Of a stretch of 64,000 nucleotides of DNA, positions 1 to 64,000 are shown one piece after another. The stretch spans positions 1,454,330-1,518,329 of the forward strand of contig NZ_CP067007.1 in NCBI RefSeq assembly GCF_018128925.1. The letters are read 5' to 3'. Every line of letters starts with the position of its first letter. The first letter of the stretch is position 1. Below the pieces are notes generated by a model that ran no database searches, was not told the origin of the DNA, and saw only the letters and a program-made list of their open reading frames with translations. The position numbers and the translations under genes were made by a program. This DNA comes from Nitrosopumilus sp. K4. Its GTDB lineage: Archaea; Thermoproteota; Nitrososphaeria; Nitrososphaerales; Nitrosopumilaceae.

Positions 1-92
1 TGCTCTAAAGAAAAACCCTGATCTTTGAGATATTGACCTGCATCTGCCAAAAACGGATATTTTGCAATTTCATCCTTACCTAAAGAGAGCAC
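1..92 (-). CDS. priL: DNA primase large subunit-like, N-terminal fragment (runs off left edge)
   Basis: A minus-strand reading frame opens with GTG at 92 and stays open to the edge of the window, giving about 30 residues. They include the string KYPFLADAGQYLKDQG, which resembles the helical N-terminus of archaeal/eukaryotic primase large subunits (a KYPFL-x2-A-x2-YL pattern). An in-frame TAA lies just upstream of the GTG, so GTG is the only normal start. PriL partners PriS in primer synthesis and carries a C-terminal 4Fe-4S domain, which is outside this window. The call rests on the short N-terminal motif only; another helical protein is possible. Confidence 0.55.
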   Translation of the reverse strand, partial: MLSLGKDEIAKYPFLADAGQYLKDQGFSLE

Positions 93-182
93 AGTATTGA
101 TTGGAGATATTTACATAAAAATCTGGTTTTGTGGCTAAAACTAAATGCTGGTTTAAATTATGTTTTGATAAATTTTAGCTAA

Positions 183-1022
183 ATGCAGATAGGTTGTCAT
201 GTCTCAATTTCTGGATCGATTGATAGAGCAGTAGATAACGCTGTAGAAAGAGAATGTTCAGCATTCCAGATTTTTACACGAAATCCCAGAGGATGGAATG
301 CAAAGGATCTGACAATACAAGATATTTCAAATTTTAAAGAAAAGCTAAAAGACTGTAAAATAGATCGATTTGCAACATGTGCCCATATGCCGTATTTGCC
401 AAATCTATCAACACCAAAAGATGATGGATTTGAAAAATCAGTTAAAACTTTGATTAGTGAGGTTGAAAGATGTGGAAAACTTGGTATCCCATATCTTGTA
501 ACACATTTGGGAAGTCATTTAGGAACAGGTGAAGAAGATGGAATTAAGAGGCTAATCAAAGGTCTGACAAAGGCGGGTCAAACAAAAAATGATGTAATGA
601 TTTTACTAGAGAATACGGCTGGGCAAAAAAATTCTGTTGGAGCAAATTTTGAACAACTAGCAGAAATTTTTAATCAGTTAAAACCCTCAAAGAAATTTGG
701 TGTTTGCTTTGACACATGTCATGCGTTTGTTTCAGGATATGATTTAAGAGATGAAAAGACTGTAAAAGAAACTTTTTCAAAATTTGATGAAACAGTAGGG
801 ATGGAAAACTTGAAGATACTTCATCTAAATGATGCAAAAGGCGATATAGGTTGTAATCTAGATAGACATTATCACATAGGTCTTGGAAGTATTGGGGAGA
901 AAGGGTTAGGATCAGTGATCAAAACTGTAAACAAGAAAAAGATTCCCATAATTTTAGAAACTCCAATTGATGATATTAGAGATGACTTTGAAAACGTAAG
1001 AATTGCAAAAGGATTGGCGTAG
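183..1022 (+). CDS. nfo: Endonuclease IV (AP endonuclease)
   Basis: A 279-residue protein of full family length. Endonuclease IV incises the phosphodiester bond 5' to abasic sites in base-excision repair, using a trinuclear zinc centre in a TIM barrel. Visible signatures are the N-terminal GCHVSISG strand, FTRNPRGW near residue 32, VTHLGSH near 107, LLENTAGQ near 140, CFDTCHAF near 175, and the C-terminal HLNDAKGDIG and DRHYHIGLG stretch supplying His/Asp zinc ligands. The ATG at 183 gives the family's usual start. There is no clear ribosome site, consistent with a leaderless mRNA. It lies 31 nt upstream of the glycyl-tRNA synthetase gene on the same strand and may be cotranscribed with it. 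Confidence 0.95.
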   Translation: MQIGCHVSISGSIDRAVDNAVERECSAFQIFTRNPRGWNAKDLTIQDISNFKEKLKDCKIDRFATCAHMPYLPNLSTPKDDGFEKSVKTLISEVERCGKLGIPYLVTHLGSHLGTGEEDGIKRLIKGLTKAGQTKNDVMILLENTAGQKNSVGANFEQLAEIFNQLKPSKKFGVCFDTCHAFVSGYDLRDEKTVKETFSKFDETVGMENLKILHLNDAKGDIGCNLDRHYHIGLGSIGEKGLGSVIKTVNKKKIPIILETPIDDIRDDFENVRIAKGLA

Positions 1023-1053
1023 AAATTTATTTCGATTGTTAAGGTATTAATTA

Positions 1054-2511
1054 ATGAATTATGAAGATGTAATGAAACTAGCACTTGAGCGTGGATTTTA
1101 CTTTCCAAGTTGTGAGGTATATGGTGATGCACAGGCTGGGTTTTGGGAATATGGTCCATCTGGTGTCAGTTTAAAAAATAAATTCTTAGAATTATGGCGA
1201 AGGGAGCTCATCAGGCGTGATGGGATGCTAGAGATTGATGGCTCTCAAATAATGTCAAAATCAGTATTTGAGGCATCAGGACATTTAGGAAACTTTGCTG
1301 ATCCTATCATAAAATGTACAAAATGCAAATCAACTTTTAGAGCAGACAAAACAATTGCCGATATTGCAAATATCGAAATTCCTGAAAGTGCTGATTTGAA
1401 TGAATTTGATGATGCCATATTACAAAATAACATCAAATGTCCAAAGTGTAAGGGAGGTTTTGAAAATACCAAAAATTTTAACATGATGTTTAGAGTTGGA
1501 ATTGGTCCTGAAGAAGAAGAGGCATATCTTAGGCCTGAGACATGTCAGTCAATCTTTGTAGATTTTCCAAGATTATTCAAAACCATGAGAGGAAAACTGC
1601 CATTGGGAATTGCCCAAGTTGGGAAGAGTTTTAGAAATGAAATTGCTCCAAGACAGAGTTTATTGCGATTAAGAGAGTTTTATCAGGCAGAGATTGAAGT
1701 TTTTTGCAATCCAAAGAATCTGGATGATGCTGAAAAGTTTGCAGAGGTTCAAGATACTATTATCAGGATTCAAACAGATGCAGAACCAGTTGCAATGACA
1801 TGCAAAAAAGCAGTTGAATCAGGTACTGTTCCTAACAAGTTTGTTGCATATTATCTGGGAATATTGACAGAGTTTTATGAAAAAACTGGAATTGATATTA
1901 CAAAAAGCAGATTTAGAAAACTAGGAGACAAAGAAAAGGCGTTTTATGCCGAGGTTGCATTTGATTTTGAAGTGGAAACCACTATTGGTTGGCTTGAGCT
2001 GGTTGCTTGCAACTATAGATCAGACTATGACCTGTCAAGTCATGCAAAAAAGAGCAAAGAGAAATTTGAGGTAATGGATAATGATGAAAAGGTTCTGCCT
2101 CATGTCTTTGAGATTTCCATGGGAATCGACAGGAGTCTTTATACAATTTTGGAGCATAGTCTGAAAGATGATAAGGAACATGAAAGAATTGTTTTATCAC
2201 TAAAACCATACCTATCACCAATTCATGTTGGAGTTTTGTCATTAGTGAAAAAGGATGGATTAAAAGAAAAGACAGATGAGATTTACCTTCAAGTCAAGAG
2301 AAAGTTTGATGCATTTTTGGATCATTCAGGAGCTATAGGTAGAAGATACCGTCGGTTAGATGAGATTGGAGCTCCATATGCAGTGACAATTGATCATCAA
2401 ACATTAGAAGATGATACTGTAACGATTAGAAAAAGAGACTCTATGGAACAATCAAGAGTCAATATTTCAGAATTGAATTCAATTCTTTCTGAATCCACTT
2501 CATTTCCCTAG
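1054..2511 (+). CDS. glyS: Glycyl-tRNA synthetase (class II, dimeric type)
   Basis: A 485-residue class II synthetase that charges tRNA-Gly. Class II motif 2 is seen as FRNEIAPRQ followed by LREFYQAEIEVF around residues 193-215, and motif 3 as GIDRSLYTILEH around 354-365. Near residues 88-135 is an insertion with two CxxC pairs (CTKC, CPKC), the zinc element of archaeal/eukaryotic-type GlyRS. The C-terminal anticodon-binding domain covers roughly the last 110 residues, including a GRRYRRLDEIGAPYAVTID stretch. This is the alpha2-type enzyme, not the bacterial alpha2beta2 form. Its 3' end overlaps the convergent giant surface-protein gene by 4 nt. Confidence 0.96.
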   Translation: MNYEDVMKLALERGFYFPSCEVYGDAQAGFWEYGPSGVSLKNKFLELWRRELIRRDGMLEIDGSQIMSKSVFEASGHLGNFADPIIKCTKCKSTFRADKTIADIANIEIPESADLNEFDDAILQNNIKCPKCKGGFENTKNFNMMFRVGIGPEEEEAYLRPETCQSIFVDFPRLFKTMRGKLPLGIAQVGKSFRNEIAPRQSLLRLREFYQAEIEVFCNPKNLDDAEKFAEVQDTIIRIQTDAEPVAMTCKKAVESGTVPNKFVAYYLGILTEFYEKTGIDITKSRFRKLGDKEKAFYAEVAFDFEVETTIGWLELVACNYRSDYDLSSHAKKSKEKFEVMDNDEKVLPHVFEISMGIDRSLYTILEHSLKDDKEHERIVLSLKPYLSPIHVGVLSLVKKDGLKEKTDEIYLQVKRKFDAFLDHSGAIGRRYRRLDEIGAPYAVTIDHQTLEDDTVTIRKRDSMEQSRVNISELNSILSESTSFP

Positions 2512-5500
2512 TCTGAGAATACAGTAATCGTCTCAGAGTTTATTCTATGCTTTACTTTAACTGTCAAGTCTTTGATTGCCTGGGCTTGTGGAATTAATCC
2601 TTCTTCAGTTTCCAATCCAACAGTCCAGTCACCCAGAATTGGATCAATTGAAGTAATTGAGAATCTCTCAACGGGACTATGCGGGCCACTATACTTTACT
2701 CTAAATATTTGTTCATCAAGTTCAATACTCTTTAATCCACCTCTATTTGAATAGGTAGAGTCTTTGACCAGACATTCTTCAGATGATCCAATCACACACT
2801 GTCCATTTGGTGCAGTGACTCTGAATTCAAATTCACCATTATGAGGATCTGATGCGTAAATTAACACTGGTTCAGCCAATACATTTCCATCTCTGATGTG
2901 AGATTTCAATGAACTCATATCATATGCAGAATATGACTCTGTCTTTGGATGGCTGTACAAGACTGCAGAGTCTGTAATCTTGTCAGTTCCATATAGATCA
3001 ACTTTTGCCTGAATATTGTATGAGGTTATTTCTTTTGATGTTGGCAATTTCCAGTCAAATGATACCTGGGTCTGTCCAGATTCAAGTAGTTCAGATTTTT
3101 CAGATATTGTCTTACCATCAATTATCAAAGATACAACTCCATAGGAAGATGACTGAGTGTTTTCAATGTATACTTGTGGTCTTATTGTAGAAGTGCTTTG
3201 TTTTACTGATGGTACATCAAGTTCCACTGATACGTCTGGTTCTCCTACTGGTTTTACACCTAATGTATAATGCTGTGATTCTATCTCATTTAGATCCTCA
3301 TCAATAATATGTATCCAGTATTTTATTGCAGGATCTTGTGTAAGGAATGATGGGATTACTGCTGAAATCTCATAAAGTGATTCAGATATTGTCATTGGTG
3401 TTGTATCCATACTAATTGCAATGTAATCATCTTCATACTGTCCTAAAGTGATTGTTCTAAGCTCAACTCTTTTTATTGGTGATTGACTGTCAACAATTGC
3501 AGAGACTGTAATGTCTTGATTATCCACATATGTGAATTCAGATTCTCTTTCTGCTATCTGCTTTGTTCCATTTTCAATTTGGAATTTGACATCAAATATT
3601 CTAGGAATACTAAAAGAGATTTCTTCAAATTCTTTTTCTGGGATATCAGATATTATTGTAGTACCAACACAAGATTCGGTGTGGATTGCAGCATTTACTG
3701 TGTTTTGTAGGGTTCCCTTGTCTTCTGTGACAATTATCATCAAGAATGTTTCATCAGATGCAATTGGGATTTCGTAGAGATACTTGTCTACCTTTGTAAT
3801 CTTGTTTAGATCCTCATATGGTTGGTTGTCAGATAGTATTGCAGAGACTGAACCAATCTTTGTGGTGTGAACAACTACAGATGGGGCCTTGTCAGCATCG
3901 CTAGACACAAGTATTCTTGCAATATTTTCATCACATTTGTCATATGATACTTCATTGATGGTCAATGGTGTTCCTAATATGCCACCAAATCCAGTAAATC
4001 CACCTCCAGTACCTGATGGACCAACACCTGTTCTACCTCCACCACTAGATGGACCTTCACCTCCTCCAGAAGATACAGAGGATCTCTTTGATACACCAAA
4101 CTTTGTAAAGTGATCAGTCCAGATCACAAGATCGCCTCCAACTTGGATTACACATTCATCATTTGCACCAAGTCCAGCAGCAGAGTCTGAGGTACATTGT
4201 TCTTCAATGAATGTCACTGTATTTGATGAATCCACATAGAATGCTACAAAGTTGTTTCCAGCATCGCCTGTAAATTGAATTCTAGCAGGACTAGAGAGTT
4301 CAATTCTGTCTGTACCAAGACCGATTTCAAAGACTGCTGTTTCAGAATATGATGTGGCAATTCCATTTGCAGTACTTGATGGAATTGAAACTGTGGTTTT
4401 TGATGGTAATTTCATGATTCCATTCCATCCAGATGAACCAGTAAATGATGTTCCAGATGCAATTGTGATAATTCCATCATCTTCTTCTGCTACATTATCT
4501 GCATGTGGAGCATGGAAATTAATGTTGAAGTTATTATTAATTGCAGGTATTACACCACTTGTAACATTTGCAGAATAATCTAGAAATAGATCTTCGTCAA
4601 TATTTTGGCCAAGGTTAATTAAACTAAAGTTATGATTTGTGTATGTTATAATTTGTGATTTGTTCTTTGTAATGTTGATTATATCTGTATCAGGTGTAGT
4701 GGAAATCAAAGTATTTGGATTTGTAGAATCTACAAGTATAACTACGCCTTTGGATAATCCAGAAATATTTGATGATGTATCTGTTTGTTTGGAAGTAATT
4801 GTATATGTTCCGTCTGCAAGTACTGATATTGAAGCAGTCCAGATACCACTAATATTTGCGGCGGTAGTTCCAATAGACGTACCATTTGCAAATATTTCAA
4901 TTGATGAGTTAGGTTCAGAAGTTCCACTTACTGTAGATTGACTACTTATGGATACAAGAGTAATTTTTGGTGGAAGTGCGATAGTATCATGAATGAAGAT
5001 GGTGTCAGACAGGGAGACGGTGTCAGATAGGGCACGATCTGCAACTATTGAAGCTGAGATGGTGTCAGACAGGGAGACGGTGTCAGATGTGGAACTGCTG
5101 GTGAGTATTGAAGCTGAGATGGTGTCAGACAGGGAGACGGTGTCAGATGTGGAACTGCTGGTGAGTATTGAAGCTGAGATGGTGTCAGACAGGGAGACGG
5201 TGTCAGATAGGGCACGATCTGCAACTATTGAAGCTGAGATGGTGTCAGACAGGGAGACGGTGTCAGATAGGGCACGATCTGCAACTATTGAAGCTGAGAT
5301 GGTGTCAGACAGGGAGACGGTGTCAGATGTGGAACTGCTGGTGAGTATTGAAGCTGAGATGGTGTCAGACAGGGAGACGGTGTCAGATGTGGAACGATCA
5401 AGTATTTTGAGCACATCTCTTGCTATAGAATCAGTTAATGAGATGGTGTCAGATGTGGAACGATCTGCAACTATTGAAGCTGAGATGGTGTCAGACAGGG

Positions 5501-8500
5501 AGACGGTGTCAGACAGGGCACGATCTGCAACTATTGAAGCTGAAATGGTGTCAGACAGGGAGACGGTGTCAGATGTGGAACGATCAAGTATTTTGAGCAC
5601 ATCTCTTGCTATAGAATCAGTTAATGAGATGGTGTCAGATGTGGAACGATCTGCAACTATTGAAGCTGAGATGGTGTCAGACAGGGAGACGGTGTCAGAC
5701 AGGGCACGATCTATATCTATTGAAGCTGAGATGGTGTCAGACAGGGAGACGGTGTCAGACAGGGCACGATCTGCAACTATTGAAGCTGAGATGGTGTCAG
5801 ACAGGGAGACGGTGTCAGATGTGGAACGATCAAGTATTCTGAGCACATCTCTTGTTATAGAATCAGTTAATGAGATGGTGTCAGATGTGGAACGATCTGC
5901 AACTATTGAAGCTGAGATGGTGTCAGACAGGGAGACGGTGTCAGACAGGGCACGATCTGCAACTATTGAAGCTGAGATGGTGTCAGACAGGGAGACGGTG
6001 TCAGATGTGGAACGTGATGATTGGATTGAAGCTGAGATGGTGTCAGACAGGGAGACGGTGTCAGATGTGGAACGATCAAGTATTCTGAGCACATCTCTTG
6101 CTATAGAATCAGTTAATGAGATGGTGTCAGATGTGGAACGATCTGCAACTATTGAAGCTGAGATGGTGTCAGACAGGGAGACGGTGTCAGACAGGGCACG
6201 ATCTGCAACTATTGAAGCTGAGATGGTGTCAGACAGGGAGACGGTGTCAGATGTGGAACGTGATGATTGGATTGAAGCTGAGATGGTGTCAGACAGGGAG
6301 ACGGTGTCAGATGTGGAACGATCAAGTATTCTGAGCACATCTCTTGTTATAGAATCAGTTAATGAGATGGTGTCAGATGTGGAACGATCTGCAACTATTG
6401 AAGCTGAGATGGTGTCAGACAGGGAGACGGTGTCAGACAGGGCACGATCTATATCTATTGAAGCTGAGATGGTGTCAGACAGGGAGACGGTGTCAGATGT
6501 GGAACGTGATGATTGGATTGAAGCTGAGATGGTGTCAGACAGGGAGACGGTGTCAGATGTGGAACGATCAAGTATTCTGAGCACATCTCTTGCTATAGAA
6601 TCAGTTAATGAGATGGTGTCAGATGTGGAACGATCTGCAACTATTGAAGCTGAGATGGTGTCAGACAGGGAGACGGTGTCAGACAGGGCACGATCTGCAA
6701 CTATTGAAGCTGAGATGGTGTCAGACAGGGAGACGGTGTCAGATGTGGAACGTGATGATTGGATTGAAGCTGAAATGGTGTCAGACAGGGAGACGGTGTC
6801 AGATGTGGAACTACCTGTGAGTATTGAAGATGAGATGGTGTCAGACAGGGAGACGGTGTCAGATGTGGAACGTGATGATTGGATTGAAGCTGAGATGGTG
6901 TCAGACAGGGAGACGGTGTCAGATGTGGAACGTGATGATTGGATTGAAGCTGAGATGGTGTCAGACAGGGAGACGGTGTCAGATGTGGAACTGCTGGTGA
7001 GTATTGAAGCTGAAATGGTGTCAGACAGGGAGACGGTGTCAGATGTGGAACGTGATGATTGGATTGAAGCTGAGATGGTGTCAGACAGGGAGACGGTGTC
7101 AGATGTGGAACTGCTGGTGAGTATTGAAGCTGAAATGGTGTCAGACAGGGAGACGGTGTCAGATGTGGAACGTGATGATTGGATTGAAGCTGAGATGGTG
7201 TCAGACAGGGAGACGGTGTCAGATGTGGAACGTGATGATTGGATTGAAGCTGAGATGGTGTCAGACAGGGAGACGGTGTCAGATGTGGAACTGCTGGTGA
7301 GTATTGAAGCTGAAATGGTGTCAGACAGGGAGACGGTGTCAGATGTGGAACGTGATGATTGGATTGAAGCTGAGATGGTGTCAGACAGGGAGACGGTGTC
7401 AGATGTGGAACGTGATGATTGGATTGAAGCTGAGATGGTGTCAGACAGGGAGACGGTGTCAGATGTGGAACTACCTGTGAGTATTGAAGCTGAAATGGTG
7501 TCAGACAGGGAGACGGTGTCAGATGTGGAACGTGATGATTGGATTGAAGCTGAGATGGTGTCAGACAGGGAGACGGTGTCAGATGTGGAACGTGATGATT
7601 GGATTGAAGCTGAGATGGTGTCAGACAGGGAGACGGTGTCAGATGTGGAACGTGTAAATGTTTTGAGCACATCTCTTGCTATAGAATCAGTTAATGAGAT
7701 GGTGTCAGATGTGGAACGTGATGATTGGATTGAAGCTGAGATGGTGTCAGACAGGGAGACGGTGTCAGATGTGGAACGTGTAAATGTTTTGAGCACATCT
7801 CTTGCTATAGAATCAGTTAATGAGATGGTGTCAGATGTGGAACGATCTGCAACTATTGAAGCTGAGATGGTGTCAGACAGGGAGACGGTGTCAGATGTGG
7901 AACGTGTAAATGTTTTGAGCACATCTCTTGCTATAGAATCAGTTAATGAGATGGTGTCAGATGTGGAACGTGTAAATGTTTTGAGCACATCTCTTGTTAT
8001 AGAATCAGTTAATGAGATGGTGTCAGATGCAGAGCCTGTAGCTAAATCATTAAACTCTACAATAACAGAAGAGTCTTTTCCTGAGTTTCCGCTCCATCCA
8101 TAAGTTGTAGCCGTGGTAGCTGCAGTAAGACTATAACCTGCAAGATGTGTATGTGCAGAACCGTCAACATTTGCAATGTCTGTAATGTTAGTATTAGTTT
8201 CGGTAATTCCAGTACCTTCATCAACTGCAACCATAACTAATGCATTAGAAGCACGATTTCCTGTGTATGACTGTGTTGCGGGAGCGTTAGATCCTGAATC
8301 AGTTTGTGAGTTTACAAGAACTCCTGTTGATTCAATTCCTGAAAGAATTGTTGCTGATACTACAACATCTGAATTTGTTGTTCCAGAACCAAGAGTTACT
8401 CTAACATCATCAGATGTTCCAGGTACAAAAGTGGTAGACCAAGAATTTTCATGCAGATAATAAATTGCTGCAATATGGTCATTTCCTCCTTCAGACGTAA

Positions 8501-11500
8501 CGATTACAGAATTTGCAACAATGTCAATGGTTGTGCCACCAATAGTACCAACTAAAACATTGGAAATTGATGGTGCAGAATTTCCATTTACGTCATTTGC
8601 AGTTACTGTAACTACAAGTAATCTACTTTTGCCTGTGTTAGGAGGAGTCCATTGCGTGGTCAAATCACAGTTTCCTCCAATAGCTACTCCTCGACAGGAC
8701 GTACCAGGTGTATTGCCACTACTAACATGGGCTGGATCATTTGCTACAAACCATGGTCTTGCTTCATTAAATGACAAGCCATTACCATGTTGTATCTCAA
8801 CTGGTCCTAGATCATATAGATTAGGGAATTCAAAAGGAACAGAATAAGAATATCCAACGGTTGTTTTATCATTTACAAGATACTTGGTCCATGTGAGTAC
8901 CTTACGATCACCTAAGGTTTTTACATCAGCATCCGTTTCAACATCAAGAATACTAGGAATGGTTTCAACAATTGTAATTGAGTCGCTATCTACAAAAGAT
9001 TCTACATCAATTACAACATCAAATGAATTTGGATTAGTAGTTGGATCAACCTTGCTTTGAGCAGTTCTGATAATATCAAAATCATATGAAGATGCTACAT
9101 CAAATGTTGTTGAAAAGTCAGTATCAATACCATCAGCTTGTGCATGAATCAATACACCATATGTACCACTAACAGTTGTTGTAAAAGATGCATCATAAAG
9201 ACCAATTTCAGATCCAGGTTTTATTCCATTGTCAGATGATAATTCTATCTTATTTAGTTGGGGATCAGTTATGGTCATAAAGAGATTGGCATTGCCAATA
9301 GGATGCCCTTTTGCATCAAGAACAACTATAACAAAATCTGCCTTTTCACCAGGTTTGTAAATACTCTTTTTGGTATTAAGAGACACAAGACCCCATGCAA
9401 ATTCAGATTCAATAGTATGCTCTATTCCATTAACTGTAAATGTTGAAATTATTTTGTATAATCCAGGTTTTGTATTTACAGTTGGTGAGAATTGTATGTT
9501 AAATTTACCGTCTCTGATTTTGTTATAAACTACATTCAAACTTGCCTTGTTGCCATTTTTATCAAATACATTAGTAATTAATTCAGTTTTTTTGTTGGAC
9601 CACTTATCAGATTGTTTTTCTGGAGATTTTATGTCACTAATAATTTCAGCTGAATCAATAATATTTTGAAAATCAGATGCATGTGCAGACAAGTTTGCAT
9701 TTTGTAATTTATTTATGATGGATTTTATTTCAATAATGGTGTTTTTTAATTCATTTTTAAGTTCATCAACAGATTTCTTATCAAGTGGTTGTGTTTTTAG
9801 TTGAAGAGTTTTGGTTTTTAATTGTTCCAGTTTAAGTTTTGCATTTGTTAATGCAATTCTTAATTCATCAATTTCGCCTAGTTGTACAGCATGGGCAGCT
9901 TGAAGTGGAAATAGTTTTTCCAAACCAAATAAAAATCCAAGAATCGGATTAGGTGTGTTATTTGTAATTTGTAAATTTTCAATTTCATTCAGTTTTTTGT
10001 CAGTTTCTCCAAGTAACAGTTCAGCTGCAGACTCAATTTCAGATATTTCTAACATTAATGCATCATATTCATCATAAAATTCTAAATCAAAGATCACATT
10101 TTCATTGAGTTCATAACTAGTATCCAATAATGAAACTTGAGGATTTACTTGAATTTCTGATTCTTGTTTCTCAAGATTTTGTTCTAGTGTAGTAGCTAGA
10201 ACTTTGGTATCTACAATAACTGAATTTTTTATAGTTTCAATGTTGGTATTATTATTACCGTTTGTTTGATTTGAAGTTACATTTGGAATCTGTTGTTCAG
10301 TTTTAATTTGATCAAGTATTTCTTCAAGTGATAATTCTTCTTCAACCAAAAATGAATCCTTGTTGAATTTATAAATTTCAGAAATTTGTGTATTAGATAA
10401 TTTTGTATCAAATAATTCTACAGTATCAATTTCTCCAGAGAATTGATTGGAAGGATTGTCAATTCCTGTTTTCGAATTAACATATGCACCGATAACAATA
10501 TCTTTTTCTGAAGCGATTGAATCAATTGTTGTAGTTTTGAGCTTTCCGTTAAGAGATAATGAAGGAATTCCCGTTAGTTTAGCACTATTTTGATAAATAC
10601 CGTTAACATAGATTTCAATAGAATTAGTATCATATGTTGCAGAAATATGTGTCCATTCCTCAGGTATGGTTACATTTGATTCTACAAAAGTCCATTTAAT
10701 TCCATCATATATGCCAAATTTGGCAATATGGTTAGGAACAATGTTATTGTTAATGGAAAGTATAAATGATTTTTCTTTAGAAATTAAGGTAAACTCTTGA
10801 GAACCTTTAGAGTAATCAGGTTTACTCCATGCAGAAATAGTAAGACTAGAAATTTTATTAGTTGATGTAACATTTTCAATTTGTACAAAATCATTCTGAT
10901 CTTTTAGAACAAGTGACGATGAAGTGTGTGTAGAATTTGTAAGCATTTCTGATTCTGTTTTATTAAATTGTAAAGACAGCATTGATTCGATGATTAATGG
11001 ATCTAATGTTTTGGTTGATGTGGAGTTTGAAGGCGTTATGTAAACTGAGGGTGAACTAAAGGTAGGAGGAACAGTTGATGTGGAGTTTGAAGGCGCAGAA
11101 GCGGTTGATGTGGAGTTTGAAGGCGTTATGTAAACTGAGGGTGAACTAAAGGTAGGAGGAACAGTTGATGTGGAGTTTGAAGGCGCAGAAGCGGTTGATG
11201 TGGAGTTTGAAGGCGTTATGTAAACTGAGGGTGAACTAAAGGTAGGAGGAACATTTTCTGCGGAAATTTTGGTTGAATTCGATAAGATAACAGTAGTTGA
11301 ATTAAATGAATCAATTTTACTTGTAGGAAGTATTGTAGAGTTTTGAGAGGGAATAGAAAAATTTTCAGAATCTTTGATAATACCATTAAATGAAAATTCT
11401 TCTGCAAAAGCTAATCCATAATATTGCTGTGAAATTAACAAGGGAGGGAAAAATGCTCCAGAAATTATAAGAAATATAGATAACAAAGAACTGGTTTGTT

Positions 11501-12134
11501 TGAAAAAAATATGTGATTTTTTATTTTCACTTCTCAGTAAGGCATATCCAGAAAGTGGAACTAGAAGGAAGAAGATATAATATGATTCTTCAATAGGTGG
11601 ATTTTTTTGTAATTCCATTAGATTGTTAGAATGTGACATAATTTCTGGAGTAGGAATTTCAATAGAAGTATGGATTAAATTGAATTTTAATTCATTGAAT
11701 TGTTTAGAAAATATCAAAGGCGGATTAGGAATATCATTGATAAAAGTTAATGCTAATGAATCTAATGTGATTGTAGGTGTTTTGCTTTTTGAATTTATGA
11801 CGGGTTTGGTTCTCTCAAAAATTCTCTCAAGAGTGGTATCAACATCATTTATTATTTTTATAAAACCAAAATTTTGATTATTTTTATCATTTGTATTAAC
11901 ACTGATTTGGTCATTAATGTTAACAAATTTTATTGTATGTTCATTCATATTATTACCATTAGTTTTTAATGAAAGATTCTCTGTTAGATGAATCTGGAAA
12001 ATTTTTGAAGTTTGTTCAATATCTAAATTTTGTAAATTATTAGAATTTTGTAATTCGCCAGATACAAAAATATTTGATGAAGAAATTATTGATGTTGATA
12101 AAATCAATACTAGGAAAATAATTTTTATTTTCAA
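2508..12134 (-). CDS. Giant exported repeat protein (3208 aa) with LamG-like, Ig-like and about 50 SD(T)-rich tandem repeats
   Basis: Residues 1-27 look like a signal peptide. Two hydrophobic stretches follow near residues 188-240, the second ending in a signal-like ALA-type context (YGLAFAEE). Residues about 295-374 hold a 30-residue Pro/Ser/Thr repeat. About 410-590 resembles a LamG/concanavalin-A-like domain (TISAW, WTHISATYD, IEIYVNGIY), and about 690-810 is coiled coil. About 915-1015 looks like a macroglobulin/MG2-type strand domain (YKPGEKADFVIVV). Residues about 1365-2385 are roughly 50 units of 20 or 22 residues built on STSDTVSLSDTISASI and STSDTISLTDSIARDV. An Ig-like module, a Gly/Ser linker (about 2686-2720) and beta-rich C-terminal modules follow. 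No C-terminal anchor is visible. It is probably a cell-surface or S-layer-associated adhesin or stalk, with heavy Ser/Thr content inviting glycosylation. Function is inferred, not shown. Confidence 0.9.
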   Translation of the reverse strand: MKIKIIFLVLILSTSIISSSNIFVSGELQNSNNLQNLDIEQTSKIFQIHLTENLSLKTNGNNMNEHTIKFVNINDQISVNTNDKNNQNFGFIKIINDVDTTLERIFERTKPVINSKSKTPTITLDSLALTFINDIPNPPLIFSKQFNELKFNLIHTSIEIPTPEIMSHSNNLMELQKNPPIEESYYIFFLLVPLSGYALLRSENKKSHIFFKQTSSLLSIFLIISGAFFPPLLISQQYYGLAFAEEFSFNGIIKDSENFSIPSQNSTILPTSKIDSFNSTTVILSNSTKISAENVPPTFSSPSVYITPSNSTSTASAPSNSTSTVPPTFSSPSVYITPSNSTSTASAPSNSTSTVPPTFSSPSVYITPSNSTSTKTLDPLIIESMLSLQFNKTESEMLTNSTHTSSSLVLKDQNDFVQIENVTSTNKISSLTISAWSKPDYSKGSQEFTLISKEKSFILSINNNIVPNHIAKFGIYDGIKWTFVESNVTIPEEWTHISATYDTNSIEIYVNGIYQNSAKLTGIPSLSLNGKLKTTTIDSIASEKDIVIGAYVNSKTGIDNPSNQFSGEIDTVELFDTKLSNTQISEIYKFNKDSFLVEEELSLEEILDQIKTEQQIPNVTSNQTNGNNNTNIETIKNSVIVDTKVLATTLEQNLEKQESEIQVNPQVSLLDTSYELNENVIFDLEFYDEYDALMLEISEIESAAELLLGETDKKLNEIENLQITNNTPNPILGFLFGLEKLFPLQAAHAVQLGEIDELRIALTNAKLKLEQLKTKTLQLKTQPLDKKSVDELKNELKNTIIEIKSIINKLQNANLSAHASDFQNIIDSAEIISDIKSPEKQSDKWSNKKTELITNVFDKNGNKASLNVVYNKIRDGKFNIQFSPTVNTKPGLYKIISTFTVNGIEHTIESEFAWGLVSLNTKKSIYKPGEKADFVIVVLDAKGHPIGNANLFMTITDPQLNKIELSSDNGIKPGSEIGLYDASFTTTVSGTYGVLIHAQADGIDTDFSTTFDVASSYDFDIIRTAQSKVDPTTNPNSFDVVIDVESFVDSDSITIVETIPSILDVETDADVKTLGDRKVLTWTKYLVNDKTTVGYSYSVPFEFPNLYDLGPVEIQHGNGLSFNEARPWFVANDPAHVSSGNTPGTSCRGVAIGGNCDLTTQWTPPNTGKSRLLVVTVTANDVNGNSAPSISNVLVGTIGGTTIDIVANSVIVTSEGGNDHIAAIYYLHENSWSTTFVPGTSDDVRVTLGSGTTNSDVVVSATILSGIESTGVLVNSQTDSGSNAPATQSYTGNRASNALVMVAVDEGTGITETNTNITDIANVDGSAHTHLAGYSLTAATTATTYGWSGNSGKDSSVIVEFNDLATGSASDTISLTDSITRDVLKTFTRSTSDTISLTDSIARDVLKTFTRSTSDTVSLSDTISASIVADRSTSDTISLTDSIARDVLKTFTRSTSDTVSLSDTISASIQSSRSTSDTISLTDSIARDVLKTFTRSTSDTVSLSDTISASIQSSRSTSDTVSLSDTISASIQSSRSTSDTVSLSDTISASILTGSSTSDTVSLSDTISASIQSSRSTSDTVSLSDTISASIQSSRSTSDTVSLSDTISASILTSSSTSDTVSLSDTISASIQSSRSTSDTVSLSDTISASIQSSRSTSDTVSLSDTISASILTSSSTSDTVSLSDTISASIQSSRSTSDTVSLSDTISASILTSSSTSDTVSLSDTISASIQSSRSTSDTVSLSDTISASIQSSRSTSDTVSLSDTISSSILTGSSTSDTVSLSDTISASIQSSRSTSDTVSLSDTISASIVADRALSDTVSLSDTISASIVADRSTSDTISLTDSIARDVLRILDRSTSDTVSLSDTISASIQSSRSTSDTVSLSDTISASIDIDRALSDTVSLSDTISASIVADRSTSDTISLTDSITRDVLRILDRSTSDTVSLSDTISASIQSSRSTSDTVSLSDTISASIVADRALSDTVSLSDTISASIVADRSTSDTISLTDSIARDVLRILDRSTSDTVSLSDTISASIQSSRSTSDTVSLSDTISASIVADRALSDTVSLSDTISASIVADRSTSDTISLTDSITRDVLRILDRSTSDTVSLSDTISASIVADRALSDTVSLSDTISASIDIDRALSDTVSLSDTISASIVADRSTSDTISLTDSIARDVLKILDRSTSDTVSLSDTISASIVADRALSDTVSLSDTISASIVADRSTSDTISLTDSIARDVLKILDRSTSDTVSLSDTISASILTSSSTSDTVSLSDTISASIVADRALSDTVSLSDTISASIVADRALSDTVSLSDTISASILTSSSTSDTVSLSDTISASILTSSSTSDTVSLSDTISASIVADRALSDTVSLSDTIFIHDTIALPPKITLVSISSQSTVSGTSEPNSSIEIFANGTSIGTTAANISGIWTASISVLADGTYTITSKQTDTSSNISGLSKGVVILVDSTNPNTLISTTPDTDIINITKNKSQIITYTNHNFSLINLGQNIDEDLFLDYSANVTSGVIPAINNNFNINFHAPHADNVAEEDDGIITIASGTSFTGSSGWNGIMKLPSKTTVSIPSSTANGIATSYSETAVFEIGLGTDRIELSSPARIQFTGDAGNNFVAFYVDSSNTVTFIEEQCTSDSAAGLGANDECVIQVGGDLVIWTDHFTKFGVSKRSSVSSGGGEGPSSGGGRTGVGPSGTGGGFTGFGGILGTPLTINEVSYDKCDENIARILVSSDADKAPSVVVHTTKIGSVSAILSDNQPYEDLNKITKVDKYLYEIPIASDETFLMIIVTEDKGTLQNTVNAAIHTESCVGTTIISDIPEKEFEEISFSIPRIFDVKFQIENGTKQIAERESEFTYVDNQDITVSAIVDSQSPIKRVELRTITLGQYEDDYIAISMDTTPMTISESLYEISAVIPSFLTQDPAIKYWIHIIDEDLNEIESQHYTLGVKPVGEPDVSVELDVPSVKQSTSTIRPQVYIENTQSSSYGVVSLIIDGKTISEKSELLESGQTQVSFDWKLPTSKEITSYNIQAKVDLYGTDKITDSAVLYSHPKTESYSAYDMSSLKSHIRDGNVLAEPVLIYASDPHNGEFEFRVTAPNGQCVIGSSEECLVKDSTYSNRGGLKSIELDEQIFRVKYSGPHSPVERFSITSIDPILGDWTVGLETEEGLIPQAQAIKDLTVKVKHRINSETITVFSD
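4985..8040. repeat. Tandem 60/66-bp coding repeats with a 246-bp higher-order unit
   Basis: About 50 nearly identical units of 60 bp (20 codons), or 66 bp (22 codons), lie head to tail inside the giant surface-protein gene. On the plus strand each begins with the core ATGGTGTCAGACAGGGAGAC or a close variant. All unit lengths are multiples of three, so the coding frame survives copy-number change. Between about 5624 and 6820 the units are organised in a higher-order block of exactly 246 bp (three 60-bp plus one 66-bp unit); equivalent points fall at 5624, 5870, 6116, 6362 and 6608. Near-perfect DNA identity implies recent duplication or ongoing homogenisation. Confidence 0.97.
11013..11252. 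repeat. 90-bp direct repeat encoding Pro/Ser/Thr-rich 30-residue units
   Basis: Two full copies and a partial third copy of a 90-bp unit, with equivalent points at 11011, 11101 and 11191, lie in the 5' part of the giant surface-protein gene. The sub-sequence GTTGATGTGGAGTTTGAAGG occurs twice per unit. In protein each unit reads approximately PPTFSSPSVYITPSNSTST followed by ASAPSNSTSTV. This is a likely extended, glycosylated linker between the membrane-proximal region and the LamG-like domain. Confidence 0.95.
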
Positions 12135-12383
12135 ATTACAAAACCTCTTAAAAATTTTAGACAGATATTAGAAAATATGAAAAATTTTAAATTATTATTT
12201 AACAATCTTATTCACAAATATTTAAGAGATTTTGCACTTAAGAGGCTGGGAACACATGAGGCAGATCTGTTGCCAATAAGGAATTTTCTTGAATTTTCAT
12301 TACCAAAATGGCAAGAGAATAATCGTTCATTTTCAAGAATTTTAAATTCAAAAAAATATTATAGTGATAAAATAATTAAAGAT
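12135..12383. promoter_or_regulatory. Divergent promoter region between the giant surface gene and the TPR gene
   Basis: This AT-rich stretch separates the minus-strand start of the giant surface gene (12134) from the signal-peptide ATG of the TPR gene (12384). An open frame continues upstream to an ATG at 12177, so 12177-12383 could instead encode a 69-residue N-terminal extension. No conserved operator was recognised. Confidence 0.35.
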
Positions 12384-13304
12384 ATGCTAAACAGGTTAGC
12401 AATTATTGTTTTTATTTTATTTTTAATTCCAATTTTTAGCACAAATGTTTTTTCTGAAGATGTTAATGAATTAATTAAGATTGCAAAAGAATTTGAAAAT
12501 GATGACAAGAATAATGATGCCATGGTGTATTTCGATAAGGTATTGGATATAGAACCAGATAATATAGAAGCACTTAATGGAAAAAGTAGGATATTGCTAT
12601 TTGAAAAAAAATTTGATGTAAGTAGAGAATTTGCTGAAAAAGCTTTAGAGATAGATAACAAGAATTTATCAGCATTAGTAAACATAGGTATTGGATTAGG
12701 ATTTCAAAATTATTTTGATGATTCACAAAAATATTTTGATAGAGCATTAGAGATAGATGGAAATCATACAGATGCATTAGTTAACAAAGCTACATTATTA
12801 ATTAAACAAAAAAAAGAATATCAATTAAGTGCTGAACTTTTAGAAAAAGCACTTGATATTGATCCAGATAATGTATATGCATTACAAAATCTTCGTTTAG
12901 CGTTTCATGAAATGCCAACAAAAAGATTTGATGGTATTATACAAACAGTTATGCGAGATAAAGATGGGAATCTTATTGGTTATAGTGAAAGTGATAGAAT
13001 AACAATTACAGAGTATGTTCCAAGAGATTTTTTTACAGCAATTGGATTAAATTCGACAATGAAGGTTGATGAAAATATTGATAGTATTATATTAGTCAAA
13101 GAGGGAAATAGAAGATTTCTACAGGAATATAAGGAATTCATTACCAGGACTGGAGAAGGAATGTTTTATTTGAGTTCACATGATATAGGCAATGCAACTT
13201 TGAATGTGTTGAATGCAAGAACCCATGGCCATTTTCAAGAACCAGAGGACAAGATATCAAGTAGATGGATATTGGTTGTGCCTAAAAGTTTTATGAGCAA
13301 ATAA
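12384..13304 (+). CDS. Exported TPR-repeat protein
   Basis: From the ATG at 12384 the protein has 306 residues and begins with a good signal peptide or anchor (MLNRLAIIVFILFLIP, then IFSTNVFS). The frame is open to an earlier ATG at 12177; that start would bury the signal sequence 69 residues in, so the internal ATG is preferred. Roughly residues 25-170 contain about four TPR units of 34 residues with the usual AxxxxxKALEIDPDN ends. The remaining 130 residues form an unrecognised C-terminal domain. TPRs are protein-interaction scaffolds; an extracytoplasmic partner is likely, and the adjacent divergent giant surface protein is a candidate by position only. Its last 48 nt overlap the convergent membrane-protein gene. 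Confidence 0.82.
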   Translation: MLNRLAIIVFILFLIPIFSTNVFSEDVNELIKIAKEFENDDKNNDAMVYFDKVLDIEPDNIEALNGKSRILLFEKKFDVSREFAEKALEIDNKNLSALVNIGIGLGFQNYFDDSQKYFDRALEIDGNHTDALVNKATLLIKQKKEYQLSAELLEKALDIDPDNVYALQNLRLAFHEMPTKRFDGIIQTVMRDKDGNLIGYSESDRITITEYVPRDFFTAIGLNSTMKVDENIDSIILVKEGNRRFLQEYKEFITRTGEGMFYLSSHDIGNATLNVLNARTHGHFQEPEDKISSRWILVVPKSFMSK

Positions 13305-14477
13305 TAGACCAACACCAATTGCAAAAAATACTATAAATGGCTGAAGTCTATATGGATTTAATTGATAATTGAGTAGTCCTACTAAAAGTGGTCCTGTTAA
13401 CAGTATTCCAGCAATTAAAATTTGAAAAGAATCTGCATATTTTATTCCCTGTTGTGATTTTTTATATAGTAAAAAACTAACTGGTAACAATGACATCATA
13501 ATGAATAGATCATATCTAAGTTGGTATGAAAGTACAGTGAATCCTGAAAAGAATTTGGGCGGATGCCAAACAAAATTTTCTGGTTGTAGACTCGATGCAG
13601 GGACTAGAAATAAAATCAAGATTGAAATTCCCGTAAACAATAGTGAATAAGGAATTAATGCAATAATTTTATTTTTTTTTGTTTCCGAGTTTGTTAGTAT
13701 ATAGAGAATATTTAAAGGAAAATACATTAAAGTAAGTGGTTTTGCGAAAAAAGAAAGAACATAACTTATAGAAGACAAAGGCCAGGCTTTGTGAATAAGA
13801 TACAAAGATAAGACATAAAACAATGTCCAGAAGTTGGAATATGTAATAATTGTGTCATATTCTCTAAAAATATAGCTTTGAACAATTACAAGCACGGATA
13901 TAAGACCTGTATAATTTTTTGATGTAAGTTTATTTGTAAAAAAATAGCTTACAATTAATAGTGAAATACTAGCAAAAAATGGTATTACTCTCATATTTTC
14001 AAAAATTAAATCAGATGCAACCAAAAAAAATAATTTTGTATGTAATGCAGAAATATTTTCAAAAAATGTATCAGACTTGCCCCAGACTTCTAAGTCGCTG
14101 ATTACATTTTTTCGATCAGGTATGATTTCAGGTTCAAGTATCTCCCCATAACTAAATACTATGTAAACAGATAATATTACAATTAAACACAGTAATGATT
14201 TGTTTTTTGATATATCAAAATGTTTTAGAATATCTAAAACAGAGTTGAAATATCTTAATTTTTTCTTTTGAAATAATACATAAGTTACAAAGAATATGAA
14301 GTTAATAGAAATGAAAGGAATTGAAAATACACCTAATTCAAAAGGATCTATTGAAGGAATGGATGTTCCACTAGAAGATCTGATTATAAGTGCTGGAAAA
14401 ACTACAGAAATTTGATAAAAAAATATTATTGTGAAACTAAAAATGAAAATTATTTTTGAATAAATTTTGTTTATCAA
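13257..14477 (-). CDS. Polytopic membrane protein, possible GT-C-type glycosyltransferase
   Basis: A 406-residue protein with about ten hydrophobic helices from the first 30 residues onward. Between the early helices is a loop with acidic and charged residues (GEILEPEIIPDRK, then LEVWGKSDTF), and later loops are short. This topology fits the large GT-C class of lipid-linked sugar transferases, but I see no decisive signature, so the function is not assigned. Its 3' end overlaps the TPR gene by 48 nt in convergent orientation, which is unusually long. It lies about 1.8 kb before the surface-glycan cluster. Confidence 0.75.
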   Translation of the reverse strand: MINKIYSKIIFIFSFTIIFFYQISVVFPALIIRSSSGTSIPSIDPFELGVFSIPFISINFIFFVTYVLFQKKKLRYFNSVLDILKHFDISKNKSLLCLIVILSVYIVFSYGEILEPEIIPDRKNVISDLEVWGKSDTFFENISALHTKLFFLVASDLIFENMRVIPFFASISLLIVSYFFTNKLTSKNYTGLISVLVIVQSYIFREYDTIITYSNFWTLFYVLSLYLIHKAWPLSSISYVLSFFAKPLTLMYFPLNILYILTNSETKKNKIIALIPYSLLFTGISILILFLVPASSLQPENFVWHPPKFFSGFTVLSYQLRYDLFIMMSLLPVSFLLYKKSQQGIKYADSFQILIAGILLTGPLLVGLLNYQLNPYRLQPFIVFFAIGVGLLFAHKTFRHNQYPST

Positions 14478-14523
14478 TGCTAATCATTAAAAATAAAAGG
14501 AAAAAAAGTTGTTCCTTAAGGAA

Positions 14524-15102
14524 CTAATCAGAAGTGATTGTCCAAGTGATTACTAGATCATCAGTTGCAGTAGTTAATGGAGCTGCTGTGTAGGTATTTC
14601 TAGCTAGAATGTCAGAGTCAGAATTGAGCAAAATTGCTTCTCTGTAAGTTGCAACTCCTGGATCAGTAAATGTAGCTACTACATCAGCAGATGCACCAGT
14701 AGCACCTGAAGCAGATACTGTATTGCCTACTGTACCAATTTTTGTATCGCCAGTTCCTGCAAGAAGTCCAGTTTGTGATTGTGTAGATGCAGTACCAGAG
14801 GTTCCAATTGCTACTTGGTTAAAGACAGAATTTGAACCAGCAGTACCTGCACAATTTGTCATTTCTGTGTGCAGAATGTCTTCAATAATACAGTTGTGTC
14901 CATCATTTAAAATGGAGTTATCACCTTGAACGTATTGTTTTATGTTTCCGTTTTCATCATATACTGTAAGTGTTACATGTCCTTTAAGACCTAAAAGGGC
15001 ATTAGCAGTTGGAGATTCTGTTTGTAGAGCAGACATAACAAATATTCCACCAACAAAGGCCACTCCAGCAATTACAGACATGATAGCTATTCGGTTGTCC
15101 AT
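14524..15102 (-). CDS. Membrane-anchored exported protein, unknown
   Basis: A 192-residue protein with a single N-terminal hydrophobic helix (residues about 7-27, IAIMSVIAGVAFVGGIFVM) followed by a Ser/Thr/Ala-rich beta-type ectodomain. The hydrophobic N-terminus after a short charged lead resembles archaeal type IV pilin-like or archaellin-like proteins, but no clear class III signal-peptidase site is visible. Two cysteines near residues 70-85 (NCIIEDI and MTNCAG) could form an extracellular disulfide. Low-complexity T/A/G runs resemble other thaumarchaeal surface proteins. Function unknown. Confidence 0.8.
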   Translation of the reverse strand: MDNRIAIMSVIAGVAFVGGIFVMSALQTESPTANALLGLKGHVTLTVYDENGNIKQYVQGDNSILNDGHNCIIEDILHTEMTNCAGTAGSNSVFNQVAIGTSGTASTQSQTGLLAGTGDTKIGTVGNTVSASGATGASADVVATFTDPGVATYREAILLNSDSDILARNTYTAAPLTTATDDLVITWTITSD

Positions 15103-15174
15103 ATTCTATAGTTTAAAAATCTCCTTTTGAACTTTTTGGTAATTATTGTGAGTAAAAGGATCCAATTTGGTCAT

Positions 15175-15345
15175 TTAAGGAGACGTAGAAGGAGAAATTG
15201 AATCTTTTATGGTTCTTGTAAAGATTTTGCCAGTATCGGAATTAATCTCAGAAGTTTCGTTAGGGACATTGAAAAAATCAACAGTTACAAAGGCAATAAT
15301 GCCTATGGCTATAATTGCAATAATAATGCCAATAATTATTTTCAC
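15175..15345 (-). CDS. Small single-span membrane protein (56 aa)
   Basis: A GTG-started frame of 56 residues lies between two exported-protein genes. Residues 2-22 are almost entirely Ile/Ala/Gly/Val, a transmembrane helix (KIIIGIIIAIIAIGIIAFV), and the remaining 34 residues are polar with many Ser/Thr. The clean stop, helix plus polar tail, and position in an otherwise empty gap support a real small gene. It may share a transcript with the membrane-anchored protein downstream. No homologue recognised. Confidence 0.45.
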   Translation of the reverse strand: MKIIIGIIIAIIAIGIIAFVTVDFFNVPNETSEINSDTGKIFTRTIKDSISPSTSP

Positions 15346-15392
15346 AAATTTACTTAAATTTGCGAAGATATAAACATGAAGCTAGAAGAAAT

Positions 15393-16184
15393 TTGTTAGA
15401 TTTAAAAATTATTATTTTTGGTATTCTTACATTGTTTTTAATTAGCACAACAGGATTATCAACTTTAGTTTTTGCTGAATCTATAATGATTACAAAGTCT
15501 GAAAAAATGTTAGATATTGTTTTTGATGGAAAGTGGACTACAATTACAGAATGGAAACCTACAAGTGTTAATCAAGTAAATCCACAAACAATTATTCGAA
15601 GTGCACATTTTGGAAATTATGTGTACTTTATGATAGATGTTTTAGTTGATGAAACAATAAGTTGGCAAAAAGATAAAGCTACAATTTGTTTTGATACAAA
15701 AAATAACAAATCTACAAATCCAGATAAAGATGATTACTGTTTCACATCAGTGCTTGGCTCTTCAAAGGGTGTAACATTACAAGGAGGACATGGTGAAAAT
15801 GTGGAAAATAATTTCATGATCATACAAAATCACCATGAGTTTATCGGAGTAGGAACAATGTCAGATGAAAATGATCGATATTCTAAAAAACCTCATGCAA
15901 GTTACGAATTTAAAATTCCAACTGAAGTAATTGGTAGATCAGATAATTATGGATTTTTAGTTTTTGTAATTGACTCTGATAGAAATGATCCAATTATTTG
16001 GCCACAAGAAATTAGTGAGTTAAATAAGATCCCACCTCCAACAAAATGGGGACAGATTGTTTCTCCTGACAAATCTCTTCCAGAGTTTGGATCATCTATG
16101 ATTATATTTTTTATATTTTTTATATTTCTAATTTTTATTGTGAAAAGCGATAAATTTTCAGTGTTTTATAGCCAACTAAGATAG
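15393..16184 (+). CDS. Exported CBM9/DOMON-like protein with PEFG-type C-terminal sorting signal
   Basis: The frame is open from a TTG at 15360, but the TTG at 15393 places a signal peptide (LDLKIIIFGILTLFLISTTG) at the N-terminus and is preferred; neither start is certain. The body (residues about 35-225) opens with DGKWTTITEW and contains YVYFMIDVLVDETISW and FCFDT-like strands, a pattern seen in family-9 carbohydrate-binding/DOMON-type domains. The C-terminus reads LPEFGSS, then a hydrophobic helix rich in Phe/Ile, then a basic/polar tail. That matches the tripartite PEFG-CTERM signal described for thaumarchaeal archaeosortase substrates. It is likely a surface-anchored sugar- or ligand-binding protein. 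Confidence 0.75.
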   Translation: MLDLKIIIFGILTLFLISTTGLSTLVFAESIMITKSEKMLDIVFDGKWTTITEWKPTSVNQVNPQTIIRSAHFGNYVYFMIDVLVDETISWQKDKATICFDTKNNKSTNPDKDDYCFTSVLGSSKGVTLQGGHGENVENNFMIIQNHHEFIGVGTMSDENDRYSKKPHASYEFKIPTEVIGRSDNYGFLVFVIDSDRNDPIIWPQEISELNKIPPPTKWGQIVSPDKSLPEFGSSMIIFFIFFIFLIFIVKSDKFSVFYSQLR

Positions 16185-16274
16185 GATTGAGAATATATGA
16201 TAATTTCCATTTTGGAATTAAAATCTAGGAGTTTTTTCTTTTATCCTTTTTATTCAGGAGTTTAAAGAGAAATT

Positions 16275-17456
16275 ATGAAAATTTTAATTTTAGGCATGGA
16301 TGGATACATTGGTTGGCCACTTGCGCTACATCAGCTTGCAAGAGGAAATGAGGTATATGGTGTTGACAATCTAGATAGAAGAAAAAATGTTCAAGAATTA
16401 GGCTCATGGTCTGCTATTCCAATTCTTACCATTCAAGAAAGAATAAAGAATCTAAAAAGAAGATATGGAAATAGAATCAATTTTACTTTAGGAAGTATTT
16501 TGGATCCTCAATTAATCAATAATGTTGTAATGAAATTTCAACCAGATGCAATTGTGCATCTTGCAGAACAACCATCAGCACCATTTAGCATGATAGATCA
16601 ACAACATGCAAGCAATACTCAATACAACAATGTGATGGGAACTTTCAATCTTATTTACGCAATAAAAAATCATTGTCCAAATACACATTTGGTAAAATTA
16701 GGTACTATGGGAGAATATGGATATGATTCAGGATTAGATATACCAGAGGGGTTTTTTGAAATTGAATACAAAGGTAAGAAAGCAATGATTCCATATCCAA
16801 AACAAGCTGGAAGTTGGTATCATTGGAGCAAGGTTCATGACAGCAATAACATAATGTTTGCTTGCAAATTGTGGGGATTGAAATCTACTGACATTATGCA
16901 AGGTATTGTTTATGGAACAAGAACTCAAGAAATTATTGAAGAAGAGGATCATACGAGATACGATTTTGATGAAGCTTTTGGTACTGCAATAAATCGATTT
17001 TGTGCTCAAGCGGTAATCAATCATCCATTGACACCATATGGTAAAGGTAAACAAAAAAGAGGATTTTTGGCACTAAATGACTCAATACAATGTATTTCAT
17101 TACTAATAGAAAATCCACCAACCGATGAAAATTATAGAGTTGTTAATCAATTTGATGAGCAGTATTCTATTGATGATTTAGCACATAGAGTTAAGAACAT
17201 AGGTAATCAAAAAGGATTGAATGTTGAAATAAAACATATTGAAAATCCAAGAGTTGAAAGTGAAGATAATTATTACAATGCTGAACATCAAAAATTAAAA
17301 GAATTAGGTTTCAAACCTACAAATTACATTAATGATGAAATTTCAAAAATGTTAGATGATTTGATTGTTCATAAAGACAGAATTGAAAAGAAGAGAGAGT
17401 CCATTATAAAAATTTTAAAATGGAGAGATGGGGAGCCACAAGATCTAATTCCATGA
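16275..17456 (+). CDS. agl3: UDP-sulfoquinovose synthase-like NAD-dependent epimerase (SQD1/Agl3 family)
   Basis: A 393-residue SDR-type nucleotide-sugar enzyme. Rossmann motif GMDGYIGWP is at residues 7-15. DNLDRRKNVQELG, HLAEQPSAPFSMID, TQYNNVMGTFNLIYAIK, VKLGTMGEYG, PYPKQAGSWYHWSKVHDSNN and MQGIVYG closely follow the SQD1 pattern (HFGEQRSAPYSMID, LVKLGTMGEYG, YPKQASSFYHLSK). SQD1 enzymes make UDP-sulfoquinovose from UDP-glucose and sulfite, and Agl3 supplies this sugar for S-layer N-glycans in Sulfolobus. It is the first gene of the glycan cluster. The assignment as sulfoquinovose synthase is by motif resemblance; another sugar C6 chemistry is possible. Confidence 0.88.
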   Translation: MKILILGMDGYIGWPLALHQLARGNEVYGVDNLDRRKNVQELGSWSAIPILTIQERIKNLKRRYGNRINFTLGSILDPQLINNVVMKFQPDAIVHLAEQPSAPFSMIDQQHASNTQYNNVMGTFNLIYAIKNHCPNTHLVKLGTMGEYGYDSGLDIPEGFFEIEYKGKKAMIPYPKQAGSWYHWSKVHDSNNIMFACKLWGLKSTDIMQGIVYGTRTQEIIEEEDHTRYDFDEAFGTAINRFCAQAVINHPLTPYGKGKQKRGFLALNDSIQCISLLIENPPTDENYRVVNQFDEQYSIDDLAHRVKNIGNQKGLNVEIKHIENPRVESEDNYYNAEHQKLKELGFKPTNYINDEISKMLDDLIVHKDRIEKKRESIIKILKWRDGEPQDLIP

Positions 17457-17482
17457 TTAACAATTATTAGTAAATACAAAGA

Positions 17483-18628
17483 ATGACGTTGGAAAAATCA
17501 TTTAAAAAATTTTCATTTGTTGTAGCATCTAGAATAGTCAACTCAGGTTCACATGCACTATTCTACATAATATTTGTATTTTTTATGACACCAGAAGAAT
17601 ATGGAAATCTTAGTTATATCATAGCATTAGCTGGTACGTTTTCTATCATTTCTAGATTTGGTTTACCATACAGCTCAGCGATTTTTCAAAGCAAGAATGA
17701 AGAAGAAAAAGCAAATCAAATTAATTTTTTAGCAATAATCACGACGTCAATTGCTGCAATAATTTTGATACCAATCAATCTTTTTGCAGCAATCTTATCA
17801 CTTGGAACATCATTATTTTTAATGAATTTTTTTAATTTGTTAGGACAAAGAAAATACAAAGAACAATTCAAACTTGTATGTATTCAAGGAATTCTTATGA
17901 TTATAATTCCATTAGTTCTCTATATTCCCTTAGGAATTTCTGGAGTTATGTTGGGCTTGATTGCTAGTAATGTTTTACCAAGTATTTCTTATCTTAGGCT
18001 AATCAAAATTTCAAAAAATTTTTCAAAAATAAAGAATACTTCAAAAGTTCTGTTCAATAATTTTGGAGTAGATGCTTCTACAAATCTGCCTAAAATGATA
18101 GATAAGCTATTAATTGTTCCAATTTTGGGTTTTTCAACTGTAGGTATTTATCAATTTAATTTACAAGTTTTGCTAGCATTAGAGGTTATTCCTACTGCGC
18201 TTCATTCATTTTTGTTACCAGAGGAATCACAAGGTAAGAACCGAAATAAAATAGCTTTAGGTGTTTTTGGATTGATTTCAAGTGTTACAATTTTTATTAT
18301 AATTTTAGTTCCACATGCAATACCAATAATTTTACCAGAGTATTCCAAAGGAATACAATCAATGCAAATAATGATACTTGCAATAATTCCCATTACAATG
18401 TCACATATCATTAATGCTAAGTTACAAGCTAGAGAATCAACAACTGTGGGCTACTCTGCAATAGTAAGGATTGGCTCTTTGTTATTATTTATTGGAATAT
18501 TTGCACCACTTTTTGAACAGATTGGTCTTGCAATTTCAGTAGTTTTATCATCTATTGCATATACAATTTATTTATTGATTGTATATTACAAGAGTAAATA
18601 TGAAAAAAGAGACTTAAGATATGGCTGA
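17483..18628 (+). CDS. MOP-superfamily polysaccharide flippase (Wzx-like)
   Basis: A 381-residue protein with about 11-12 hydrophobic helices starting near residue 10. The N-terminal region (ASRIVNSGSHALFYIIFVF, then FMTPEEYGNLSY, RFGLPYSSAIF) has the form of the polysaccharide-biosynthesis (RfbX/Wzx) family. These proteins flip lipid-linked oligosaccharides across the membrane. It begins 26 nt after the epimerase gene and overlaps the next gene by 8 nt, so it is part of the glycan operon. The C-terminal half is more divergent than the N-terminal half. Confidence 0.85.
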   Translation: MTLEKSFKKFSFVVASRIVNSGSHALFYIIFVFFMTPEEYGNLSYIIALAGTFSIISRFGLPYSSAIFQSKNEEEKANQINFLAIITTSIAAIILIPINLFAAILSLGTSLFLMNFFNLLGQRKYKEQFKLVCIQGILMIIIPLVLYIPLGISGVMLGLIASNVLPSISYLRLIKISKNFSKIKNTSKVLFNNFGVDASTNLPKMIDKLLIVPILGFSTVGIYQFNLQVLLALEVIPTALHSFLLPEESQGKNRNKIALGVFGLISSVTIFIIILVPHAIPIILPEYSKGIQSMQIMILAIIPITMSHIINAKLQARESTTVGYSAIVRIGSLLLFIGIFAPLFEQIGLAISVVLSSIAYTIYLLIVYYKSKYEKRDLRYG

Positions 18629-19001
18629 AACATCAATTTTCAATGATTCATTTCAAGTGTTACAAATAATTGGATTACTTATTTCATTATTTTTGATAGG
18701 TAAAGCAATTACTGATTATAAAAGAGAGCGAATTGGAAAAGGGGCATTTTTATTTTGGATAACGATTTGGGGTGTAGCATTATTAGCATTTATTATTCCA
18801 AAAGCTCCACAAGCGTTACTTAGTTTACTTGAAGTTGGAGATGTTTTTATCATTGCTTTAATTATCACTAATGTAATTTTATTTATTTTGGTATACGTTT
18901 TATTTACAAATGTTTATTCATTAAATAATAAAATCAAATCACTTGTGCAAAAGCTTGCATTAAAAGAAAAAATTTCAGGAGAAGATAATGAAGATGATTA
19001 A
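18621..19001 (+). CDS. DUF2304-type small membrane protein
   Basis: A 126-residue protein with three hydrophobic helices (about residues 12-30, 43-62, 72-95) and a charged, coiled C-terminus. The pattern (a helix followed by a basic YKRERIGKG loop, FLFWITIWGVALLAFIIP, then a helix and NKIKSLVQKLA tail) matches DUF2304 proteins, usually found beside GT2 glycosyltransferases in surface-polysaccharide clusters. It overlaps the flippase gene by 8 nt upstream and the aminotransferase gene by 14 nt downstream, so translation is probably coupled. Biochemical role unknown. Confidence 0.8.
   Translation: MAETSIFNDSFQVLQIIGLLISLFLIGKAITDYKRERIGKGAFLFWITIWGVALLAFIIPKAPQALLSLLEVGDVFIIALIITNVILFILVYVLFTNVYSLNNKIKSLVQKLALKEKISGEDNEDD
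18977..18981 (+). promoter_or_regulatory. Shine-Dalgarno AGGAG setting the aminotransferase start
   Basis: AGGAG lies 6 nt upstream of the ATG at 18988, inside the end of the DUF2304 gene. It favours 18988 over the in-frame ATG at 18994 and suits an internal operon gene, whereas many first genes here lack such a site. Confidence 0.7.
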
Positions 19002-20127
19002 AGTTTCAATTCCAATAACTGATGAACAAGAAATTAACGCAGTAGCAGATGTATTAAGATCAGGTAGATATGCAGATGGTCCAAAAGCAAAGGAATTTGA
19101 GGATGAGTTTGCAAAGTTCATAGGAGCAAAATATGCAATCGCTACAAGCAGCGGAACGTCGTCATTACATCTATCTCTTATTGCATTAGGTATTAAACCT
19201 GGAGATGAGGTAATTGTTCCTCCTTTAACATTTTTTGCTACAGTTGAAGCAGTATTACATCAAGGAGCAACTCCTGTTTTTGCAGATTTGGATCCTGATA
19301 CATATTGTATAGATCCTATAGATGTGGAAAAAAAAATCTCAGAGAAAACTCGTGCAGTAATTCCAGTACACTTTTTTGGAATGGCCGCAGAAATGGATCA
19401 TATTTGTGATATTGGAAAATCAAAAAATATCAAAATTATTGAAGATTGTGCACAAGCACATGGTACAGAATACAAAGGTAAGAAAGTAGGAACTTTTGGA
19501 GATGCAAATTGTTGGAGTTTTTATGCAACAAAAAACATGACTACAGGCGAAGGAGGAATGGTCACTACAAATAATGAAGATGTTGCCAACAAGATCAGAG
19601 CAATTAGAAATCATGGAATGACTAATAGAAATGATCATGTCTATTTAGGATACAATTACCGTATGAGTGAAATACATGCTGCAATAGGAATTGTACAATT
19701 AAAGAAATTAGACATGTTAAACAAGAAAAGAATCTGTAACTCAAACAAACTAAGGAAAGGATTAGAATCTCTAAGTTGGTTAGAAGCACAACATATTCCA
19801 AATTATGTAAAACATACATTTTTTTGGTGTGCATTTAAAATTGATGAAGAAAAAATAGGTATGTCAGGAAAACAATTAAGAGAGTTTTTACTAGAAAAGG
19901 GATTAGAAGTACGACATAGATATACTGAACCACTTTACAAACAACCAGTATTATTAGAAAATAATTTTAATGGTTTGGTGCCAACCGAGTTGGATTATTC
20001 TAAAGTATTTTTACCAAATGTAGAAAAAATTGCTGGTAGATTAATTGGATTACCTAATCATCCAGGTTTATCAAATGACGATATCAATGAAGTAATATCA
20101 ATTATGAAGAAAGTAAAAACAAAATAA
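18988..20127 (+). CDS. DegT/DnrJ/EryC1-family sugar aminotransferase
   Basis: A 379-residue PLP enzyme that transaminates a keto-nucleotide sugar. Family marks are ATSSGTSSLHLSL near residue 53, GDEVIVPPLTFFATVEAVLHQGATPVFADLDP near 71-104, IEDCAQAHGTEY near 150, and SFYATKNMTTGEGGM near 173-188 with the lysine that would bind PLP. NYRMSEIHAAIG follows, as in the ArnB/WbpE group. Its neighbours, an epimerase and a hexapeptide acyltransferase, suggest an amino or N-acyl-amino sugar for the surface glycan. It overlaps the upstream gene by 14 nt and is followed 1 nt later by the epimerase gene. Confidence 0.93.
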   Translation: MKMIKVSIPITDEQEINAVADVLRSGRYADGPKAKEFEDEFAKFIGAKYAIATSSGTSSLHLSLIALGIKPGDEVIVPPLTFFATVEAVLHQGATPVFADLDPDTYCIDPIDVEKKISEKTRAVIPVHFFGMAAEMDHICDIGKSKNIKIIEDCAQAHGTEYKGKKVGTFGDANCWSFYATKNMTTGEGGMVTTNNEDVANKIRAIRNHGMTNRNDHVYLGYNYRMSEIHAAIGIVQLKKLDMLNKKRICNSNKLRKGLESLSWLEAQHIPNYVKHTFFWCAFKIDEEKIGMSGKQLREFLLEKGLEVRHRYTEPLYKQPVLLENNFNGLVPTELDYSKVFLPNVEKIAGRLIGLPNHPGLSNDDINEVISIMKKVKTK

Positions 20128-20128
20128 A

Positions 20129-21067
20129 ATGACTTTATTAATTACAGGAGGATGTGGATGGGTAGGTTCCTTTCTTGCGTTAAATCTATTAGAAAATAAA
20201 ATCATAGATGAAATAAAAATTTTAGATACAATAGAACCGTCAAAAGAATTTAAAGAAAAAATAGATACTAAAAAAATTAAATTTTTTAAAAATAATCTAA
20301 AAGATAAAGAGAAGTTAAAAAAAATAACAGATGGGGTTGAGCATATAATCCATTTAGCAGCAATTGCAGATGTAAAAAAATGCCAAGAATTACCAGAATT
20401 TTCCAAACAAATCAACGTTTCAGGAACAAAAACTCTACTTGCCGCTATCAAGTCAAATGATATAAAAAAATTTGTTTTTGCATCTACAATGTCAGCAATA
20501 TATGGTAATGCAGAAATATTTAATGAGTCTGATCCAGTTTATCCAGTAACGGAATATGGAAAACAGAAATTAGAAGCAGAATTAGCGATAAAAGAATTTG
20601 CGGAAAATTCACAAATTCCATCAATAATTTTACGAAAATCAAATCTTTATGGAATTGGTTTAACTGTAAAACAAAATGTGGTGGCAGCATTTGTTAAAAA
20701 TGCAATAGAAAAAGGTACTATAACTATTACTGGAACAGGAAATCAGTTTAGGAGTTTTCTAAATATTACAGATGCATGTTTTGCATATTCGCTTGCAATA
20801 ACAAAAGAAATTAAAAAATACCAAATATTTAACATATCTGGACCAGATATTTTTTCTGTTAATGACTTGGCAAAAAAAGTAAAGACGCAAATTTTTGAAT
20901 CAATTGAAAAAGATGTAAAGATAGTAAGAGATGAAAATCTAATAGATGAAAACGAATCAGTAAAACCAAAAATAATTACACAGAAATCAGTAGAGATTTT
21001 GGGTTATATTCCCAAGATCAATATTGACAGGGGCATTAGTGAGTTAATTAAATATTATAAAACATGA
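20129..21067 (+). CDS. NAD-dependent nucleotide-sugar epimerase/dehydratase
   Basis: A 312-residue extended SDR. The N-terminal GGCGWVGSFLALNL is the NAD-binding glycine motif. HLAAIADVKKC near residue 73, FASTMSAIYG near 115 and the catalytic YGKQK near 138 complete the set. The C-terminal half (RKSNLYGIG, GTGNQFRSFLNITD) fits nucleotide-sugar epimerases. Substrate cannot be told from sequence. It starts 1 nt after the aminotransferase stop codon and is the last plus-strand gene of this operon, ending 2 nt before a convergent glycosyltransferase gene. Confidence 0.9.
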   Translation: MTLLITGGCGWVGSFLALNLLENKIIDEIKILDTIEPSKEFKEKIDTKKIKFFKNNLKDKEKLKKITDGVEHIIHLAAIADVKKCQELPEFSKQINVSGTKTLLAAIKSNDIKKFVFASTMSAIYGNAEIFNESDPVYPVTEYGKQKLEAELAIKEFAENSQIPSIILRKSNLYGIGLTVKQNVVAAFVKNAIEKGTITITGTGNQFRSFLNITDACFAYSLAITKEIKKYQIFNISGPDIFSVNDLAKKVKTQIFESIEKDVKIVRDENLIDENESVKPKIITQKSVEILGYIPKINIDRGISELIKYYKT

Positions 21068-21069
21068 CT

Positions 21070-21777
21070 TTACAAAAAGCTTTTAATTATTTCAAAAAAT
21101 ATTCTGAAAGGGTATAGAAGTAATCTATATGATTTTAGATATGAAGTTCCATATTCACGTTTTTTCATAGGTATTGCAATTTCATAAATCCTATACCCGC
21201 TTTTACTAAATCGTAAAGTAAATTCAAAAACTGTATTCACAGTTAAATAATATTTCATCATCTCCTTAGCACATTTTAGATTATAAGCACGAAAACCAGA
21301 GGTTACATCAGTAATTTTTTGTCTGCCAAACAAAGATACTGCCTTTGAACTACCCCTTATGCCAATTAATCTAGTTGCACTAGTCTGATAACCAGTGTCA
21401 ATAAGATATCTAGAGCCAATCACCAGATCAGCTTTATCATCATAAATAGGTTGTAAAAGTTTTGGAATAAATTGTGGGGGATGTTGACCATCTCCATCTA
21501 CATTAATAAAATATTTACAGTTTAGTTTAAGTGCATATTTTATCCCCGTATGAATTGCTACAAAAGGTCCCAGATTAATTGGGTGGGATATAAGATGAAT
21601 ATTAGAAATATTTTTTTGAGTTTGAGAAATTATTTCTAATGTATCATCAGATGAGCCATCATCAACGATAATTATTGGCCCGGAAAAATATTTTTTAATC
21701 TCTTCAATTAGATTTTTAATTACTTTACTTTCATTATAAGCAATTACTATTACACATGAATTTTCTGATTTTTTCAA
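21070..21777 (-). CDS. Family 2 glycosyltransferase (dolichyl-phosphate sugar synthase-like)
   Basis: A 235-residue GT2 enzyme. It has VIAYNESKVI near the N-terminus, the nucleotide-binding IIIVDDGSSDDT near residue 39, NVDGDGQHPPQFIPKLL near 90-106 containing the DxD-type metal site, VIGSRYL near 117, and DVTSGFRAYN near 155. This is the DPM1/GT2 arrangement for making polyprenyl-phosphate sugars. It has no membrane domain. It sits in the glycan cluster on the opposite strand, separate from the DPM1-GtrA gene downstream. Confidence 0.9.
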   Translation of the reverse strand: MKKSENSCVIVIAYNESKVIKNLIEEIKKYFSGPIIIVDDGSSDDTLEIISQTQKNISNIHLISHPINLGPFVAIHTGIKYALKLNCKYFINVDGDGQHPPQFIPKLLQPIYDDKADLVIGSRYLIDTGYQTSATRLIGIRGSSKAVSLFGRQKITDVTSGFRAYNLKCAKEMMKYYLTVNTVFEFTLRFSKSGYRIYEIAIPMKKREYGTSYLKSYRLLLYPFRIFFEIIKSFL

Positions 21778-21840
21778 TAGTTATTGTGTAGTGTTTTAAT
21801 ATAAAATTATTAAATTTCATAATATTACAACAAACAAAAA

Positions 21841-22563
21841 TTAATGTTCAACACTCATTTTGTATTTTATTAATTCATTTTTAGAAATTTTAGATTTTAT
21901 TATTGCTGGATTTCCATAACAAATAGACATGGAAGGAATATCTTTTGTTACTACAGAACCACTTCCAACTAGAGAACCACGACCAATGGTAATATTTGGT
22001 AAAACTATGGTCCCCACACCTAATCTAACATAATCCTTAATGATTGGAGCTTCATTACCATTTCCCATAACTACATTCTTGTTATCGGAAAATGCTACTA
22101 GAGGAGCCAAAAATACACCTTTACCGATTATAGTAGATTGTGGCAATGCACATGTTGTGTTAATTCTAGTAAAATTACCAATTTTTGTAAAACCATTAAG
22201 AACTACATTTGTTCCAATAATACAATTATTTCCAATTTTAGTGTGTTCACGAATAACTGCATTATGACCAGTATTACAATTATTTCCAAGTTTAACATTA
22301 GAGTAGATTATTGTTCCAGAACGAATGATAGAGTTTTTTCCAATAACTGTTTTAGAAGTTAAAAGTCTTTTTTGTAATTTAGGATCTAGTTTTTTAGAAT
22401 TAAGAATTGTAGCTTTTGAGGGATGTCCTATAATACAGTTAGGACCGATTCTAGTATTTTCTTGAATTATTACATCAGAATAAATTAAAGAGTTATGTCC
22501 GATTGATACATTTTTACCAATTTTTGCTCCTTTTTTAACGATATAATTTTCTAACATATTCAC
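21841..22563 (-). CDS. Left-handed beta-helix (hexapeptide) acyltransferase
   Basis: A 240-residue protein made almost entirely of hexapeptide repeats ([IV]-G-x4 style: KIGKNVSIGHNSLIY, RIGPNCIIG, VKLGNNCNTGHNAVI, KIGNNCIIGTNVVL), interrupted by a loop with HPSKATILNSKKL. The C-terminal part (VGSGSVVTKDIPSMSICYGNPA) is typical of sugar O- or N-acetyltransferases of the WbpD/PglD group. With the neighbouring DegT aminotransferase it could N-acylate an amino sugar. It is transcribed in the same direction as the GT2 gene, 63 nt upstream of it. Confidence 0.9.
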   Translation of the reverse strand: MNMLENYIVKKGAKIGKNVSIGHNSLIYSDVIIQENTRIGPNCIIGHPSKATILNSKKLDPKLQKRLLTSKTVIGKNSIIRSGTIIYSNVKLGNNCNTGHNAVIREHTKIGNNCIIGTNVVLNGFTKIGNFTRINTTCALPQSTIIGKGVFLAPLVAFSDNKNVVMGNGNEAPIIKDYVRLGVGTIVLPNITIGRGSLVGSGSVVTKDIPSMSICYGNPAIIKSKISKNELIKYKMSVEH

Positions 22564-22682
22564 AAATTTTTAATGCCTCAAGAATTAAAAATTTTTAAGA
22601 TTAATAAGTTAAATCAAGTTAAAACCCGCAGATAAAATAAGTTAAAAAATTTAATAAGAATTCATTTTTTGTACGAGTATAT

Positions 22683-23852
22683 ATGATTCAAAATAAGTTA
22701 AAAAATAATGATTTACAAATATCAATTATAATTCCTACATATAATGAGTCTCAAAATATTTTGAATGTTTTAAAATCAATTAAAGAGAATTTACCAAAAA
22801 ATATTTCAGCTCAAACAATAATTGTAGATGATAACTCTCCAGATGGAACAGGGAAAATTGTTGAAGATTATCTCAAAAATTTGAAAAAAATTACCGATTA
22901 TACAATAGAAATAATTCATAGAAAAACAAAGGATGGTCTAGGTTCTGCAATTCTTAATGGAATTCAACATGCAAAAGGAGACACAATTGTGGTAATGGAT
23001 AGCGATTTTTCTCATCCTCCTCAAATCATTCCAAAATTAATAGAATCAATAAAAAAATACCAATATGATATTGCAGTTGCATCACGATATATCAAGGGTG
23101 GGAGAATTCAAGGATGGTCATTTAAAAGAAAATTCATGAGTAAGTTTGCAACTTTGATTGCAAAAAAAGGATTAGGTGTTGATACAAATGATCCAATGTC
23201 TGGATTTTTTGCATTTAAGCGAAATATTCTCAAAGGTCTAAATATTGATGCAATTGGATACAAATTCCTTTTAGAATTATTAGTTAAAACAAAAGGTGTA
23301 AACATCAAAGAAATTCCATATACTTTTCAAGATAGAGAAGTCGGTTCTAGCAAATTAGGAATAAAGACAATAATTGATTATACTAAATCAGTTTGGAAAT
23401 TATATAGATATGGCAAACTACTTGAAAAACAAGAAAATCGTTCATCAGTAAAATTTCTTTACAAAGCTGGTAGATTTTATACTGTTGGCGCATCTGGATT
23501 TATTGTAAATTATTTGATTTCACTACTTTTTGTTGGTGGAATTTCAGATATGTGGTATTTGCATGCAAATGTTATTGGAATTATTGCATCAATTACAACA
23601 AATTTCATTTTAAATAAAGCATGGACATTTGGGGATAGAGATTTCAGAATTAAAAAAACAGTTTCTCAGTATGGAAAATTTGCTATGTTTAGTTCATTTG
23701 GTGCTTTAGTACAGTTAGGAATGGTATATTTCCTAGTAGATAGTAACCATATTGAATATCCATTAGCACTGATTTTAGCAGTAATAACCGCCGCATTTGG
23801 AAATTTCGTATTAAACAAAAAATTGACGTTTAAAGAAAAATTACTAGAATGA
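22683..23852 (+). CDS. Dolichyl-phosphate mannose synthase-like GT2 fused to GtrA-type membrane domain
   Basis: A 389-residue two-domain protein. Residues about 10-240 are GT2/DPM1 (IIPTYNESQNI, IIVDDNSPDGTG, VVMDSDFSHPPQIIPKL, VASRYIKGG, DPMSGFFAFKR). Residues about 255-385 have four hydrophobic helices and the GtrA signature (GASGFIVNYLISLL, NFILNKAWTFGD, LNKKLTF). The enzyme would transfer a sugar to a polyprenyl phosphate and the GtrA part may anchor or flip it. DPM1-GtrA fusions are known in archaea. Located at the end of the glycan cluster. Confidence 0.93.
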   Translation: MIQNKLKNNDLQISIIIPTYNESQNILNVLKSIKENLPKNISAQTIIVDDNSPDGTGKIVEDYLKNLKKITDYTIEIIHRKTKDGLGSAILNGIQHAKGDTIVVMDSDFSHPPQIIPKLIESIKKYQYDIAVASRYIKGGRIQGWSFKRKFMSKFATLIAKKGLGVDTNDPMSGFFAFKRNILKGLNIDAIGYKFLLELLVKTKGVNIKEIPYTFQDREVGSSKLGIKTIIDYTKSVWKLYRYGKLLEKQENRSSVKFLYKAGRFYTVGASGFIVNYLISLLFVGGISDMWYLHANVIGIIASITTNFILNKAWTFGDRDFRIKKTVSQYGKFAMFSSFGALVQLGMVYFLVDSNHIEYPLALILAVITAAFGNFVLNKKLTFKEKLLE

Positions 23853-23898
23853 GTTTAAGGAATTAAAACAAAAAGAGAGACTAAACGTCTTTTACAAT

Positions 23899-24549
23899 CT
23901 ACTCAAATGTAGAAGTAGAGGATTGAGACGAAAGTCCAGTTGGGGATGGTACAGATGGGAATTTGTCTCCTATCTGTTGCTCAGCTACTGCAGATGCTTC
24001 CTGAAGAATCTTTTCGGTTTCTTCACTTGAGACATCAGACTCCATGCTAAATGAGTCTCCTGCAAGTGAATCCATCATTAGTCCATTGAGTGTCTGGGTC
24101 ATGGTATTCAATTCTGAGTCTGCTTCTGGCATGAATCTTCCTAGTGATGACTTCAATCCCTTCATTGTTGACATCGCTGGTCCAATTGCTACCATAGCAT
24201 CGCCAAGATCATGAATAGTCGTAAGTCTTAATTGGACTTGTTCTAATGACATTCTTGCGTTGCCGAGCATCTTTGTAACTTTACGAATTTCAGCTAATTC
24301 GTTAGACAAAACTCTACTTGTGCTAGTATCATGTTGCTGCATTGCAGTCACGACTCTCTGAAAGAGTTGCGCATCTCTTTCGTGCAGTTTTGTTAACATA
24401 GAGTCCATTTTTGAGATTTGGACTTGTAGTTTGTTTACTGCAGTTTGGATTCGTGGTTTTAATGCACCTTGAGGCTTTACTGCTTCACGGAGTTTGCCAG
24501 TTACGCTTTGGGTCTCTTGTCGAGCCCAAGTCTTGTCGAAGTTTGGCAT
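23899..24549 (-). CDS. CdvB-family ESCRT-III-like protein (paralogue 1)
   Basis: A 216-residue Snf7/ESCRT-III-like protein. Residues about 25-130 form the long helical hairpin (KLQVQISKMDSMLTKLHERD, ELAEIRKVTKMLGNARMSLEQVQLRLTTI), followed by an acidic region with helices (LNTMTQTLNGLMMDSL). The C-terminus carries EKILQEASAVAEQQIGDKFPSVPS, a helix plus a Pro-containing FPSVP motif that resembles the MIM2-type contact for the Vps4-like ATPase CdvC. No winged-helix domain follows, so it is a B1/B2-type paralogue and not the CdvA-binding form. It is about 60 percent similar by eye to the protein encoded at 49420-50067. Confidence 0.9.
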   Translation of the reverse strand: MPNFDKTWARQETQSVTGKLREAVKPQGALKPRIQTAVNKLQVQISKMDSMLTKLHERDAQLFQRVVTAMQQHDTSTSRVLSNELAEIRKVTKMLGNARMSLEQVQLRLTTIHDLGDAMVAIGPAMSTMKGLKSSLGRFMPEADSELNTMTQTLNGLMMDSLAGDSFSMESDVSSEETEKILQEASAVAEQQIGDKFPSVPSPTGLSSQSSTSTFE

Positions 24550-24653
24550 GTCGTTAATTTAGGAATTTACTCTTAATTGGCGGTGTGTATTTAGATCGAC
24601 TTTAGACTAAATTTAGCTAACAAAATTTTATTCAAGCCAAACAGAGTAATTTT

Positions 24654-25418
24654 ATGGCTAAAATAGCGGTTTTTGATTCCGGGCTAGGATCATTATCGGT
24701 AATTAAAGAAATTCAAAAAACAATGAAAGCAGAAATAATCTATTTTGCTGACCAGAAAAATTTCCCATATGGCAAAAAAACAAAATCTGAGTTAACAAAG
24801 ATCATTAGAAATTCAATAAAAGTGTTAAATGAAAAATTTTCTCCAGATTTGATAGTTATCGGATCCAATACTCCCACAGTAATTCTTGACATAGATGATG
24901 AACAGGTTATTGGTATAAGACCCCCCATAAGAGAAGCTGAAAAAATCTCAAAAACAAAAAATATTGGAGTTCTAGCTACACAAGCAACAATCAATAGCAG
25001 AGAGCTGTCAAGTTATATCAAAAATTCTAAATTAAATTCATCTACAAAAATCCATAAAATTAATGGATCAAAATTGGTAGAACTTGTTGAATCTGGAATG
25101 TTTCTTACGGATAAATTATTTTGTAAAATAACAATCAAAAAAAATCTTAAAAATATTTTAGCTGAAAAAAATATTGATGTAATTACTCTGTCAAGTACAC
25201 ATTTACCATTTCTAAAAAAACTACTAGTAAAAGAATTTCCAAATACAAAATTTATTGATCCTGGAAACATTATTGCAAAGAAAATCCAAAGAAGATTTCA
25301 AAATAAAGAGGAAGAACGAAATAAGTTAATGATTTTCAGTTCTGACGATACAAAAAAGTTTGAAAAAAACTTGAGAAGATTAGGAATTAAAAATAAAGTT
25401 AATTTTTTATCTTGTTAG
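24654..25418 (+). CDS. Glutamate racemase-fold protein lacking both catalytic cysteines
   Basis: A 254-residue Asp/Glu racemase-family protein with the MurI N-terminal FDSGLGSLSVI (residue 7 on), NFPYG near 36-40 and a C-terminal LSSTHLPFL. In MurI the two catalytic Cys lie in ACNTAS and LGCTHYP. Here the equivalent positions are Ser71 (GSNTPT) and Ser181 (LSSTHLP), so the usual two-base racemisation is unlikely. The archaeon has no peptidoglycan to need D-Glu. It may be a related lyase/isomerase, a regulator or a moonlighting protein. Its 3' end overlaps the cobalamin methyltransferase gene by 20 nt (convergent). Confidence 0.85.
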   Translation: MAKIAVFDSGLGSLSVIKEIQKTMKAEIIYFADQKNFPYGKKTKSELTKIIRNSIKVLNEKFSPDLIVIGSNTPTVILDIDDEQVIGIRPPIREAEKISKTKNIGVLATQATINSRELSSYIKNSKLNSSTKIHKINGSKLVELVESGMFLTDKLFCKITIKKNLKNILAEKNIDVITLSSTHLPFLKKLLVKEFPNTKFIDPGNIIAKKIQRRFQNKEEERNKLMIFSSDDTKKFEKNLRRLGIKNKVNFLSC

Positions 25419-26175
25419 ATTTTGCTTTTCTGTATCCATGACTAAATTCCTTATCATATAGTTTTGAATATTCATAAGATTCAGGTTCAATGACATCACT
25501 AATTATTACAATTGCGGTTCGTGTAATTTTTTCGTCTTTAACTTTTTTTGCAATATCATTTAGAGTTCCTCTGATGATTTTCTGATCATCCCAACTGGCT
25601 CTATATACTACAGCAACAGGGGTTGTTTTTTTGTAACCTCCTGCAATTGCTTCTTTGACAAGTTTTGGTAATAAATGCACACTAAGATAAAAGATAAGAG
25701 TAGCTTTGTGTTTTGCAAGCTCAGATATTTTTTCACGTTTAGGAACCTTTGTTCTAGATTCTGCTCTTGTGACAATTATTGTTTGTGTGACTCCAGGTAA
25801 GGTCAACTGAGTGCCTAATGCAGCTGCTGAGGCTAGAAATGCAGTAATTCCAGGAATTACAGTAGATTTTATTCCGTTTTCCTCTAGGTTGTCGATTTGT
25901 TCTTTTATTGCTCCATAAATTGATGGATCACCATCATGTAGTCTAACAACAAGTTTGTTTTTTTTTGCATTTTTATAAAGCAGATCAAAAATTTCTTCTC
26001 TGACTAATTTTGCAGCATCATAGAGTTTTCCTTTTTTGCACAGTTTTAGAATTGGTTTAGGAATCAATGAGCCAGAATAAACTACAACATCAGCTTTTTG
26101 AATTAGTTTTTTTGCTTTTACAGTAATTAATTCAGGGTCACCAGGACCACAACCGACAAAAAATACCTCAGACAC
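25399..26175 (-). CDS. cbiF: Precorrin-4/cobalt-precorrin-4 C11-methyltransferase
   Basis: A 258-residue SAM-dependent tetrapyrrole methyltransferase of the cobalamin pathway. It starts VFFVGCGPGDPELITVKAKK (family motif), with VVYSGSLIP near residue 32, VRLHDGDPSIYGAI near 77, VIPGITAFLASAAALGTQLT near 106, and TRAESRTKVP near 135. The GSL and AESRT-type strings are those of CbiF/CobM. The start overlaps the cbiL gene's 3' end by 8 nt, so cbiT, cbiL and cbiF form one unit. Confidence 0.93.
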   Translation of the reverse strand: MSEVFFVGCGPGDPELITVKAKKLIQKADVVVYSGSLIPKPILKLCKKGKLYDAAKLVREEIFDLLYKNAKKNKLVVRLHDGDPSIYGAIKEQIDNLEENGIKSTVIPGITAFLASAAALGTQLTLPGVTQTIIVTRAESRTKVPKREKISELAKHKATLIFYLSVHLLPKLVKEAIAGGYKKTTPVAVVYRASWDDQKIIRGTLNDIAKKVKDEKITRTAIVIISDVIEPESYEYSKLYDKEFSHGYRKAKSNKIKN

Positions 26176-26890
26176 GTTTTACCACCAATATTGAGAAATA
26201 TTTTGTAGTCAATGTGTCATCATTTACTTCACCGAGTTTCATTTTTCTAATTATTTCATTGTCTGTTCCAAGATCTTGTCCTATTGCGAATATGGAGTCA
26301 TCAGGAAATCCCGCATCCTTTAGTACCTGAATTACTTGATCAAAGTATCGGCCATCTTTAAGAAAAATCATAGATTCGGAATTTTTTGCAATTTCTTTAA
26401 CACTAGATAAATCATAACATGATGGGATGATTGAAACTTTTTCAGCACCTTCAGCAATGCTTACACCAACTTTGGATGCAAAAGTAAACATTGATACAAT
26501 TCCAGGAATTACAGAAATTTTAATCTCTGGATGATTTTCTGAAATGTCTCTGTGCATATAGATCCAAGTACTATACAAAAATGGATCACCTACTGTGAGA
26601 TAAACGACATTTTTTCCAGTCAAGACTTTTTCAGCCATAATTTTTGCATTTTTCTTCCATGTTTCTGTAAGTACATCTTTATCTTTAGTCATCGGAAAAA
26701 TCAGCTTTACAATTTCTTGATTCTTTGATTTGTCAATTAAGGAATCAACCACAGATAATGCAATACTGGGTCTGTCCACTTTTGATGCAGGGCACATTAT
26801 TACATCAGCACTTTGAATTGCCTTTACTGCTTTTACCGTGAGAAGATCTGGATCTCCAGGTCCAACACCAATTCCTACTAGTTCAGGCAT
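26168..26890 (-). CDS. cbiL: Precorrin-2/cobalt-precorrin-2 C20-methyltransferase
   Basis: A 240-residue SAM-dependent methyltransferase. GIGVGPGDPDLLTVKAVKAI at residues 6-25 is the family N-terminal motif, VIMCPASKVDRPSIAL near 30 and VYLTVGDPFLYSTWIYMH near 96-113 are typical of CbiL/CobI, and VIPGIVSMFTFASKVG near 127 follows. It methylates C20 of (cobalt-)precorrin-2. It begins 36 nt after cbiT and overlaps cbiF by 8 nt. Confidence 0.93.
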   Translation of the reverse strand: MPELVGIGVGPGDPDLLTVKAVKAIQSADVIMCPASKVDRPSIALSVVDSLIDKSKNQEIVKLIFPMTKDKDVLTETWKKNAKIMAEKVLTGKNVVYLTVGDPFLYSTWIYMHRDISENHPEIKISVIPGIVSMFTFASKVGVSIAEGAEKVSIIPSCYDLSSVKEIAKNSESMIFLKDGRYFDQVIQVLKDAGFPDDSIFAIGQDLGTDNEIIRKMKLGEVNDDTLTTKYFSILVVKRV

Positions 26891-26926
26891 AAAAGATAGG
26901 ATTTTCCTCCCAATTAAAAAGCTAGA

Positions 26927-27517
26927 TTACTTTCGAGTTGCAGAGATTATAGTAACTGGGTTTCGGGCCAACATCATAGTTCCTTTAGAGGTTTTTCTGC
27001 TTTTTGATATGGTAACTTGAGTAATATCTACATCGACAAATTCCAGGTCATCAAGAATGGTCAATACAGAATACATTGTTTCAATTAAAATCACACCTAT
27101 TACAATTCGTCCTCCTGATTTAAGCTTGTTTTGTGACTTTTCAACTATTTCTTGTGTATCACCTCCGGTGCCACCAACAAAAATCACGTCAGCTTCTGGC
27201 AAATCCAGAATTTTTTCTTTAGCGTTACCAGTAACAATTGAAATGTTTTTCAGGTTAAATTTCTCTGTATTTTTTCTTGTTAGTTCTATCGCATTTTCAT
27301 CATAATCAACTGCAATGACCTTTCCAGAATTTTCTACTTGTATTGCCGCTTCTACAGTAATTGATCCACTGCCACAACCAATATCATATACAATTTGTCC
27401 AGGTTTTAAACGAGCCTTACTAATTTGCATTACACGTATTTCCTCTTTAGTAATTGGAACTTTTTCAGTACGTTCAAATTCTTCGTCAGGAATCCCAGGT
27501 GTTTTAAAATTCCACAT
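26927..27517 (-). CDS. cbiT: Cobalt-precorrin-6B C15-methyltransferase (decarboxylating)
   Basis: A 196-residue class I SAM methyltransferase. N-terminal GIPDEEFERTEKVPITKEEIR is the CbiT signature, followed by the SAM-binding VYDIGCGSGSITVEAA near residue 44, AVDYDENAIELT near 71, and ADVIFVGGTGGD near 109. It catalyses C15 methylation and C12 acetate decarboxylation in B12 synthesis. It is the first of the three B12 genes and follows a membrane-protein gene with a 23-nt gap. Confidence 0.93.
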   Translation of the reverse strand: MWNFKTPGIPDEEFERTEKVPITKEEIRVMQISKARLKPGQIVYDIGCGSGSITVEAAIQVENSGKVIAVDYDENAIELTRKNTEKFNLKNISIVTGNAKEKILDLPEADVIFVGGTGGDTQEIVEKSQNKLKSGGRIVIGVILIETMYSVLTILDDLEFVDVDITQVTISKSRKTSKGTMMLARNPVTIISATRK

Positions 27518-27540
27518 TATTAGTTACCAATGAAACGACG

Positions 27541-28032
27541 TTATGGTATTGGGGATGGGATTCCTGTTGCAGCAGGATTTCCATGAACTAGCGTATTAGT
27601 TAAAACCCAGATGAACAAGTAAATGAAAATATAGCTTCCGATTCCCTGTGTAACAATTTTCTTTCTATCAGAAGTAGGAAGTTGTATCTTCATTCCTTTT
27701 GCAATAACTATAGTAACAATAAAGACAATTATCATAAATCCAATCGAAGTCCAACGTTTTTCTTCCATGTCTGAAATACCGTCGAAGATAAACGTCGCAG
27801 CGGTTCCAGCAATTACTGCAAATCCTACTCTTAACCAAAACAACTTGTTTAGTTTTTTATCTTTTTCACTCTTCTCAACCTCATTTACCGGCGGTTCAGA
27901 GGGAGGAATATCAGGTGTTTTAGATTCAACTGGCTCTGTTTCAGGAATTTCTCTATCCTCTACAGGTTTTTCCTTTTTAGAGTCATCAGGTCCTGGAGTT
28001 GGTTGAGATTTTTTCTTTTTGAATTTTGCCAA
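27541..28032 (-). CDS. Membrane protein with Pro/Glu-rich cytoplasmic tail, unknown
   Basis: 163 residues. The first 60 are highly charged and Pro/Glu/Ser-rich (KKKKSQPTPGPDDSKKEKP and a DIPPSEPPVNE run), probably disordered. Residues about 68-155 contain three hydrophobic helices (FWLRVGFAVIAGTAATFIF, IGFMIIVFIVTIVI, IGSYIFIYLFIWVL). No family recognised. It lies 23 nt upstream of cbiT on the same strand and may be cotranscribed with the B12 genes, without showing a B12 role. Confidence 0.75.
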   Translation of the reverse strand: MAKFKKKKSQPTPGPDDSKKEKPVEDREIPETEPVESKTPDIPPSEPPVNEVEKSEKDKKLNKLFWLRVGFAVIAGTAATFIFDGISDMEEKRWTSIGFMIIVFIVTIVIAKGMKIQLPTSDRKKIVTQGIGSYIFIYLFIWVLTNTLVHGNPAATGIPSPIP

Positions 28033-28132
28033 TTGAATTTCTAGCGTGACTCAAGCAAGCCTCGTTTAAAATCTTTGGTCACAGACTAGGCAAGATAGCA
28101 AGAGTATAATTTAGTCAATCAGAGTTTTGGTT

Positions 28133-30046
28133 ATGCCACTTGCTGGAATTGAGCTACGTTATTTAGTTGATAGAATCACAAAGGAAGTTCAAGACTACTA
28201 TGTCAGCAATATCTATGGCATTACAAAAGACAGTATTCTGTTTAAGCTTCACCATACAGAAAAGCCAGACATTTTCATGATGATCTCAACATTTGGAGTG
28301 TGGATTACATCTGTCAAGATAGAACAGATGGAACCAAACAGATTACAGAAAAGACTTCGAAATGATTTGCTCCGATTAAAGCTAAAGAAGATTGAACAGA
28401 TTGGAACTGAGCGTATTGCATATTTTACATTTGCAGGATTTGACAAAGAGTTTGTTATTGTTGGGGAATTTTTCGGAGATGGGAATATTTTGCTCTGTAA
28501 TAGTGAAATGAAAATTTTAGCATTGCAGCACTCAATTGATGTGCGTCACAGAAAGTTAGGTGTTGGGCTAGAGTACGTTCCACCACCAAATGATGGATTA
28601 GATATTCTTAATGTGTCTGAATCAGACTTTGAACAGATGAAAATGTCAGATTTGGCAGGGGCAAAATGGATTGGAAGAAATCTTGGTTTGCCAAAAAAGT
28701 ATGCTGAAGGAATATTCGAGTTTGCAGGAATTGATTCAAAAAAAGTATGCAACCAGTTTTCAGAAAAAGAAGTGAGGAAATTGTATGAAACAACAAAAGA
28801 AGTTGTAAACAATGTAATTTCTGGAAAACATGAACCAGTGATTACTAGAAATGAAAAAACTGAAGTTCTGCCAATAAGATTAGGAGTTGAGGAAAACATA
28901 ACTCCTGTTAACAGCTTTATTGAAGGGCTTGATACTGTTTTTACTGAAAATATCATAGAGAAAGGGAAATCGGTTCAATCAAGTGATTCAGAAAAGAAAA
29001 TCAAGGAATTACAAAGTCAGATTTCTGAACAGGAAAAGGCAATAGAAATTGTGAAAGAAAAATCTGAAAAAATAACAAATGTTGCAAACTCGTTATTTGG
29101 GATGGTTTCACAAGGAATTATTTCAATAGAAGATCCAAGGTCTCAGAAAATTTTATCAGAGAACAATACAAAAATTGCAAAAGAAAAAGGTATTCCGTTA
29201 ATAATAATTAACGAACAAAAAATTCAGATCAATCCAAACGCACCTTTACAATCAATTGCATCAGTACTATTCAATGAAGCAAAACGTCAATCAAGTGCAA
29301 TAAAATCAATTCAAGATATCAAAGAAAAAACATTGAAGAAATTAGAAAAATTGCAAAACAAGACTGAATCTGAAAAGAACACTATTGTTGTATCAGACAT
29401 AAGAAAAAAGAATTGGTATGAACGTTATAGATGGTTTTTCACATCGGACGGATTACTTGCAATTGGTGGACGGGATGCTGCATCTAATTCTGCAGTTGTT
29501 AGAAAGCATCTTGGGAAAAATGACAAAATATTTCATGGGGAGATTCACGGTTCACCATTTTTTATTTTAAAAGATGCAGAAAACCCTCCGGATACAAGCA
29601 TGAATGAGGTTGCGCATGCTACTGCATGTTTTAGCAGAGCGTGGAGGGAAGGAATACATGGCCTTAAAACATACTGGGTGAATCCAGAACAAGTGAAAAA
29701 ATCTGCTCCTAGTGGACAATTTCTTCCAAAAGGATCATTTACAATAGAAGGAAAAAGAAACTTCATTGGAGTTCCATCTTTAAAGTTGGCAGTCGGAATT
29801 ATTCGTCAAGAAGAACATCATATTCTTACGTGTGGTCCTCCAGAACCAATAAAGAAAAATTCTGTTTATTATGCAATAATTGAACCACATGGTTCAGAAC
29901 TAGTCGATGCTGCAAAAAAAATAAGGATAGAATTCTCCAAATTAGATGAAGAAATTGTTAGAAATATCTCCATTGATGAATTTGTAAGAGTCCTTCCATC
30001 AGGACAAAGTCAGATTAAAGAAGTGGCATTTGGAAATGCACTCTAA
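28133..30046 (+). CDS. rqcH: RqcH/NFACT-family ribosome quality-control protein
   Basis: 637 residues from the ATG at 28133 (a TTG two codons earlier is less likely). NFACT-N covers about residues 1-230 (PLAGIELRYLV, DSILFKLHHTEKP, FGVWIT, LRLKKIEQIGTERIAYF). Helix-hairpin-helix and coiled-coil parts follow to about 430. NFACT-R (DUF814) covers about 430-550, beginning KNWYERYRWFFTSDGLLAIGGRDAASN, with a C-terminal region after it. RqcH/NEMF/Rqc2 binds stalled 60S/50S subunits and recruits Ala-tRNA for tailing. It overlaps the Mut7-C-type RNase gene by 11 nt, hinting at a shared RNA/ribosome quality-control role. Confidence 0.95.
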   Translation: MPLAGIELRYLVDRITKEVQDYYVSNIYGITKDSILFKLHHTEKPDIFMMISTFGVWITSVKIEQMEPNRLQKRLRNDLLRLKLKKIEQIGTERIAYFTFAGFDKEFVIVGEFFGDGNILLCNSEMKILALQHSIDVRHRKLGVGLEYVPPPNDGLDILNVSESDFEQMKMSDLAGAKWIGRNLGLPKKYAEGIFEFAGIDSKKVCNQFSEKEVRKLYETTKEVVNNVISGKHEPVITRNEKTEVLPIRLGVEENITPVNSFIEGLDTVFTENIIEKGKSVQSSDSEKKIKELQSQISEQEKAIEIVKEKSEKITNVANSLFGMVSQGIISIEDPRSQKILSENNTKIAKEKGIPLIIINEQKIQINPNAPLQSIASVLFNEAKRQSSAIKSIQDIKEKTLKKLEKLQNKTESEKNTIVVSDIRKKNWYERYRWFFTSDGLLAIGGRDAASNSAVVRKHLGKNDKIFHGEIHGSPFFILKDAENPPDTSMNEVAHATACFSRAWREGIHGLKTYWVNPEQVKKSAPSGQFLPKGSFTIEGKRNFIGVPSLKLAVGIIRQEEHHILTCGPPEPIKKNSVYYAIIEPHGSELVDAAKKIRIEFSKLDEEIVRNISIDEFVRVLPSGQSQIKEVAFGNAL

Positions 30047-30521
30047 GGTTTGTTTTTTTGTAGATTCAATGCTAGGAAATGTTGCAAAAAAAATGCGACT
30101 GTTAGGATATGATTCAAAATATGATGCAGATATCGATGATGATAAATTGATCGAAGAGGCAAAAAATGAAGATAGAGTAATTGTCTCAAGAGATGAAAGT
30201 TTGGTAAGAAAATCAAAAAAAGCAGGTTTGAAATCAATTCTTGTTTCAAGACATGATGAAATTGGACAGTTTTTAGAGATAATCAATAGTTCAGGCATAG
30301 CAATTTCTCAGATTAATGGAGACATTGCCAGATGTCCTAAATGTAATTCCAATACAGAAGTTGTTTTGAAATCATCAGTAAAAGAATTGATTCCTCCCAA
30401 AGTTTTTGAAATAAATGAAAAATTCTGGAAGTGTAAAGGCTGCAATCAAGTATATTGGGAAGGCACACATATAACAAATCTACAGAGATTTGTGATGGAG
30501 ATAAATGAAAGATTACAATAA
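30036..30521 (+). CDS. Mut7-C/PIN-like RNase domain protein with zinc ribbon
   Basis: 161 residues from the ATG at 30036. Residues about 5-85 have the Mut7-C PIN-like fold pattern (FFVDSMLGNVAKKMRLLGYD, DDDKLIEEAKNEDRVIVSRDE) with acidic residues able to bind metal for nuclease chemistry. Two CxxC pairs near 103-106 (CPKC) and 137-140 (CKGC) form a zinc ribbon, and the C-terminus ends with VYWEGTHITNL, typical of the family. It is sandwiched between rqcH (overlap 11 nt) and AMMECR1 (overlap 17 nt), so the three are probably translated together. Confidence 0.88.
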   Translation: MHSKVCFFVDSMLGNVAKKMRLLGYDSKYDADIDDDKLIEEAKNEDRVIVSRDESLVRKSKKAGLKSILVSRHDEIGQFLEIINSSGIAISQINGDIARCPKCNSNTEVVLKSSVKELIPPKVFEINEKFWKCKGCNQVYWEGTHITNLQRFVMEINERLQ

Positions 30522-31116
30522 TCTAACTCAAAAAGAAGGAGAGGTTCTTGTAAAGACAGCAAGAAGAATCGTTACAGAGTATCTCAGATCAGAAACAGTG
30601 TCTGAGCTAGACAAAAACTTTAGAGAGGATTTTTCTTTTAATGCAGGAGTATTTGTTACCTTAAACAACCCTATTGGTTTGAGAGGTTGTATTGGATATC
30701 CTTTGCCAGATAAAAAATTGTTTTTAGCATTAAAAGATGCCGCAATTGCAGCTGCAGTTGAAGATCCTAGATTTCCTCCTATAAAAAGTGAAGAATTGGA
30801 ATCAATTTCCTTTGAAGTAACTGTTTTGACACCACCAAGAAAAATCATAGTAAATGATCCAAAAGAGTATCTATCAGAAATTAAAGTTGGAAGAGATGGA
30901 TTAATTGTTAGAAATGGTTTTAATTCAGGATTGTTGTTACCGCAAGTTCCAGTCGAATACAATTGGAATGAACAAGAATTTTTAGAATACACATGTGAAA
31001 AGGCAGGATTGTCAAAAGATCATTGGAAAGATTCCAATACAGAGATTGAAAAATTTGAGGGTATTGTCTTTAAAGAAGAAAAACCAAATGGTTCAGTTAT
31101 TCAAGAAAAGTTATAG
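30505..31116 (+). CDS. AMMECR1-domain protein
   Basis: 203 residues, single AMMECR1 domain. Diagnostic features are GVFVTL near residue 49, LRGCIGYPLPDKKL near 59-72 (the LRGCIG hallmark), AAAVEDPRFPPI near 81, and GRDGLIVRNGFNSGLLLPQVPVEYNW near 131-156. The molecular function of AMMECR1 is unsettled; it is broadly conserved in archaea and eukaryotes and has been linked to radical-SAM and Memo partners. It overlaps the RNase-like gene by 17 nt and converges on the phosphomevalonate dehydratase small subunit with a 20-nt overlap. Confidence 0.93.
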   Translation: MKDYNNLTQKEGEVLVKTARRIVTEYLRSETVSELDKNFREDFSFNAGVFVTLNNPIGLRGCIGYPLPDKKLFLALKDAAIAAAVEDPRFPPIKSEELESISFEVTVLTPPRKIIVNDPKEYLSEIKVGRDGLIVRNGFNSGLLLPQVPVEYNWNEQEFLEYTCEKAGLSKDHWKDSNTEIEKFEGIVFKEEKPNGSVIQEKL

Positions 31117-31489
31117 GATTTGAGGAATCGGTGTCTAATGAAATTTTTTGCCCATTATGCAATGAAGAAAATTCTTCATCAGATATTGTTATCAGAGGAA
31201 TATTTGCAAGTGCACATCCAGTAGCAACAGTAAGATCTGCTTTTTGACATATCATAGCAAGCGGTGCAGAATTGTTTGATTTTATAGAATAGATAGTGTA
31301 TGCACCAACACTACTTCCAACACCAGAAGGAAAAACAAGTATCGAATCTCTTATGGATTTATTGTAAAGTTCATGATTTTTGTCACTAATTATGCCTGTT
31401 TTTTTGTCAACTGTGCCTAGAAAGTTTATCGGATCATGTGATTTTAAGACGGTACCTTTTGTTTTTCCTTTAACCAGAATTTTTTTCAT
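31097..31489 (-). CDS. Phosphomevalonate dehydratase, small subunit (aconitase X swivel domain)
   Basis: 130 residues matching the DUF126 swivel domain: SHDPINFLGTVDKKTGIISDKNHEL near residues 17-41, ILVFPSGVGSSVGAYTIYSI near 51-70, and GCALANIPLI near 91-100. In Aeropyrum the AcnX complex was shown to dehydrate (R)-5-phosphomevalonate to trans-anhydromevalonate 5-phosphate, the archaeal branch of isoprenoid synthesis. The start ATGA overlaps the large-subunit stop by 4 nt, typical of obligate subunit pairs. Confidence 0.92.
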   Translation of the reverse strand: MKKILVKGKTKGTVLKSHDPINFLGTVDKKTGIISDKNHELYNKSIRDSILVFPSGVGSSVGAYTIYSIKSNNSAPLAMICQKADLTVATGCALANIPLITISDEEFSSLHNGQKISLDTDSSNPITFLE

Positions 31490-32646
31490 CTTGTCTCATC
31501 TTCAACAATCTGCGATAATGGTTTTAAATTGATATCTACACCGTTTGAATTTTTGAGATAAAACGCACCCTTTATGCTATTTGTAGTGACAGAGTCAACA
31601 TCATCTTTGTTAATCAAGGGGGTAAGACATGTACAGCAGTCTGAAAGTATTTCACATCCAGCCCTTTCAAGCTCATTTGTATATCCAATCTTTCTTGCTT
31701 GCTTTTTTACAGATCGTGGACAGAATATCATACATCTCTTTTTAAAAGATCGTCCCTTTAGTTTATGTGTAAGATCCGATATTTCTTCCAAGCCCAGTTG
31801 TGGGCTGCCAAGTGTAATAAGATCGCCTTTCTCTGCAGTGTTTAGTTCATCATAAACATTTTGCATCTCCTTTTTATCAAAATCAACTTTTTCACAATCA
31901 GGTTCACCATCACCAAAAACAAACTTTGCACAGGTTCCAGAAGTTCCCATACCACCACACAGTGCTTTGCAGCTACGTCTATCCATTTCACCAACTCCTG
32001 AAATATTTACAGAGTTGTTACCAACTTTACCTGCAAAAAATCCAAGCATTCCAAAGGTCAGCTCATTTGGATCATCAACTCTCATCCTGATTGTAAGATT
32101 TGGGTTATCGTCTTTTCGAAGTGAAGAGTATGGACTTTTTCCAGTTATTGCACTTGCAAGTGCACTAAATGCACTTTCTTTATTTGTTTTCAAGTTATCA
32201 AAAGAATTTGCATGTATAGCTGCATTGCTTTCAGCAAAGGATACTTGAGTTCCTTCTTTTGGAATATCAAAAATTTCATACGGAATACATGAAAAAGAAG
32301 GAGTCACACCCATTGTCTCATATGAATTCTTGATTGAAAGTTGTTTTGAAATAAAATTCTCATCCAGACCATAGTTTGATACGTTATCAATATCAAAGCC
32401 CATTGGATTTAACGTAGTCTTGACCTTTACCCGTGCATCCTTACTAATACTGGCAAGAAATTCTTCTCCTGCATCGCCAATTGTATTGTAATTTACGCCT
32501 GAAAGATGTGCCCACTCAATAGGAATTAGTTTTTCAGCATCTGTTGCTTCACCGGTGGCCACCAAAATTCGGTAGGCCATCTGCATGATTTCACCTTGTT
32601 CACCTTTTAGTGCAGATTCCTCTTCTTTAGTAAGTTCCATCATCAT
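31486..32646 (-). CDS. Phosphomevalonate dehydratase, large subunit (aconitase X catalytic)
   Basis: 386 residues of the DUF521/AcnX family. Near the start: MELTKEEESALKGEQGEIMQ. HLSGVNYNTIGDAG lies near residue 47, SCIPYEIFD near 119, and SFAESNAAIHANS near 135. Cysteines near CKALCGGMGTSGTC, and in the C-terminal CTCLTP near 351-356, are candidates for the iron-sulfur ligands. It is transcribed with the small subunit (4-nt overlap) and is part of the modified mevalonate pathway that makes archaeal lipid precursors. It is divergent from nth with only a few nucleotides between the possible starts. Confidence 0.93.
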   Translation of the reverse strand: MMMELTKEEESALKGEQGEIMQMAYRILVATGEATDAEKLIPIEWAHLSGVNYNTIGDAGEEFLASISKDARVKVKTTLNPMGFDIDNVSNYGLDENFISKQLSIKNSYETMGVTPSFSCIPYEIFDIPKEGTQVSFAESNAAIHANSFDNLKTNKESAFSALASAITGKSPYSSLRKDDNPNLTIRMRVDDPNELTFGMLGFFAGKVGNNSVNISGVGEMDRRSCKALCGGMGTSGTCAKFVFGDGEPDCEKVDFDKKEMQNVYDELNTAEKGDLITLGSPQLGLEEISDLTHKLKGRSFKKRCMIFCPRSVKKQARKIGYTNELERAGCEILSDCCTCLTPLINKDDVDSVTTNSIKGAFYLKNSNGVDINLKPLSQIVEDETR

Positions 32647-32693
32647 TAGTGAATATTACAGATATAATACTTGTACGTATAATCTCAATAGAA

Positions 32694-33347
32694 ATGCAAA
32701 AAATTCTTCGTGGAATGATGGATACCATGAATTCTGTTAAGCCTCCAAGAATGACTGCATTAAGAGAATTGCACGAAGCTGAGACTGGAGGTCCTTTCAG
32801 TATTTTAATCGGTACTATTTTATCAGCGAGAACAAAAGATGAAAGTACAACCAAAGTTGTAAAAGCATTATTTTCTAAATATAAAAATGCAAAAGCACTT
32901 GCAAATGCCAAAGTAAAAGATGTTGAAAAAATAATAAAACCAATTGGTTTCTATCATGTAAAATCTAAAAGAATTATCGAAGTGGCAAAAATTGTAAATT
33001 CAAAATACAAGGGAAATGTTCCTGAAAATTTAGATAAACTTGTAGAATTGCCAGGTGTTGGAAGGAAGACGGCAAACTGTGTCTTAGTGTATGCATTTGA
33101 AAAGCCAGCCATCCCAGTTGATATTCATGTTCATAGGATATCAAACAGATTGGGTTTGGTTAATACGAAAACCCCAGAAGAAACAGAACAAGAACTGATG
33201 GCAAAAATTCCAAAAAAATTTTGGATTGATATTAATGATACATTTGTAATGTACGGTCAAAATATTTGTAAACCAATATCGCCAATGTGCAATGTTTGCA
33301 AAATTAGAAACGATTGCAAATTTTACAAATCTAAGAGCGTTTCTTAG
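32694..33347 (+). CDS. nth: Endonuclease III (DNA glycosylase/AP lyase)
   Basis: The frame is open from a GTG at 32649, but the ATG at 32694 (MQKILRGMMDTMN) fits the family start; it gives 217 residues. It has LIGTILSARTKDE near residue 41, the helix-hairpin-helix LVELPGVGRKTANCVLVYAF near 114-133, and the catalytic region VDIHVHRISNRLGLV near 140. The 4Fe-4S ligand pattern C-x6-C-x2-C-x5-C near the end is complete. It removes oxidised pyrimidines. The upstream GTG would overlap the promoter of the divergent AcnX gene. Confidence 0.94.
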   Translation: MQKILRGMMDTMNSVKPPRMTALRELHEAETGGPFSILIGTILSARTKDESTTKVVKALFSKYKNAKALANAKVKDVEKIIKPIGFYHVKSKRIIEVAKIVNSKYKGNVPENLDKLVELPGVGRKTANCVLVYAFEKPAIPVDIHVHRISNRLGLVNTKTPEETEQELMAKIPKKFWIDINDTFVMYGQNICKPISPMCNVCKIRNDCKFYKSKSVS

Positions 33348-33999
33348 TTAGAAACAACACTCCAACTAAGACCCCAATTCCAGCTGCTACATAGAATGGG
33401 AATAATGCAAATACATTCTTTGAAGGATCACCAGAGAGAAATTCTACGGTCATACTTCCCGAGTTTACTGCTGGTGGATCTGAACTACTTTCCATACCAT
33501 GCACAGAATATGAGTCAAAGGCGAATTTTCCGATATCAAGATTGGAAACTACAATTCTAGCACCGTTATTTACGGTCAGACCTGCACGTTCAGTGTATGA
33601 TACAATAATTTTGGCTTCAGAAAACCAACCTCTCTCTAAATTACGATGAACAACAACGTATCCTTCCTTGGGAGTCTTTACAGCAACCCAAAATTTGTGA
33701 TTAGGCTGAGAACCCATTCCTATTTCAACAAATCGCTCTGGATCTTCTTTTTCATATATTTTCAAAACAGCATTTCCGTCAGGATTTGCATAAATTAGAT
33801 TATTATCAATTGTAGCTTGCCAGCTAACTTCGTGTGTTTTTTCCATTTGAATAACAGCTGCATCACGAGCAATTTTGTTGAATTCTTCACCGGGAATTTC
33901 AATTGTATCAATTACTAGAGATGGATTTGTTTCTTCCTGAGCAAATGCAGGAAAAATAAGAAATCCTGAAAATAAAATTAGAGTAATTAGATATTTCAC
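33331..33999 (-). CDS. Exported, C-terminally membrane-anchored protein, unknown
   Basis: 222 residues with a signal peptide (YLITLILFSGFLIFPAFAQ), a beta-rich ectodomain of about 170 residues, and a C-terminal transmembrane helix (about 197-217, FPFYVAAGIGVLVGVLFL) with a short basic tail (TKKRS). The ectodomain has no cysteine and no recognised motif. The architecture resembles many thaumarchaeal surface proteins. Its 3' end overlaps nth by 17 nt, and it follows sat (start 35172) on the same strand with a 30-nt gap, so it could share the sat transcript. Confidence 0.8.
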   Translation of the reverse strand: MKYLITLILFSGFLIFPAFAQEETNPSLVIDTIEIPGEEFNKIARDAAVIQMEKTHEVSWQATIDNNLIYANPDGNAVLKIYEKEDPERFVEIGMGSQPNHKFWVAVKTPKEGYVVVHRNLERGWFSEAKIIVSYTERAGLTVNNGARIVVSNLDIGKFAFDSYSVHGMESSSDPPAVNSGSMTVEFLSGDPSKNVFALFPFYVAAGIGVLVGVLFLTKKRS

Positions 34000-34029
34000 A
34001 AGCTAAATCATGTTAGAGTGAATAAATAT

Positions 34030-35172
34030 CTAATCAACAAAAGGATGAGAAGAGTCCAAGATTACCTTTGATACTTCAGGTCTTAAGATAAATTCAGATG
34101 GGGCTTGTCCATTCTGAATCATCTCTCTTAGTTTGGTTCCACTGATTTGCTCTTTTGCGTCATCATCATGTGGACATGCTTTTGGATTTGTGTATGTCAA
34201 ACATTTTCTGCAATAGAAAAATGCTGGAAAAAATACTGGAGAAATTTCCAATTCTGGGTAATCGTTGAATATTTTTTGAGCTGCGAATGGATCATAAAAG
34301 TTTCCAACACCTGCATGATCTCTTCCAATAATGATATGTGTGCACCCATAATTTTGTCTCATAATGGCATGATGTATTGCTTCTTTAGGTCCAGCATATT
34401 TCATTTCAGTATGCAATGTTCCAAGCTTGCATCTGTTTTCGGGATAATAATGCTTGATCATTGTCTCATAGCATTTTACGATAACTTCATCAACAAAATC
34501 ACCAGATTTTTTCTTTCCAATAATTGGATTAACAAATACACCATCTCTTGTAGTAATTGATGTTTTTTGCAACATTTCATGGGCTACGTGTGGTGGATTT
34601 CTAGTTTGAAATGCAACAATTGTTTTCCATCCAGCTTTTGCAAAAGCCTCTCTTGTTTGCGTAGGAGATAAACGATATTTTCTGATCTCAGTCTCTTCGG
34701 GTCTTTGAATATAATCGATTTTTCCTCCTACAAGATAGTCTTTCATAGACAGTGTTTTTGCAACACCAGGATGTGATGAATCAGTAGTTCCATAGACTCC
34801 CTTTGAGGTATTTTCCTTGTCAAATGTAAAAGTCTCCTCTACATGTAAAATTGCAACACCGATACCTTCTGGGTTTTTCAACAAGACATCACCAGATTCT
34901 TTTAATTTTGTTGCAGTTTCTTGATCAACATCTAATACAGTTGGAATAGTCCATGCCAAACCATTTGTCAGTCTACCTTTTGAAACAACATTTTCAAAGT
35001 CTTGTTGACCTAAAAATCCCTCTAAAGGACTGAATATTCCGTCTGCAATGTTTTCAACATCATTTGCTAAATCCTCAGTTATTGTGATAGAATCTAATCC
35101 TACAGGATCTGCTTTTGTTATTCTATTAACTAATTTTCCACCGTGTGGTTTAATTGAATTTTCTTCTGACAT
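34030..35172 (-). CDS. sat: Sulfate adenylyltransferase (ATP sulfurylase)
   Basis: 380 residues. Makes adenosine 5'-phosphosulfate (APS) from sulfate and ATP. Catalytic motifs are present: [13 protein letters not shown] near residue 192 (the RNPxHxAH nucleotide site) and GRDHAGVG near 278, plus a C-terminal zinc-type cysteine cluster (CRKC...CPHDD) near 317-333 as in other archaeal and bacterial homodimeric enzymes. It begins 1 nt after the stop of cysH upstream on the same strand (35174), so the pair forms an assimilatory sulfate-reduction operon. Confidence 0.95.
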
Positions 35173-35173
35173 G

Positions 35174-35899
35174 TCAATCCATCCGTTTTCGCTCTATATG
35201 AAGGCCACATTCTTTATGTTCTCCTTGTTCCCACCACCATCTACCAGAACGAAGATCTTCACCAGGTTTGATCGGTCTAGTACAAGGCTCACATCCAATG
35301 CTTGGATATCCTTTGTCTAAAAGACTGTTGTAGGGTAAATTGTTCTTTTTGATATAATTTTGAACATCATCCCAAGTCCAGTCAATTATTGGATTGATTT
35401 TCAAAATTCCCCCATGACCATTATCAATTTGAAAAATGTTAACATCCTTTCTGACTTCTGTTTGATCACGTCTTAATCCCGTAATCCAGCCATCTAACGT
35501 ACTAAGCATTCTATTAATTGGATGAACTTTACGAATTTCACAGCAAAGTTTTCTATTTTCAACACTATCATAGAAAAGATTCATGCCTTTTTCCCTAACC
35601 ATTTCTTCAACTTCTTTAGTATCTGGAAATAGCACTTCAATTGTTATATTGTATTTTTTTCTAACAATATCCATTATATCATAAGTCTCTTGAGGAAGCC
35701 TGCCTGTATCTAAAGTAAAGAATCGAAATTTAGGATTAATTTTTAACATAATATCCATTATTACGGCATCTTCAGCCCCAAAACTAGAGGCTTTTGCAAC
35801 TTTGGGATGCAGATTATCAGATGTCCATTGAAGAGCTTCCTCAGCTGTCTTTATCTTTTCATTGAGTTCATCTACTTGTTTCTGAGTAAATTTTGTCAC
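35174..35899 (-). CDS. cysH: APS/PAPS reductase (assimilatory)
   Basis: 241 residues of the PAPS-reductase family. [15 protein letters not shown] near residue 38 is the PP-loop, [12 protein letters not shown] near 63 the substrate loop. The iron-sulfur-type pattern is CCEIRKVHP near 119 and CEPC near 205 (CC-x80-CxxC), the hallmark of APS-reducing enzymes with a 4Fe-4S cluster. It reduces APS (or PAPS) to sulfite. The sulfite could feed cysteine synthesis and, by inference, the UDP-sulfoquinovose synthase-like enzyme at 16.3 kb. It is divergent from the THUMP/ThiI-like gene. Confidence 0.94.
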
Positions 35900-35967
35900 A
35901 AAGACATTCAGATGATTTGTTTTATATTGATTACCTAAGTTTTAATCTAAATTATAAACAAGTACAA

Positions 35968-37107
35968 ATGAAAAAAGAAAAGATGAAGGAAATATCATAT
36001 GTAGTAGTTTTTCCAAATGATTTTTCTAAAAATAAAATTCCACAATTAATGGAAAACATCAAGAAAATTCTAAAAATAAAAAATCAACAGTTTAATTCAA
36101 TAAAACGCGATGGAGATGTGATTTTGGTAGATGCAAATGATCCCGTTTTTTCATCTTCTGCAATAAATCTACTTTTTGGAATTAAAAAAATAGCTATTGC
36201 AAGACAGATTAAAAATGATTTTCAGGTAATTGTAAAAGAAATTGCTTCGGTTGGAGGAAACTTACTATTGAAAGGAGAAAGATTTCTAGTTCGAGTAGAA
36301 GGAAAATCAAAGGGATTCTTCACAAAAGATGTAGAGTTGTCTGCAACATCAGCAATTATTGAAAAAAAATCAAATATTGATGCAAAACCTGGAACTGATG
36401 AGAACTTTGACAAATTACTGTATACATATCTAACAAAAAATCATGGATATGTTTGTATTTTTATTGATAAAGGATTAGGAGGAATTCCATTTGATGCAAA
36501 AAAACAAGATACGATTTGTTGTATATATGATGAGATTTCTGCAATTTCTTGTTATGAGACAATAAAACAAGGATATAATTCTAAAATTATTGTTTGTTAT
36601 AGACAAAAATCAGATCTTATAAACATTGTAAAAATGTTAAATCAAATAATTCCAAGGTTATTAAAACAAAAAATTGAAATTGATTTTTTTAATCTAAATA
36701 TTTCAAATTATGGTACCAAGAATTATCTTTTGCTGGTAAAATCTGTTTTAGATGTTTTAATTAAACAAACTAAAAAAACAAATGTTAGATATGTCTCAAT
36801 TGCATTATCTCCATTAATTTTTTCTAGGAATTTTATTGATGAGTCAATGAAACTTATTTTTGAAAATAATTTGTTACCAATACTACCATTATTTGGAATT
36901 AATGGGCAAATATTTGATGACCTAAAAGAGATAGGAATAGAAAAGAATATTTCAAAAATCAGAAAAATCATATCAATGAAATTAAATGAATCCACAAATC
37001 ATATAAACAAAATAGCAGATGTAGTAAAATCAAAAAAGACAGTAATGGTTGATCTTGGTCCTAACAATATGCATGATATTTTAGATTCTTTTGAAGAAAA
37101 TCATTGA
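35968..37107 (+). CDS. ThiI-like THUMP protein with degenerate PP-loop
   Basis: 379 residues from the ATG at 35968; the upstream TTG at 35893 would overlap cysH and is rejected. Residues about 5-75 resemble the ThiI NFLD domain and about 75-160 THUMP (FLVRVEGKSKGFFTKDVELSATSAI). From about 170 to the end the layout follows the ThiI adenylation domain: a GLGGIPFD stretch, CYETIKQGY, and a C-terminal ALSPLIF then LPLFGI segment. The ATP-binding SGGxDSP motif is not intact. ThiI sulfurates tRNA (s4U) or supplies thiamine sulfur; without the PP-loop this homologue may only bind RNA or act in another step. It is divergent from cysH, placing it in a sulfur neighbourhood. Confidence 0.75.
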   Translation: MKKEKMKEISYVVVFPNDFSKNKIPQLMENIKKILKIKNQQFNSIKRDGDVILVDANDPVFSSSAINLLFGIKKIAIARQIKNDFQVIVKEIASVGGNLLLKGERFLVRVEGKSKGFFTKDVELSATSAIIEKKSNIDAKPGTDENFDKLLYTYLTKNHGYVCIFIDKGLGGIPFDAKKQDTICCIYDEISAISCYETIKQGYNSKIIVCYRQKSDLINIVKMLNQIIPRLLKQKIEIDFFNLNISNYGTKNYLLLVKSVLDVLIKQTKKTNVRYVSIALSPLIFSRNFIDESMKLIFENNLLPILPLFGINGQIFDDLKEIGIEKNISKIRKIISMKLNESTNHINKIADVVKSKKTVMVDLGPNNMHDILDSFEENH

Positions 37108-37138
37108 AAATTTAAACAGCGTAATGCAGGTTTGATTT

Positions 37139-38374
37139 ATGTATAAAATTGGTGAATTTATCTACCCTTGGGGAAGTGGACATTATTCTAGAATGATGAG
37201 GTTAAATTCAATACTTGGAGATTATATCAAAGAGGATTTTGAAGTTCATTATTCGAGTAAGGATCACGTTTATCAAAAATTATTAGAAAAATTTCCTGAC
37301 AAAAAAGATCACATTCATGAGATTTTAATGCCAACACCAATTGACGGAAAATTTGGTCCAAGTGTTTCATTATCAATGCTCAATCTATTGTTGCCAGTAT
37401 CAGATAATCCCTCACTTGTAAAACAAATTGCAAGTTACTTGAGACAGGAAAGAAAATTGTATGATAAAGAAAAGTTTGATGTGGTAATAAATGATGGTGA
37501 TATGGGTTCTAATATTTTAGCGAAAAACCGGAATATTCCAAGTTTGTTTATTACAAATCAGTTTAGACCAAAATTATACAAATCAAGATCTTATTTTTAT
37601 CCATCGTTAATCTTTGTTGCAAAACAAATTGAAAAAGCTACAAAAATTCTTGTTGCAGATTCGCCACCACCATATACACTATGTGAATATAATCTCAATT
37701 TTACAAAAGAAGCAGAAAAAAAAGTAGAATATGTAGGGCATTTTACAAATTCTAAAAAAATAGAAAAGACAAATTCAACAGATTTAGAACGTTTGGTTAA
37801 AGATTCAGATTTTGGATATTGGATGAGAACTGGAAACAAATCAACAAATGATGGAACTGGACAAAGATATGAAGAGGTCTTTCATAATGACAAGATGATA
37901 AATGAAAAAAGAATCATATCTCATGCAAGAAATGATTCATCAATTGATTCTGTGATAGGAACTGATGGCAAAAAATATTCAATATCTGATGCATTTGATA
38001 AGAAATTGGATTGGATTCAAATAGATGTAGGATTTCTTTCTGAACAAGAAAAAGACACTGTTCTGAATCAGTGCAAATATGCTGTTGTTAATGGTTCTCA
38101 TACTGTAATGGGTGAAATTCTTGGAGGAAAATCAAAGCCAATTATAGGTATGCCAATTTATGATGAACATACTAATAACATAAGATGGGCAGATGAAAAA
38201 AATCTTGGTGTTTTGGCCACAAATACAAAACAAGTAATCAAAGCAATATCCAGAATTAAAGAGAGTTACAACAATTTTGAAGAAAATTTAGTTGAATTCT
38301 CAAGGAATTTTATTCCAAATGGGGCAGAAAATTCTGCAAAAATTGCAGCAATATCACTTGAAGAAAAGAGATAA
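37139..38374 (+). CDS. Glycosyltransferase (GT28/MJ1255-like)
   Basis: 411 residues, cytosolic. The N-terminal IGEFIYPWGSGHYSRMMRLNSIL has the glycine-His strand found in GT-B enzymes of the MurG/MJ1255 type. KFDVVINDGDMGSNILAKNRNIPSLFITNQF near residue 119 and the C-terminal VVNGSHTVMGEILGGKSKPIIGMPIYDEHTNN near 315-346 match the nucleotide-sugar-binding end of GT-B family proteins. An insertion (about residues 235-290) is unusual. It may act in lipid or surface-glycan synthesis; substrate unknown. Precedes a GC-rich RNA candidate. Confidence 0.82.
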   Translation: MYKIGEFIYPWGSGHYSRMMRLNSILGDYIKEDFEVHYSSKDHVYQKLLEKFPDKKDHIHEILMPTPIDGKFGPSVSLSMLNLLLPVSDNPSLVKQIASYLRQERKLYDKEKFDVVINDGDMGSNILAKNRNIPSLFITNQFRPKLYKSRSYFYPSLIFVAKQIEKATKILVADSPPPYTLCEYNLNFTKEAEKKVEYVGHFTNSKKIEKTNSTDLERLVKDSDFGYWMRTGNKSTNDGTGQRYEEVFHNDKMINEKRIISHARNDSSIDSVIGTDGKKYSISDAFDKKLDWIQIDVGFLSEQEKDTVLNQCKYAVVNGSHTVMGEILGGKSKPIIGMPIYDEHTNNIRWADEKNLGVLATNTKQVIKAISRIKESYNNFEENLVEFSRNFIPNGAENSAKIAAISLEEKR

Positions 38375-38398
38375 AACAGATTTTTGTGATTTTTTCAT

Positions 38399-38467
38399 AT
38401 CTGGCACGCGGGATGTTCGATGGGCGAACTGACCGCAAGGGATGACGATAAAATCCGCGTGTCAGAT
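38399..38467 (+). ncRNA. GC-rich structured RNA candidate, 69 nt, 13-bp closing stem
   Basis: A GC-rich island in very AT-rich surroundings, between a glycosyltransferase gene and a small zinc-protein gene. Arms 38399-38411 and 38455-38467 pair in 13 base pairs including one G-U (38404 with 38462). The G-U pair and an internal CC-GCAA-GG (38433-38440, GNRA loop) both favour the plus strand. TTCG (38416-38419) can pair with CGAA (38425-38428). CUGA (38429-38432) and GAUGA (38441-38445) flank the GNRA hairpin, resembling a box C/D-type K-loop for L7Ae, though canonical C and D boxes are not present. It could be an H/ACA or C/D-like sRNA, or another RNA element. Not matched to any named family. 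Confidence 0.5.
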
Positions 38468-38526
38468 AAATCGATCATAAGATATTGTGGGAACGCTTTT
38501 ATGGAAAAAATTAGGGCAAAACATCA

Positions 38527-38838
38527 GTGCCTAACTGTCCCGAATGTACACACAGAGAAAAGAAGAAGATTCAAGCTAAATATGAAGAAGAGACTCTAGA
38601 AGAAGACAGAGATAGACAGGAATTATTCAAGTTATTTGATGAGATTGAAATTCCAATGAAAATGGATGAAAAGAATAGAAGGCATTTCATCTGTAAGCGT
38701 TGTGGACTGTATGCAACAAGAGAAGAGATTTCAGACATTAGATTCAAACTAAATCAAAAAGAAAAAACTCGTGAAGATAAACATGATGATTATCTAGATT
38801 GGTGGCAAAAAAGTAAAAAAGAAAAACAAGAAAATTAG
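38527..38838 (+). CDS. Small zinc-ribbon protein, unknown
   Basis: 103 residues starting at GTG 38527. Two CxxC pairs, CPEC near residue 4 and CKRC near 57, are placed to bind one zinc. Between and after them are long charged helical stretches rich in Glu, Lys and Arg, likely coiled or nucleic-acid-contacting. No family recognised. It lies 60 nt after the structured RNA candidate and 9 nt before the next gene, so the two genes are probably cotranscribed. Confidence 0.8.
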   Translation: MPNCPECTHREKKKIQAKYEEETLEEDRDRQELFKLFDEIEIPMKMDEKNRRHFICKRCGLYATREEISDIRFKLNQKEKTREDKHDDYLDWWQKSKKEKQEN

Positions 38839-38847
38839 TGATGTTTC

Positions 38848-39243
38848 ATGGCAAAGAAAAAAGATGACATTCCTGATTGGGTTACAGATGAGATTCAAAA
38901 TGCCAAATTTCAAAAACCACAAGAATTGAAACGTTCTGGATACATTCTTGAGATTTACGATGCGGATAATAAAGCAGATGCTCAGTTATATGATCCTGTA
39001 GAGGATGGTAGACATATCATAACAATGGATTTACCTAAAAAAATCAAAACATCAGACTTAGAAAAGGGTGTAGTTTATGAATTTACTTTTGATCAACATA
39101 AAGCTCCATTAAGTAAAAAAGTTTCAGATTATCTTCAAAAAGAAAAAGAGATTGACATGAATGCTATTTATCAATTTGAATTAAAGTCTATGGAATTATT
39201 AGATGTGGGTTCTAGTGAATCAACAGATGATATGGATGAATAG
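38848..39243 (+). CDS. Conserved-looking soluble protein, unknown
   Basis: 131 residues, acidic, no signal peptide, no cysteine. DIPDWVTDEIQNAKF at the N-terminus then alternating beta-type strands (YILEIYDADNKADAQLYDP, VYEFTFDQHKAPL) suggest a small beta-barrel or OB-like fold, but this is only a pattern impression. It lies 9 nt after the zinc-ribbon gene. Function unknown. Confidence 0.78.
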   Translation: MAKKKDDIPDWVTDEIQNAKFQKPQELKRSGYILEIYDADNKADAQLYDPVEDGRHIITMDLPKKIKTSDLEKGVVYEFTFDQHKAPLSKKVSDYLQKEKEIDMNAIYQFELKSMELLDVGSSESTDDMDE

Positions 39244-39244
39244 A

Positions 39245-40042
39245 TTATTTAGATTTTGAATCTAGTTTTTTCTTAAATGTATTTCTTATAATTGGGTTTA
39301 TTAAATATGGAAAAGTGTTTTTTATCCATATAGCTCCACGAACAACAGAAGGAACGACAATCTCCAATCGAGGAGAATTTGCTGCTTGAAGAATAACTTT
39401 TGCAACAGTTTTTGCATTAAGTGAAGTTGGTGAATATTTTGGAAATTTTTCAAATGATGGATGTTCAAAAAAAGCTGTTCTTACCATTATTGGACTAACA
39501 ACAGTAATTCCGACTCCTGTGCCATTTAATTCATGTTTGAGTCCCTCTGAAAATCCTAACATAGCAAACTTTGATGCACAATATGATGCAATTCCCGGTA
39601 AACCAAAGCTTGCAGCAACAGATGCTACATTAACAATATGACCAGATTTTTTTTGTATCATTGATGGAAGAAAATTTTTGATACAATAAACCATTCCTAA
39701 ATAATTTATTGCCATTTGCGATTCAATCTCTTCAATAGTAAGATCAGACACAGAACCATAAATTGCAAATCCAGCATTATTTACTAAAATATCAATTGAA
39801 CCAAATTTTTTTAATACTTCTGAAGACATCTTTGCAACCTGTGATTTAACAGAAACATCACATGGGCAAACCATGATTTTTACGTTAAATTTTTCAAGTT
39901 TTTTTTGTAACTCTTCTAATTTTTCCTTTCTTCTTGCAACAAGAACTAGATTTGAGCCATTTTTCGCAAATTCTATTGCTGTTTCTTTTCCAATTCCAGA
40001 TGATGCTCCTGTAATTAGTATAATTTTATTTTTAAAATCCAC
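39245..40042 (-). CDS. Short-chain dehydrogenase/reductase
   Basis: 265-residue classical SDR. ITGASSGIGKETAIEFA at residues 10-26 is the NAD(P)-binding motif, NNAGFAIYG near 87 the central NAG motif, with SVAASF near 142 and the catalytic YCASKFA (YxxxK) near 154. A C-terminal hydrophobic region follows. Arg after the first motif (VARRKEKL) suggests NADP preference. Substrate unknown. It converges on the upstream gene, its stop only 1 nt from that gene's stop. Confidence 0.92.
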   Translation of the reverse strand: MDFKNKIILITGASSGIGKETAIEFAKNGSNLVLVARRKEKLEELQKKLEKFNVKIMVCPCDVSVKSQVAKMSSEVLKKFGSIDILVNNAGFAIYGSVSDLTIEEIESQMAINYLGMVYCIKNFLPSMIQKKSGHIVNVASVAASFGLPGIASYCASKFAMLGFSEGLKHELNGTGVGITVVSPIMVRTAFFEHPSFEKFPKYSPTSLNAKTVAKVILQAANSPRLEIVVPSVVRGAIWIKNTFPYLINPIIRNTFKKKLDSKSK

Positions 40043-40090
40043 GAAATAAAAAGAAAGTTATTGGATAAAGTGGTTTCGTAAAAATGATTT

Positions 40091-40507
40091 TTATGCACAG
40101 ATAGGAATGTCTAGGCCATCTAAGTACTCGTTAAGAAGGGATAGTTCTTTGTTTGAGTCAATTACTCCATTAGGGTTGTTGGAGGGGATAGACTCTTCAA
40201 TCATTTTAATATTATTTTTAACAGCAGATATATCGACTGGTTTACCATTATCTACAATCCAATCTACAAGTTCATCTGCATCAATTACCCCATCAGATTC
40301 ATGTCCAGTATCAGAATCATATCCATCACATTCAGTAAATGCTCCTGTGCCACTTCCATCACAATGTTTGTTTCCAACATGTTTTGCATTATCATTATTA
40401 CATGCCTGTGGCTTGTCACTAGGCTGATCGGCATAAGCATTAATGGACATTCCGAACATGCCAATGATAGCAATTGTCAAAATGGCAAACTGCATTATGC
40501 TTTTCAT
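40091..40507 (-). CDS. Secreted protein with EF-hand/dockerin-like calcium loops
   Basis: 138 residues with a signal peptide (SIMQFAILTIAIIGMFG, then ANAY-type end) and a Cys-containing mature part (ACNN, HCDG, ECDGYD, IPICA). Two Gly-Val-Ile loops, SDGVIDADELVDW near residue 72 and NPNGVIDSNKELSL near 112, each with Asp/Asn before and Glu after, resemble EF-hand or dockerin calcium sites although the loop spacing is not canonical. A small exported calcium-binding protein is a fair guess; partner unknown. Confidence 0.75.
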   Translation of the reverse strand: MKSIMQFAILTIAIIGMFGMSINAYADQPSDKPQACNNDNAKHVGNKHCDGSGTGAFTECDGYDSDTGHESDGVIDADELVDWIVDNGKPVDISAVKNNIKMIEESIPSNNPNGVIDSNKELSLLNEYLDGLDIPICA

Positions 40508-40587
40508 ATTTTCATTTAATTAAAAATCATTAATAAACTAATCACTGTATGTTAGAAAATAATACATGCAATTTCCAGAATAGGGAA

Positions 40588-41685
40588 TTAGTTCTGATTT
40601 TTCTTGGAAATCTTGCTTAATGCCAATTTTACCAGCAATAGCCAAGTAATTGCTATTGGTACATAGTATGTCGCGATTCTCCATCCAATTACAGCATCCC
40701 ATGCAACTGTCCCCTCAGGAATATCAAAGTTGAATGGATCCAAATTATTTAGAAATGCAACAATGCCAAATTCTGCCAATCCAGAACCTCCAACAGTAAT
40801 AGGAAGGTTTCCAATTGCATTTGCACCCATTACTGCCATGATAGAGTCAAAGGCATTTATGATGTAACCTGTTCCAAATGCAATAATCATAAAGGATGTT
40901 CCGTAAAAAGACCACGATATAAGAGAGAATAAAAATGATACGGTAAACACTTTTTTGGATTCAGTAGTTCTAAGATTTTTTCTGCTCATAGTACATACTT
41001 CTTCCATCCACATGTTAGTTTGTTCGATATACCTTTGGCCTTTTTCTTTCCCAAATCTATCTACAAGTTTTGAAAAAACTTTTGGTACTTGAAATGTTCT
41101 TTTTGATGACAAGAAAAACAATACCATCCATAATGATGTCACAGTAATGCTAGTACCCAAAATCACGCCTGCAACAACATATGCACCATGCATCAATGCA
41201 ATAATTCCAGCCATTATTGACAATAAACCGCCTGCAAAAACTTCAGTTACAATATCCATAATTGCAATCCATGTTGACTTTGATGGCTTTACACCTTTTT
41301 TGTGTAGATAATAAATTACTATGAATTCTGCTCCTACAAACATTGGAGTGGTAAATTTTATGAATTCGCTTCCTACTCGGACACCTGTTAACTTCAAAAT
41401 AGAATCAAAATTACCAAGATATTTTCTTGCAATGTACGCAAATTTTACTCCTTGAAGACCAAGTTTTATCATCATTGCTACCACACCACCTAAAAATGGA
41501 AAGAATCCTATAGCTAGTACATCTTCAATTTTAATATCAAACTGAATTGCAATGATAAAGATTGGAATAAGGGTAGCAGGAATGGCAACTAATCTCCAGT
41601 TCATTTGAAGATTTTTTTTCAAATACAAATATGAAAGTTGAGTAGCTAAGTTTTTGTTGAGATATTCACGCCTAAGTCTAGGCAC
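40588..41685 (-). CDS. LPG-synthase/AglD-type flippase-like membrane protein (UPF0104)
   Basis: 365 residues with about eight to nine membrane helices, from a GTG at 41685. GGVVAMMIKLGLQGVKFAYIARKYLG near residues 64-90 and, toward the end, GNLPITVGGSGLAEFGIVAFL near 293 carry the glycine-rich and GGxGLxE features of the UPF0104/lysylphosphatidylglycerol synthetase TM family. Members include haloarchaeal AglD, involved in S-layer glycan assembly. Its role here is unproven. It follows a small ORF by 4 nt. Confidence 0.88.
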   Translation of the reverse strand: MPRLRREYLNKNLATQLSYLYLKKNLQMNWRLVAIPATLIPIFIIAIQFDIKIEDVLAIGFFPFLGGVVAMMIKLGLQGVKFAYIARKYLGNFDSILKLTGVRVGSEFIKFTTPMFVGAEFIVIYYLHKKGVKPSKSTWIAIMDIVTEVFAGGLLSIMAGIIALMHGAYVVAGVILGTSITVTSLWMVLFFLSSKRTFQVPKVFSKLVDRFGKEKGQRYIEQTNMWMEEVCTMSRKNLRTTESKKVFTVSFLFSLISWSFYGTSFMIIAFGTGYIINAFDSIMAVMGANAIGNLPITVGGSGLAEFGIVAFLNNLDPFNFDIPEGTVAWDAVIGWRIATYYVPIAITWLLLVKLALSKISKKNQN

Positions 41686-41689
41686 AAAA

Positions 41690-41845
41690 TTATGAAATTA
41701 TTTGACTCTTGTTCTGATTAAATTCTTCTTTTATTTCAGAGAATAATGAATCTAATTGTTCAAAGTCACTTAGGTTTCTCTCTTGAAGCAATTTTATGAC
41801 TAGTTCTTTTAGATACTCTTCTTTTTGGATAATTTTCTCAATCAC
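41690..41845 (-). CDS. Small charged helical protein (51 aa)
   Basis: A GTG-started frame of 51 residues that begins IEKIIQKEEYLKELVIKLLQERNLSD and is almost wholly amphipathic helix, followed by a short acidic helix. Its stop is 4 nt before the GTG of the UPF0104 membrane-protein gene, and no other start is open upstream, so a two-gene unit is likely. No family recognised. The size, regular heptad pattern and tight spacing support it being real. Confidence 0.5.
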   Translation of the reverse strand: MIEKIIQKEEYLKELVIKLLQERNLSDFEQLDSLFSEIKEEFNQNKSQIIS

Positions 41846-41971
41846 ATATTCTATGAAATGTTATAGTTAATGATCAGGACGGAAATTTTATCATAATTTG
41901 AATTCCGTTTTGGAAATTTTAAAATGTCAAACTAGTTTGAAATATAAGCAAATAGACAAAAACAGAACAGG
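41846..41971. promoter_or_regulatory. Divergent promoter region with TATA-like element before the GPN GTPase
   Basis: Between the small helical gene (minus) and the GPN GTPase gene (plus). A TATA-like AAATATAA near 41941-41948 lies about 27 nt upstream of the TTG start at 41972. This fits a leaderless archaeal promoter and supports the TTG start. No operator repeat seen. Confidence 0.5.
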
Positions 41972-42730
41972 TTGAAAACAATTTTTATTTCAGGTACTGC
42001 TGGTTCGGGAAAATCACTACTTACATCAAAACTAAGTGAATACCATACCAAAAATGGTGCATTTACTGCTGTCTTGAACTTAGATCCAGGGGTTGAGAAT
42101 CTTCCATATACATGCGATATTGATGTCAGAGATTATGTAGATATTGTATCAATCATGAATCAATATGATTTAGGCCCAAATGGAGCACTGATTATGGCAA
42201 ATGATCTTATTGCCTCAAAAATTGATGAAATTCAAAATGAGGTAAACAGAGTAAATCCAGATTATCTTATTGTAGATACTCCAGGACAGATTGAATTGTT
42301 TGCATATCGTTCTAGCGGAAGATTTCTTGTTGAAAACATAACATCTGATGAAAAAACAAACATCTTTCTATTTGATGGTGCATTAATTACGACACCAGTA
42401 AATTTTGTTTCAATTGCATTACTAGCAACATCAATCAGATTACGTTTGAATTTGCCAACAGTCAATGTTGTTACAAAAACGGATCTAATTGGGACAAAAA
42501 TAAAAGACATCTTACAATGGTCTACAAATTTACGTACATTAGAAAATGCCATAGCAAACGAGGCCGATGGAGAAACATATTCTCTTACAACAAATATTCT
42601 ACGAGGACTAAACTTGAGTGGATTTGCACAAGGATTGATTCCAATATCAAATGTTACAGGAGAAGGGATGGCAAATCTTGAGGGTGCCTTAAGCAGAATT
42701 CTTAACTTAGGTGAAGAGGTAGAAGACTAG
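41972..42730 (+). CDS. GPN-loop GTPase
   Basis: 252 residues starting with TTG. Walker A GTAGSGKSLLT at residues 8-18, the GPN signature LGPNGAL near 69-75, switch-like VDTPGQIELF near 101-110, and base-specifying TKTD-type VVTKTDLIGT near 168. This is the GPN family (Npa3/XAB1 in eukaryotes, PAB0955 in archaea), linked in eukaryotes to RNA polymerase II assembly. It ends precisely next to the homoserine kinase ATG at 42731, so the two are cotranscribed. Confidence 0.94.
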   Translation: MKTIFISGTAGSGKSLLTSKLSEYHTKNGAFTAVLNLDPGVENLPYTCDIDVRDYVDIVSIMNQYDLGPNGALIMANDLIASKIDEIQNEVNRVNPDYLIVDTPGQIELFAYRSSGRFLVENITSDEKTNIFLFDGALITTPVNFVSIALLATSIRLRLNLPTVNVVTKTDLIGTKIKDILQWSTNLRTLENAIANEADGETYSLTTNILRGLNLSGFAQGLIPISNVTGEGMANLEGALSRILNLGEEVED

Positions 42731-43657
42731 ATGGCATCAAAAGTTACGGTAAAAGCTCCTTCATCTACTGCAAATTTAGGGCCAGGGTTTGATGTGTTTG
42801 GGTTGGCAGTAGATGCATTCTTTGATGAAGTCACATTAACAAAAAAGAAAGAAAAAGGAATTACAATAATTTCTGCAGACAACATTCCTACAAATCCAGA
42901 ACAAAATACTGCTGGATTGGTTGTGAAAAATATGATAAAAAAATTCAAAACTAAAGATGGTATTGAAATCAAAATCAAGAAAGGAGTTCCAGCTGGATTT
43001 GGTATGGGAAGTAGTGCAGCTTCAGCTGCAGCAGCTGCAGTAGCATTTAACAAGTTGTATAACTTGAAACTCGATGATAATTCTCTAGTAGAATTTGCAG
43101 GATCTGGTGAAAAGGCAAGTGCAGGGTCTGTTCACTATGATAATGTCGCAGCAGCTGTTTTGGGAGGATTTGTGATTGTAAGAACAAATCCGTTAAGTGT
43201 AATCAAAATTGAGCCACCTACAAATCTTAGAATGTGTATAGCAGTTCCCAAATTACAAGTCCCTAAAAAGAAGACAAAGGTTTCAAGGGGAGTTATTCCA
43301 AAAAAAGTAAAATTAACTGATAGTGTATTGAATCTATCAAATGCTGCATGCATTGTTACAGGTTTTATTAAAAAAGATCCTGGATTAATTGGAAGCTCAA
43401 TCAAAGATGTGATTGTAGAGCCTGCAAGAAAACACATGATTCCAGGATTTTCCAGAGTTAAAGAAAATGCACTGAAGGCAGGAGCTGAGGGCGTGACAAT
43501 TAGTGGTGCAGGCCCTTCAGTCATTGCATTTTCAAAAAGTTCAGCTGATCTTAAAAAAATCTCTGGTGCAATGTCTAGAGGATTTTCATCGGCAAAAACA
43601 AAGTGTCAAACAATAATCTGCAAGCCTAGCAAAGGTGCAATATCAAAGATAAAGTGA
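42731..43657 (+). CDS. thrB: Homoserine kinase (GHMP family)
   Basis: 308 residues. KAPSSTANLGPGFDVFGLAVD near the N-terminus is the GHMP signature of homoserine kinases. The ATP-binding loop GVPAGFGMGSSAASAAAAAV is near residues 86-105, and VTISGAGPSVIAF near 256 completes the C-terminal motif. It phosphorylates L-homoserine on the route to threonine. It follows the GPN GTPase with no gap, and is followed 4 nt later by queC. Confidence 0.94.
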   Translation: MASKVTVKAPSSTANLGPGFDVFGLAVDAFFDEVTLTKKKEKGITIISADNIPTNPEQNTAGLVVKNMIKKFKTKDGIEIKIKKGVPAGFGMGSSAASAAAAAVAFNKLYNLKLDDNSLVEFAGSGEKASAGSVHYDNVAAAVLGGFVIVRTNPLSVIKIEPPTNLRMCIAVPKLQVPKKKTKVSRGVIPKKVKLTDSVLNLSNAACIVTGFIKKDPGLIGSSIKDVIVEPARKHMIPGFSRVKENALKAGAEGVTISGAGPSVIAFSKSSADLKKISGAMSRGFSSAKTKCQTIICKPSKGAISKIK

Positions 43658-43661
43658 TTTT

Positions 43662-44336
43662 ATGAAAAAGGCAGTAATTGTGTTTAGTGGCGGAATAGAC
43701 TCTGTATGTGCTGCTTCATTTTTAAAGTCAAAATATGAGCTGTATGGAATCTCGTTTTCATATGGTCAAAAGGCAAATAGGGAGATTGTTGCTGCCAAAA
43801 CCTTTGCAAAAAAACTAGGCTTGAAAGAACACAAGATTGTAGATATTGATTTTATGAAGAGTCTTTATGGAGATTCAAATGTATTAACAAGCAAAAAAAG
43901 AAAGATTCCAAGCAAGTTTGATTATTCGATAGTAGTTCCTATTCGTAATGCAGTTTTCTTATCCATAGCATCTGCATGGGCATATACGCTAAATGCATCA
44001 GTTGTTGCATATGGAGCACATACGGGTGACAAGAATTATCCAGATTGCAGACCAGCCTTTGCTAAAAAATTAGAATCAGCATTTAATCAAGGAGAAATAG
44101 ACGGAATAAACTCAGGGCTAAGAAAAGATATCAGCATATGGTCTCCCTATCGTGAGGGATTATCAAAAAGTGATCTTTTAAAGATTGGAATCAAAACTAT
44201 GGGAAACTCAATTTTTAATACTTGGAGTTGTTATGCAAGTAAAAAACTTCATTGTGGCCAATGTGAATCTTGCAATAACAGAAAGGCTGCATTTTCAAAT
44301 GCAAAAATTAATGACAGAACAAAATATCTAAAATAA
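43662..44336 (+). CDS. queC: 7-cyano-7-deazaguanine synthase (QueC)
   Basis: 224 residues. Adenylation PP-loop VFSGGIDSVCAASFL at residues 7-21, YGQKANRE near 35, VPIRNAVFLSIASAWA near 92, and the C-terminal zinc site C-x8-CGQCESC near 188-204. QueC converts 7-carboxy-7-deazaguanine to preQ0, the precursor of archaeosine in tRNA. It follows thrB by 4 nt. With queE and folE nearby it forms most of the 7-deazaguanine pathway. Confidence 0.96.
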   Translation: MKKAVIVFSGGIDSVCAASFLKSKYELYGISFSYGQKANREIVAAKTFAKKLGLKEHKIVDIDFMKSLYGDSNVLTSKKRKIPSKFDYSIVVPIRNAVFLSIASAWAYTLNASVVAYGAHTGDKNYPDCRPAFAKKLESAFNQGEIDGINSGLRKDISIWSPYREGLSKSDLLKIGIKTMGNSIFNTWSCYASKKLHCGQCESCNNRKAAFSNAKINDRTKYLK

Positions 44337-44338
44337 TT

Positions 44339-44590
44339 CTAGTATCGGGTTTCAAGAATTTTTCTTTTTAAAACCACGGTTCTAATTATGGCATACCAAA
44401 TCAAGAAAATTCCCCCAACAATTCCCATAAAGACCCAATTTTGATCAACTGGAGTCAATCCTTGAATAGAGTTTGTTATTTCTCTTGAAACTAACATAGA
44501 TACGGCAAGAACAATTCCAAATTCAATTGCATACCACGTCCAATTGGGCCAAGACTCTTTTGGAACATGAACATTTGGATGTGCTCCCAT
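44339..44590 (-). CDS. Small two-span membrane protein, unknown
   Basis: 83 residues. N-terminal HPNVHVPKESWPNWTWYA, then two hydrophobic helices (about 24-42 and 54-73) and a basic end (VLKRKILETRY). The helix pair with a short loop suggests an integral membrane protein, perhaps an accessory subunit, but no family is recognised. It lies between queC and folE, downstream of folE on the same strand. Confidence 0.72.
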   Translation of the reverse strand: MGAHPNVHVPKESWPNWTWYAIEFGIVLAVSMLVSREITNSIQGLTPVDQNWVFMGIVGGIFLIWYAIIRTVVLKRKILETRY

Positions 44591-44631
44591 GTGTCATCTC
44601 AAAAAGATTGATTATTTAATTTTTCACTGTT

Positions 44632-45189
44632 TTAGAGTAAGTTCTCAGATGGACGTCTTCTGATCATGGCCATAATACTCTCTTTTTCTTCTTTATTTTC
44701 ATAAATTCCTCTGTATGCTGAAGATGAAAGTAATGCGTCATTTCTTACTCCTCGCATCTTCATGCAAAGGTGCTCAGCATCAGCCAATACTACTACTCCT
44801 TTTACGCCTTGAGCATACAGTTCATCAGCAATATTTTTGGTCAGTCTTTCTTGAATCTGTAATCTTTTAGAATACTTTTCTACCAGTCTGACTAGTTTTG
44901 AGATTCCAAAAACTCTGCCATTTGGGGAATATGCAATGTGTATTTTTCCAAAAAATGGTAGCATGTGATGCTCACACATTGAATAAAACTGAATGTCTCT
45001 TGCAACAACTACGTCAGAATCCTCTGAGAATTGTACAGATAGTTCTGAATCAGATTCATATCCTCCAAAAATCTCTTTGTACATGTCTGCAATTCTTTCA
45101 GGAGTGTCAATTAATCCCTCACGTGTAGGATCTTCCCCAAGCTCAATAATTAATTCCCTAACGAGTTTTTTAACACGTTCTTTGTCCAT
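44632..45189 (-). CDS. folE: GTP cyclohydrolase I
   Basis: 185 residues of type IA GTP cyclohydrolase. The zinc and catalytic motif [20 protein letters not shown] is near residues 73-92, the second Cys/catalytic motif [10 protein letters not shown] near 146-155, and [14 protein letters not shown] near 115. The enzyme makes dihydroneopterin triphosphate, used in 7-deazaguanine and pterin synthesis. Many archaea use the unrelated MptA instead; type I FolE is one of the features shared by thaumarchaea. Next to queE and queC. Confidence 0.95.
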
Positions 45190-45251
45190 TTTATAATCTC
45201 ACAGATTTCTGCTAGTATTTGAACTTAATCTGATTATCAAGGTAAATGTCA

Positions 45252-45965
45252 CTATGGTGCACCAATAAGTTTGTGAAGTTGAGGTACAACTTTGACATTA
45301 GAATAATATGGATAGACAGCATCATAGAGTTCCAGTAATAAGTCCAAGGAAGGCTCTGCTACTCCAAATGTAGGCTGTATGATAAATCCGTCAATGTTAT
45401 CTTTTGAAACGGTATTGAATATTTTTTCAACAAGTAATTTGAAATCATGTAATTTTGTTTTCGAGCTGGTGACAATTTTGATGTAAGTAGTCTTTTTAGC
45501 AGACATTGCTGATTCAAGACATTTACAAGCATTCTCAATTAATAGGTCATAGTGTTTTGAGTCAACAAATTCTGAATCCTTAGTCTTAAACTCTATTTTT
45601 ACAATATCAATAAACGGTAAAACGTGATTGAATCTGTCTGCATCAAAACAAGATGATTCTAGATAAGTCAAGATATTTTTTGATTGAACGTATTTTGCTA
45701 ATTCTGCTACAGCATTGTGTTGGATTAATGGATCACCGCCTGTAAAATTTACTTTGAATGTCTTGTCTTTCAAATTTTTGTCAATTAGTGCACATGTATC
45801 CTCTATTGAATATTCATCGCCTGAATCAAGCGGGAGGGATTCCTTAGTATCACAATAAAAGCATGTGAAAGGACATCCAGCTAATCTAACAAAAAGTGTC
45901 TTTGTTCCAAACAGAATCCCCTCGCCTTCAATTGATGTGAATATCTCAAATAATCTTACACTCAA
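45252..45965 (-). CDS. queE: 7-carboxy-7-deazaguanine synthase (QueE), radical SAM
   Basis: 237 residues. The N-terminal EIFTSIEGEGILFGTKTLFVRLAGCPFTCFYCDTKES holds the C-x3-C-x2-C radical-SAM cysteines near residues 31-38. FTGGDPLIQ near 74 is the GGxP-type motif, and the compact length suits QueE. It converts carboxy-tetrahydropterin to 7-carboxy-7-deazaguanine. Together with FolE and QueC the pathway is here except for QueD/PTPS, which is not seen in this window. It begins 62 nt upstream of folE on the same strand. Confidence 0.93.
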   Translation of the reverse strand: MSVRLFEIFTSIEGEGILFGTKTLFVRLAGCPFTCFYCDTKESLPLDSGDEYSIEDTCALIDKNLKDKTFKVNFTGGDPLIQHNAVAELAKYVQSKNILTYLESSCFDADRFNHVLPFIDIVKIEFKTKDSEFVDSKHYDLLIENACKCLESAMSAKKTTYIKIVTSSKTKLHDFKLLVEKIFNTVSKDNIDGFIIQPTFGVAEPSLDLLLELYDAVYPYYSNVKVVPQLHKLIGAP

Positions 45966-46007
45966 TGATTTTTTAGATTGTTTTCATTATTTATGCAATG
46001 ACTTTTA

Positions 46008-46208
46008 CTAGTGCATTACAGGTTCTTTTGAATAAAATAATCCAGAAATAAAGAAGACAACTCCTAAAATTCCAATTAGACTACCAACAAATTCAACAGT
46101 GTTTTGCATTTCACCTTCAACTGGAGCCCAAAGCCATGCCATTAATACACCAACAACAATCATTGGAATTCCCACTCCAACAACTATTGCCTTTGAAGCC
46201 ATGCTCAA
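46008..46208 (-). CDS. Small two-span membrane protein, unknown
   Basis: 66 residues with two hydrophobic helices (about 4-26, IVVGVGIPMIVVGVLMAWLW, and 38-58) separated by a short acidic loop (APVEGEMQNT), ending in SKEPVMH. No family is recognised; similar short two-helix proteins are frequent in thaumarchaeal genomes. It is the last gene before queE on the same strand. Confidence 0.7.
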   Translation of the reverse strand: MSMASKAIVVGVGIPMIVVGVLMAWLWAPVEGEMQNTVEFVGSLIGILGVVFFISGLFYSKEPVMH

Positions 46209-46242
46209 ATTCTTTGGAAAATGTATATGAAGCTTATGCTAC

Positions 46243-47049
46243 CTAGCGGTTTGCTTTTTGGATAACTTTTACTAATTTGATTAATTCTGAAAAACTGCTC
46301 TTTGCATCAGAAAGATTGTCTTCAGATAATGATAGTTGGATTTTTACAATTAAATCATATGCAGTTCTGGTATTCTCAGAGGGTTCAGCTTTATCAAGAA
46401 ACGATTCAATCTTATCTAATTGCTTTTCAAGAAATTGCTTGATTCTTTTAGTAGCACTGTTTGATGCATGTTCCCTAATATTTTTTTGAATGTCATTAAG
46501 AAGTAACTTTAATTCTCCAATGGTGTTTTTGGCACCTTCGTTATCGCCATTTCTAATTTGTTCACGTCCTTTTTCAAACAGTTCATAGATTTGATCAAAG
46601 TTAATTCCAGTATCATATCTTTTAGAAATTGCCTCTAGGTTCTGGAAATATTTATGCAGTCTGTTTAATTCACTTGTGAGATCTCTGTCAGCGGTATCTC
46701 TTGTGGTTACTTTAGCTTCGGTACTTGGTTCAGATATTATTCTAGAAATTTGTTGAAAAATTTTCATTGCTGAAAGAAAGTCTTTCTTTGCTTGGGTTAT
46801 GTTATTATCGTTAAGAGAATCCTCTAATGAAATTACTGCTAAATGCCCCTGATCATACAGAGATTGAATGTTTTGAGGTACAGAGTCACCATAAACTCTC
46901 TGTAGTTGGTTTTCAATTTGTTTGTCTGCTTGTTTAGCTATGCGCAATAAGATACTAGGATCGTTTTGTGCATGTGCATCATTAACTAGTAACGGAGATG
47001 TGGTTCCAAAAATCAGCACAAATATTGTGAATAGAGTTAATGTTTTCAT
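46243..47049 (-). CDS. Exported helical protein of the winged-helix cassette
   Basis: 268 residues with a signal peptide (TLTLFTIFVLIFGTTSPLLV, then NDAHA). The mature part is almost entirely alpha-helical, with three or more repeated ~90-residue bundles (DNNITQAKKDFLSAMKIFQQI, IRNGDNEGAKNTIGELK, LSEDNLSDAKSSFSELIKLV). No cysteine and no transmembrane helix follow, so it is probably periplasm-side or surface-bound. The start overlaps the stop of the membrane winged-helix gene by 4 nt (ATGA). Translational coupling suggests it may be a ligand or partner for that protein's ectodomain. Function unknown. Confidence 0.8.
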   Translation of the reverse strand: MKTLTLFTIFVLIFGTTSPLLVNDAHAQNDPSILLRIAKQADKQIENQLQRVYGDSVPQNIQSLYDQGHLAVISLEDSLNDNNITQAKKDFLSAMKIFQQISRIISEPSTEAKVTTRDTADRDLTSELNRLHKYFQNLEAISKRYDTGINFDQIYELFEKGREQIRNGDNEGAKNTIGELKLLLNDIQKNIREHASNSATKRIKQFLEKQLDKIESFLDKAEPSENTRTAYDLIVKIQLSLSEDNLSDAKSSFSELIKLVKVIQKANR

Positions 47050-48071
47050 AATTCTTCCTCCAAATTCTTGCGTAATTTTACAAGGTTTTGCATGTCTTTT
47101 TTTTCAATTTCTATAATACCATTACGTTCCAATCTTTTTACGGCACGCCACATAGTTGTTCTTGGCTGTAGGAATTTCTTTCTCAATTCACTTTCTAATG
47201 CTTGGCCCCCGTTGTTGGAGATAAACTTCACTATCTCTTTATCATCTTCACGAATATCTGGATTTAATTTGAAAATTGTTTCAGGTGCAATTGATTCAGA
47301 TTTCATAATGGTTTGAGATGTTTCAGTTTGTTGAATTGGTCTTGCTGATTTTTTTCTTGTTTTGATGATTGCTACAATTCCAACTATGGCAGCTGTTGCA
47401 ACGCTGCCAATTGCTGCATACATCAAATTATCCGAATTTGAAATAGGTTCAACTGGATCAGGGTTATTAGGTGTTGTAGTTGTGCTAAAAAGATAATCAA
47501 TCTCAGTTTGACCTTCAGATAAAGTAAGTTGGTTTTGATCATTTACTAGTTTCATATCAATTGGTAGATTTGTCATTCCAACTATGGCAGAGTTTTTGGG
47601 TAAAAGTAAAGTAAAATCAGACGGTGCATCTAAAGAAAAGGTCCAAATTCTTCCTTTTTTTGAGACCAAGTCATGAATATCATATTCTACAGAAATTGTA
47701 GATGAGCCAAATGTTTCAATTAGTGCAAAATTTCCTATAACGTCACTAGTAAGCAAGAATCCGTTTTCGCCTACAGCCACAAAATTATCTATTGTGCTTC
47801 CAAACAGATCAAGTTCATAATCAGTTGCAAGTGGATCAACATCAACTTCGGCAGAAATATGTGTTGTTCCATCAGGATAAATTATGAGATCTAGGGTCCT
47901 AGGAGAGCTGAATGAAGACTGGATTGGCATTACGGCTGTTACAATAATCATACTAACAACCAAAAGTGGAACTTTGACCATTGTTTCGAGAATACCATCA
48001 GTCCTTACAAAAAGCATTCCATCTTCTCGTAGGTACTCTTTCCCATGAATTGGTACGATTTGCTGGTTCAT
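47046..48071 (-). CDS. Membrane-bound winged-helix transcriptional regulator with ectodomain
   Basis: 341 residues. An N-terminal hydrophobic helix near residues 32-55 (VKVPLLVVSMIIVTAVM) precedes a beta-rich ectodomain (about 58-215; DLIIYPDGTTHISAEVDVDP, FSLDAPSDFTLLLPKNS), then a second transmembrane helix (about 222-245, YAAIGSVATAAIVGIVAII) followed by basic RKKSARP. The last 70 residues are a winged helix (DKEIVKFISNNGG, RTTMWRAVKRLERNGIIEIEK). This is a one-component sensor: extracellular domain, membrane crossing, cytoplasmic DNA-binding domain. It sits 4 nt after the soluble winged-helix gene and overlaps the exported partner. Internal ATGs make the exact start uncertain. Confidence 0.82.
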   Translation of the reverse strand: MNQQIVPIHGKEYLREDGMLFVRTDGILETMVKVPLLVVSMIIVTAVMPIQSSFSSPRTLDLIIYPDGTTHISAEVDVDPLATDYELDLFGSTIDNFVAVGENGFLLTSDVIGNFALIETFGSSTISVEYDIHDLVSKKGRIWTFSLDAPSDFTLLLPKNSAIVGMTNLPIDMKLVNDQNQLTLSEGQTEIDYLFSTTTTPNNPDPVEPISNSDNLMYAAIGSVATAAIVGIVAIIKTRKKSARPIQQTETSQTIMKSESIAPETIFKLNPDIREDDKEIVKFISNNGGQALESELRKKFLQPRTTMWRAVKRLERNGIIEIEKKDMQNLVKLRKNLEEEL

Positions 48072-48075
48072 TTGG

Positions 48076-48363
48076 TTAGTACCTTAGATTCATACTCTCT
48101 ACGAGTCCCTGAAATCTCTTAAATTCCTGGAAAAACTGCAGTCCTTTTTCAGTAATCAAAAAGACTCTGTTCCTATCATTTTTGACGGACTCGACTAAGC
48201 CTGCTTCTACCAGTTTCTCACATTTGTCTAGTACTGCATAGTGAGATAGGTTGGCTTTGCGAGAAATTGCAGATACAATGACTCCATTACGGCCGCCATC
48301 GGCGGTAACGTCTAGGATGTCACCCATTATGCCCATTTCGGACCTGTATTGTTGTTTTGACAT
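48076..48363 (-). CDS. Small winged-helix transcriptional regulator
   Basis: 95 residues. The whole protein is a winged helix: RSEMGIMGDILDVTADGG, then ANLSHYAVLDKCEKLVEAGLVESVKNDRNRVFLITEKGLQFFQEFKRF. It resembles the archaeal DUF4364/HTH single-domain regulators common in thaumarchaea. It is the first gene of the cassette with the membrane winged-helix gene 4 nt downstream. An inverted repeat overlaps its start codon, so autoregulation is likely. Confidence 0.88.
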   Translation of the reverse strand: MSKQQYRSEMGIMGDILDVTADGGRNGVIVSAISRKANLSHYAVLDKCEKLVEAGLVESVKNDRNRVFLITEKGLQFFQEFKRFQGLVESMNLRY

Positions 48364-48381
48364 GTTATAGTATACAACATG
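48361..48381. promoter_or_regulatory. Palindromic operator over the winged-helix start
   Basis: CATGTT-ATAGTATAC-AACATG: 6-bp arms are perfect inverted repeats with a 9-bp spacer that itself contains the palindrome GTATAC. The left arm includes the start codon of the small winged-helix gene. This is the expected place and size for a dimeric HTH operator, so it probably controls the three-gene cassette and could be shared with leftward and rightward transcripts. Confidence 0.55.
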
Positions 48382-48952
48382 TTAGTTAATGAGGAACATT
48401 TTGAAACTTTGTAGCGGAACGTATAGCGGAACAGGTGTTTCATGTCAAAAAATCATCAAAAATCATTGTTTTTGATGGAGGGGGAAGAAATTCCAAGTTT
48501 TTTGAAGCCTAAAATTTAGGAAAAATTCTTTGTTTTTGAGAAAAATGTTGGTTTTGCCAATTTACTGAAATTTTTAGGAAAAATTATGATTTTATACTAT
48601 TTTTGAATGATTTTTGTATATAAGGAACAGGACGTTTCATGTCAACTGTGGTTTTAGAAGGCCATTATTATTGAAAAAATCGTATGTGGGGTCAGTCTAA
48701 CATTTGAAGAGCCTGAAGATTTCTTCAGAATGCAAGAAATGCTTTTTCATTTAAAGAATTTCTGGATGATATTTACAGATTTCATGAAATTTCATTCAAG
48801 ATATACCTAATCTGAAAATCAGTACATTGATGATTCAGAACATGATTTGATGAGATTTTACCTTTTTCGTTTCAATGATAAAAAATCATTCACTAGGTCA
48901 GCTTTGAGATTCATAATAACTTTTTATTCCCAAATTGAAAAAATACTCATAA
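48364..48952. other. 590-bp gap with duplicated 21/22-nt motif; no confident gene
   Basis: No full gene is supported. Two copies of GGAACAGG-N1/2-GTTTCATGTCAA lie at 48428-48448 and 48624-48645; both contain an ATG and are preceded by TATA-like sequence (the second by GTATATA near 48616). The first opens a 25-codon frame, the second an 11-codon one. From about 48650 to 48810 another frame reads coding-like (ending FHLKNFWMIFTDFMKFHSRYT) but has no start joined to it. This may be the remains of a small gene or a regulatory region. Confidence 0.4.
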
Positions 48953-49417
48953 ATGTTTGATAAATTCAAAAAAGATGAAGGCGGGGAAATGGTAGAAGAA
49001 AGGACAGAAGAATCAACTGAGACAGAAACTTCCACCACAGAGTCATCAAGTGAAATTGGAATAGGCGAATTAATGGATAAACGTGCCAAACTAGAAGAGG
49101 CAATTGATTATGTCGGATTGATGATTAAAAATCTCAAGGATAAGAGAACAAATCTTGAAAAGGATATCGAGGAGGAATCAGTAGATATCAAGAATTTGAA
49201 AGAAAAACTTCAAAAAGTTAGTGAGTACATCGAGGAAGAAAATCAAGGAATAAAGGAATTGTCCAATAAAAGACAGCAGGTAGAAAGTGAAGCAGATCAA
49301 GTGGGTTCTATAATCAACAGTTTACGTGATAGACTATCAGGATTAGATAGAATTATTGACGATGAAGGAAATAAGGTCAAGAAAGTAAAAGAGTCTAGAG
49401 AGTCATTAGAAAATTAA
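48953..49417 (+). CDS. Soluble coiled-coil protein, unknown
   Basis: 154 residues. After an acidic Ser/Thr/Glu-rich N-terminus (residues 1-38, EERTEESTETETSTTESS), residues about 45-150 show heptad-repeat coiled coil in repeated blocks (LMDKRAKLEEAIDYVGLMIK, LRDRLSGLDRIIDDEG). No cysteine, no membrane part. It converges with the neighbouring CdvB-like gene, its stop 2 nt from that gene's, so the two may be functionally linked by location only. Function unknown. Confidence 0.82.
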   Translation: MFDKFKKDEGGEMVEERTEESTETETSTTESSSEIGIGELMDKRAKLEEAIDYVGLMIKNLKDKRTNLEKDIEEESVDIKNLKEKLQKVSEYIEEENQGIKELSNKRQQVESEADQVGSIINSLRDRLSGLDRIIDDEGNKVKKVKESRESLEN

Positions 49418-49419
49418 AT

Positions 49420-50067
49420 TTAATAAAACTTGGAAGAATTTGCAGTAGATTTTTCTGTGTCAGTTGGTACTGATGGGAACATTTGTCCAGTTGAACTTTC
49501 GGCTACTGCAGCTGCTTCTTGTAAGATTTTTTCTGATTCTGAATTTGTTGAGTCATCAATTCCAAATGCACCTTCACTTGAGAAACTATCAGTCATGAAG
49601 CCTCCAAGCATTTCTGCCATCTGATTAATTTCTTGATCAGCTCCTGGCATGAATTTTGCTAGTGATGATTTTAGGTTCTTCATTAATCCTATTGTAGGCA
49701 TTATAGTAACAACCGTGTCACCTAGATCATGATAGGTTGTTAATCGTAATTCAATTTGTTCTAATGCAATTCTAGCATTTCCTAAAATTTTTGAAACTTT
49801 TCTAACTTCAGCTAATTCTTTTGACAATACCTTACTTGTGCTAGTATCATGTGATTCAGTTGCCTCAACGATTCTTTTGAAAAGCTTACCGTCCCTTTCT
49901 TTTAGTTTGTTTATCATTGAATCCAGTTTAGTAATCTGAGTTTGTAATCTCTTAATTCCTGTTTGGACCTTTGGTTTTAGTGGGCCTTTTGGTTTTAGTA
50001 CATCACTAATTTTGTCACCAATTCCTGGTTGATGTTGTGAAGCCCATTTATTTTGAAAGTTTGGCAA
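49420..50067 (-). CDS. CdvB-family ESCRT-III-like protein (paralogue 2)
   Basis: 215 residues, clearly related to the protein at 23899-24549: the same long N-terminal helical hairpin (KRLQTQITKLDSMINKLKERD, AEVRKVSKILGNARIALEQIELRLTTY), acidic stretch, and a C-terminal EKILQEAAAVAESSTGQMFPSVP tail with the same FPSVP motif. No winged-helix domain. Two paralogues of similar length in one window suggest B1/B2-type subunits that would co-assemble on the division ring. The cdvA and cdvC genes are not in this window. Confidence 0.9.
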   Translation of the reverse strand: MPNFQNKWASQHQPGIGDKISDVLKPKGPLKPKVQTGIKRLQTQITKLDSMINKLKERDGKLFKRIVEATESHDTSTSKVLSKELAEVRKVSKILGNARIALEQIELRLTTYHDLGDTVVTIMPTIGLMKNLKSSLAKFMPGADQEINQMAEMLGGFMTDSFSSEGAFGIDDSTNSESEKILQEAAAVAESSTGQMFPSVPTDTEKSTANSSKFY

Positions 50068-50150
50068 TGTTTAGGCTCAATGAATTTGTACTTAATTTCA
50101 GGTGTGAATATAGGTTAACAGTTCATTAAATTTGTCTAACAAGAATGAGG

Positions 50151-50255
50151 CTAAATGTTTGAAATCACGGATCTTTGTGGATGGATTTTACGAATGTGGT
50201 TTGATATCAAAGACTTGTTAGCAATGGATTCGCCGCAAAGTGGACATTTTGTCAT
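50151..50255 (-). CDS. 34-aa C2H2-type zinc finger microprotein
   Basis: A 34-residue frame with ATG at 50255 and a clean TAG stop. It encodes a single C-x2-C-x12-H-x4-H finger (CPLCGESIANKSLISNHIRKIH, with both cysteine and histidine pairs at typical spacing) plus a short tail. This is the whole protein. It lies in the gap between a CdvB paralogue and an exported protein. The intact finger geometry strongly supports translation even at this length; nucleic-acid or protein binding is expected. Confidence 0.7.
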   Translation of the reverse strand: MTKCPLCGESIANKSLISNHIRKIHPQRSVISNI

Positions 50256-50349
50256 TTTAACAAAAAGTGGGTCTAGAAAAATCTATTTAAATATTATTTT
50301 TTTCTGAAATTCAGAAATTTATTTTTACTATACTGATTTTTGGATTTTA

Positions 50350-50781
50350 TTGAATGGAAGACTGGTTTTTATTCCAATAATTGTCGCAGTGGTAGGATTA
50401 GTAATAATTTCATCTTTTGATGAAAATGATGAGGAGAATAAGGCCATTTTTCATGTAACTTTGGCAGATCCAAAAATGTACCAAGATGGTGTTTATTCAG
50501 AAAAATTCTTGGTTGAGGCTGGGGAGTATTTTTTTAGATTTGTTCCAAATGGGGATAGTCCTCAAATTTTGTCAATATCAATAAATGGAGAAAATTTCTT
50601 GTTTAAAGAAAATTTTACTTTAAAAGGAACATTGCATGAAACAGGAATTTCTCAATACTATACATGGGACTATGAAGGACAGAAAAAAATTGAGATTAAT
50701 GAAAAACAGGAGTTAGAAATCATGATAAACCCAAATGGGAACTTTTTGGGTACGGTATCAGTTGATATTTTAGAAAATTAA
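50350..50781 (+). CDS. Exported or membrane-anchored beta-rich protein, unknown
   Basis: 143 residues from a TTG at 50350. A signal or anchor helix (LVFIPIIVAVVGLVIISSF) is at residues 5-23, followed by a short acidic stretch and a beta-rich domain of about 110 residues (KFLVEAGEYFFRFVPNGD, SQYYTWDYEGQKKIEI). No cysteine, no known motif. Its stop abuts a GC-rich structured RNA candidate, so the RNA could be part of its 3' end. Confidence 0.72.
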   Translation: MNGRLVFIPIIVAVVGLVIISSFDENDEENKAIFHVTLADPKMYQDGVYSEKFLVEAGEYFFRFVPNGDSPQILSISINGENFLFKENFTLKGTLHETGISQYYTWDYEGQKKIEINEKQELEIMINPNGNFLGTVSVDILEN

Positions 50782-50915
50782 GAGGCGCAACCCCCTTCAT
50801 TGCAGAACTTTGAGAGATTTCCTCTCTATCTCAGGTCGTTATTACGCCTGATTGCCTTTATCGTTCTGCGGGGCCACGCGGTTTTAGTCGATAGGAATTA
50901 TATCCATCGGCATTA
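50782..50915. ncRNA. GC-rich structured RNA candidate, about 130 nt (orientation unresolved)
   Basis: A GC-rich island between an exported-protein gene and an SDR gene. GCAGAAC (50802-50808) pairs with GTTCTGC (50863-50869), extended by CCCC (50791-50795 region) with GGGG (50870-50873). Inside are hairpins from GAGAG/CTCTC (50812-50826) and CAGG-CGT/ACG-CCTG (about 50832-50850). A third hairpin pairs GTCGAT-A-GGA with TCC-ATCGGC (50887-50911). One G-U pair favours the plus strand. A TATA-like TTAAATA centred near 50938 and a GAAA-type loop favour the minus strand. It resembles no family I can name; not RNase P, SRP or 5S by conserved strings. Confidence 0.5.
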
Positions 50916-51112
50916 GTTAATATAGGAAGTTTAGGTATTTAAGATTTAGCATGAAATTTTATGAAAAAATATACAAAAAAATGAAATTTTTCATGCCTAA
51001 TCTATCTTCTAATAATTAATTTGAATTATTAACAATATGAATCAGTAACAATTGAAAATTAGACTATTTTCAAAATTAGTTGATCTATAAATTACGAGTT
51101 TTCAGCAAGATT

Positions 51113-51859
51113 ATGTTGAAGCTTTCTGGAAAAGTAGCCCTGATTACTGGTGGTAGTAGAGGAATAGGATTTTCAACTGCAAAAATTTTTTCTGAAAATG
51201 GCGCTAAAGTTGTAATCACTGCAAAGGATCCTAAACGATTAGAAAATGCTGTTTCAAAACTATCTAATACAATTGCAATTCCAGCTGATATTAAAAATGA
51301 AGAAGATGTAAAAAAAGTGGTAGATAAGACTGTTGAAAAATTTGGCAAGTTAGATATTCTTGTAAATAATGCGGGAATTTTTCCAAAAATTAAACAGTTA
51401 CACGAAATTGAAGAATCGGAATGGCAAGAAGTTTTAGACGTAAATTTGACAGGACAATTTCGATTTACAAAAGCTGCTATTTCTTACCTGAAAAAAACTT
51501 GTGGATGTATAATCAATATTTCATCAGATGCTGGCCTAAAGGCATATGAAGGATTTAATGCTGATGCATATTCAGCTGCAAAGGCGGCCCTAATTATTCT
51601 TACAAAATGTTGGGCTTTGGAATATTCAAAAAATAAAATTCGAGTTAATTGTATTTGTCCAGGCGTTGTTGATACAGATATGACAAAACCCTTTTTGAAA
51701 ACTGAGAAAGATAGAGATTTTATGAATAATGAGCACCCAATAGGACGCATAGGTAAGCCAGAAGAGGTGGGTAAGGCTGTACTTTATTTTGCATCTGATG
51801 ATGCATCATGGACTACAGGTGCAGTTTTGGCAGTTGATGGAGGAGAATCAATAAAGTGA
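51113..51859 (+). CDS. 3-oxoacyl-ACP-reductase-type SDR
   Basis: 248 residues from the ATG at 51113; the TTG at 51080 gives an unneeded extension and is rejected. It is a classical SDR: LITGGSRGIGFSTAKIF near residue 10, NNAGIFPKI near 82, the SDAGLKAYEGFNADAYSAAKAAL stretch near 138-160 with catalytic YxxxK, CPGVVDTDMT near 182 and VLAVDGGESIK at the end. Often labelled FabG, but thaumarchaea have no FAS, so a quinone, polyol or sugar substrate is more likely. It is followed by a small membrane-protein gene. Confidence 0.9.
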   Translation: MLKLSGKVALITGGSRGIGFSTAKIFSENGAKVVITAKDPKRLENAVSKLSNTIAIPADIKNEEDVKKVVDKTVEKFGKLDILVNNAGIFPKIKQLHEIEESEWQEVLDVNLTGQFRFTKAAISYLKKTCGCIINISSDAGLKAYEGFNADAYSAAKAALIILTKCWALEYSKNKIRVNCICPGVVDTDMTKPFLKTEKDRDFMNNEHPIGRIGKPEEVGKAVLYFASDDASWTTGAVLAVDGGESIK

Positions 51860-51899
51860 GTTCACATGGATTTAATACTGCTCAAGAGGTACTGGAAAT

Positions 51900-52106
51900 A
51901 TGACAGATAAGAAAAAGAAGGCAAAATTGATCATTCTTTTAGGAGTAATTTGGGTAGTGATAACTTTACCATTACCGTGGATTATTAATAATCCAGAGGT
52001 ATCATCAGAGCAGTTTAATATAATTCTAGGAATAATCGGAATTTTATCTATTCCATTTATTGTCTTAGGTGTAGTATGGACATTAAAACCGGAATTAACA
52101 ACCTAG
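51900..52106 (+). CDS. Small two-span membrane protein, unknown
   Basis: 68 residues, starting TDKKKKAKL, with two hydrophobic helices (about 10-30, IILLGVIWVVITLPLPWII, and 40-60, NIILGIIGILSIPFIVLGVVW). The short charged loop between them and basic N-terminus suggest an integral membrane protein. It begins 40 nt after the SDR gene and ends 6 nt before the CysQ-like gene, so it is probably cotranscribed. No family recognised. Confidence 0.72.
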   Translation: MTDKKKKAKLIILLGVIWVVITLPLPWIINNPEVSSEQFNIILGIIGILSIPFIVLGVVWTLKPELTT

Positions 52107-52112
52107 ATTAAA

Positions 52113-52937
52113 ATGGACAGCATTCCAATAAGTGATAAAGTTCCAGAGTTAGATGTAGCCATAGATGCTGCCGTACAGGCAGGAAATGCAATTTTGGAGG
52201 TTTACAATGAAAAATATGAAACAAGAACAAAAAGTGATGATTCTCCAATTACAGAAGCAGATGTAAAAAGCAATGAGATTATTAAAAAAATTCTTTCAAA
52301 AACAAATCATAGTATATTATCAGAAGAGGATAAAGATGATTTGAGTAGGCTCTCAAAAGAAACAATTTGGATTGTTGATCCTCTTGATGGAACATCTGAT
52401 TTTATCGATAAAACTGGAGAATTTACCGTAATGATTGCTCTTGTTAAAAATCAAAAACCAATTCTAGGTGTAATTGCCTGGCCAACAGAAAAAACTATTT
52501 TTGCAGCAGAAAAAGGAAAAGGTGCCTATAGATTTTCAAATAACAAATGGGAAAAAATTCATGTTACTAAAATTTCAGAACTTTCAAAATGTAGAACTGT
52601 AGGTTCAAGACATCATCTATCAGAGACTGAAAAAAACTTCATCAAAAAACTAGGAATAGAGGACTTTACAAGCATAGGTAGTTCATTAAAAGTTGGAAAA
52701 ATTAGTTCTGGGGAGGCAGAAGCATACATTACAACAACAAACAAAATGAAAGAATGGGATTCAGCAGCATCATATTGTATTATAAAAGAAGCAGGAGGAA
52801 AGATGACAGACATGTCAGGAAATGATATTACATATAACAACAAAATTGTAAATCATCAAAATGGAATTCTAGTTACTAATGGTTTGATTCATGAAAAAAT
52901 AGTAAATGAGTTTAAAAAATTAGATCAGATTTCTTGA
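52113..52937 (+). CDS. cysQ: 3'(2'),5'-bisphosphate nucleotidase/inositol-monophosphatase-family enzyme (CysQ-like)
   Basis: 274 residues of the lithium-sensitive phosphatase fold. SPITEADVKSNEIIKKIL near residue 46, WIVDPLDGTSDFIDKTGEFTVMIAL near 87-112 (the metal-binding DPLDGT) and EWDSAASYCIIKEAGGKM near 210 are the family motifs. CysQ removes PAP, the by-product of PAPS-using sulfation. The APS-kinase gene overlaps its end convergently (18 nt) and favours this reading over inositol phosphatase. Confidence 0.88.
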   Translation: MDSIPISDKVPELDVAIDAAVQAGNAILEVYNEKYETRTKSDDSPITEADVKSNEIIKKILSKTNHSILSEEDKDDLSRLSKETIWIVDPLDGTSDFIDKTGEFTVMIALVKNQKPILGVIAWPTEKTIFAAEKGKGAYRFSNNKWEKIHVTKISELSKCRTVGSRHHLSETEKNFIKKLGIEDFTSIGSSLKVGKISSGEAEAYITTTNKMKEWDSAASYCIIKEAGGKMTDMSGNDITYNNKIVNHQNGILVTNGLIHEKIVNEFKKLDQIS

Positions 52938-53441
52938 TTTTAGAAAATCCTTTACTTTGTTTGCACTCTCCGAAAGAGGTTCATTTTCTGTATCTATTAC
53001 CAAGTCTGCATTTGTTGGAGCCTCATAAGGATCATCAATTCCTGTAAATCCTTTAATCTCTCCTTTTCTTGCCTTGGCATACATTCCTTTGACATCTCTC
53101 TCTTCACATTTTGCTAGAGAACACTTAACGTAGACTTCTGCAAATTGATCACCTGAATCAATGATTTTTCTAGCATTTTCACGATTCTCAATGTATGGTG
53201 AAACCAGTGACACTGCGCTAGGTACTCCATGTTTTAGCAAAAGTTTTGCCAAATGTGCTACCTTTTTGTTGTGTTCATCTCTGCCTGCTTTTGAGAAATC
53301 TTTTGGTGAAAACCATTCTCTAAGTTCATCACCATCAAGCATTGCCAAATTTGGAATGTCTTTTTGCAAATCTTTTACGATGGTAGTCTTGCCTGAGCAA
53401 GGAAGACCAGTCATCCAAAGAACAAAAGGTTTCATATTCAA
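52920..53441 (-). CDS. cysC: Adenylyl-sulfate (APS) kinase
   Basis: 173 residues. N-terminal VLWMTGLPCSGKTT near residue 8 holds the P-loop, LDGDELREWFSP near 34 the APS-binding loop, HNKKVAHLAKLL near 56, and VYVKCSLAKCEERDVKGMYAKARKG near 104. It phosphorylates APS to PAPS, the sulfuryl donor. Its presence with sat and CysQ points to real sulfotransfer chemistry, not only assimilation. It overlaps the CysQ-like gene by 18 nt at the 3' ends. Confidence 0.94.
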   Translation of the reverse strand: MNMKPFVLWMTGLPCSGKTTIVKDLQKDIPNLAMLDGDELREWFSPKDFSKAGRDEHNKKVAHLAKLLLKHGVPSAVSLVSPYIENRENARKIIDSGDQFAEVYVKCSLAKCEERDVKGMYAKARKGEIKGFTGIDDPYEAPTNADLVIDTENEPLSESANKVKDFLKSRNLI

Positions 53442-53471
53442 ATTGTCAGATTAGCCCATAAAGAGCTTACG

Positions 53472-54029
53472 TTAATTTTGAAACCAATTTTGTTTTTCTA
53501 AGAAATCAATTTCTTTTATCATATCATCTACCTTTTTGGTAATTGCAGTAATTGATCTATATTGTTCATACATCTCAATTTCTTCTTCTTTTGATAGAAC
53601 TTCAGCCTCTGCCTTGTCAAAAAAATTATTTTCTTTATTCAAATGATCATAAAGATAAATCCCATATGTTTTCAAAAACCTTGCAACAGGTTCTCTTTCA
53701 TCATGTCCTTGTCTCCATCTTTGTAGATGTTTGGAGATTTGTCTAGCAATATTTCTTCCAAATTCATGCTCTATCATAAAACCTCTAATTTCCTCTTTTA
53801 GTGTGTCATAACTGGCTACACATGGAAAGTAAGAGTCTTCTTCTCTAGAGTGATGAATGGCATCAACAAAATCAGATATTATTATCATGATTTTTTCAAT
53901 GTCTGAAAATGGAACAGTTTCTCCTTTTGCTATTTCTTCAGCGCATTTTAGGACAACTTTTTCTAGACGTCTTACTTGTATGTGATCTGCTCTAAGTTGT
54001 TCAGAAGCACTCATGTAATTTGTTTGCAT
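53472..54029 (-). CDS. Hemerythrin-like HHE-domain protein
   Basis: 185 residues, helical bundle. Histidine/glutamate positions follow the hemerythrin pattern: LRADHIQVRRLE near residue 13, HHSREEDSYFPCV near 57, MIEHEFGRNIARQI near 84, and YLYDHLNKENNFFDKAE near 128. Such cytosolic di-iron proteins sense or bind O2 or NO, or handle iron; in nitrifiers NO contact is plausible, but function is inferred. Coding region starts MQTNY; an in-frame Met at residue 6 is a possible alternative start. Confidence 0.87.
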   Translation of the reverse strand: MQTNYMSASEQLRADHIQVRRLEKVVLKCAEEIAKGETVPFSDIEKIMIIISDFVDAIHHSREEDSYFPCVASYDTLKEEIRGFMIEHEFGRNIARQISKHLQRWRQGHDEREPVARFLKTYGIYLYDHLNKENNFFDKAEAEVLSKEEEIEMYEQYRSITAITKKVDDMIKEIDFLEKQNWFQN

Positions 54030-54120
54030 AAAGATGATTTAATGTATTATGGCACCATTATACTGTCATCATTGAATCAATGTAGATTGACTAAATTGGC
54101 TTTTATGGATAATTTTGGTG

Positions 54121-55512
54121 ATGGAAATATTGAATGACTATATGTTAATGGTTTTGAATTTTTTTAGAGGACAAATTCAAGACATTTCTATTTTAGATAA
54201 TTTTGATAAGACATACTTTCTAGATAAAATTTCTGAAATTCAAGAATCTATTGGAACATTAGCAATTCAAGATGGACCGATTGCAAGTGCACATGTAGTT
54301 TTGCTTGCAGCAGGTGTGGTAGTTTTTCTTGGTGTTGCAGGTGAGGCCTTCTTCAAAAAAACAGGTATTCCAGATGTAGCTTTTTTGATGGTATTAGGAG
54401 TAATTATAGGACCAGTACTTGGAGTAATTCAACCTGAAGCAGTAATCCAAGTTGTTCCATATTTTGCAGCTTTAGCATTAATTATCATCATGTTTGATGG
54501 GGGGTTAAATCTTGATATAAAAAATATGATCAGAACTGCACATTTTGCATTTACGCTTGCTTTATTGGGATTTATTTTATCTGTCGTTTTGGTAACCATT
54601 GGAGCTCATTATGTACTAGATTGGTTTTGGTTAGATAGCATTCTCTTAGGTTCAATTGTTGGAGGTAGTAGCTCTGCAATTGTATTTGGGTTAGTACGAA
54701 ACATCAGAATTTCAGAAGATGCAAAATCAATGCTTAGTTTTGAATCTGCTCTGACAGATATCTTGTCAACGATTGTAGCATTTATTATGTTTGAGGCAAT
54801 CTTAGCTGGAAGTTTTGATCTTCAAACTTTGGAAGATACGTTAGGAAGGGCAATCGTAGTAGGATTAGTTTTAGGATTTGGAGTAGGAATTCCATGGATG
54901 TATGTATCAACAAAGCTTGCAAATGCTCAGCACGGATATATGTTAACTTTGGGAGTTTTGTTTGTGTTATTCTTTTTAGCAAATTCATTTGGTGAGTCTG
55001 GCGCATTAACTGCGTTGATATTTGGATTAATGTTAGGAAACAAGGCACATTTATCCAAAATATTGAGATTCAAACTGCCAAAAATCGATATGGATGACCC
55101 TACACATAATCAACTTACATTTTTGGTACGATCATTCTTTTTTGTGTTTGTTGGATTGATGGCAAGTTTTGGAAGAGTAGAATATGTCATCTTTGGCATA
55201 TTGATTACAATAGCAATTTACTATGGAAGGACTATAGTAGGAAAAATTACTCTTACAAAGAGATTTTCACAGTTAGACAGGCAAGTTACATATGTTATGA
55301 TTCCAAGGGGTTTGGCAGCAGCTGTACTTGCAACTTATCCAATTACTATGGGATTACCAAATGCAGAAGCATATCCAGAAATTGTATTTTTCATAATTTT
55401 GTCCTCAGTCATTATTACAACAATTGGATTAGGAAAAACAAAGAACATTCCACCTCCAGAATCAGTAGAAGGGGGATTTGTAAAGCCTCCTGAAGATCCT
55501 AGTACAAAATGA
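54121..55512 (+). CDS. CPA-type sodium/proton antiporter
   Basis: 463 residues from the ATG at 54121. About 12-13 hydrophobic helices. The N-terminus carries an extra soluble-like segment (to about residue 50), then VVFLGVAGEAFFKKTGIPDVAFLMVLGVIIGPVLG with the cation:proton pattern, SIVGGSSSAIVFGL near 180 and FESALTDILST near 208 (the antiporter carboxylates in ESxLTD). FRGL-like IPRGLAAAVLATYP near 400 closes the core. NhaP/Kef-like exchanger, probably pH/Na+ balance. Confidence 0.92.
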   Translation: MEILNDYMLMVLNFFRGQIQDISILDNFDKTYFLDKISEIQESIGTLAIQDGPIASAHVVLLAAGVVVFLGVAGEAFFKKTGIPDVAFLMVLGVIIGPVLGVIQPEAVIQVVPYFAALALIIIMFDGGLNLDIKNMIRTAHFAFTLALLGFILSVVLVTIGAHYVLDWFWLDSILLGSIVGGSSSAIVFGLVRNIRISEDAKSMLSFESALTDILSTIVAFIMFEAILAGSFDLQTLEDTLGRAIVVGLVLGFGVGIPWMYVSTKLANAQHGYMLTLGVLFVLFFLANSFGESGALTALIFGLMLGNKAHLSKILRFKLPKIDMDDPTHNQLTFLVRSFFFVFVGLMASFGRVEYVIFGILITIAIYYGRTIVGKITLTKRFSQLDRQVTYVMIPRGLAAAVLATYPITMGLPNAEAYPEIVFFIILSSVIITTIGLGKTKNIPPPESVEGGFVKPPEDPSTK

Positions 55513-55566
55513 ACAATTTATCAGTTATACGCGGATCTTATATTCAAAATTTCAATAAATCAATTC

Positions 55567-55707
55567 ATGGTAGAAATTCCAAAAATAAGTAAAGAAAAGA
55601 CATCATTTGAGGATAGTATTTCATGGGAAGACATTCAGGGTCTGAGCTGGATGTTATCTGAATTCAATGGTGAGGCAATTAAGAAAAATACTTACGCCTG
55701 TGCGTAA
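55567..55707 (+). CDS. Small protein (46 aa), unknown
   Basis: A 46-residue frame with ATG at 55567, rich in charged residues and with three Trp/Phe positions (SISWEDIQGLSWMLSEFNGE) and a Cys near the C-terminus (YACA). It has no transmembrane helix. It lies 54 nt after the antiporter gene on the same strand. No homologue recognised; real but low evidence beyond an open frame with plausible codon use. Confidence 0.5.
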   Translation: MVEIPKISKEKTSFEDSISWEDIQGLSWMLSEFNGEAIKKNTYACA

Positions 55708-55771
55708 GATTCAATTTTTTAATTTCTAAATTTTTAGAAAATTAGATAAGTATCTTTAAACTCTACAATAC

Positions 55772-55948
55772 ATGACAAAAAGTATTAGTTGTAAGGATGC
55801 TGGAAAAGATTGTGGTTGGTCTGCCTCATCTCAAACAGAAGAAGAGTTGATGCATAAAGTCCTTGAGCATGTTAAAGAAGATCATAAAGAGATCGAACTA
55901 AATCCTGAATCTATTGAGAGTATCAAGTCATTAATTAAAGAAAATTAA
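55772..55948 (+). CDS. DUF1059-family small protein
   Basis: 58 residues, ATG at 55772. ISCKDAGKDCGWSASSQTEEELMHKVLEHVKEDH is the DUF1059 pattern with two Cys near residues 7 and 14 and conserved His near 28, 33 and 38, which could bind a metal. Function of the family is unknown. It is preceded by an AT-rich promoter-like stretch and followed by about 100 nt to the convergent TFB gene. Confidence 0.85.
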   Translation: MTKSISCKDAGKDCGWSASSQTEEELMHKVLEHVKEDHKEIELNPESIESIKSLIKEN

Positions 55949-56054
55949 GTGATTTTCATCCAAACTACGTAAAATTAGGCAAATTTTAGTAAAGGTTAGG
56001 CCTGGTTCAGAATTTATTTTATGTAAAAATATAGAAAATTAAAGGGAAAAAAGA

Positions 56055-56969
56055 TTATAGATCTAGCGAGTCTTTGAGACCCTTGTATCTATTTCTGATA
56101 GTTACTTCAGTAACGTTTGCAGCTTCGGCAATATCACGCTGAGTCTTGTCCTCACCGTTTTTGACACATGACAAGTACAGTGCTGCTGCAGCCAATCCCA
56201 TAGGATCTTTTCCTGCTGAAACTTCGTTTTCTTGTGCTTGTTTGAGCACTTTGACTGCATATCTTTTTGTCTTTTCTGCAATTCCAATTCTGCTTGCAAT
56301 TCTTGCGACACATTGAATTGAATCAGTTACTGGCATTCTCAAGTCTAGTTCTTTGACTAGCAGTCTGTAACATCTTGCAATGTCTTTTCTCTTGATGTTA
56401 GCTGCTTGCTCTACATCTTTTAGATTACGTGGAGTTTCAGTATCACGACATGCAGCATAAAGTGCTGAGGCCATTAGTGCTGAAATGGAACGTCCTCTAA
56501 CAAGACCTTTGTCAAGTGCTTTTCTGTAGATGTAAGCTGCTTTTTCAATTACAGCATCAGAGATTGCTAGTTTGTCTTTTAGTCTGTTTAATTCACTAAA
56601 TGCCTGTCTAAAATTTCTATCAACAGGTTCATGAACTTGACTTCTACTATCCCAAGTTCTTAGTCTTTCAATTGTGCTTTTCATTGATGCAGTTAATGGA
56701 CGGCCTGAAGCATCCTTGTTGATTGGATTGATGATTGTTGCAAGTCCCATATCATGCATGGTCAGCGATGTTGGTGCGCCTGCTCTTGCTCTGTCACCGT
56801 GTTCGTCTTGTGTAAAGGATCTCCATTCAGGTCCAGATTCCTGTAGTTTCTCAGTAATTACAAAGCCACATTTGGAGCAAAACATTTCTCCTGATTCATT
56901 GTCAGTGACCAGCTTACCCTGAGCGCATCTAGGACACAATTCTTTTGGGTTTTTAGATTGACTTACCAT
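56055..56969 (-). CDS. tfb: Transcription initiation factor IIB (TFB)
   Basis: 304 residues. N-terminal zinc ribbon CPRC-x15-CSKC (residues about 12-33), B-reader/linker (PEWRSFTQDEHGDRARAGAP near 50-69), then two cyclin-like repeats (about 110-200 and 205-300) with the second beginning SIQCVARIASRIG and ending with the helix-turn-helix RDIAEAANVTEVTIRNRYKGL. TFB bridges TBP-DNA and RNA polymerase. Thaumarchaea often have several paralogues, so this may be one of them. Confidence 0.96.
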   Translation of the reverse strand: MVSQSKNPKELCPRCAQGKLVTDNESGEMFCSKCGFVITEKLQESGPEWRSFTQDEHGDRARAGAPTSLTMHDMGLATIINPINKDASGRPLTASMKSTIERLRTWDSRSQVHEPVDRNFRQAFSELNRLKDKLAISDAVIEKAAYIYRKALDKGLVRGRSISALMASALYAACRDTETPRNLKDVEQAANIKRKDIARCYRLLVKELDLRMPVTDSIQCVARIASRIGIAEKTKRYAVKVLKQAQENEVSAGKDPMGLAAAALYLSCVKNGEDKTQRDIAEAANVTEVTIRNRYKGLKDSLDL

Positions 56970-57099
56970 CTTACGATTCTAGGGTTTTGAGTTCTTTGGT
57001 ATTTATGAATCATCAACTTTTTTCCTAAATTTTGACTAAATTTGAGCCTGACAAAAACACAGAATAGTCATAATATGGATAATACCTCAGGAAAAAACC

Positions 57100-58065
57100 A
57101 TGAAAATGCTCAAGATCACACCTCTCCTGTTTATGGTGTTAATTGCACTTGTGCCAAGTGTGTATGGTGATACCAAAGCCCAAACCATGGAAGGAAGCAT
57201 GGATGTTAAGATAGAGTATCCAAGTGAGGCAGTCATTGGAAGAAGTGTGACAATTTCTGTACTTGTAGAAAACAAAGGATGGGAAGATAAACAGGACATT
57301 TCATTTGTGTTTTCTAGTCAAGATAATTCCATGATACCTGCGGCATCAGATAGCATAATAATTGAAAAATTATCTCAAGGTGGATCCTTTGGGGCCAACA
57401 TTGATTTTGAAATTCCAGAAAATGCAAATCCTGGAACAAATTTTCTTAATGTAAAATACTCACAGGTACTGGTTGCAAATAATGAAAATCCTCAAGATCC
57501 GATTTTTCAAGATATTGCAATTCCAATAGTAATCAAGGAAAAACCAAATGTGACAATTTACACAAAGACACCAGAGTCAATTTTTGCAAATGCAGAATTT
57601 CCAATTGAAGTGGAGTTAGTATCTGAGGACATAAACATATCAGATGTTACAATCAAAGTAATTCCACCTAAAGACATTGAATTTAGAGGTGAGACAATGC
57701 ATACATTTTCTACAATTGAAAAAAACACTCCAGTTGGAATTACATCAAGAATAATCACTCCAACTGAGGAAGTGAACACTGAATACAAGTTACCATTTGA
57801 AATTATTGTAGAATATACTGATGATCAGGGAGAAGAAAATACAGAATCAAAGACAGTGTCACTAGTCCTAAGACCACGAACATTTATGGAATTGACAACA
57901 GATGGAGGGATTTGGATTGGTGACTTTTTCATTGCACCATATGTATCACTTGGAACAATAATTGGAATTCCTGCAGGCTCTATAATCACACTTCTAATTA
58001 GGAAAAAAACTATGCCAAAAAAGAAAAAAGCAAAGCGAAAAACAAAGACAAAAACTAGTGTCTAG
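57100..58065 (+). CDS. Exported CARDB/NEW3-like protein with C-terminal membrane anchor
   Basis: 321 residues. Signal peptide (KITPLLFMVLIALVPSVYG) then a beta-sandwich stretch typical of CARDB/NEW3 domains (VIGRSVTISVLVENKGWEDKQDISFVFSSQD, near 46-76; NPGTNFLNVKYSQVLVAN). The last 50 residues hold a hydrophobic helix (WIGDFFIAPYVSLGTIIGIPAGSIITLLI) and a strongly basic tail (KKTMPKKKKAKRKTKTK), a stop-transfer. Likely a surface-exposed scaffold. It lies upstream of and convergent with the small coiled-coil gene (4-nt overlap). Confidence 0.82.
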   Translation: MKMLKITPLLFMVLIALVPSVYGDTKAQTMEGSMDVKIEYPSEAVIGRSVTISVLVENKGWEDKQDISFVFSSQDNSMIPAASDSIIIEKLSQGGSFGANIDFEIPENANPGTNFLNVKYSQVLVANNENPQDPIFQDIAIPIVIKEKPNVTIYTKTPESIFANAEFPIEVELVSEDINISDVTIKVIPPKDIEFRGETMHTFSTIEKNTPVGITSRIITPTEEVNTEYKLPFEIIVEYTDDQGEENTESKTVSLVLRPRTFMELTTDGGIWIGDFFIAPYVSLGTIIGIPAGSIITLLIRKKTMPKKKKAKRKTKTKTSV

Positions 58066-58376
58066 GACTCAAGTTTCTGATTAATTGACTGAATGTATTT
58101 TTGACTGTATTCAGTATACATTTGGATTTTATCTTGTGCCAAGGCCATAGCGCCTGGTCTGCTGTTTACTAGTTTTTCTGACTCTTGTTGTACTGCTAGC
58201 AATTTTTTCAAGTCTTCTTTGCTTTGTGATTCAAGTTGTGAAAGCAACGTTTGAAGTTCGCTTTCAAGCATGTTTTTAGTGTCAGGTATTGCTGGTGGTT
58301 CTGCTCCAATGATTTCTTTGGTTGTAATTTTTCCAAATACTTTTCTTTCTAGTTCAGTCATTACCCAAAACCCCAT
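58062..58376 (-). CDS. Small coiled-coil protein, unknown
   Basis: 104 residues, highly helical (LESELQTLLSQLESQSKEDLKKLLAVQQESEKL near 37-69) with no cysteine or membrane span. The last part (MALAQDKIQMYTEYSQKYIQSINQKLES) is also helical. No family recognised. Its 3' end overlaps the CARDB-like gene by 4 nt (convergent). Confidence 0.76.
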   Translation of the reverse strand: MGFWVMTELERKVFGKITTKEIIGAEPPAIPDTKNMLESELQTLLSQLESQSKEDLKKLLAVQQESEKLVNSRPGAMALAQDKIQMYTEYSQKYIQSINQKLES

Positions 58377-58532
58377 TTAGTGTTATAAATTCAATTTGAA
58401 TTTCTGGTTTTTTCATCTCTAAAATTTCCTATATATTTCAAAAAATAAAAAGTAAGATTGCAGTGCAATTACATTCTCAGATTTGATATGAGTGCTCTGT
58501 TTTAATTAGAATTTACAAGAAATACCACAATA

Positions 58533-58655
58533 TTGAATCAGACAAATGAATCTGTAGAAATTTGTCAGTGTAGCGTTTGTCAGAATTGTAACTTTGATGT
58601 TGAAAAAGATGAAAAACTATGCCAAGCTTGTGTCAGGGATATACATAAGTTCTAG
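58533..58655 (+). CDS. Small cysteine-rich zinc-type protein (40 aa)
   Basis: A 40-residue frame from a TTG at 58533 to a TAG at 58653. Six cysteines: CQC near residue 11, C-x2-C (16, 19), and CQAC near 30-33, spaced for one or two zinc sites. It ends 3 nt into the end of the convergent regulator gene. Start codon TTG is uncertain, but the cysteine arrangement is unlike chance sequence in this AT-rich genome. Confidence 0.5.
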   Translation: MNQTNESVEICQCSVCQNCNFDVEKDEKLCQACVRDIHKF

Positions 58656-59239
58656 TAGTCGTGTTCGCTAAAATCTGATCCCAGTGCAATGGTTGCAATG
58701 ATTGTGCTTTTGGTAGTTTGAAATTTGAGATTTTTGTCTGGTTCAAATTGATGAAATATTTCTTTAAGTAATTGTTCTGTAAAGAAGGACCAATTCATGC
58801 CAAGCTCATGTTGAATGATAAAATGGTGCAGATCACCTTCAGTTCTGTGATCTGACTTCATACCAGATGCACGAATATAGTCTTCAAGTGTTTCAATACA
58901 GCGTTTAAGATCATATTTGCCCTTCATGAAAAGAACGGTATCTTTAATCAGCGGCAATACTGCCTTGATAATCTCACTGATATCATCTCCATCCATCTCT
59001 TCTCCTAAAGAATCCAGAATCCCCTTTGGAACAGGAATCATTCCAATTTTATCTCCAAAACGATCCCAGTTTACATATTTTTCAAGAATTTGTTTTACCA
59101 AAACATTTTGTGATATGTTTTTGTGCATTGCTTCAGTCTCAAGTTCTTCAACGACTTTAGCAGGAAGCCTATAGGTAATGCTACGAGTTTTTTCTTTTTT
59201 TGGAGGATGGGCTTGTCTGTTAGTTGGTGTTGACTTCAC
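58652..59239 (-). CDS. Ribbon-helix-helix-like regulator with C-terminal helical domain
   Basis: 195 residues from a GTG at 59239. N-terminal basic lead (TNRQAHPPKKEKTRS), then SITYRLPAKVVEELETEAMHKNISQNVLVKQILEKYV near residues 19-54, which has the strand-helix-helix pattern of ribbon-helix-helix DNA-binding domains (as MetJ/Arc/CopG types). The remainder (about 60-195) is a helical ligand or dimer domain with two or three His/Cys (RCIETL, LHHFIIQHELGMNW). A dimeric repressor is likely; no target site was identified. Confidence 0.76.
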   Translation of the reverse strand: MKSTPTNRQAHPPKKEKTRSITYRLPAKVVEELETEAMHKNISQNVLVKQILEKYVNWDRFGDKIGMIPVPKGILDSLGEEMDGDDISEIIKAVLPLIKDTVLFMKGKYDLKRCIETLEDYIRASGMKSDHRTEGDLHHFIIQHELGMNWSFFTEQLLKEIFHQFEPDKNLKFQTTKSTIIATIALGSDFSEHDY

Positions 59240-59311
59240 TGAGGATCACTTCAATTTATGGTATATATGATATTAGGAACATGATTTTAATTTAAAAGGA
59301 AAATAGAAAAA

Positions 59312-60619
59312 CTATTTTTTATTAAAGAAGAATTCGCCTTTTTCTTCTAACCCTTCTACGTATTCATCCATTTCTAGTTTGAATTCTTCTTCATCAGCAT
59401 ACGCCCTTTCTGCATGTTCGCTGATATCGAGTCCAGCATCTTCCACTTCTGGAGATACCCTTACTCCTATCAAGAAGTCCAATACCTTCATGATGATGAA
59501 GGTTCCTCCAAATCCTAATGCTGCTGCAACTGCAACACCAATTGCTTGAATTCCTAATTGATCTGGATTACCATATAGTAATCCATCAGGTCCTGCAGGG
59601 TTTACTGCAGAACTTGCAAAGATACCAATTGCAAGTGCACCAATAATACCTGCAGTTCCGTGGACGGAGCTGACATCTAGTGCATCATCAATCTTTAGTT
59701 TCTCCTTGAAGATTACAATTGTTGAATATGATGCGATACCAATTGCGATACCAATTACAAATGAGTGTTCTACACTAACGAATCCGGATGCTGGTGTAAT
59801 TCCTGCAAGTCCTGCAATTGCGCCGTTAACTGCCGCAACTACTGAAGGTTTGCCTGTTCTCATCCAAGATAGTCCTACCCAAATTAAAGCTGAAACTGAT
59901 GATGCCATGTGAGTTACAATTACAGTGTTTCCTGCCAATGATCCAGATGCTAATGCGCTTCCTGCGTTAAATCCGAACCATCCCAACCATAGTAATGATG
60001 AACCTACTACAGCAAGTGGAATACTGTGTGGAATTTCAATTGCTGGTCCAAAGAACCTTCTTCTTCCAAGCACTATGGCAGCTGCAAGAGCGCCCATACC
60101 GACACTTGTGTGAATTACGATACCGCCAGCAAAGTCTACAACGCCAAGTTCTGCTAACCAGCCGCCTCCCCATACCCAGTGTACTAGTGGATAATAGATG
60201 AGGATAGACCAAGACGCGATAAATATGATAAATGAGCTGAACTTCATTCTCTCAGCAATTGTACCTGTCAGTAGCAATGGAGTAATTGCTGCAAACATTA
60301 ACTGGAACTTCACAAATAAGACACCAGGAATAGTTGGTGCATAATCAAGGGACTCATCCCATGGAACACCTTTGAGGAATACCCAATCCATGTTACCCAT
60401 TAAACCACCTGTCTCATCAGGTCCAAATGATAAACTAAATCCAAAAACGAACCACATTACACTAAGTAGTGCTAATCCAAAGAAGATCTGCATGAAAACT
60501 GATACTGCATTCTTTTTTCTTAGGAGGCCAGATTCAAAGAGTCCTAGTGCAGGGATCATTAACAGTACTAAACTTCCTGCTACCAGCATCCACGCTGTAT
60601 CACCAGTATCTATGGCCAT
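59312..60619 (-). CDS. amt: Ammonium transporter (Amt)
   Basis: 435 residues with 11 predicted helices. GDTAWMLVAGSLVLLMIPALGLFESGLLRKKN is the family N-terminus, VDFAGGIVIHTSVGMGALAAAIVLGRR near 157-183 and VSSVHGTAGIIGALAIGIFAS near 317-337 carry the twin histidines and GG motifs that line the pore. A cytosolic tail of about 55 residues (LDISEHAERAYADEEEF) follows and is where P-II proteins dock. In this ammonia oxidiser it would import NH4+. Divergent from glnK with 78 nt between them; P-II and amt adjacency is the standard gene pairing. Confidence 0.97.
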   Translation of the reverse strand: MAIDTGDTAWMLVAGSLVLLMIPALGLFESGLLRKKNAVSVFMQIFFGLALLSVMWFVFGFSLSFGPDETGGLMGNMDWVFLKGVPWDESLDYAPTIPGVLFVKFQLMFAAITPLLLTGTIAERMKFSSFIIFIASWSILIYYPLVHWVWGGGWLAELGVVDFAGGIVIHTSVGMGALAAAIVLGRRRFFGPAIEIPHSIPLAVVGSSLLWLGWFGFNAGSALASGSLAGNTVIVTHMASSVSALIWVGLSWMRTGKPSVVAAVNGAIAGLAGITPASGFVSVEHSFVIGIAIGIASYSTIVIFKEKLKIDDALDVSSVHGTAGIIGALAIGIFASSAVNPAGPDGLLYGNPDQLGIQAIGVAVAAALGFGGTFIIMKVLDFLIGVRVSPEVEDAGLDISEHAERAYADEEEFKLEMDEYVEGLEEKGEFFFNKK

Positions 60620-60674
60620 TGTAAAATTTGAGTTTCTAAAACCTAATAATAATAACGAAATTTGATAGGAATTT

Positions 60675-60692
60675 GATTATCATGTGATAATC
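60675..60692. promoter_or_regulatory. Perfect inverted repeat in the amt/glnK intergenic region
   Basis: GATTATCA-TG-TGATAATC: 8-bp arms are a perfect inverted repeat with a 2-bp centre. It ends 5 nt before the glnK ATG (60698) and 56 nt from the amt start (60619), inside the 78-nt divergent intergenic region. It is placed as a dimer operator for a nitrogen or metabolite-responsive regulator controlling both genes. Not matched to a known operator. Confidence 0.65.
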
Positions 60693-60697
60693 GAAAA

Positions 60698-61066
60698 ATG
60701 AAACTGTTATTTGTAAAAACCCCAGAAACCTTTCAAATGCTAAGAATTGAAGCTTTACTAGGAAACAACGACGTAATGGAGATTAGTGAAGCACTAAAGA
60801 AAATTCAGATAGGCGGTCTAACAGTAACCAAAGTTAGAGGTCGTGGAAAGAAACCACCTCCTGAAATCCATGCTTCTAAAGGTAGTGCAATATTTCAGCC
60901 TCAATTCAGCCAGAAATATGTAATTGTAGCTATAATTCCTGAAAATAAAGAAGAAGAAGTAATCAACATTATCAAAGAGAAAGGAACTGTTGGAAAGATT
61001 TTCGTCTCACCAATCTTAAGAGCAGTTGACATTGCAACTGGAACTGAAGGCGAAGAAGTAATCTAG
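60698..61066 (+). CDS. glnK: P-II nitrogen regulator (GlnK-like)
   Basis: 122 residues of P-II family. Strand MLRIEALLGNNDVMEISEALKKIQIGGLTVTKVRGRGK near residues 10-47, the T-loop (about 44-62: KPPPEIHASKGSAIFQPQFS) and B-loop TVGKIFVSPI near 100. The T-loop lacks the Tyr51 used for uridylylation in bacteria, so binding of ATP/ADP and 2-oxoglutarate is the likely control. It probably gates the neighbouring Amt channel. Its 3' end abuts the P-II-like gene on the other strand with no gap. Confidence 0.93.
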   Translation: MKLLFVKTPETFQMLRIEALLGNNDVMEISEALKKIQIGGLTVTKVRGRGKKPPPEIHASKGSAIFQPQFSQKYVIVAIIPENKEEEVINIIKEKGTVGKIFVSPILRAVDIATGTEGEEVI

Positions 61067-61645
61067 CTAAAATTCCCCAAAATTATTTCCATAGACAATT
61101 GTTTCATGTTTGAGTTGCTTTTCAATTGTTGGAAGGTAACCCATGATACAATGATTTACAAAATCGCTAAATGATTTTATTCTATATTCAGTTTGTAGTT
61201 TTTCTTCATTTTCATCATAGATCTTTTCTAGTTTGATAAGAGTAAATTTCTGAAGTGGGACTAGTCTACTTCTTTTAATTTTTGGTTTTGGTGGGAGTTT
61301 GAAGTCATCAGTTTCAACATCATGTTGTACTTCTAATGTTTCCATGTCTACAACCTCTTCCATTTCAGAGATGAAAATTTTGCCTCCTTGAACATTAGCA
61401 AAGCCTGATTTTTTTGATATCAAATTAATTACTTGTCTTGCATCCTTATCAGACACTACAAGTTCAATTTTTGAAAGAGGAATTGTTTTGAGGCCAGATG
61501 AACCAACCTTTGATGCAGATTGTTTATCAAAAATTTTGCTGTCTTCAAGATTTCGTTTATCAATAATTGAATAACCCATACTTGCTAGTTGATTTGCAAT
61601 ATTTGGATAGTTTGATCTTTTAATGATAGCCTCAATTTTCTTCAT
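61067..61645 (-). CDS. P-II-like protein with divergent T-loop and C-terminal extension
   Basis: 192 residues. The first ~105 follow the P-II fold: KKIEAIIKRSNYPNIANQLASMGYSI near the start, LSKIELVVSDKDARQVINLI near 57-76 and a B-loop-like QGGKIFISEMEEVVDM near 86-101. The T-loop region is short and unlike GlnK (EDSKIFDKQSASKVG). The last ~85 residues (KIKRSRLVPLQKFTLIKL, TIEKQLKHETIV) are an added domain not seen in P-II. It is next to glnK, end to end, so it may modulate GlnK or sense another metabolite. Not recognised as a named family. Confidence 0.75.
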   Translation of the reverse strand: MKKIEAIIKRSNYPNIANQLASMGYSIIDKRNLEDSKIFDKQSASKVGSSGLKTIPLSKIELVVSDKDARQVINLISKKSGFANVQGGKIFISEMEEVVDMETLEVQHDVETDDFKLPPKPKIKRSRLVPLQKFTLIKLEKIYDENEEKLQTEYRIKSFSDFVNHCIMGYLPTIEKQLKHETIVYGNNFGEF

Positions 61646-61763
61646 AGAAAATTTAAAAAATTTGCTTATTTATTAGCCTAGCTGAATACTTGAGATGAAA
61701 AAAGCAAAACTGAGTGCATTGCAATCAAAGGTTTTATTTTTTCAAAGGTCATAATATGACTTA

Positions 61764-62096
61764 ATGAATGGAAAGATTTTAGTTTTATTCGGAATTGCCG
61801 CACTCAGCAGCATGCTAGTGCCATCTTTGATGGATATTGCTTATGCACAATACATGGGTAATGTCGGCCAAGAAGGACAAACCGGAGCTTACACCTTAGA
61901 AGAAGCACTTGAGATTCAAAGAAGAAGAATTGAAGCAGCAGAAGCAAACCCAGCATCTGGTTCAGGTACACCTTATCTTGATGCAAGTGGTGTAGTTGGT
62001 GCCTCAATTATTGCAGGTGCAGTCTTTGGTGGTATTGCCGCAGCATTCTTCATTAGAGGAAGATCTGGCAAATACGCAGCAATGGGACGTGGTTAA
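61764..62096 (+). CDS. Exported/membrane-anchored protein, unknown
   Basis: 110 residues with a signal peptide (KILVLFGIAALSSMLVPSL, then MDIAYAQ), a Gly/Gln/Glu-rich middle with a helix (EEALEIQRRRIEAAEAN) and a C-terminal transmembrane helix (about 76-98, VVGASIIAGAVFGGIAAAFFI) followed by a basic end (RGRSGKYAAMGRG). No family recognised. The architecture (exported, single C-terminal anchor) suits a small membrane-associated subunit. Confidence 0.76.
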   Translation: MNGKILVLFGIAALSSMLVPSLMDIAYAQYMGNVGQEGQTGAYTLEEALEIQRRRIEAAEANPASGSGTPYLDASGVVGASIIAGAVFGGIAAAFFIRGRSGKYAAMGRG

Positions 62097-62145
62097 AATG
62101 AATCACTCCCAATGTTTTCTAATCAATTTTGTGATCAATCAAGAA

Positions 62146-62152
62146 AGGGAGG
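62146..62152 (+). promoter_or_regulatory. Strong Shine-Dalgarno AGGGAGG for the Cys-rich protein
   Basis: AGGGAGG is 6 nt upstream of the ATG at 62159. It is one of the strongest such sites in the window, where most starts lack one, and it fixes the start of the small cysteine-rich gene. Confidence 0.7.
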
Positions 62153-62158
62153 ACAAGT

Positions 62159-62368
62159 ATGACATATTGTATTGGAGAGTGTAAGAAATACAAAGCAACA
62201 AAACCAACACAAATTGGCAGGTATGCAGCAGGACAAAAACGGTGTAATTATTGTGAAGTTTTTGTAGAATACGATGGAATAACATGTCCATGTTGTAATA
62301 GGCAGCTTAGATGTCTACCACGAAGTAGAAAAGGAAAAGAAAAGTATCTCGAGCAAGTAGTTAGATAA
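62159..62368 (+). CDS. Small cysteine-rich zinc-type protein (69 aa)
   Basis: 69 residues with eight cysteines: C near residues 4 and 8, CNYC near 29-32, CPCC near 43-46 and a C near 52. The CNYC/CPCC pair resembles a zinc ribbon; basic residues (TKPTQIGRYAAGQKRC and RSRKGKEKYLEQVVR) suggest RNA or DNA contact. No family recognised. A strong ribosome site lies at 62146-62152, so it is well translated. It stops 13 nt before the convergent Hsp20 gene. Confidence 0.78.
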   Translation: MTYCIGECKKYKATKPTQIGRYAAGQKRCNYCEVFVEYDGITCPCCNRQLRCLPRSRKGKEKYLEQVVR

Positions 62369-62381
62369 AAAAGAAAGAAGA

Positions 62382-62861
62382 TTATTGTATCGATACGGAT
62401 TTTTTCTTTTGTGTCTTCGTTGGTTTTGATTTTGGCAAAGTAATGTCTAAGACACCATCTGAAAGTTTTGCCTTTACCTTGCCTGAAACAACTTTTTCAG
62501 ACAAAGGAAGTGTTCTATAATACGACACATGGCTCCTTTCTTTTCTAAGATAGTTCTTTTTCTTTTCTTCAGACTCTTCTTTATGTTCTGCAGAAATTTC
62601 CAGAGAGTTATCAGTCACATTAAGATTGATTTCATTTTTCTTTATTCCCGGAACATCCATCTTTACGCGAAATTGTTTTCCTTCATCAATCACATCACAA
62701 GATGAATGTGGCATTTTTGGCATTGAAATTGATGGAAATGATGAAAATGCTTTTTCCATTTCTCGTCTCAAGTTATCAATTGATTTGTCAATATCTAGCC
62801 AATTTGATGTCCATGATGGTTCTATCTTAGATTGTTTTTTTACAGGCTTTTTTGTTGTCAT
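62382..62861 (-). CDS. Small heat-shock protein (Hsp20/alpha-crystallin)
   Basis: 159 residues. The alpha-crystallin domain (about 55-148) shows the typical strands CDVIDEGKQFRVKMDVPGI near 55-73, LRKERSHVSYYRTLPLSEKV near 105-124, and KAKLSDGVLDITLPKS near 129-144. N-terminal helix (SIDNLRREMEKAF). A holdase chaperone. A second Hsp20-like gene lies about 400 nt downstream, so the pair may form mixed oligomers or respond to the same stress. Confidence 0.94.
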   Translation of the reverse strand: MTTKKPVKKQSKIEPSWTSNWLDIDKSIDNLRREMEKAFSSFPSISMPKMPHSSCDVIDEGKQFRVKMDVPGIKKNEINLNVTDNSLEISAEHKEESEEKKKNYLRKERSHVSYYRTLPLSEKVVSGKVKAKLSDGVLDITLPKSKPTKTQKKKSVSIQ

Positions 62862-62987
62862 GATTTATGATGTAAAAATTAACTATAAAAAAAATGAGTA
62901 GTATTTTCAATTTTGAAAGCACTGTTTTGAAAATCATGCCTGAAAATAAAACGTCTATTTATAAGAAAATAGATTGTCTAAAGTCTA

Positions 62988-63260
62988 ATGGCAATACCTG
63001 TTGATGTCCAAGATTATGTTGAAAAACATATCAAATTGATGATTTCACAAACAGAAACTTATCTTCCTTTCATTAGAGTTGCATTTCCGTATTCAAAAAA
63101 TTTAGCTGATGGAGTATACAATCTAATTATTGGCAGTGCACTTTCTGTTTTTGTAAATCAATATGCAATGCGAATGAAATATCCAACTGCTGATGATTTT
63201 ACAGAATTTGGAAAAATTTCTCTAAAATACAGAGATCAGATAGATCAATTCTTTACCTAA
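62988..63260 (+). CDS. Small soluble protein, unknown
   Basis: 90 residues, no signal peptide, no cysteine. PVDVQDYVEKHIKLMISQTETYLPFIRVAFPYSKNL at the N-terminus, then IGSALSVFVNQYAMRM and KISLKYRDQIDQFFT. It looks helical throughout and could be a small homodimer. No family recognised. It converges on the second Hsp20 gene with a 4-nt overlap. Confidence 0.76.
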   Translation: MAIPVDVQDYVEKHIKLMISQTETYLPFIRVAFPYSKNLADGVYNLIIGSALSVFVNQYAMRMKYPTADDFTEFGKISLKYRDQIDQFFT

Positions 63261-63652
63261 TTGATTTTGATCTTTTGACCAGAAATCTTCTTAGGAATAA
63301 TAATTCTTAAAATTCCATTTTCAAATTTTGCAGTAGTTTTATTTTTATTGATATTTCCTGGCAATGAGATTGTTTTCTTAAAATATTGAAATTGTGTTTT
63401 CACACCTAGTTTTTCTTCATAGTATGTTTCCTTTAGTTTTGCCTCAACACCAATTGTATTTTGATCAAATGTTACTTTGATATCTTTTTTATTTACTAAA
63501 GGAAGATCGAATTCTAATAACCAGTAGGTTCCAAACTCGCGTAGACATGATAATGGTGATAAAATTTGGCTATCAATATCATCGCTAAATAATGAACTAA
63601 GTGATGGTTGAATTATTCTTATTTCAAATTGGTTATCAGCATAATCTTTCAT
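63257..63652 (-). CDS. Hsp20-like protein (divergent)
   Basis: 131 residues. The alpha-crystallin pattern is recognisable in YWLLEFDLPLVNKKDIKVTFDQNTIGVEAKL near residues 41-71, QFQYFKKTISLPGNI near 83, and AKFENGILRIIIPKK near 105-119, but the N-terminus is short and unlike the main Hsp20 at 62382. It may be a partner in hetero-oligomers. It is followed upstream by the PAC2-like gene with a 4-nt gap. Confidence 0.85.
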   Translation of the reverse strand: MKDYADNQFEIRIIQPSLSSLFSDDIDSQILSPLSCLREFGTYWLLEFDLPLVNKKDIKVTFDQNTIGVEAKLKETYYEEKLGVKTQFQYFKKTISLPGNINKNKTTAKFENGILRIIIPKKISGQKIKIN

Positions 63653-63656
63653 TTAA

Positions 63657-64000
63657 TCACCTGTAAATTTGTGGAGCTCTTCCAGTTTGTTTGTCCTGCT
63701 GCTGTTGTTGTAATGCACGAATGGTCTCTTCCATTAGATTTCTATGTTGTATTCGAAGTCTTTCCATTTTCTTTTTGATGTCAGTTGTATCTACTTTAAC
63801 ATTCAGAACTTTTGCAAGTGTTGTAATTGCTAAGATCGATGCTTCAGGATCGGGAAAGAAAGGATGGCATTCTGCATACAGAATTAATGCTGGAGTTTTT
63901 GATTTTCTAAAAACAGTGATTATTGCAGCGTCAGTACCAAAAATTGAGCCTGCAAGAAATTTTGGAATCTCATTTTTATATAACAATTCTTCAAGTGGTT
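63657..64000 (-). CDS. PAC2-family (proteasome-assembly chaperone-like) protein, C-terminal part; runs off right edge
   Basis: The frame is open to the window edge and continues beyond it (a TTG at 63986 is internal, preceded by PLEE), so the start is not in the window. About 114 residues are visible: a strand-rich PAC2-like core (IPKFLAGSIFGTDAAIITVFRKSKTPALILYAECHPFFPDPEAS) and a C-terminal helix (KKKMERLRIQHRNLMEETIRALQQQQQ). PAC2 proteins resemble proteasome assembly chaperones; in archaea their role is not well shown. Confidence 0.72.
   Translation of the reverse strand, partial: PLEELLYKNEIPKFLAGSIFGTDAAIITVFRKSKTPALILYAECHPFFPDPEASILAITTLAKVLNVKVDTTDIKKKMERLRIQHRNLMEETIRALQQQQQDKQTGRAPQIYR

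Follow-up and report, generated by a model that had tools for sequence, protein, structure and literature searches.

In transmembrane transcription regulator (TTR), or cocomponent, systems such as ToxR/ToxS, TcpP/TcpH, and VtrA/VtrC, a DNA-binding domain and a transmembrane (TM) region are joined in one protein, according to the excerpted text of PMC10269533. The partner protein in these systems acts either by shielding the regulator from proteolysis or by promoting the assembly of heterodimers (PMC10269533, same excerpt). Membrane-bound one-component helix-turn-helix (HTH) regulators are also known from archaea, where ArnR and ArnR1 of Sulfolobus are described as such in the accessible portion of PMC6396743. 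A membrane protein of a different kind, OST1, has predicted homologues in TACK and Asgard archaea, and its cytoplasmic domain is a 4-helix bundle that binds ribosomes (accessible portion of PMC11417166).

Here, a locus of the archaeon Nitrosopumilus sp. K4 is described in which a predicted membrane-bound regulator is encoded beside an exported protein. To our knowledge, the understood mechanisms by which information from the cell surface reaches the genes are few in archaea of this phylum.

Gene Organization of the Locus

The window, i.e., the whole 64,000-nt stretch of DNA analyzed, corresponds to positions 1454330–1518329 of a single-contig genome of 1.65 Mb. Three genes on its minus strand, g1 to g3, form a cassette with a 4-nt gap between g1 and g2 and a 4-nt overlap between g2 and g3 (Table 1). 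The original prediction had described this cassette from the letters of the window, and its account of the genes and their products holds: the genes are real, g1 encodes a soluble winged-helix protein that exceeds the Pfam cut-off for HTH_45, the AF2 model of g2 agrees with a beta ectodomain, a TM helix, and a C-terminal winged helix, and g3 is predicted to have a signal-peptide-like start, with the remainder of its AF2 model all helix. Gene order, conservation, neighborhood across the phylum, gene fusion, co-divergence, and the conservation and uniqueness of the operator candidate described below were read from sequence, and the topologies and folds of g2 and g3 are predicted.

The reading towards which we lean, on balance, is that g2 may be a transmembrane regulator working with g3 as its exported partner, in the manner of ToxR/ToxS, with g1 as an autoregulator acting at an array of half-sites. 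An RNA element at the operon was considered and rejected: the sole result of an Rfam scan of positions 44000–52000 was SNORD11B, which does not reach its gathering score (E = 0.099) and does not lie at the operon.

Table 1. Features of the three-gene operon and its upstream region (window coordinates).
Feature	Position	Strand	Description
g1	48076..48363	minus	Soluble winged-helix protein (HTH_45), 95 aa; probable operator-binding autoregulator
g2	47046..48071	minus	Membrane winged-helix protein, 341 aa; AF2 model, fold match
g3	46243..47049	minus	Predicted exported all-helical partner, 268 aa; AF2 model
Operon promoter element, about -78 to -22	48385..48441	minus	Column conservation, 73 non-redundant upstream regions; box names putative
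Core operator candidate, GTTCCGCT-N4-GTTCCGCT	48413..48432	minus	Only exact copy in genome
TATACTA, about -11 to -5	48368..48374	minus	Conserved promoter-proximal motif
Probable remnant of D promoter, TATATAAGGAACAGGACGTTTCATGTCA	48617..48644	plus	Resembles D promoters of relatives
CATGTT-N9-AACATG palindrome	48361..48381		Judged coincidental

Conservation and Probable Exchange in the Nitrosopumilaceae

Matches to g2 at E ≤ 0.001 occur in 134 of 151 genomes of the family. Eighty loci were named for comparison, two of which (L155 and L164) begin inside g2, leaving 78 that reach g1. The start of g2 was set by a script that, near the g1 stop, takes the in-frame start codon (ATG or another) lying farthest out, which favors short gaps; on this basis g1 ends no more than 6 nt before g2 in all 78 loci. 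In three loci of genus g15, the gap is ambiguous (46–47 nt). Residues 20–23 of g2, upstream of its first helix, are invariant in 43 sequences, and this segment is therefore coding.

The third gene was called as g3 in 67 of the 78 loci; its overlap with g2 is 4 nt long in 64 of them and 1 nt long in three. In two of the remaining 11 loci, the contig stops too early for a third gene to be scored (inside g3 in L107 and inside g2 in L160), and nine carry a different exported protein of 115–121 aa in place of g3, with a TTG start and the same overlap. The only Pfam match of the one such replacement tested was DUF5780 (E = 0.0044), and the protein is read as fn3-like. A comparison of synteny across relatives thus bears out a conserved, close-packed cassette; the opposite outcome, in which the genes would usually lie apart, did not arise.

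The genes of the region differ greatly in their rates of change. Compared with the window, g1 has a median identity of 94.7% (78 loci) and folE one of 88.6% (72 loci), and the values fall to 77.2% for queE, 58.4% for g2, and 34.8% for g3. When pairwise identities across 63 loci are corrected for folE and queE, the partial correlation is 0.825 for g2 and g3, versus 0.21 for g1 and g2 and 0.20 for g1 and g3. By this measure g2 and g3 co-diverge, and g1 diverges nearly independently of both.

The two groups of genes also point to different nearest relatives. In the window, g1, the ESCRT-III-like gene, queE, and folE are closest to locus L143, a genus-mate, and to locus L128 (100%, 85–86%, 81–83%, and 95% identity, respectively). 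In contrast, g2 and g3 share 77–79% and 57–58% identity with L092 and L096, versus 58–59% and 34% with L143 and L128. The coiled-coil neighbor, at 79–83% identity to all four loci, does not separate the two lineages. It seems, then, that g2 and g3 were exchanged together as one block, for which recombination would be the simplest route.

The Membrane Winged-Helix Protein and Its Proposed Exported Partner

The AF2 model of g2, run on an alignment of 43 sequences, comprises an N-terminal segment followed by a helix (residues 27–47), an all-beta domain (57–195), a second helix (215–242), and a winged helix (263–333). The beta ectodomain, with pLDDT values mostly >90, is thereby placed between two predicted membrane helices; confidence in the winged helix is moderate (pLDDT of about 63–83). 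Matches to HTH_24 were found in 20 and to DUF7343 in 16 of 21 g2 members at E ≤ 0.1 (best E-values of 2e-4 and 1.3e-4, respectively), with the g2 of the window falling below the Pfam cut-offs. A predicted TM region and a predicted DNA-binding domain in the same protein are the features by which a transmembrane transcription regulator is recognized, and the model of g2 has both.

Structural searches of the ectodomain with Foldseek and VIA-align gave chains of the oligosaccharyltransferase complex as top matches, followed by the N-terminal domains of M1 aminopeptidases and related proteins. Eight oligosaccharyltransferase/translocon chains head the list (Z of 12.2–14.2), among them yeast 8agb_E (Z of 14.2, rmsd of 4.1 over 154 residues, 14% identity); the M1 domains score a Z of about 10–12. 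The matching oligosaccharyltransferase chains, including 8agb_E, are ones that we take to be Ost1/ribophorin I. Ost1 has two lumenal domains, of which the matching one is membrane-proximal and followed by a TM helix. Thus, the g2 ectodomain is predicted to take the fold of ribophorin I and M1 aminopeptidase N-terminal domains.

Searches at the level of sequence gave less. No PF04597 match exceeded its cut-off in any of 21 genomes, and none was found in the genome of the window. Three sub-threshold matches occur in the 21 genomes, the best (E = 6.6e-4) being an ORF of genome G005 that the g2 ectodomain profile does not match. A search of PDB sequences with the g2 profile gave a single match at E = 2.1, which was taken as chance. 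Because sequence support over the cut-off was not obtained, the ribophorin likeness is treated as a predicted shared fold and not as shown descent.

The likeness is nonetheless the starting point of the main rival explanation, in which g2 has an OST1-like role in secretion and does not bind DNA. The g2-g3 pair would then belong to an envelope or secretion assembly, with the winged helix of g2 binding protein or RNA, for example at the ribosome or translocon, and g3 serving as an exported accessory. We consider this unlikely. It would account for the ranking of oligosaccharyltransferase chains first among solved structures, and it fits the predicted OST1 homologues of TACK archaea and the binding of ribosomes by the cytoplasmic domain of OST1, but that domain is a 4-helix bundle (accessible portion of PMC11417166) and the one predicted in g2 is a winged helix. 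Also counting against it are the PF04597 result and the position of g2 directly behind the gene of a predicted DNA-binding protein in all 78 named loci of the Nitrosopumilaceae. A regulatory role for g2, with g3 as its partner, is the reading pursued below.

With respect to g3, a search with its predicted fold gave no PDB match at E ≤ 0.001, a result that does not show the fold to be new. A helical insert present in long g2 proteins was considered as a possible copy of g3 and dropped as unsupported (best E = 0.08 in a small ORF set).

Operator Candidate and the Soluble Winged Helix

The original prediction had proposed a CATGTT-N9-AACATG palindrome as the operator. The palindrome is present over the first start codon, with one exact match in the window, and to that extent the observation stands; as an operator it is rejected, since it is private to this genome and the corresponding arms of relatives pair at background. 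A lack of conservation in relatives was one of the refuting outcomes that the original prediction itself had set. It is absent from all 29 relative loci scanned whole and from the 78 named loci, of which three (L099, L133, and L151) begin inside g1 and are not truly scannable, and among 122 upstream regions it occurs in the window's own alone. In 103 unique relatives, a mean of 1.64 of 6 pairs form at its position, versus 1.60 elsewhere. Its left arm lies within the least conserved stretch downstream of -70, with a mean of 0.62 bits at -20 to -11 versus 1.37–1.60 bits at -70 to -21. Moreover, with one mismatch allowed, at least one such site arose in 44 of 100 shuffled windows. The palindrome is best treated as chance.

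A very strongly conserved element lies farther upstream. The 122 upstream regions, drawn from two genome collections that share some organisms, reduce to 104 unique sequences and to 73 below 85% identity. The consensus of the element is GAAA..GTTCCGCTwTGyGTTCCGCTwTra.GTTTCaaaatgtyCCTCATaAAc. Its blocks run in the order GAAA, two copies of GTTCCGCT 12 bp apart, GTTTC, a GTTCC/GTCCC site set against the TATA-like CATAAA (at about -28 to -22), and, farther downstream, TATACTA. The g1 ATG is predicted to be a leaderless start.

The exact tandem GTTCCGCT-N4-GTTCCGCT is found in 102 of the 122 upstream regions and in 66 of the 73 named loci whose upstream DNA is long enough, where it invariably sits at -69 or -68. 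(These 73 are the 78 loci less the three that begin inside g1 and less L110 and L144, with 58 and 56 nt upstream, respectively.) On the scale of whole genomes, it occurs in 110 of 151 members of the family, versus none for a reversed-pattern control, and once per genome save in five genomes, all of one genus. In the two of these five that were examined, the extra copies adjoin the operon, in or beside the divergent coiled-coil gene. In genus g15, the tandem is partly degenerate. The location, phasing, and uniqueness of the tandem speak for a dedicated regulator that controls the promoter of its own gene, and it is this tandem, not the palindrome, that serves as the operator candidate of the operon. 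With up to three mismatches allowed, the window's own genome contains eight matches (one exact), versus four for the control; therefore, no wider regulon is shown.

The tandem and close orthologues of g1 occur in the same family, which makes g1 the best candidate to bind it. The g1 protein scores 39.4 bits against Pfam PF14947 (HTH_45; cut-off of 25.5) and is probably an operator-binding autoregulator of the operon. Outside the family, the best g1 match in 300 genomes of the phylum has an E-value of 9.5e-16 at 36% identity.

A second rival explanation concerns g1 itself, which might be a chromatin-like protein related to Sso10a and without a particular role for g2 and g3; the half-site array would then be bound by some other factor or form a special core promoter, with g2 and g3 simply sharing the transcript. 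A match to the Sso10a chromatin protein model NF053610 at 35.8 bits, below its cut-off of 60, is in keeping with such a protein, as are the low partial correlations of g1 with its two neighbors. Neither a chromatin protein nor a core-promoter signal, however, would be expected to look like an array that occurs just once in most genomes and goes with the operon promoter, and the gap to g2 is held at ≤6 nt in 78 of 78 loci. We regard this explanation as doubtful and retain g1 as the probable autoregulator.

Regulation may extend to a divergent gene, designated D, whose product is exported. D is present in 38 of the 78 named loci and starts about 290–370 nt from g1 (591 nt in one case). Its promoter bears seemingly related half-sites directly after the TATA box, as judged from a comparison in which three of the 38 D loci yielded no start. 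Of the 38 D loci, 34 contain a TATA..GAACA motif and 29 a fuller motif. Among 35 loci that lack D and have at least 500 nt upstream, the short motif occurs in 12 and the full motif in none. A search of the window's own genome, run without a positive control, found no match to D.

The g2-g3 Pair across the Phylum

Across the phylum, 398 genomes were searched with a g2 profile, and 243 of them contain the family at E ≤ 1e-5. The 16 distant homologues that were fetched all end in a winged helix preceded by a hydrophobic TM segment. A helical protein adjoins g2 in 14 of these 16 loci (with one small ORF between in L200), and nine of the 14 have a hydrophobic start in a simple scan. Loci L196 and L197, of family f3, have g2 without g3 alongside. 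When the 274 ORFs of the 16 loci were ranked with a g3 profile, the 13 top matches were all g2 neighbors, eight at E ≤ 0.001 and five at 0.003–0.15; the fourteenth (L198) was not significant (E = 1.2). The E-values of this ranking refer to a small ORF set and not to whole genomes.

The association was examined further in 58 genomes outside the family, hand-picked from the g2 matches listed; these differ from the genomes used for the profiles, and some share families or genera with them. The g3 profile was a mixed one, 12 of its 22 rows being proteins picked as g2 neighbors in the distant loci above, and in most of the 58 genomes the listed g2 match spans the ectodomain and TM helix only. Among the g2 matches listed, 48 of the 58 genomes have a g3 match no farther than 3 kb from g2, a distance that, taken on either side, amounts to about 0.4% of a 1.6-Mb genome. 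The arrangement is convergent in 25 of these 48, with g3 upstream on the same strand in 16, downstream on the same strand in five, and divergent in two, again among the matches listed. As for the 10 genomes without adjacency among those matches, the two genes are on different contigs in eight, and two have no g3 match. Proximity in four arrangements means that the link survives rearrangement, which is strong evidence of a partnership between g2 and g3.

A natural fusion also occurs. A protein of 971 aa, encoded at 358886–361798 of the window's own genome, contains a g2-type ectodomain (44.7 bits in a small ORF set, 23.5 in a whole-genome search) and two successive parts that match the g3 profile. 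The latter score 40 bits, likewise in a small ORF set, and none of 500 shuffles of residues 431–640 reached this score. In the whole genome at E ≤ 1, this protein is the sole match to the g3 profile apart from g3 itself (parts at E = 9e-7 and 4.9e-6). The fusion is rare; among the matches listed for 40 relatives, only that of G002 extends over most of its length.

Judged from these distributions, g2 and g3 form a module that is ancient in the phylum and predates the operon. A search of the 16 distant g2 stretches gave no homologue of g1 (best E = 0.4), and g1 is, on the same grounds, an addition to the pair within the Nitrosopumilaceae. The self-contained circuit of the original prediction survives as a compact, conserved cassette; its boundaries do not, given that the ancient unit is g2 and g3 alone, that D joins it in nearly half of the named loci, and that g3 itself is swapped in nine. 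A third rival explanation, that nothing but descent holds the triplet together and that its genes form an ordinary old operon without related functions, is highly improbable. The wide synteny might allow it (of the 78 loci, 72 have folE, 74 have queE, 70 have the coiled-coil gene, and 69 have the ESCRT-III-like gene), but for g2 and g3 it is already contradicted by their adjacency through four arrangements outside the family (among the matches listed), by the fusion, and by their seemingly joint exchange.

Proposed Mechanism and Significance

In the regulatory reading, the extracellular beta domain of g2 would be read out via the second TM helix, and the cytoplasmic winged helix would bind DNA. 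The g3 protein would dock on the ectodomain and tune g2 as a sensor, ligand holder, or stabilizer; its binding outside the cell could alter the stability or dimerization of g2. In the Nitrosopumilaceae, the pair would have come under a private promoter in which GTTYC-like half-sites form an array immediately before the TATA box. Binding of this array by g1 would result in autoregulation and set the level of the operon. Finally, D would be a likely output, with similar half-sites just after its TATA box in many relatives. Contact between g2 and g3, DNA binding by g1 and g2, the direction of regulation, and a signal outside the cell are the elements of this mechanism that we infer.

The regulatory and secretory readings can be joined. 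In such a scheme, g2-g3 would be an archaeal secretion-stress sensor based on the extracellular domain that also gave rise to ribophorin I, and in the ancestor a ribophorin-type domain with an exported helical partner would have monitored proteins as they left the translocon. Its signal would pass here to DNA via the winged helix, and in Asgard archaea and eukaryotes to the ribosome via the helical bundle. This is a long shot.

The g2-g3 pair would seem to be a new route by which archaea read their cell surface directly into gene expression. It is a widespread, unnamed module that predicts contact outside the membrane and readout inside, and in ammonia oxidizers it carries an operator candidate whose sequence and position are known. 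The fold of the ectodomain ties a predicted archaeal regulator to a core subunit of eukaryotic glycosylation, and could bear on the origin of ribophorin I.

Comparison with Known Systems

No published description of the g2-g3 module was found in the open-access literature, in part among the best-ranked matches listed, and a look-up under COG2512, presumably an applicable label, gave only unrelated work. Four kinds of described protein invite comparison. M1 aminopeptidases share the beta fold of g2 in their non-catalytic N-terminal domain (Z of about 10–12); unlike them, g2 lacks a peptidase domain, and no HExxH motif is seen when its sequence is inspected. Ost1/ribophorin I has a lumenal beta domain that shares the predicted fold of the g2 ectodomain (Z of 14.2), with two lumenal domains in contrast to the single ectodomain of g2. 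On the cytoplasmic side, its 4-helix bundle (PMC11417166, accessible portion) differs from the winged helix of g2.

ArnR resembles g2 in being an archaeal, membrane-bound HTH regulator (by prediction in the case of g2), as far as the accessible portion of PMC6396743 describes it. The order of parts is reversed, however, as ArnR has an N-terminal HTH, a HAMP/sensor part, and two C-terminal TM domains (PMC6396743, same portion). In addition, the table in the excerpted text of PMC10269533 gives no associated protein for ArnR, unlike g2 with its g3.

The closest parallel is with systems of the ToxR/ToxS type. As in these, g2 joins a predicted DNA-binding domain to a TM region, and g3, encoded beside the regulator, would supply the extracytoplasmic partner, judging by the neighboring gene (PMC10269533, excerpted text). 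The g2 protein is set apart by its archaeal origin, by a C-terminal DNA-binding domain behind two predicted membrane helices, by the predicted ribophorin/M1 fold of its ectodomain, and by the additional soluble winged helix of g1. Furthermore, g3 is predicted to be all-helical and not lipocalin-like, the lipocalin fold being common, though not universal, among the partners.

Genes Flanking the Operon

The surroundings of the operon are shared by most of the 78 Nitrosopumilaceae loci that reach g1, the gene for the soluble winged helix. Relatives of the Snf7/ESCRT-III-like gene were found at 69 of these loci and relatives of the coiled-coil gene at 70. Downstream of the operon lie genes which we take from their sequences to be queC-, folE- and queE-like; folE is present in 72 of the 78 loci and queE in 74.

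Features beside the operon and elsewhere in the genomes compared
Feature	Location	Strand	Remark
queC-, folE- and queE-like genes	window 43662-45965		presumed names
Coiled-coil gene	window 48953-49417	+	faces the Snf7/ESCRT-III-like gene
Snf7/ESCRT-III-like gene	window 49420-50067	-	PF03357, E 2.9e-4, below cut-off
Extra candidate-operator copies	L204, 931 and 1330 (reverse orientation)
Extra candidate-operator copy	L205, 1446
Distant g1 paralogues	window's genome, 192626 and 199830		n = 2

The 20-bp candidate operator has additional copies at L204 and L205, whose genomes belong to a single genus. At both loci a copy lies within the 5′ coding part of the coiled-coil gene, and L204 carries a second additional copy past the end of that gene. 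The four spacer bases of these extra copies are those of the promoter copy. No other exact copies were found in a search of the two genomes.

Variation in the Operon Proteins

Counting paralogues, four genomes (G058, G028, G005 and G008) hold 6-10 g1 matches each, and distant paralogues occur in the window's genome. In some genera (L077, L079, L080, L081, L085), g2, the membrane winged helix, has an additional, helical-looking insert of ~60 residues between the ectodomain and the second transmembrane helix; comparison of this insert with g3, the exported helical partner, gave no significant similarity. The window's own genome encodes the 971-aa fusion protein at 358886-361798 (L206). Its middle part, spanning roughly residues 258-390 and containing GGGCLIATATFGT, is shared with many other proteins across the family's genomes.

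At nine loci (L139, L152, L153, L157, L158, L162, L165, L169 and L170), a small exported protein stands in for the third gene. The replacement gene has a TTG start and overlaps g2 as g3 does. Its product carries a conserved GCVSC motif, and we read it as fn3-like.
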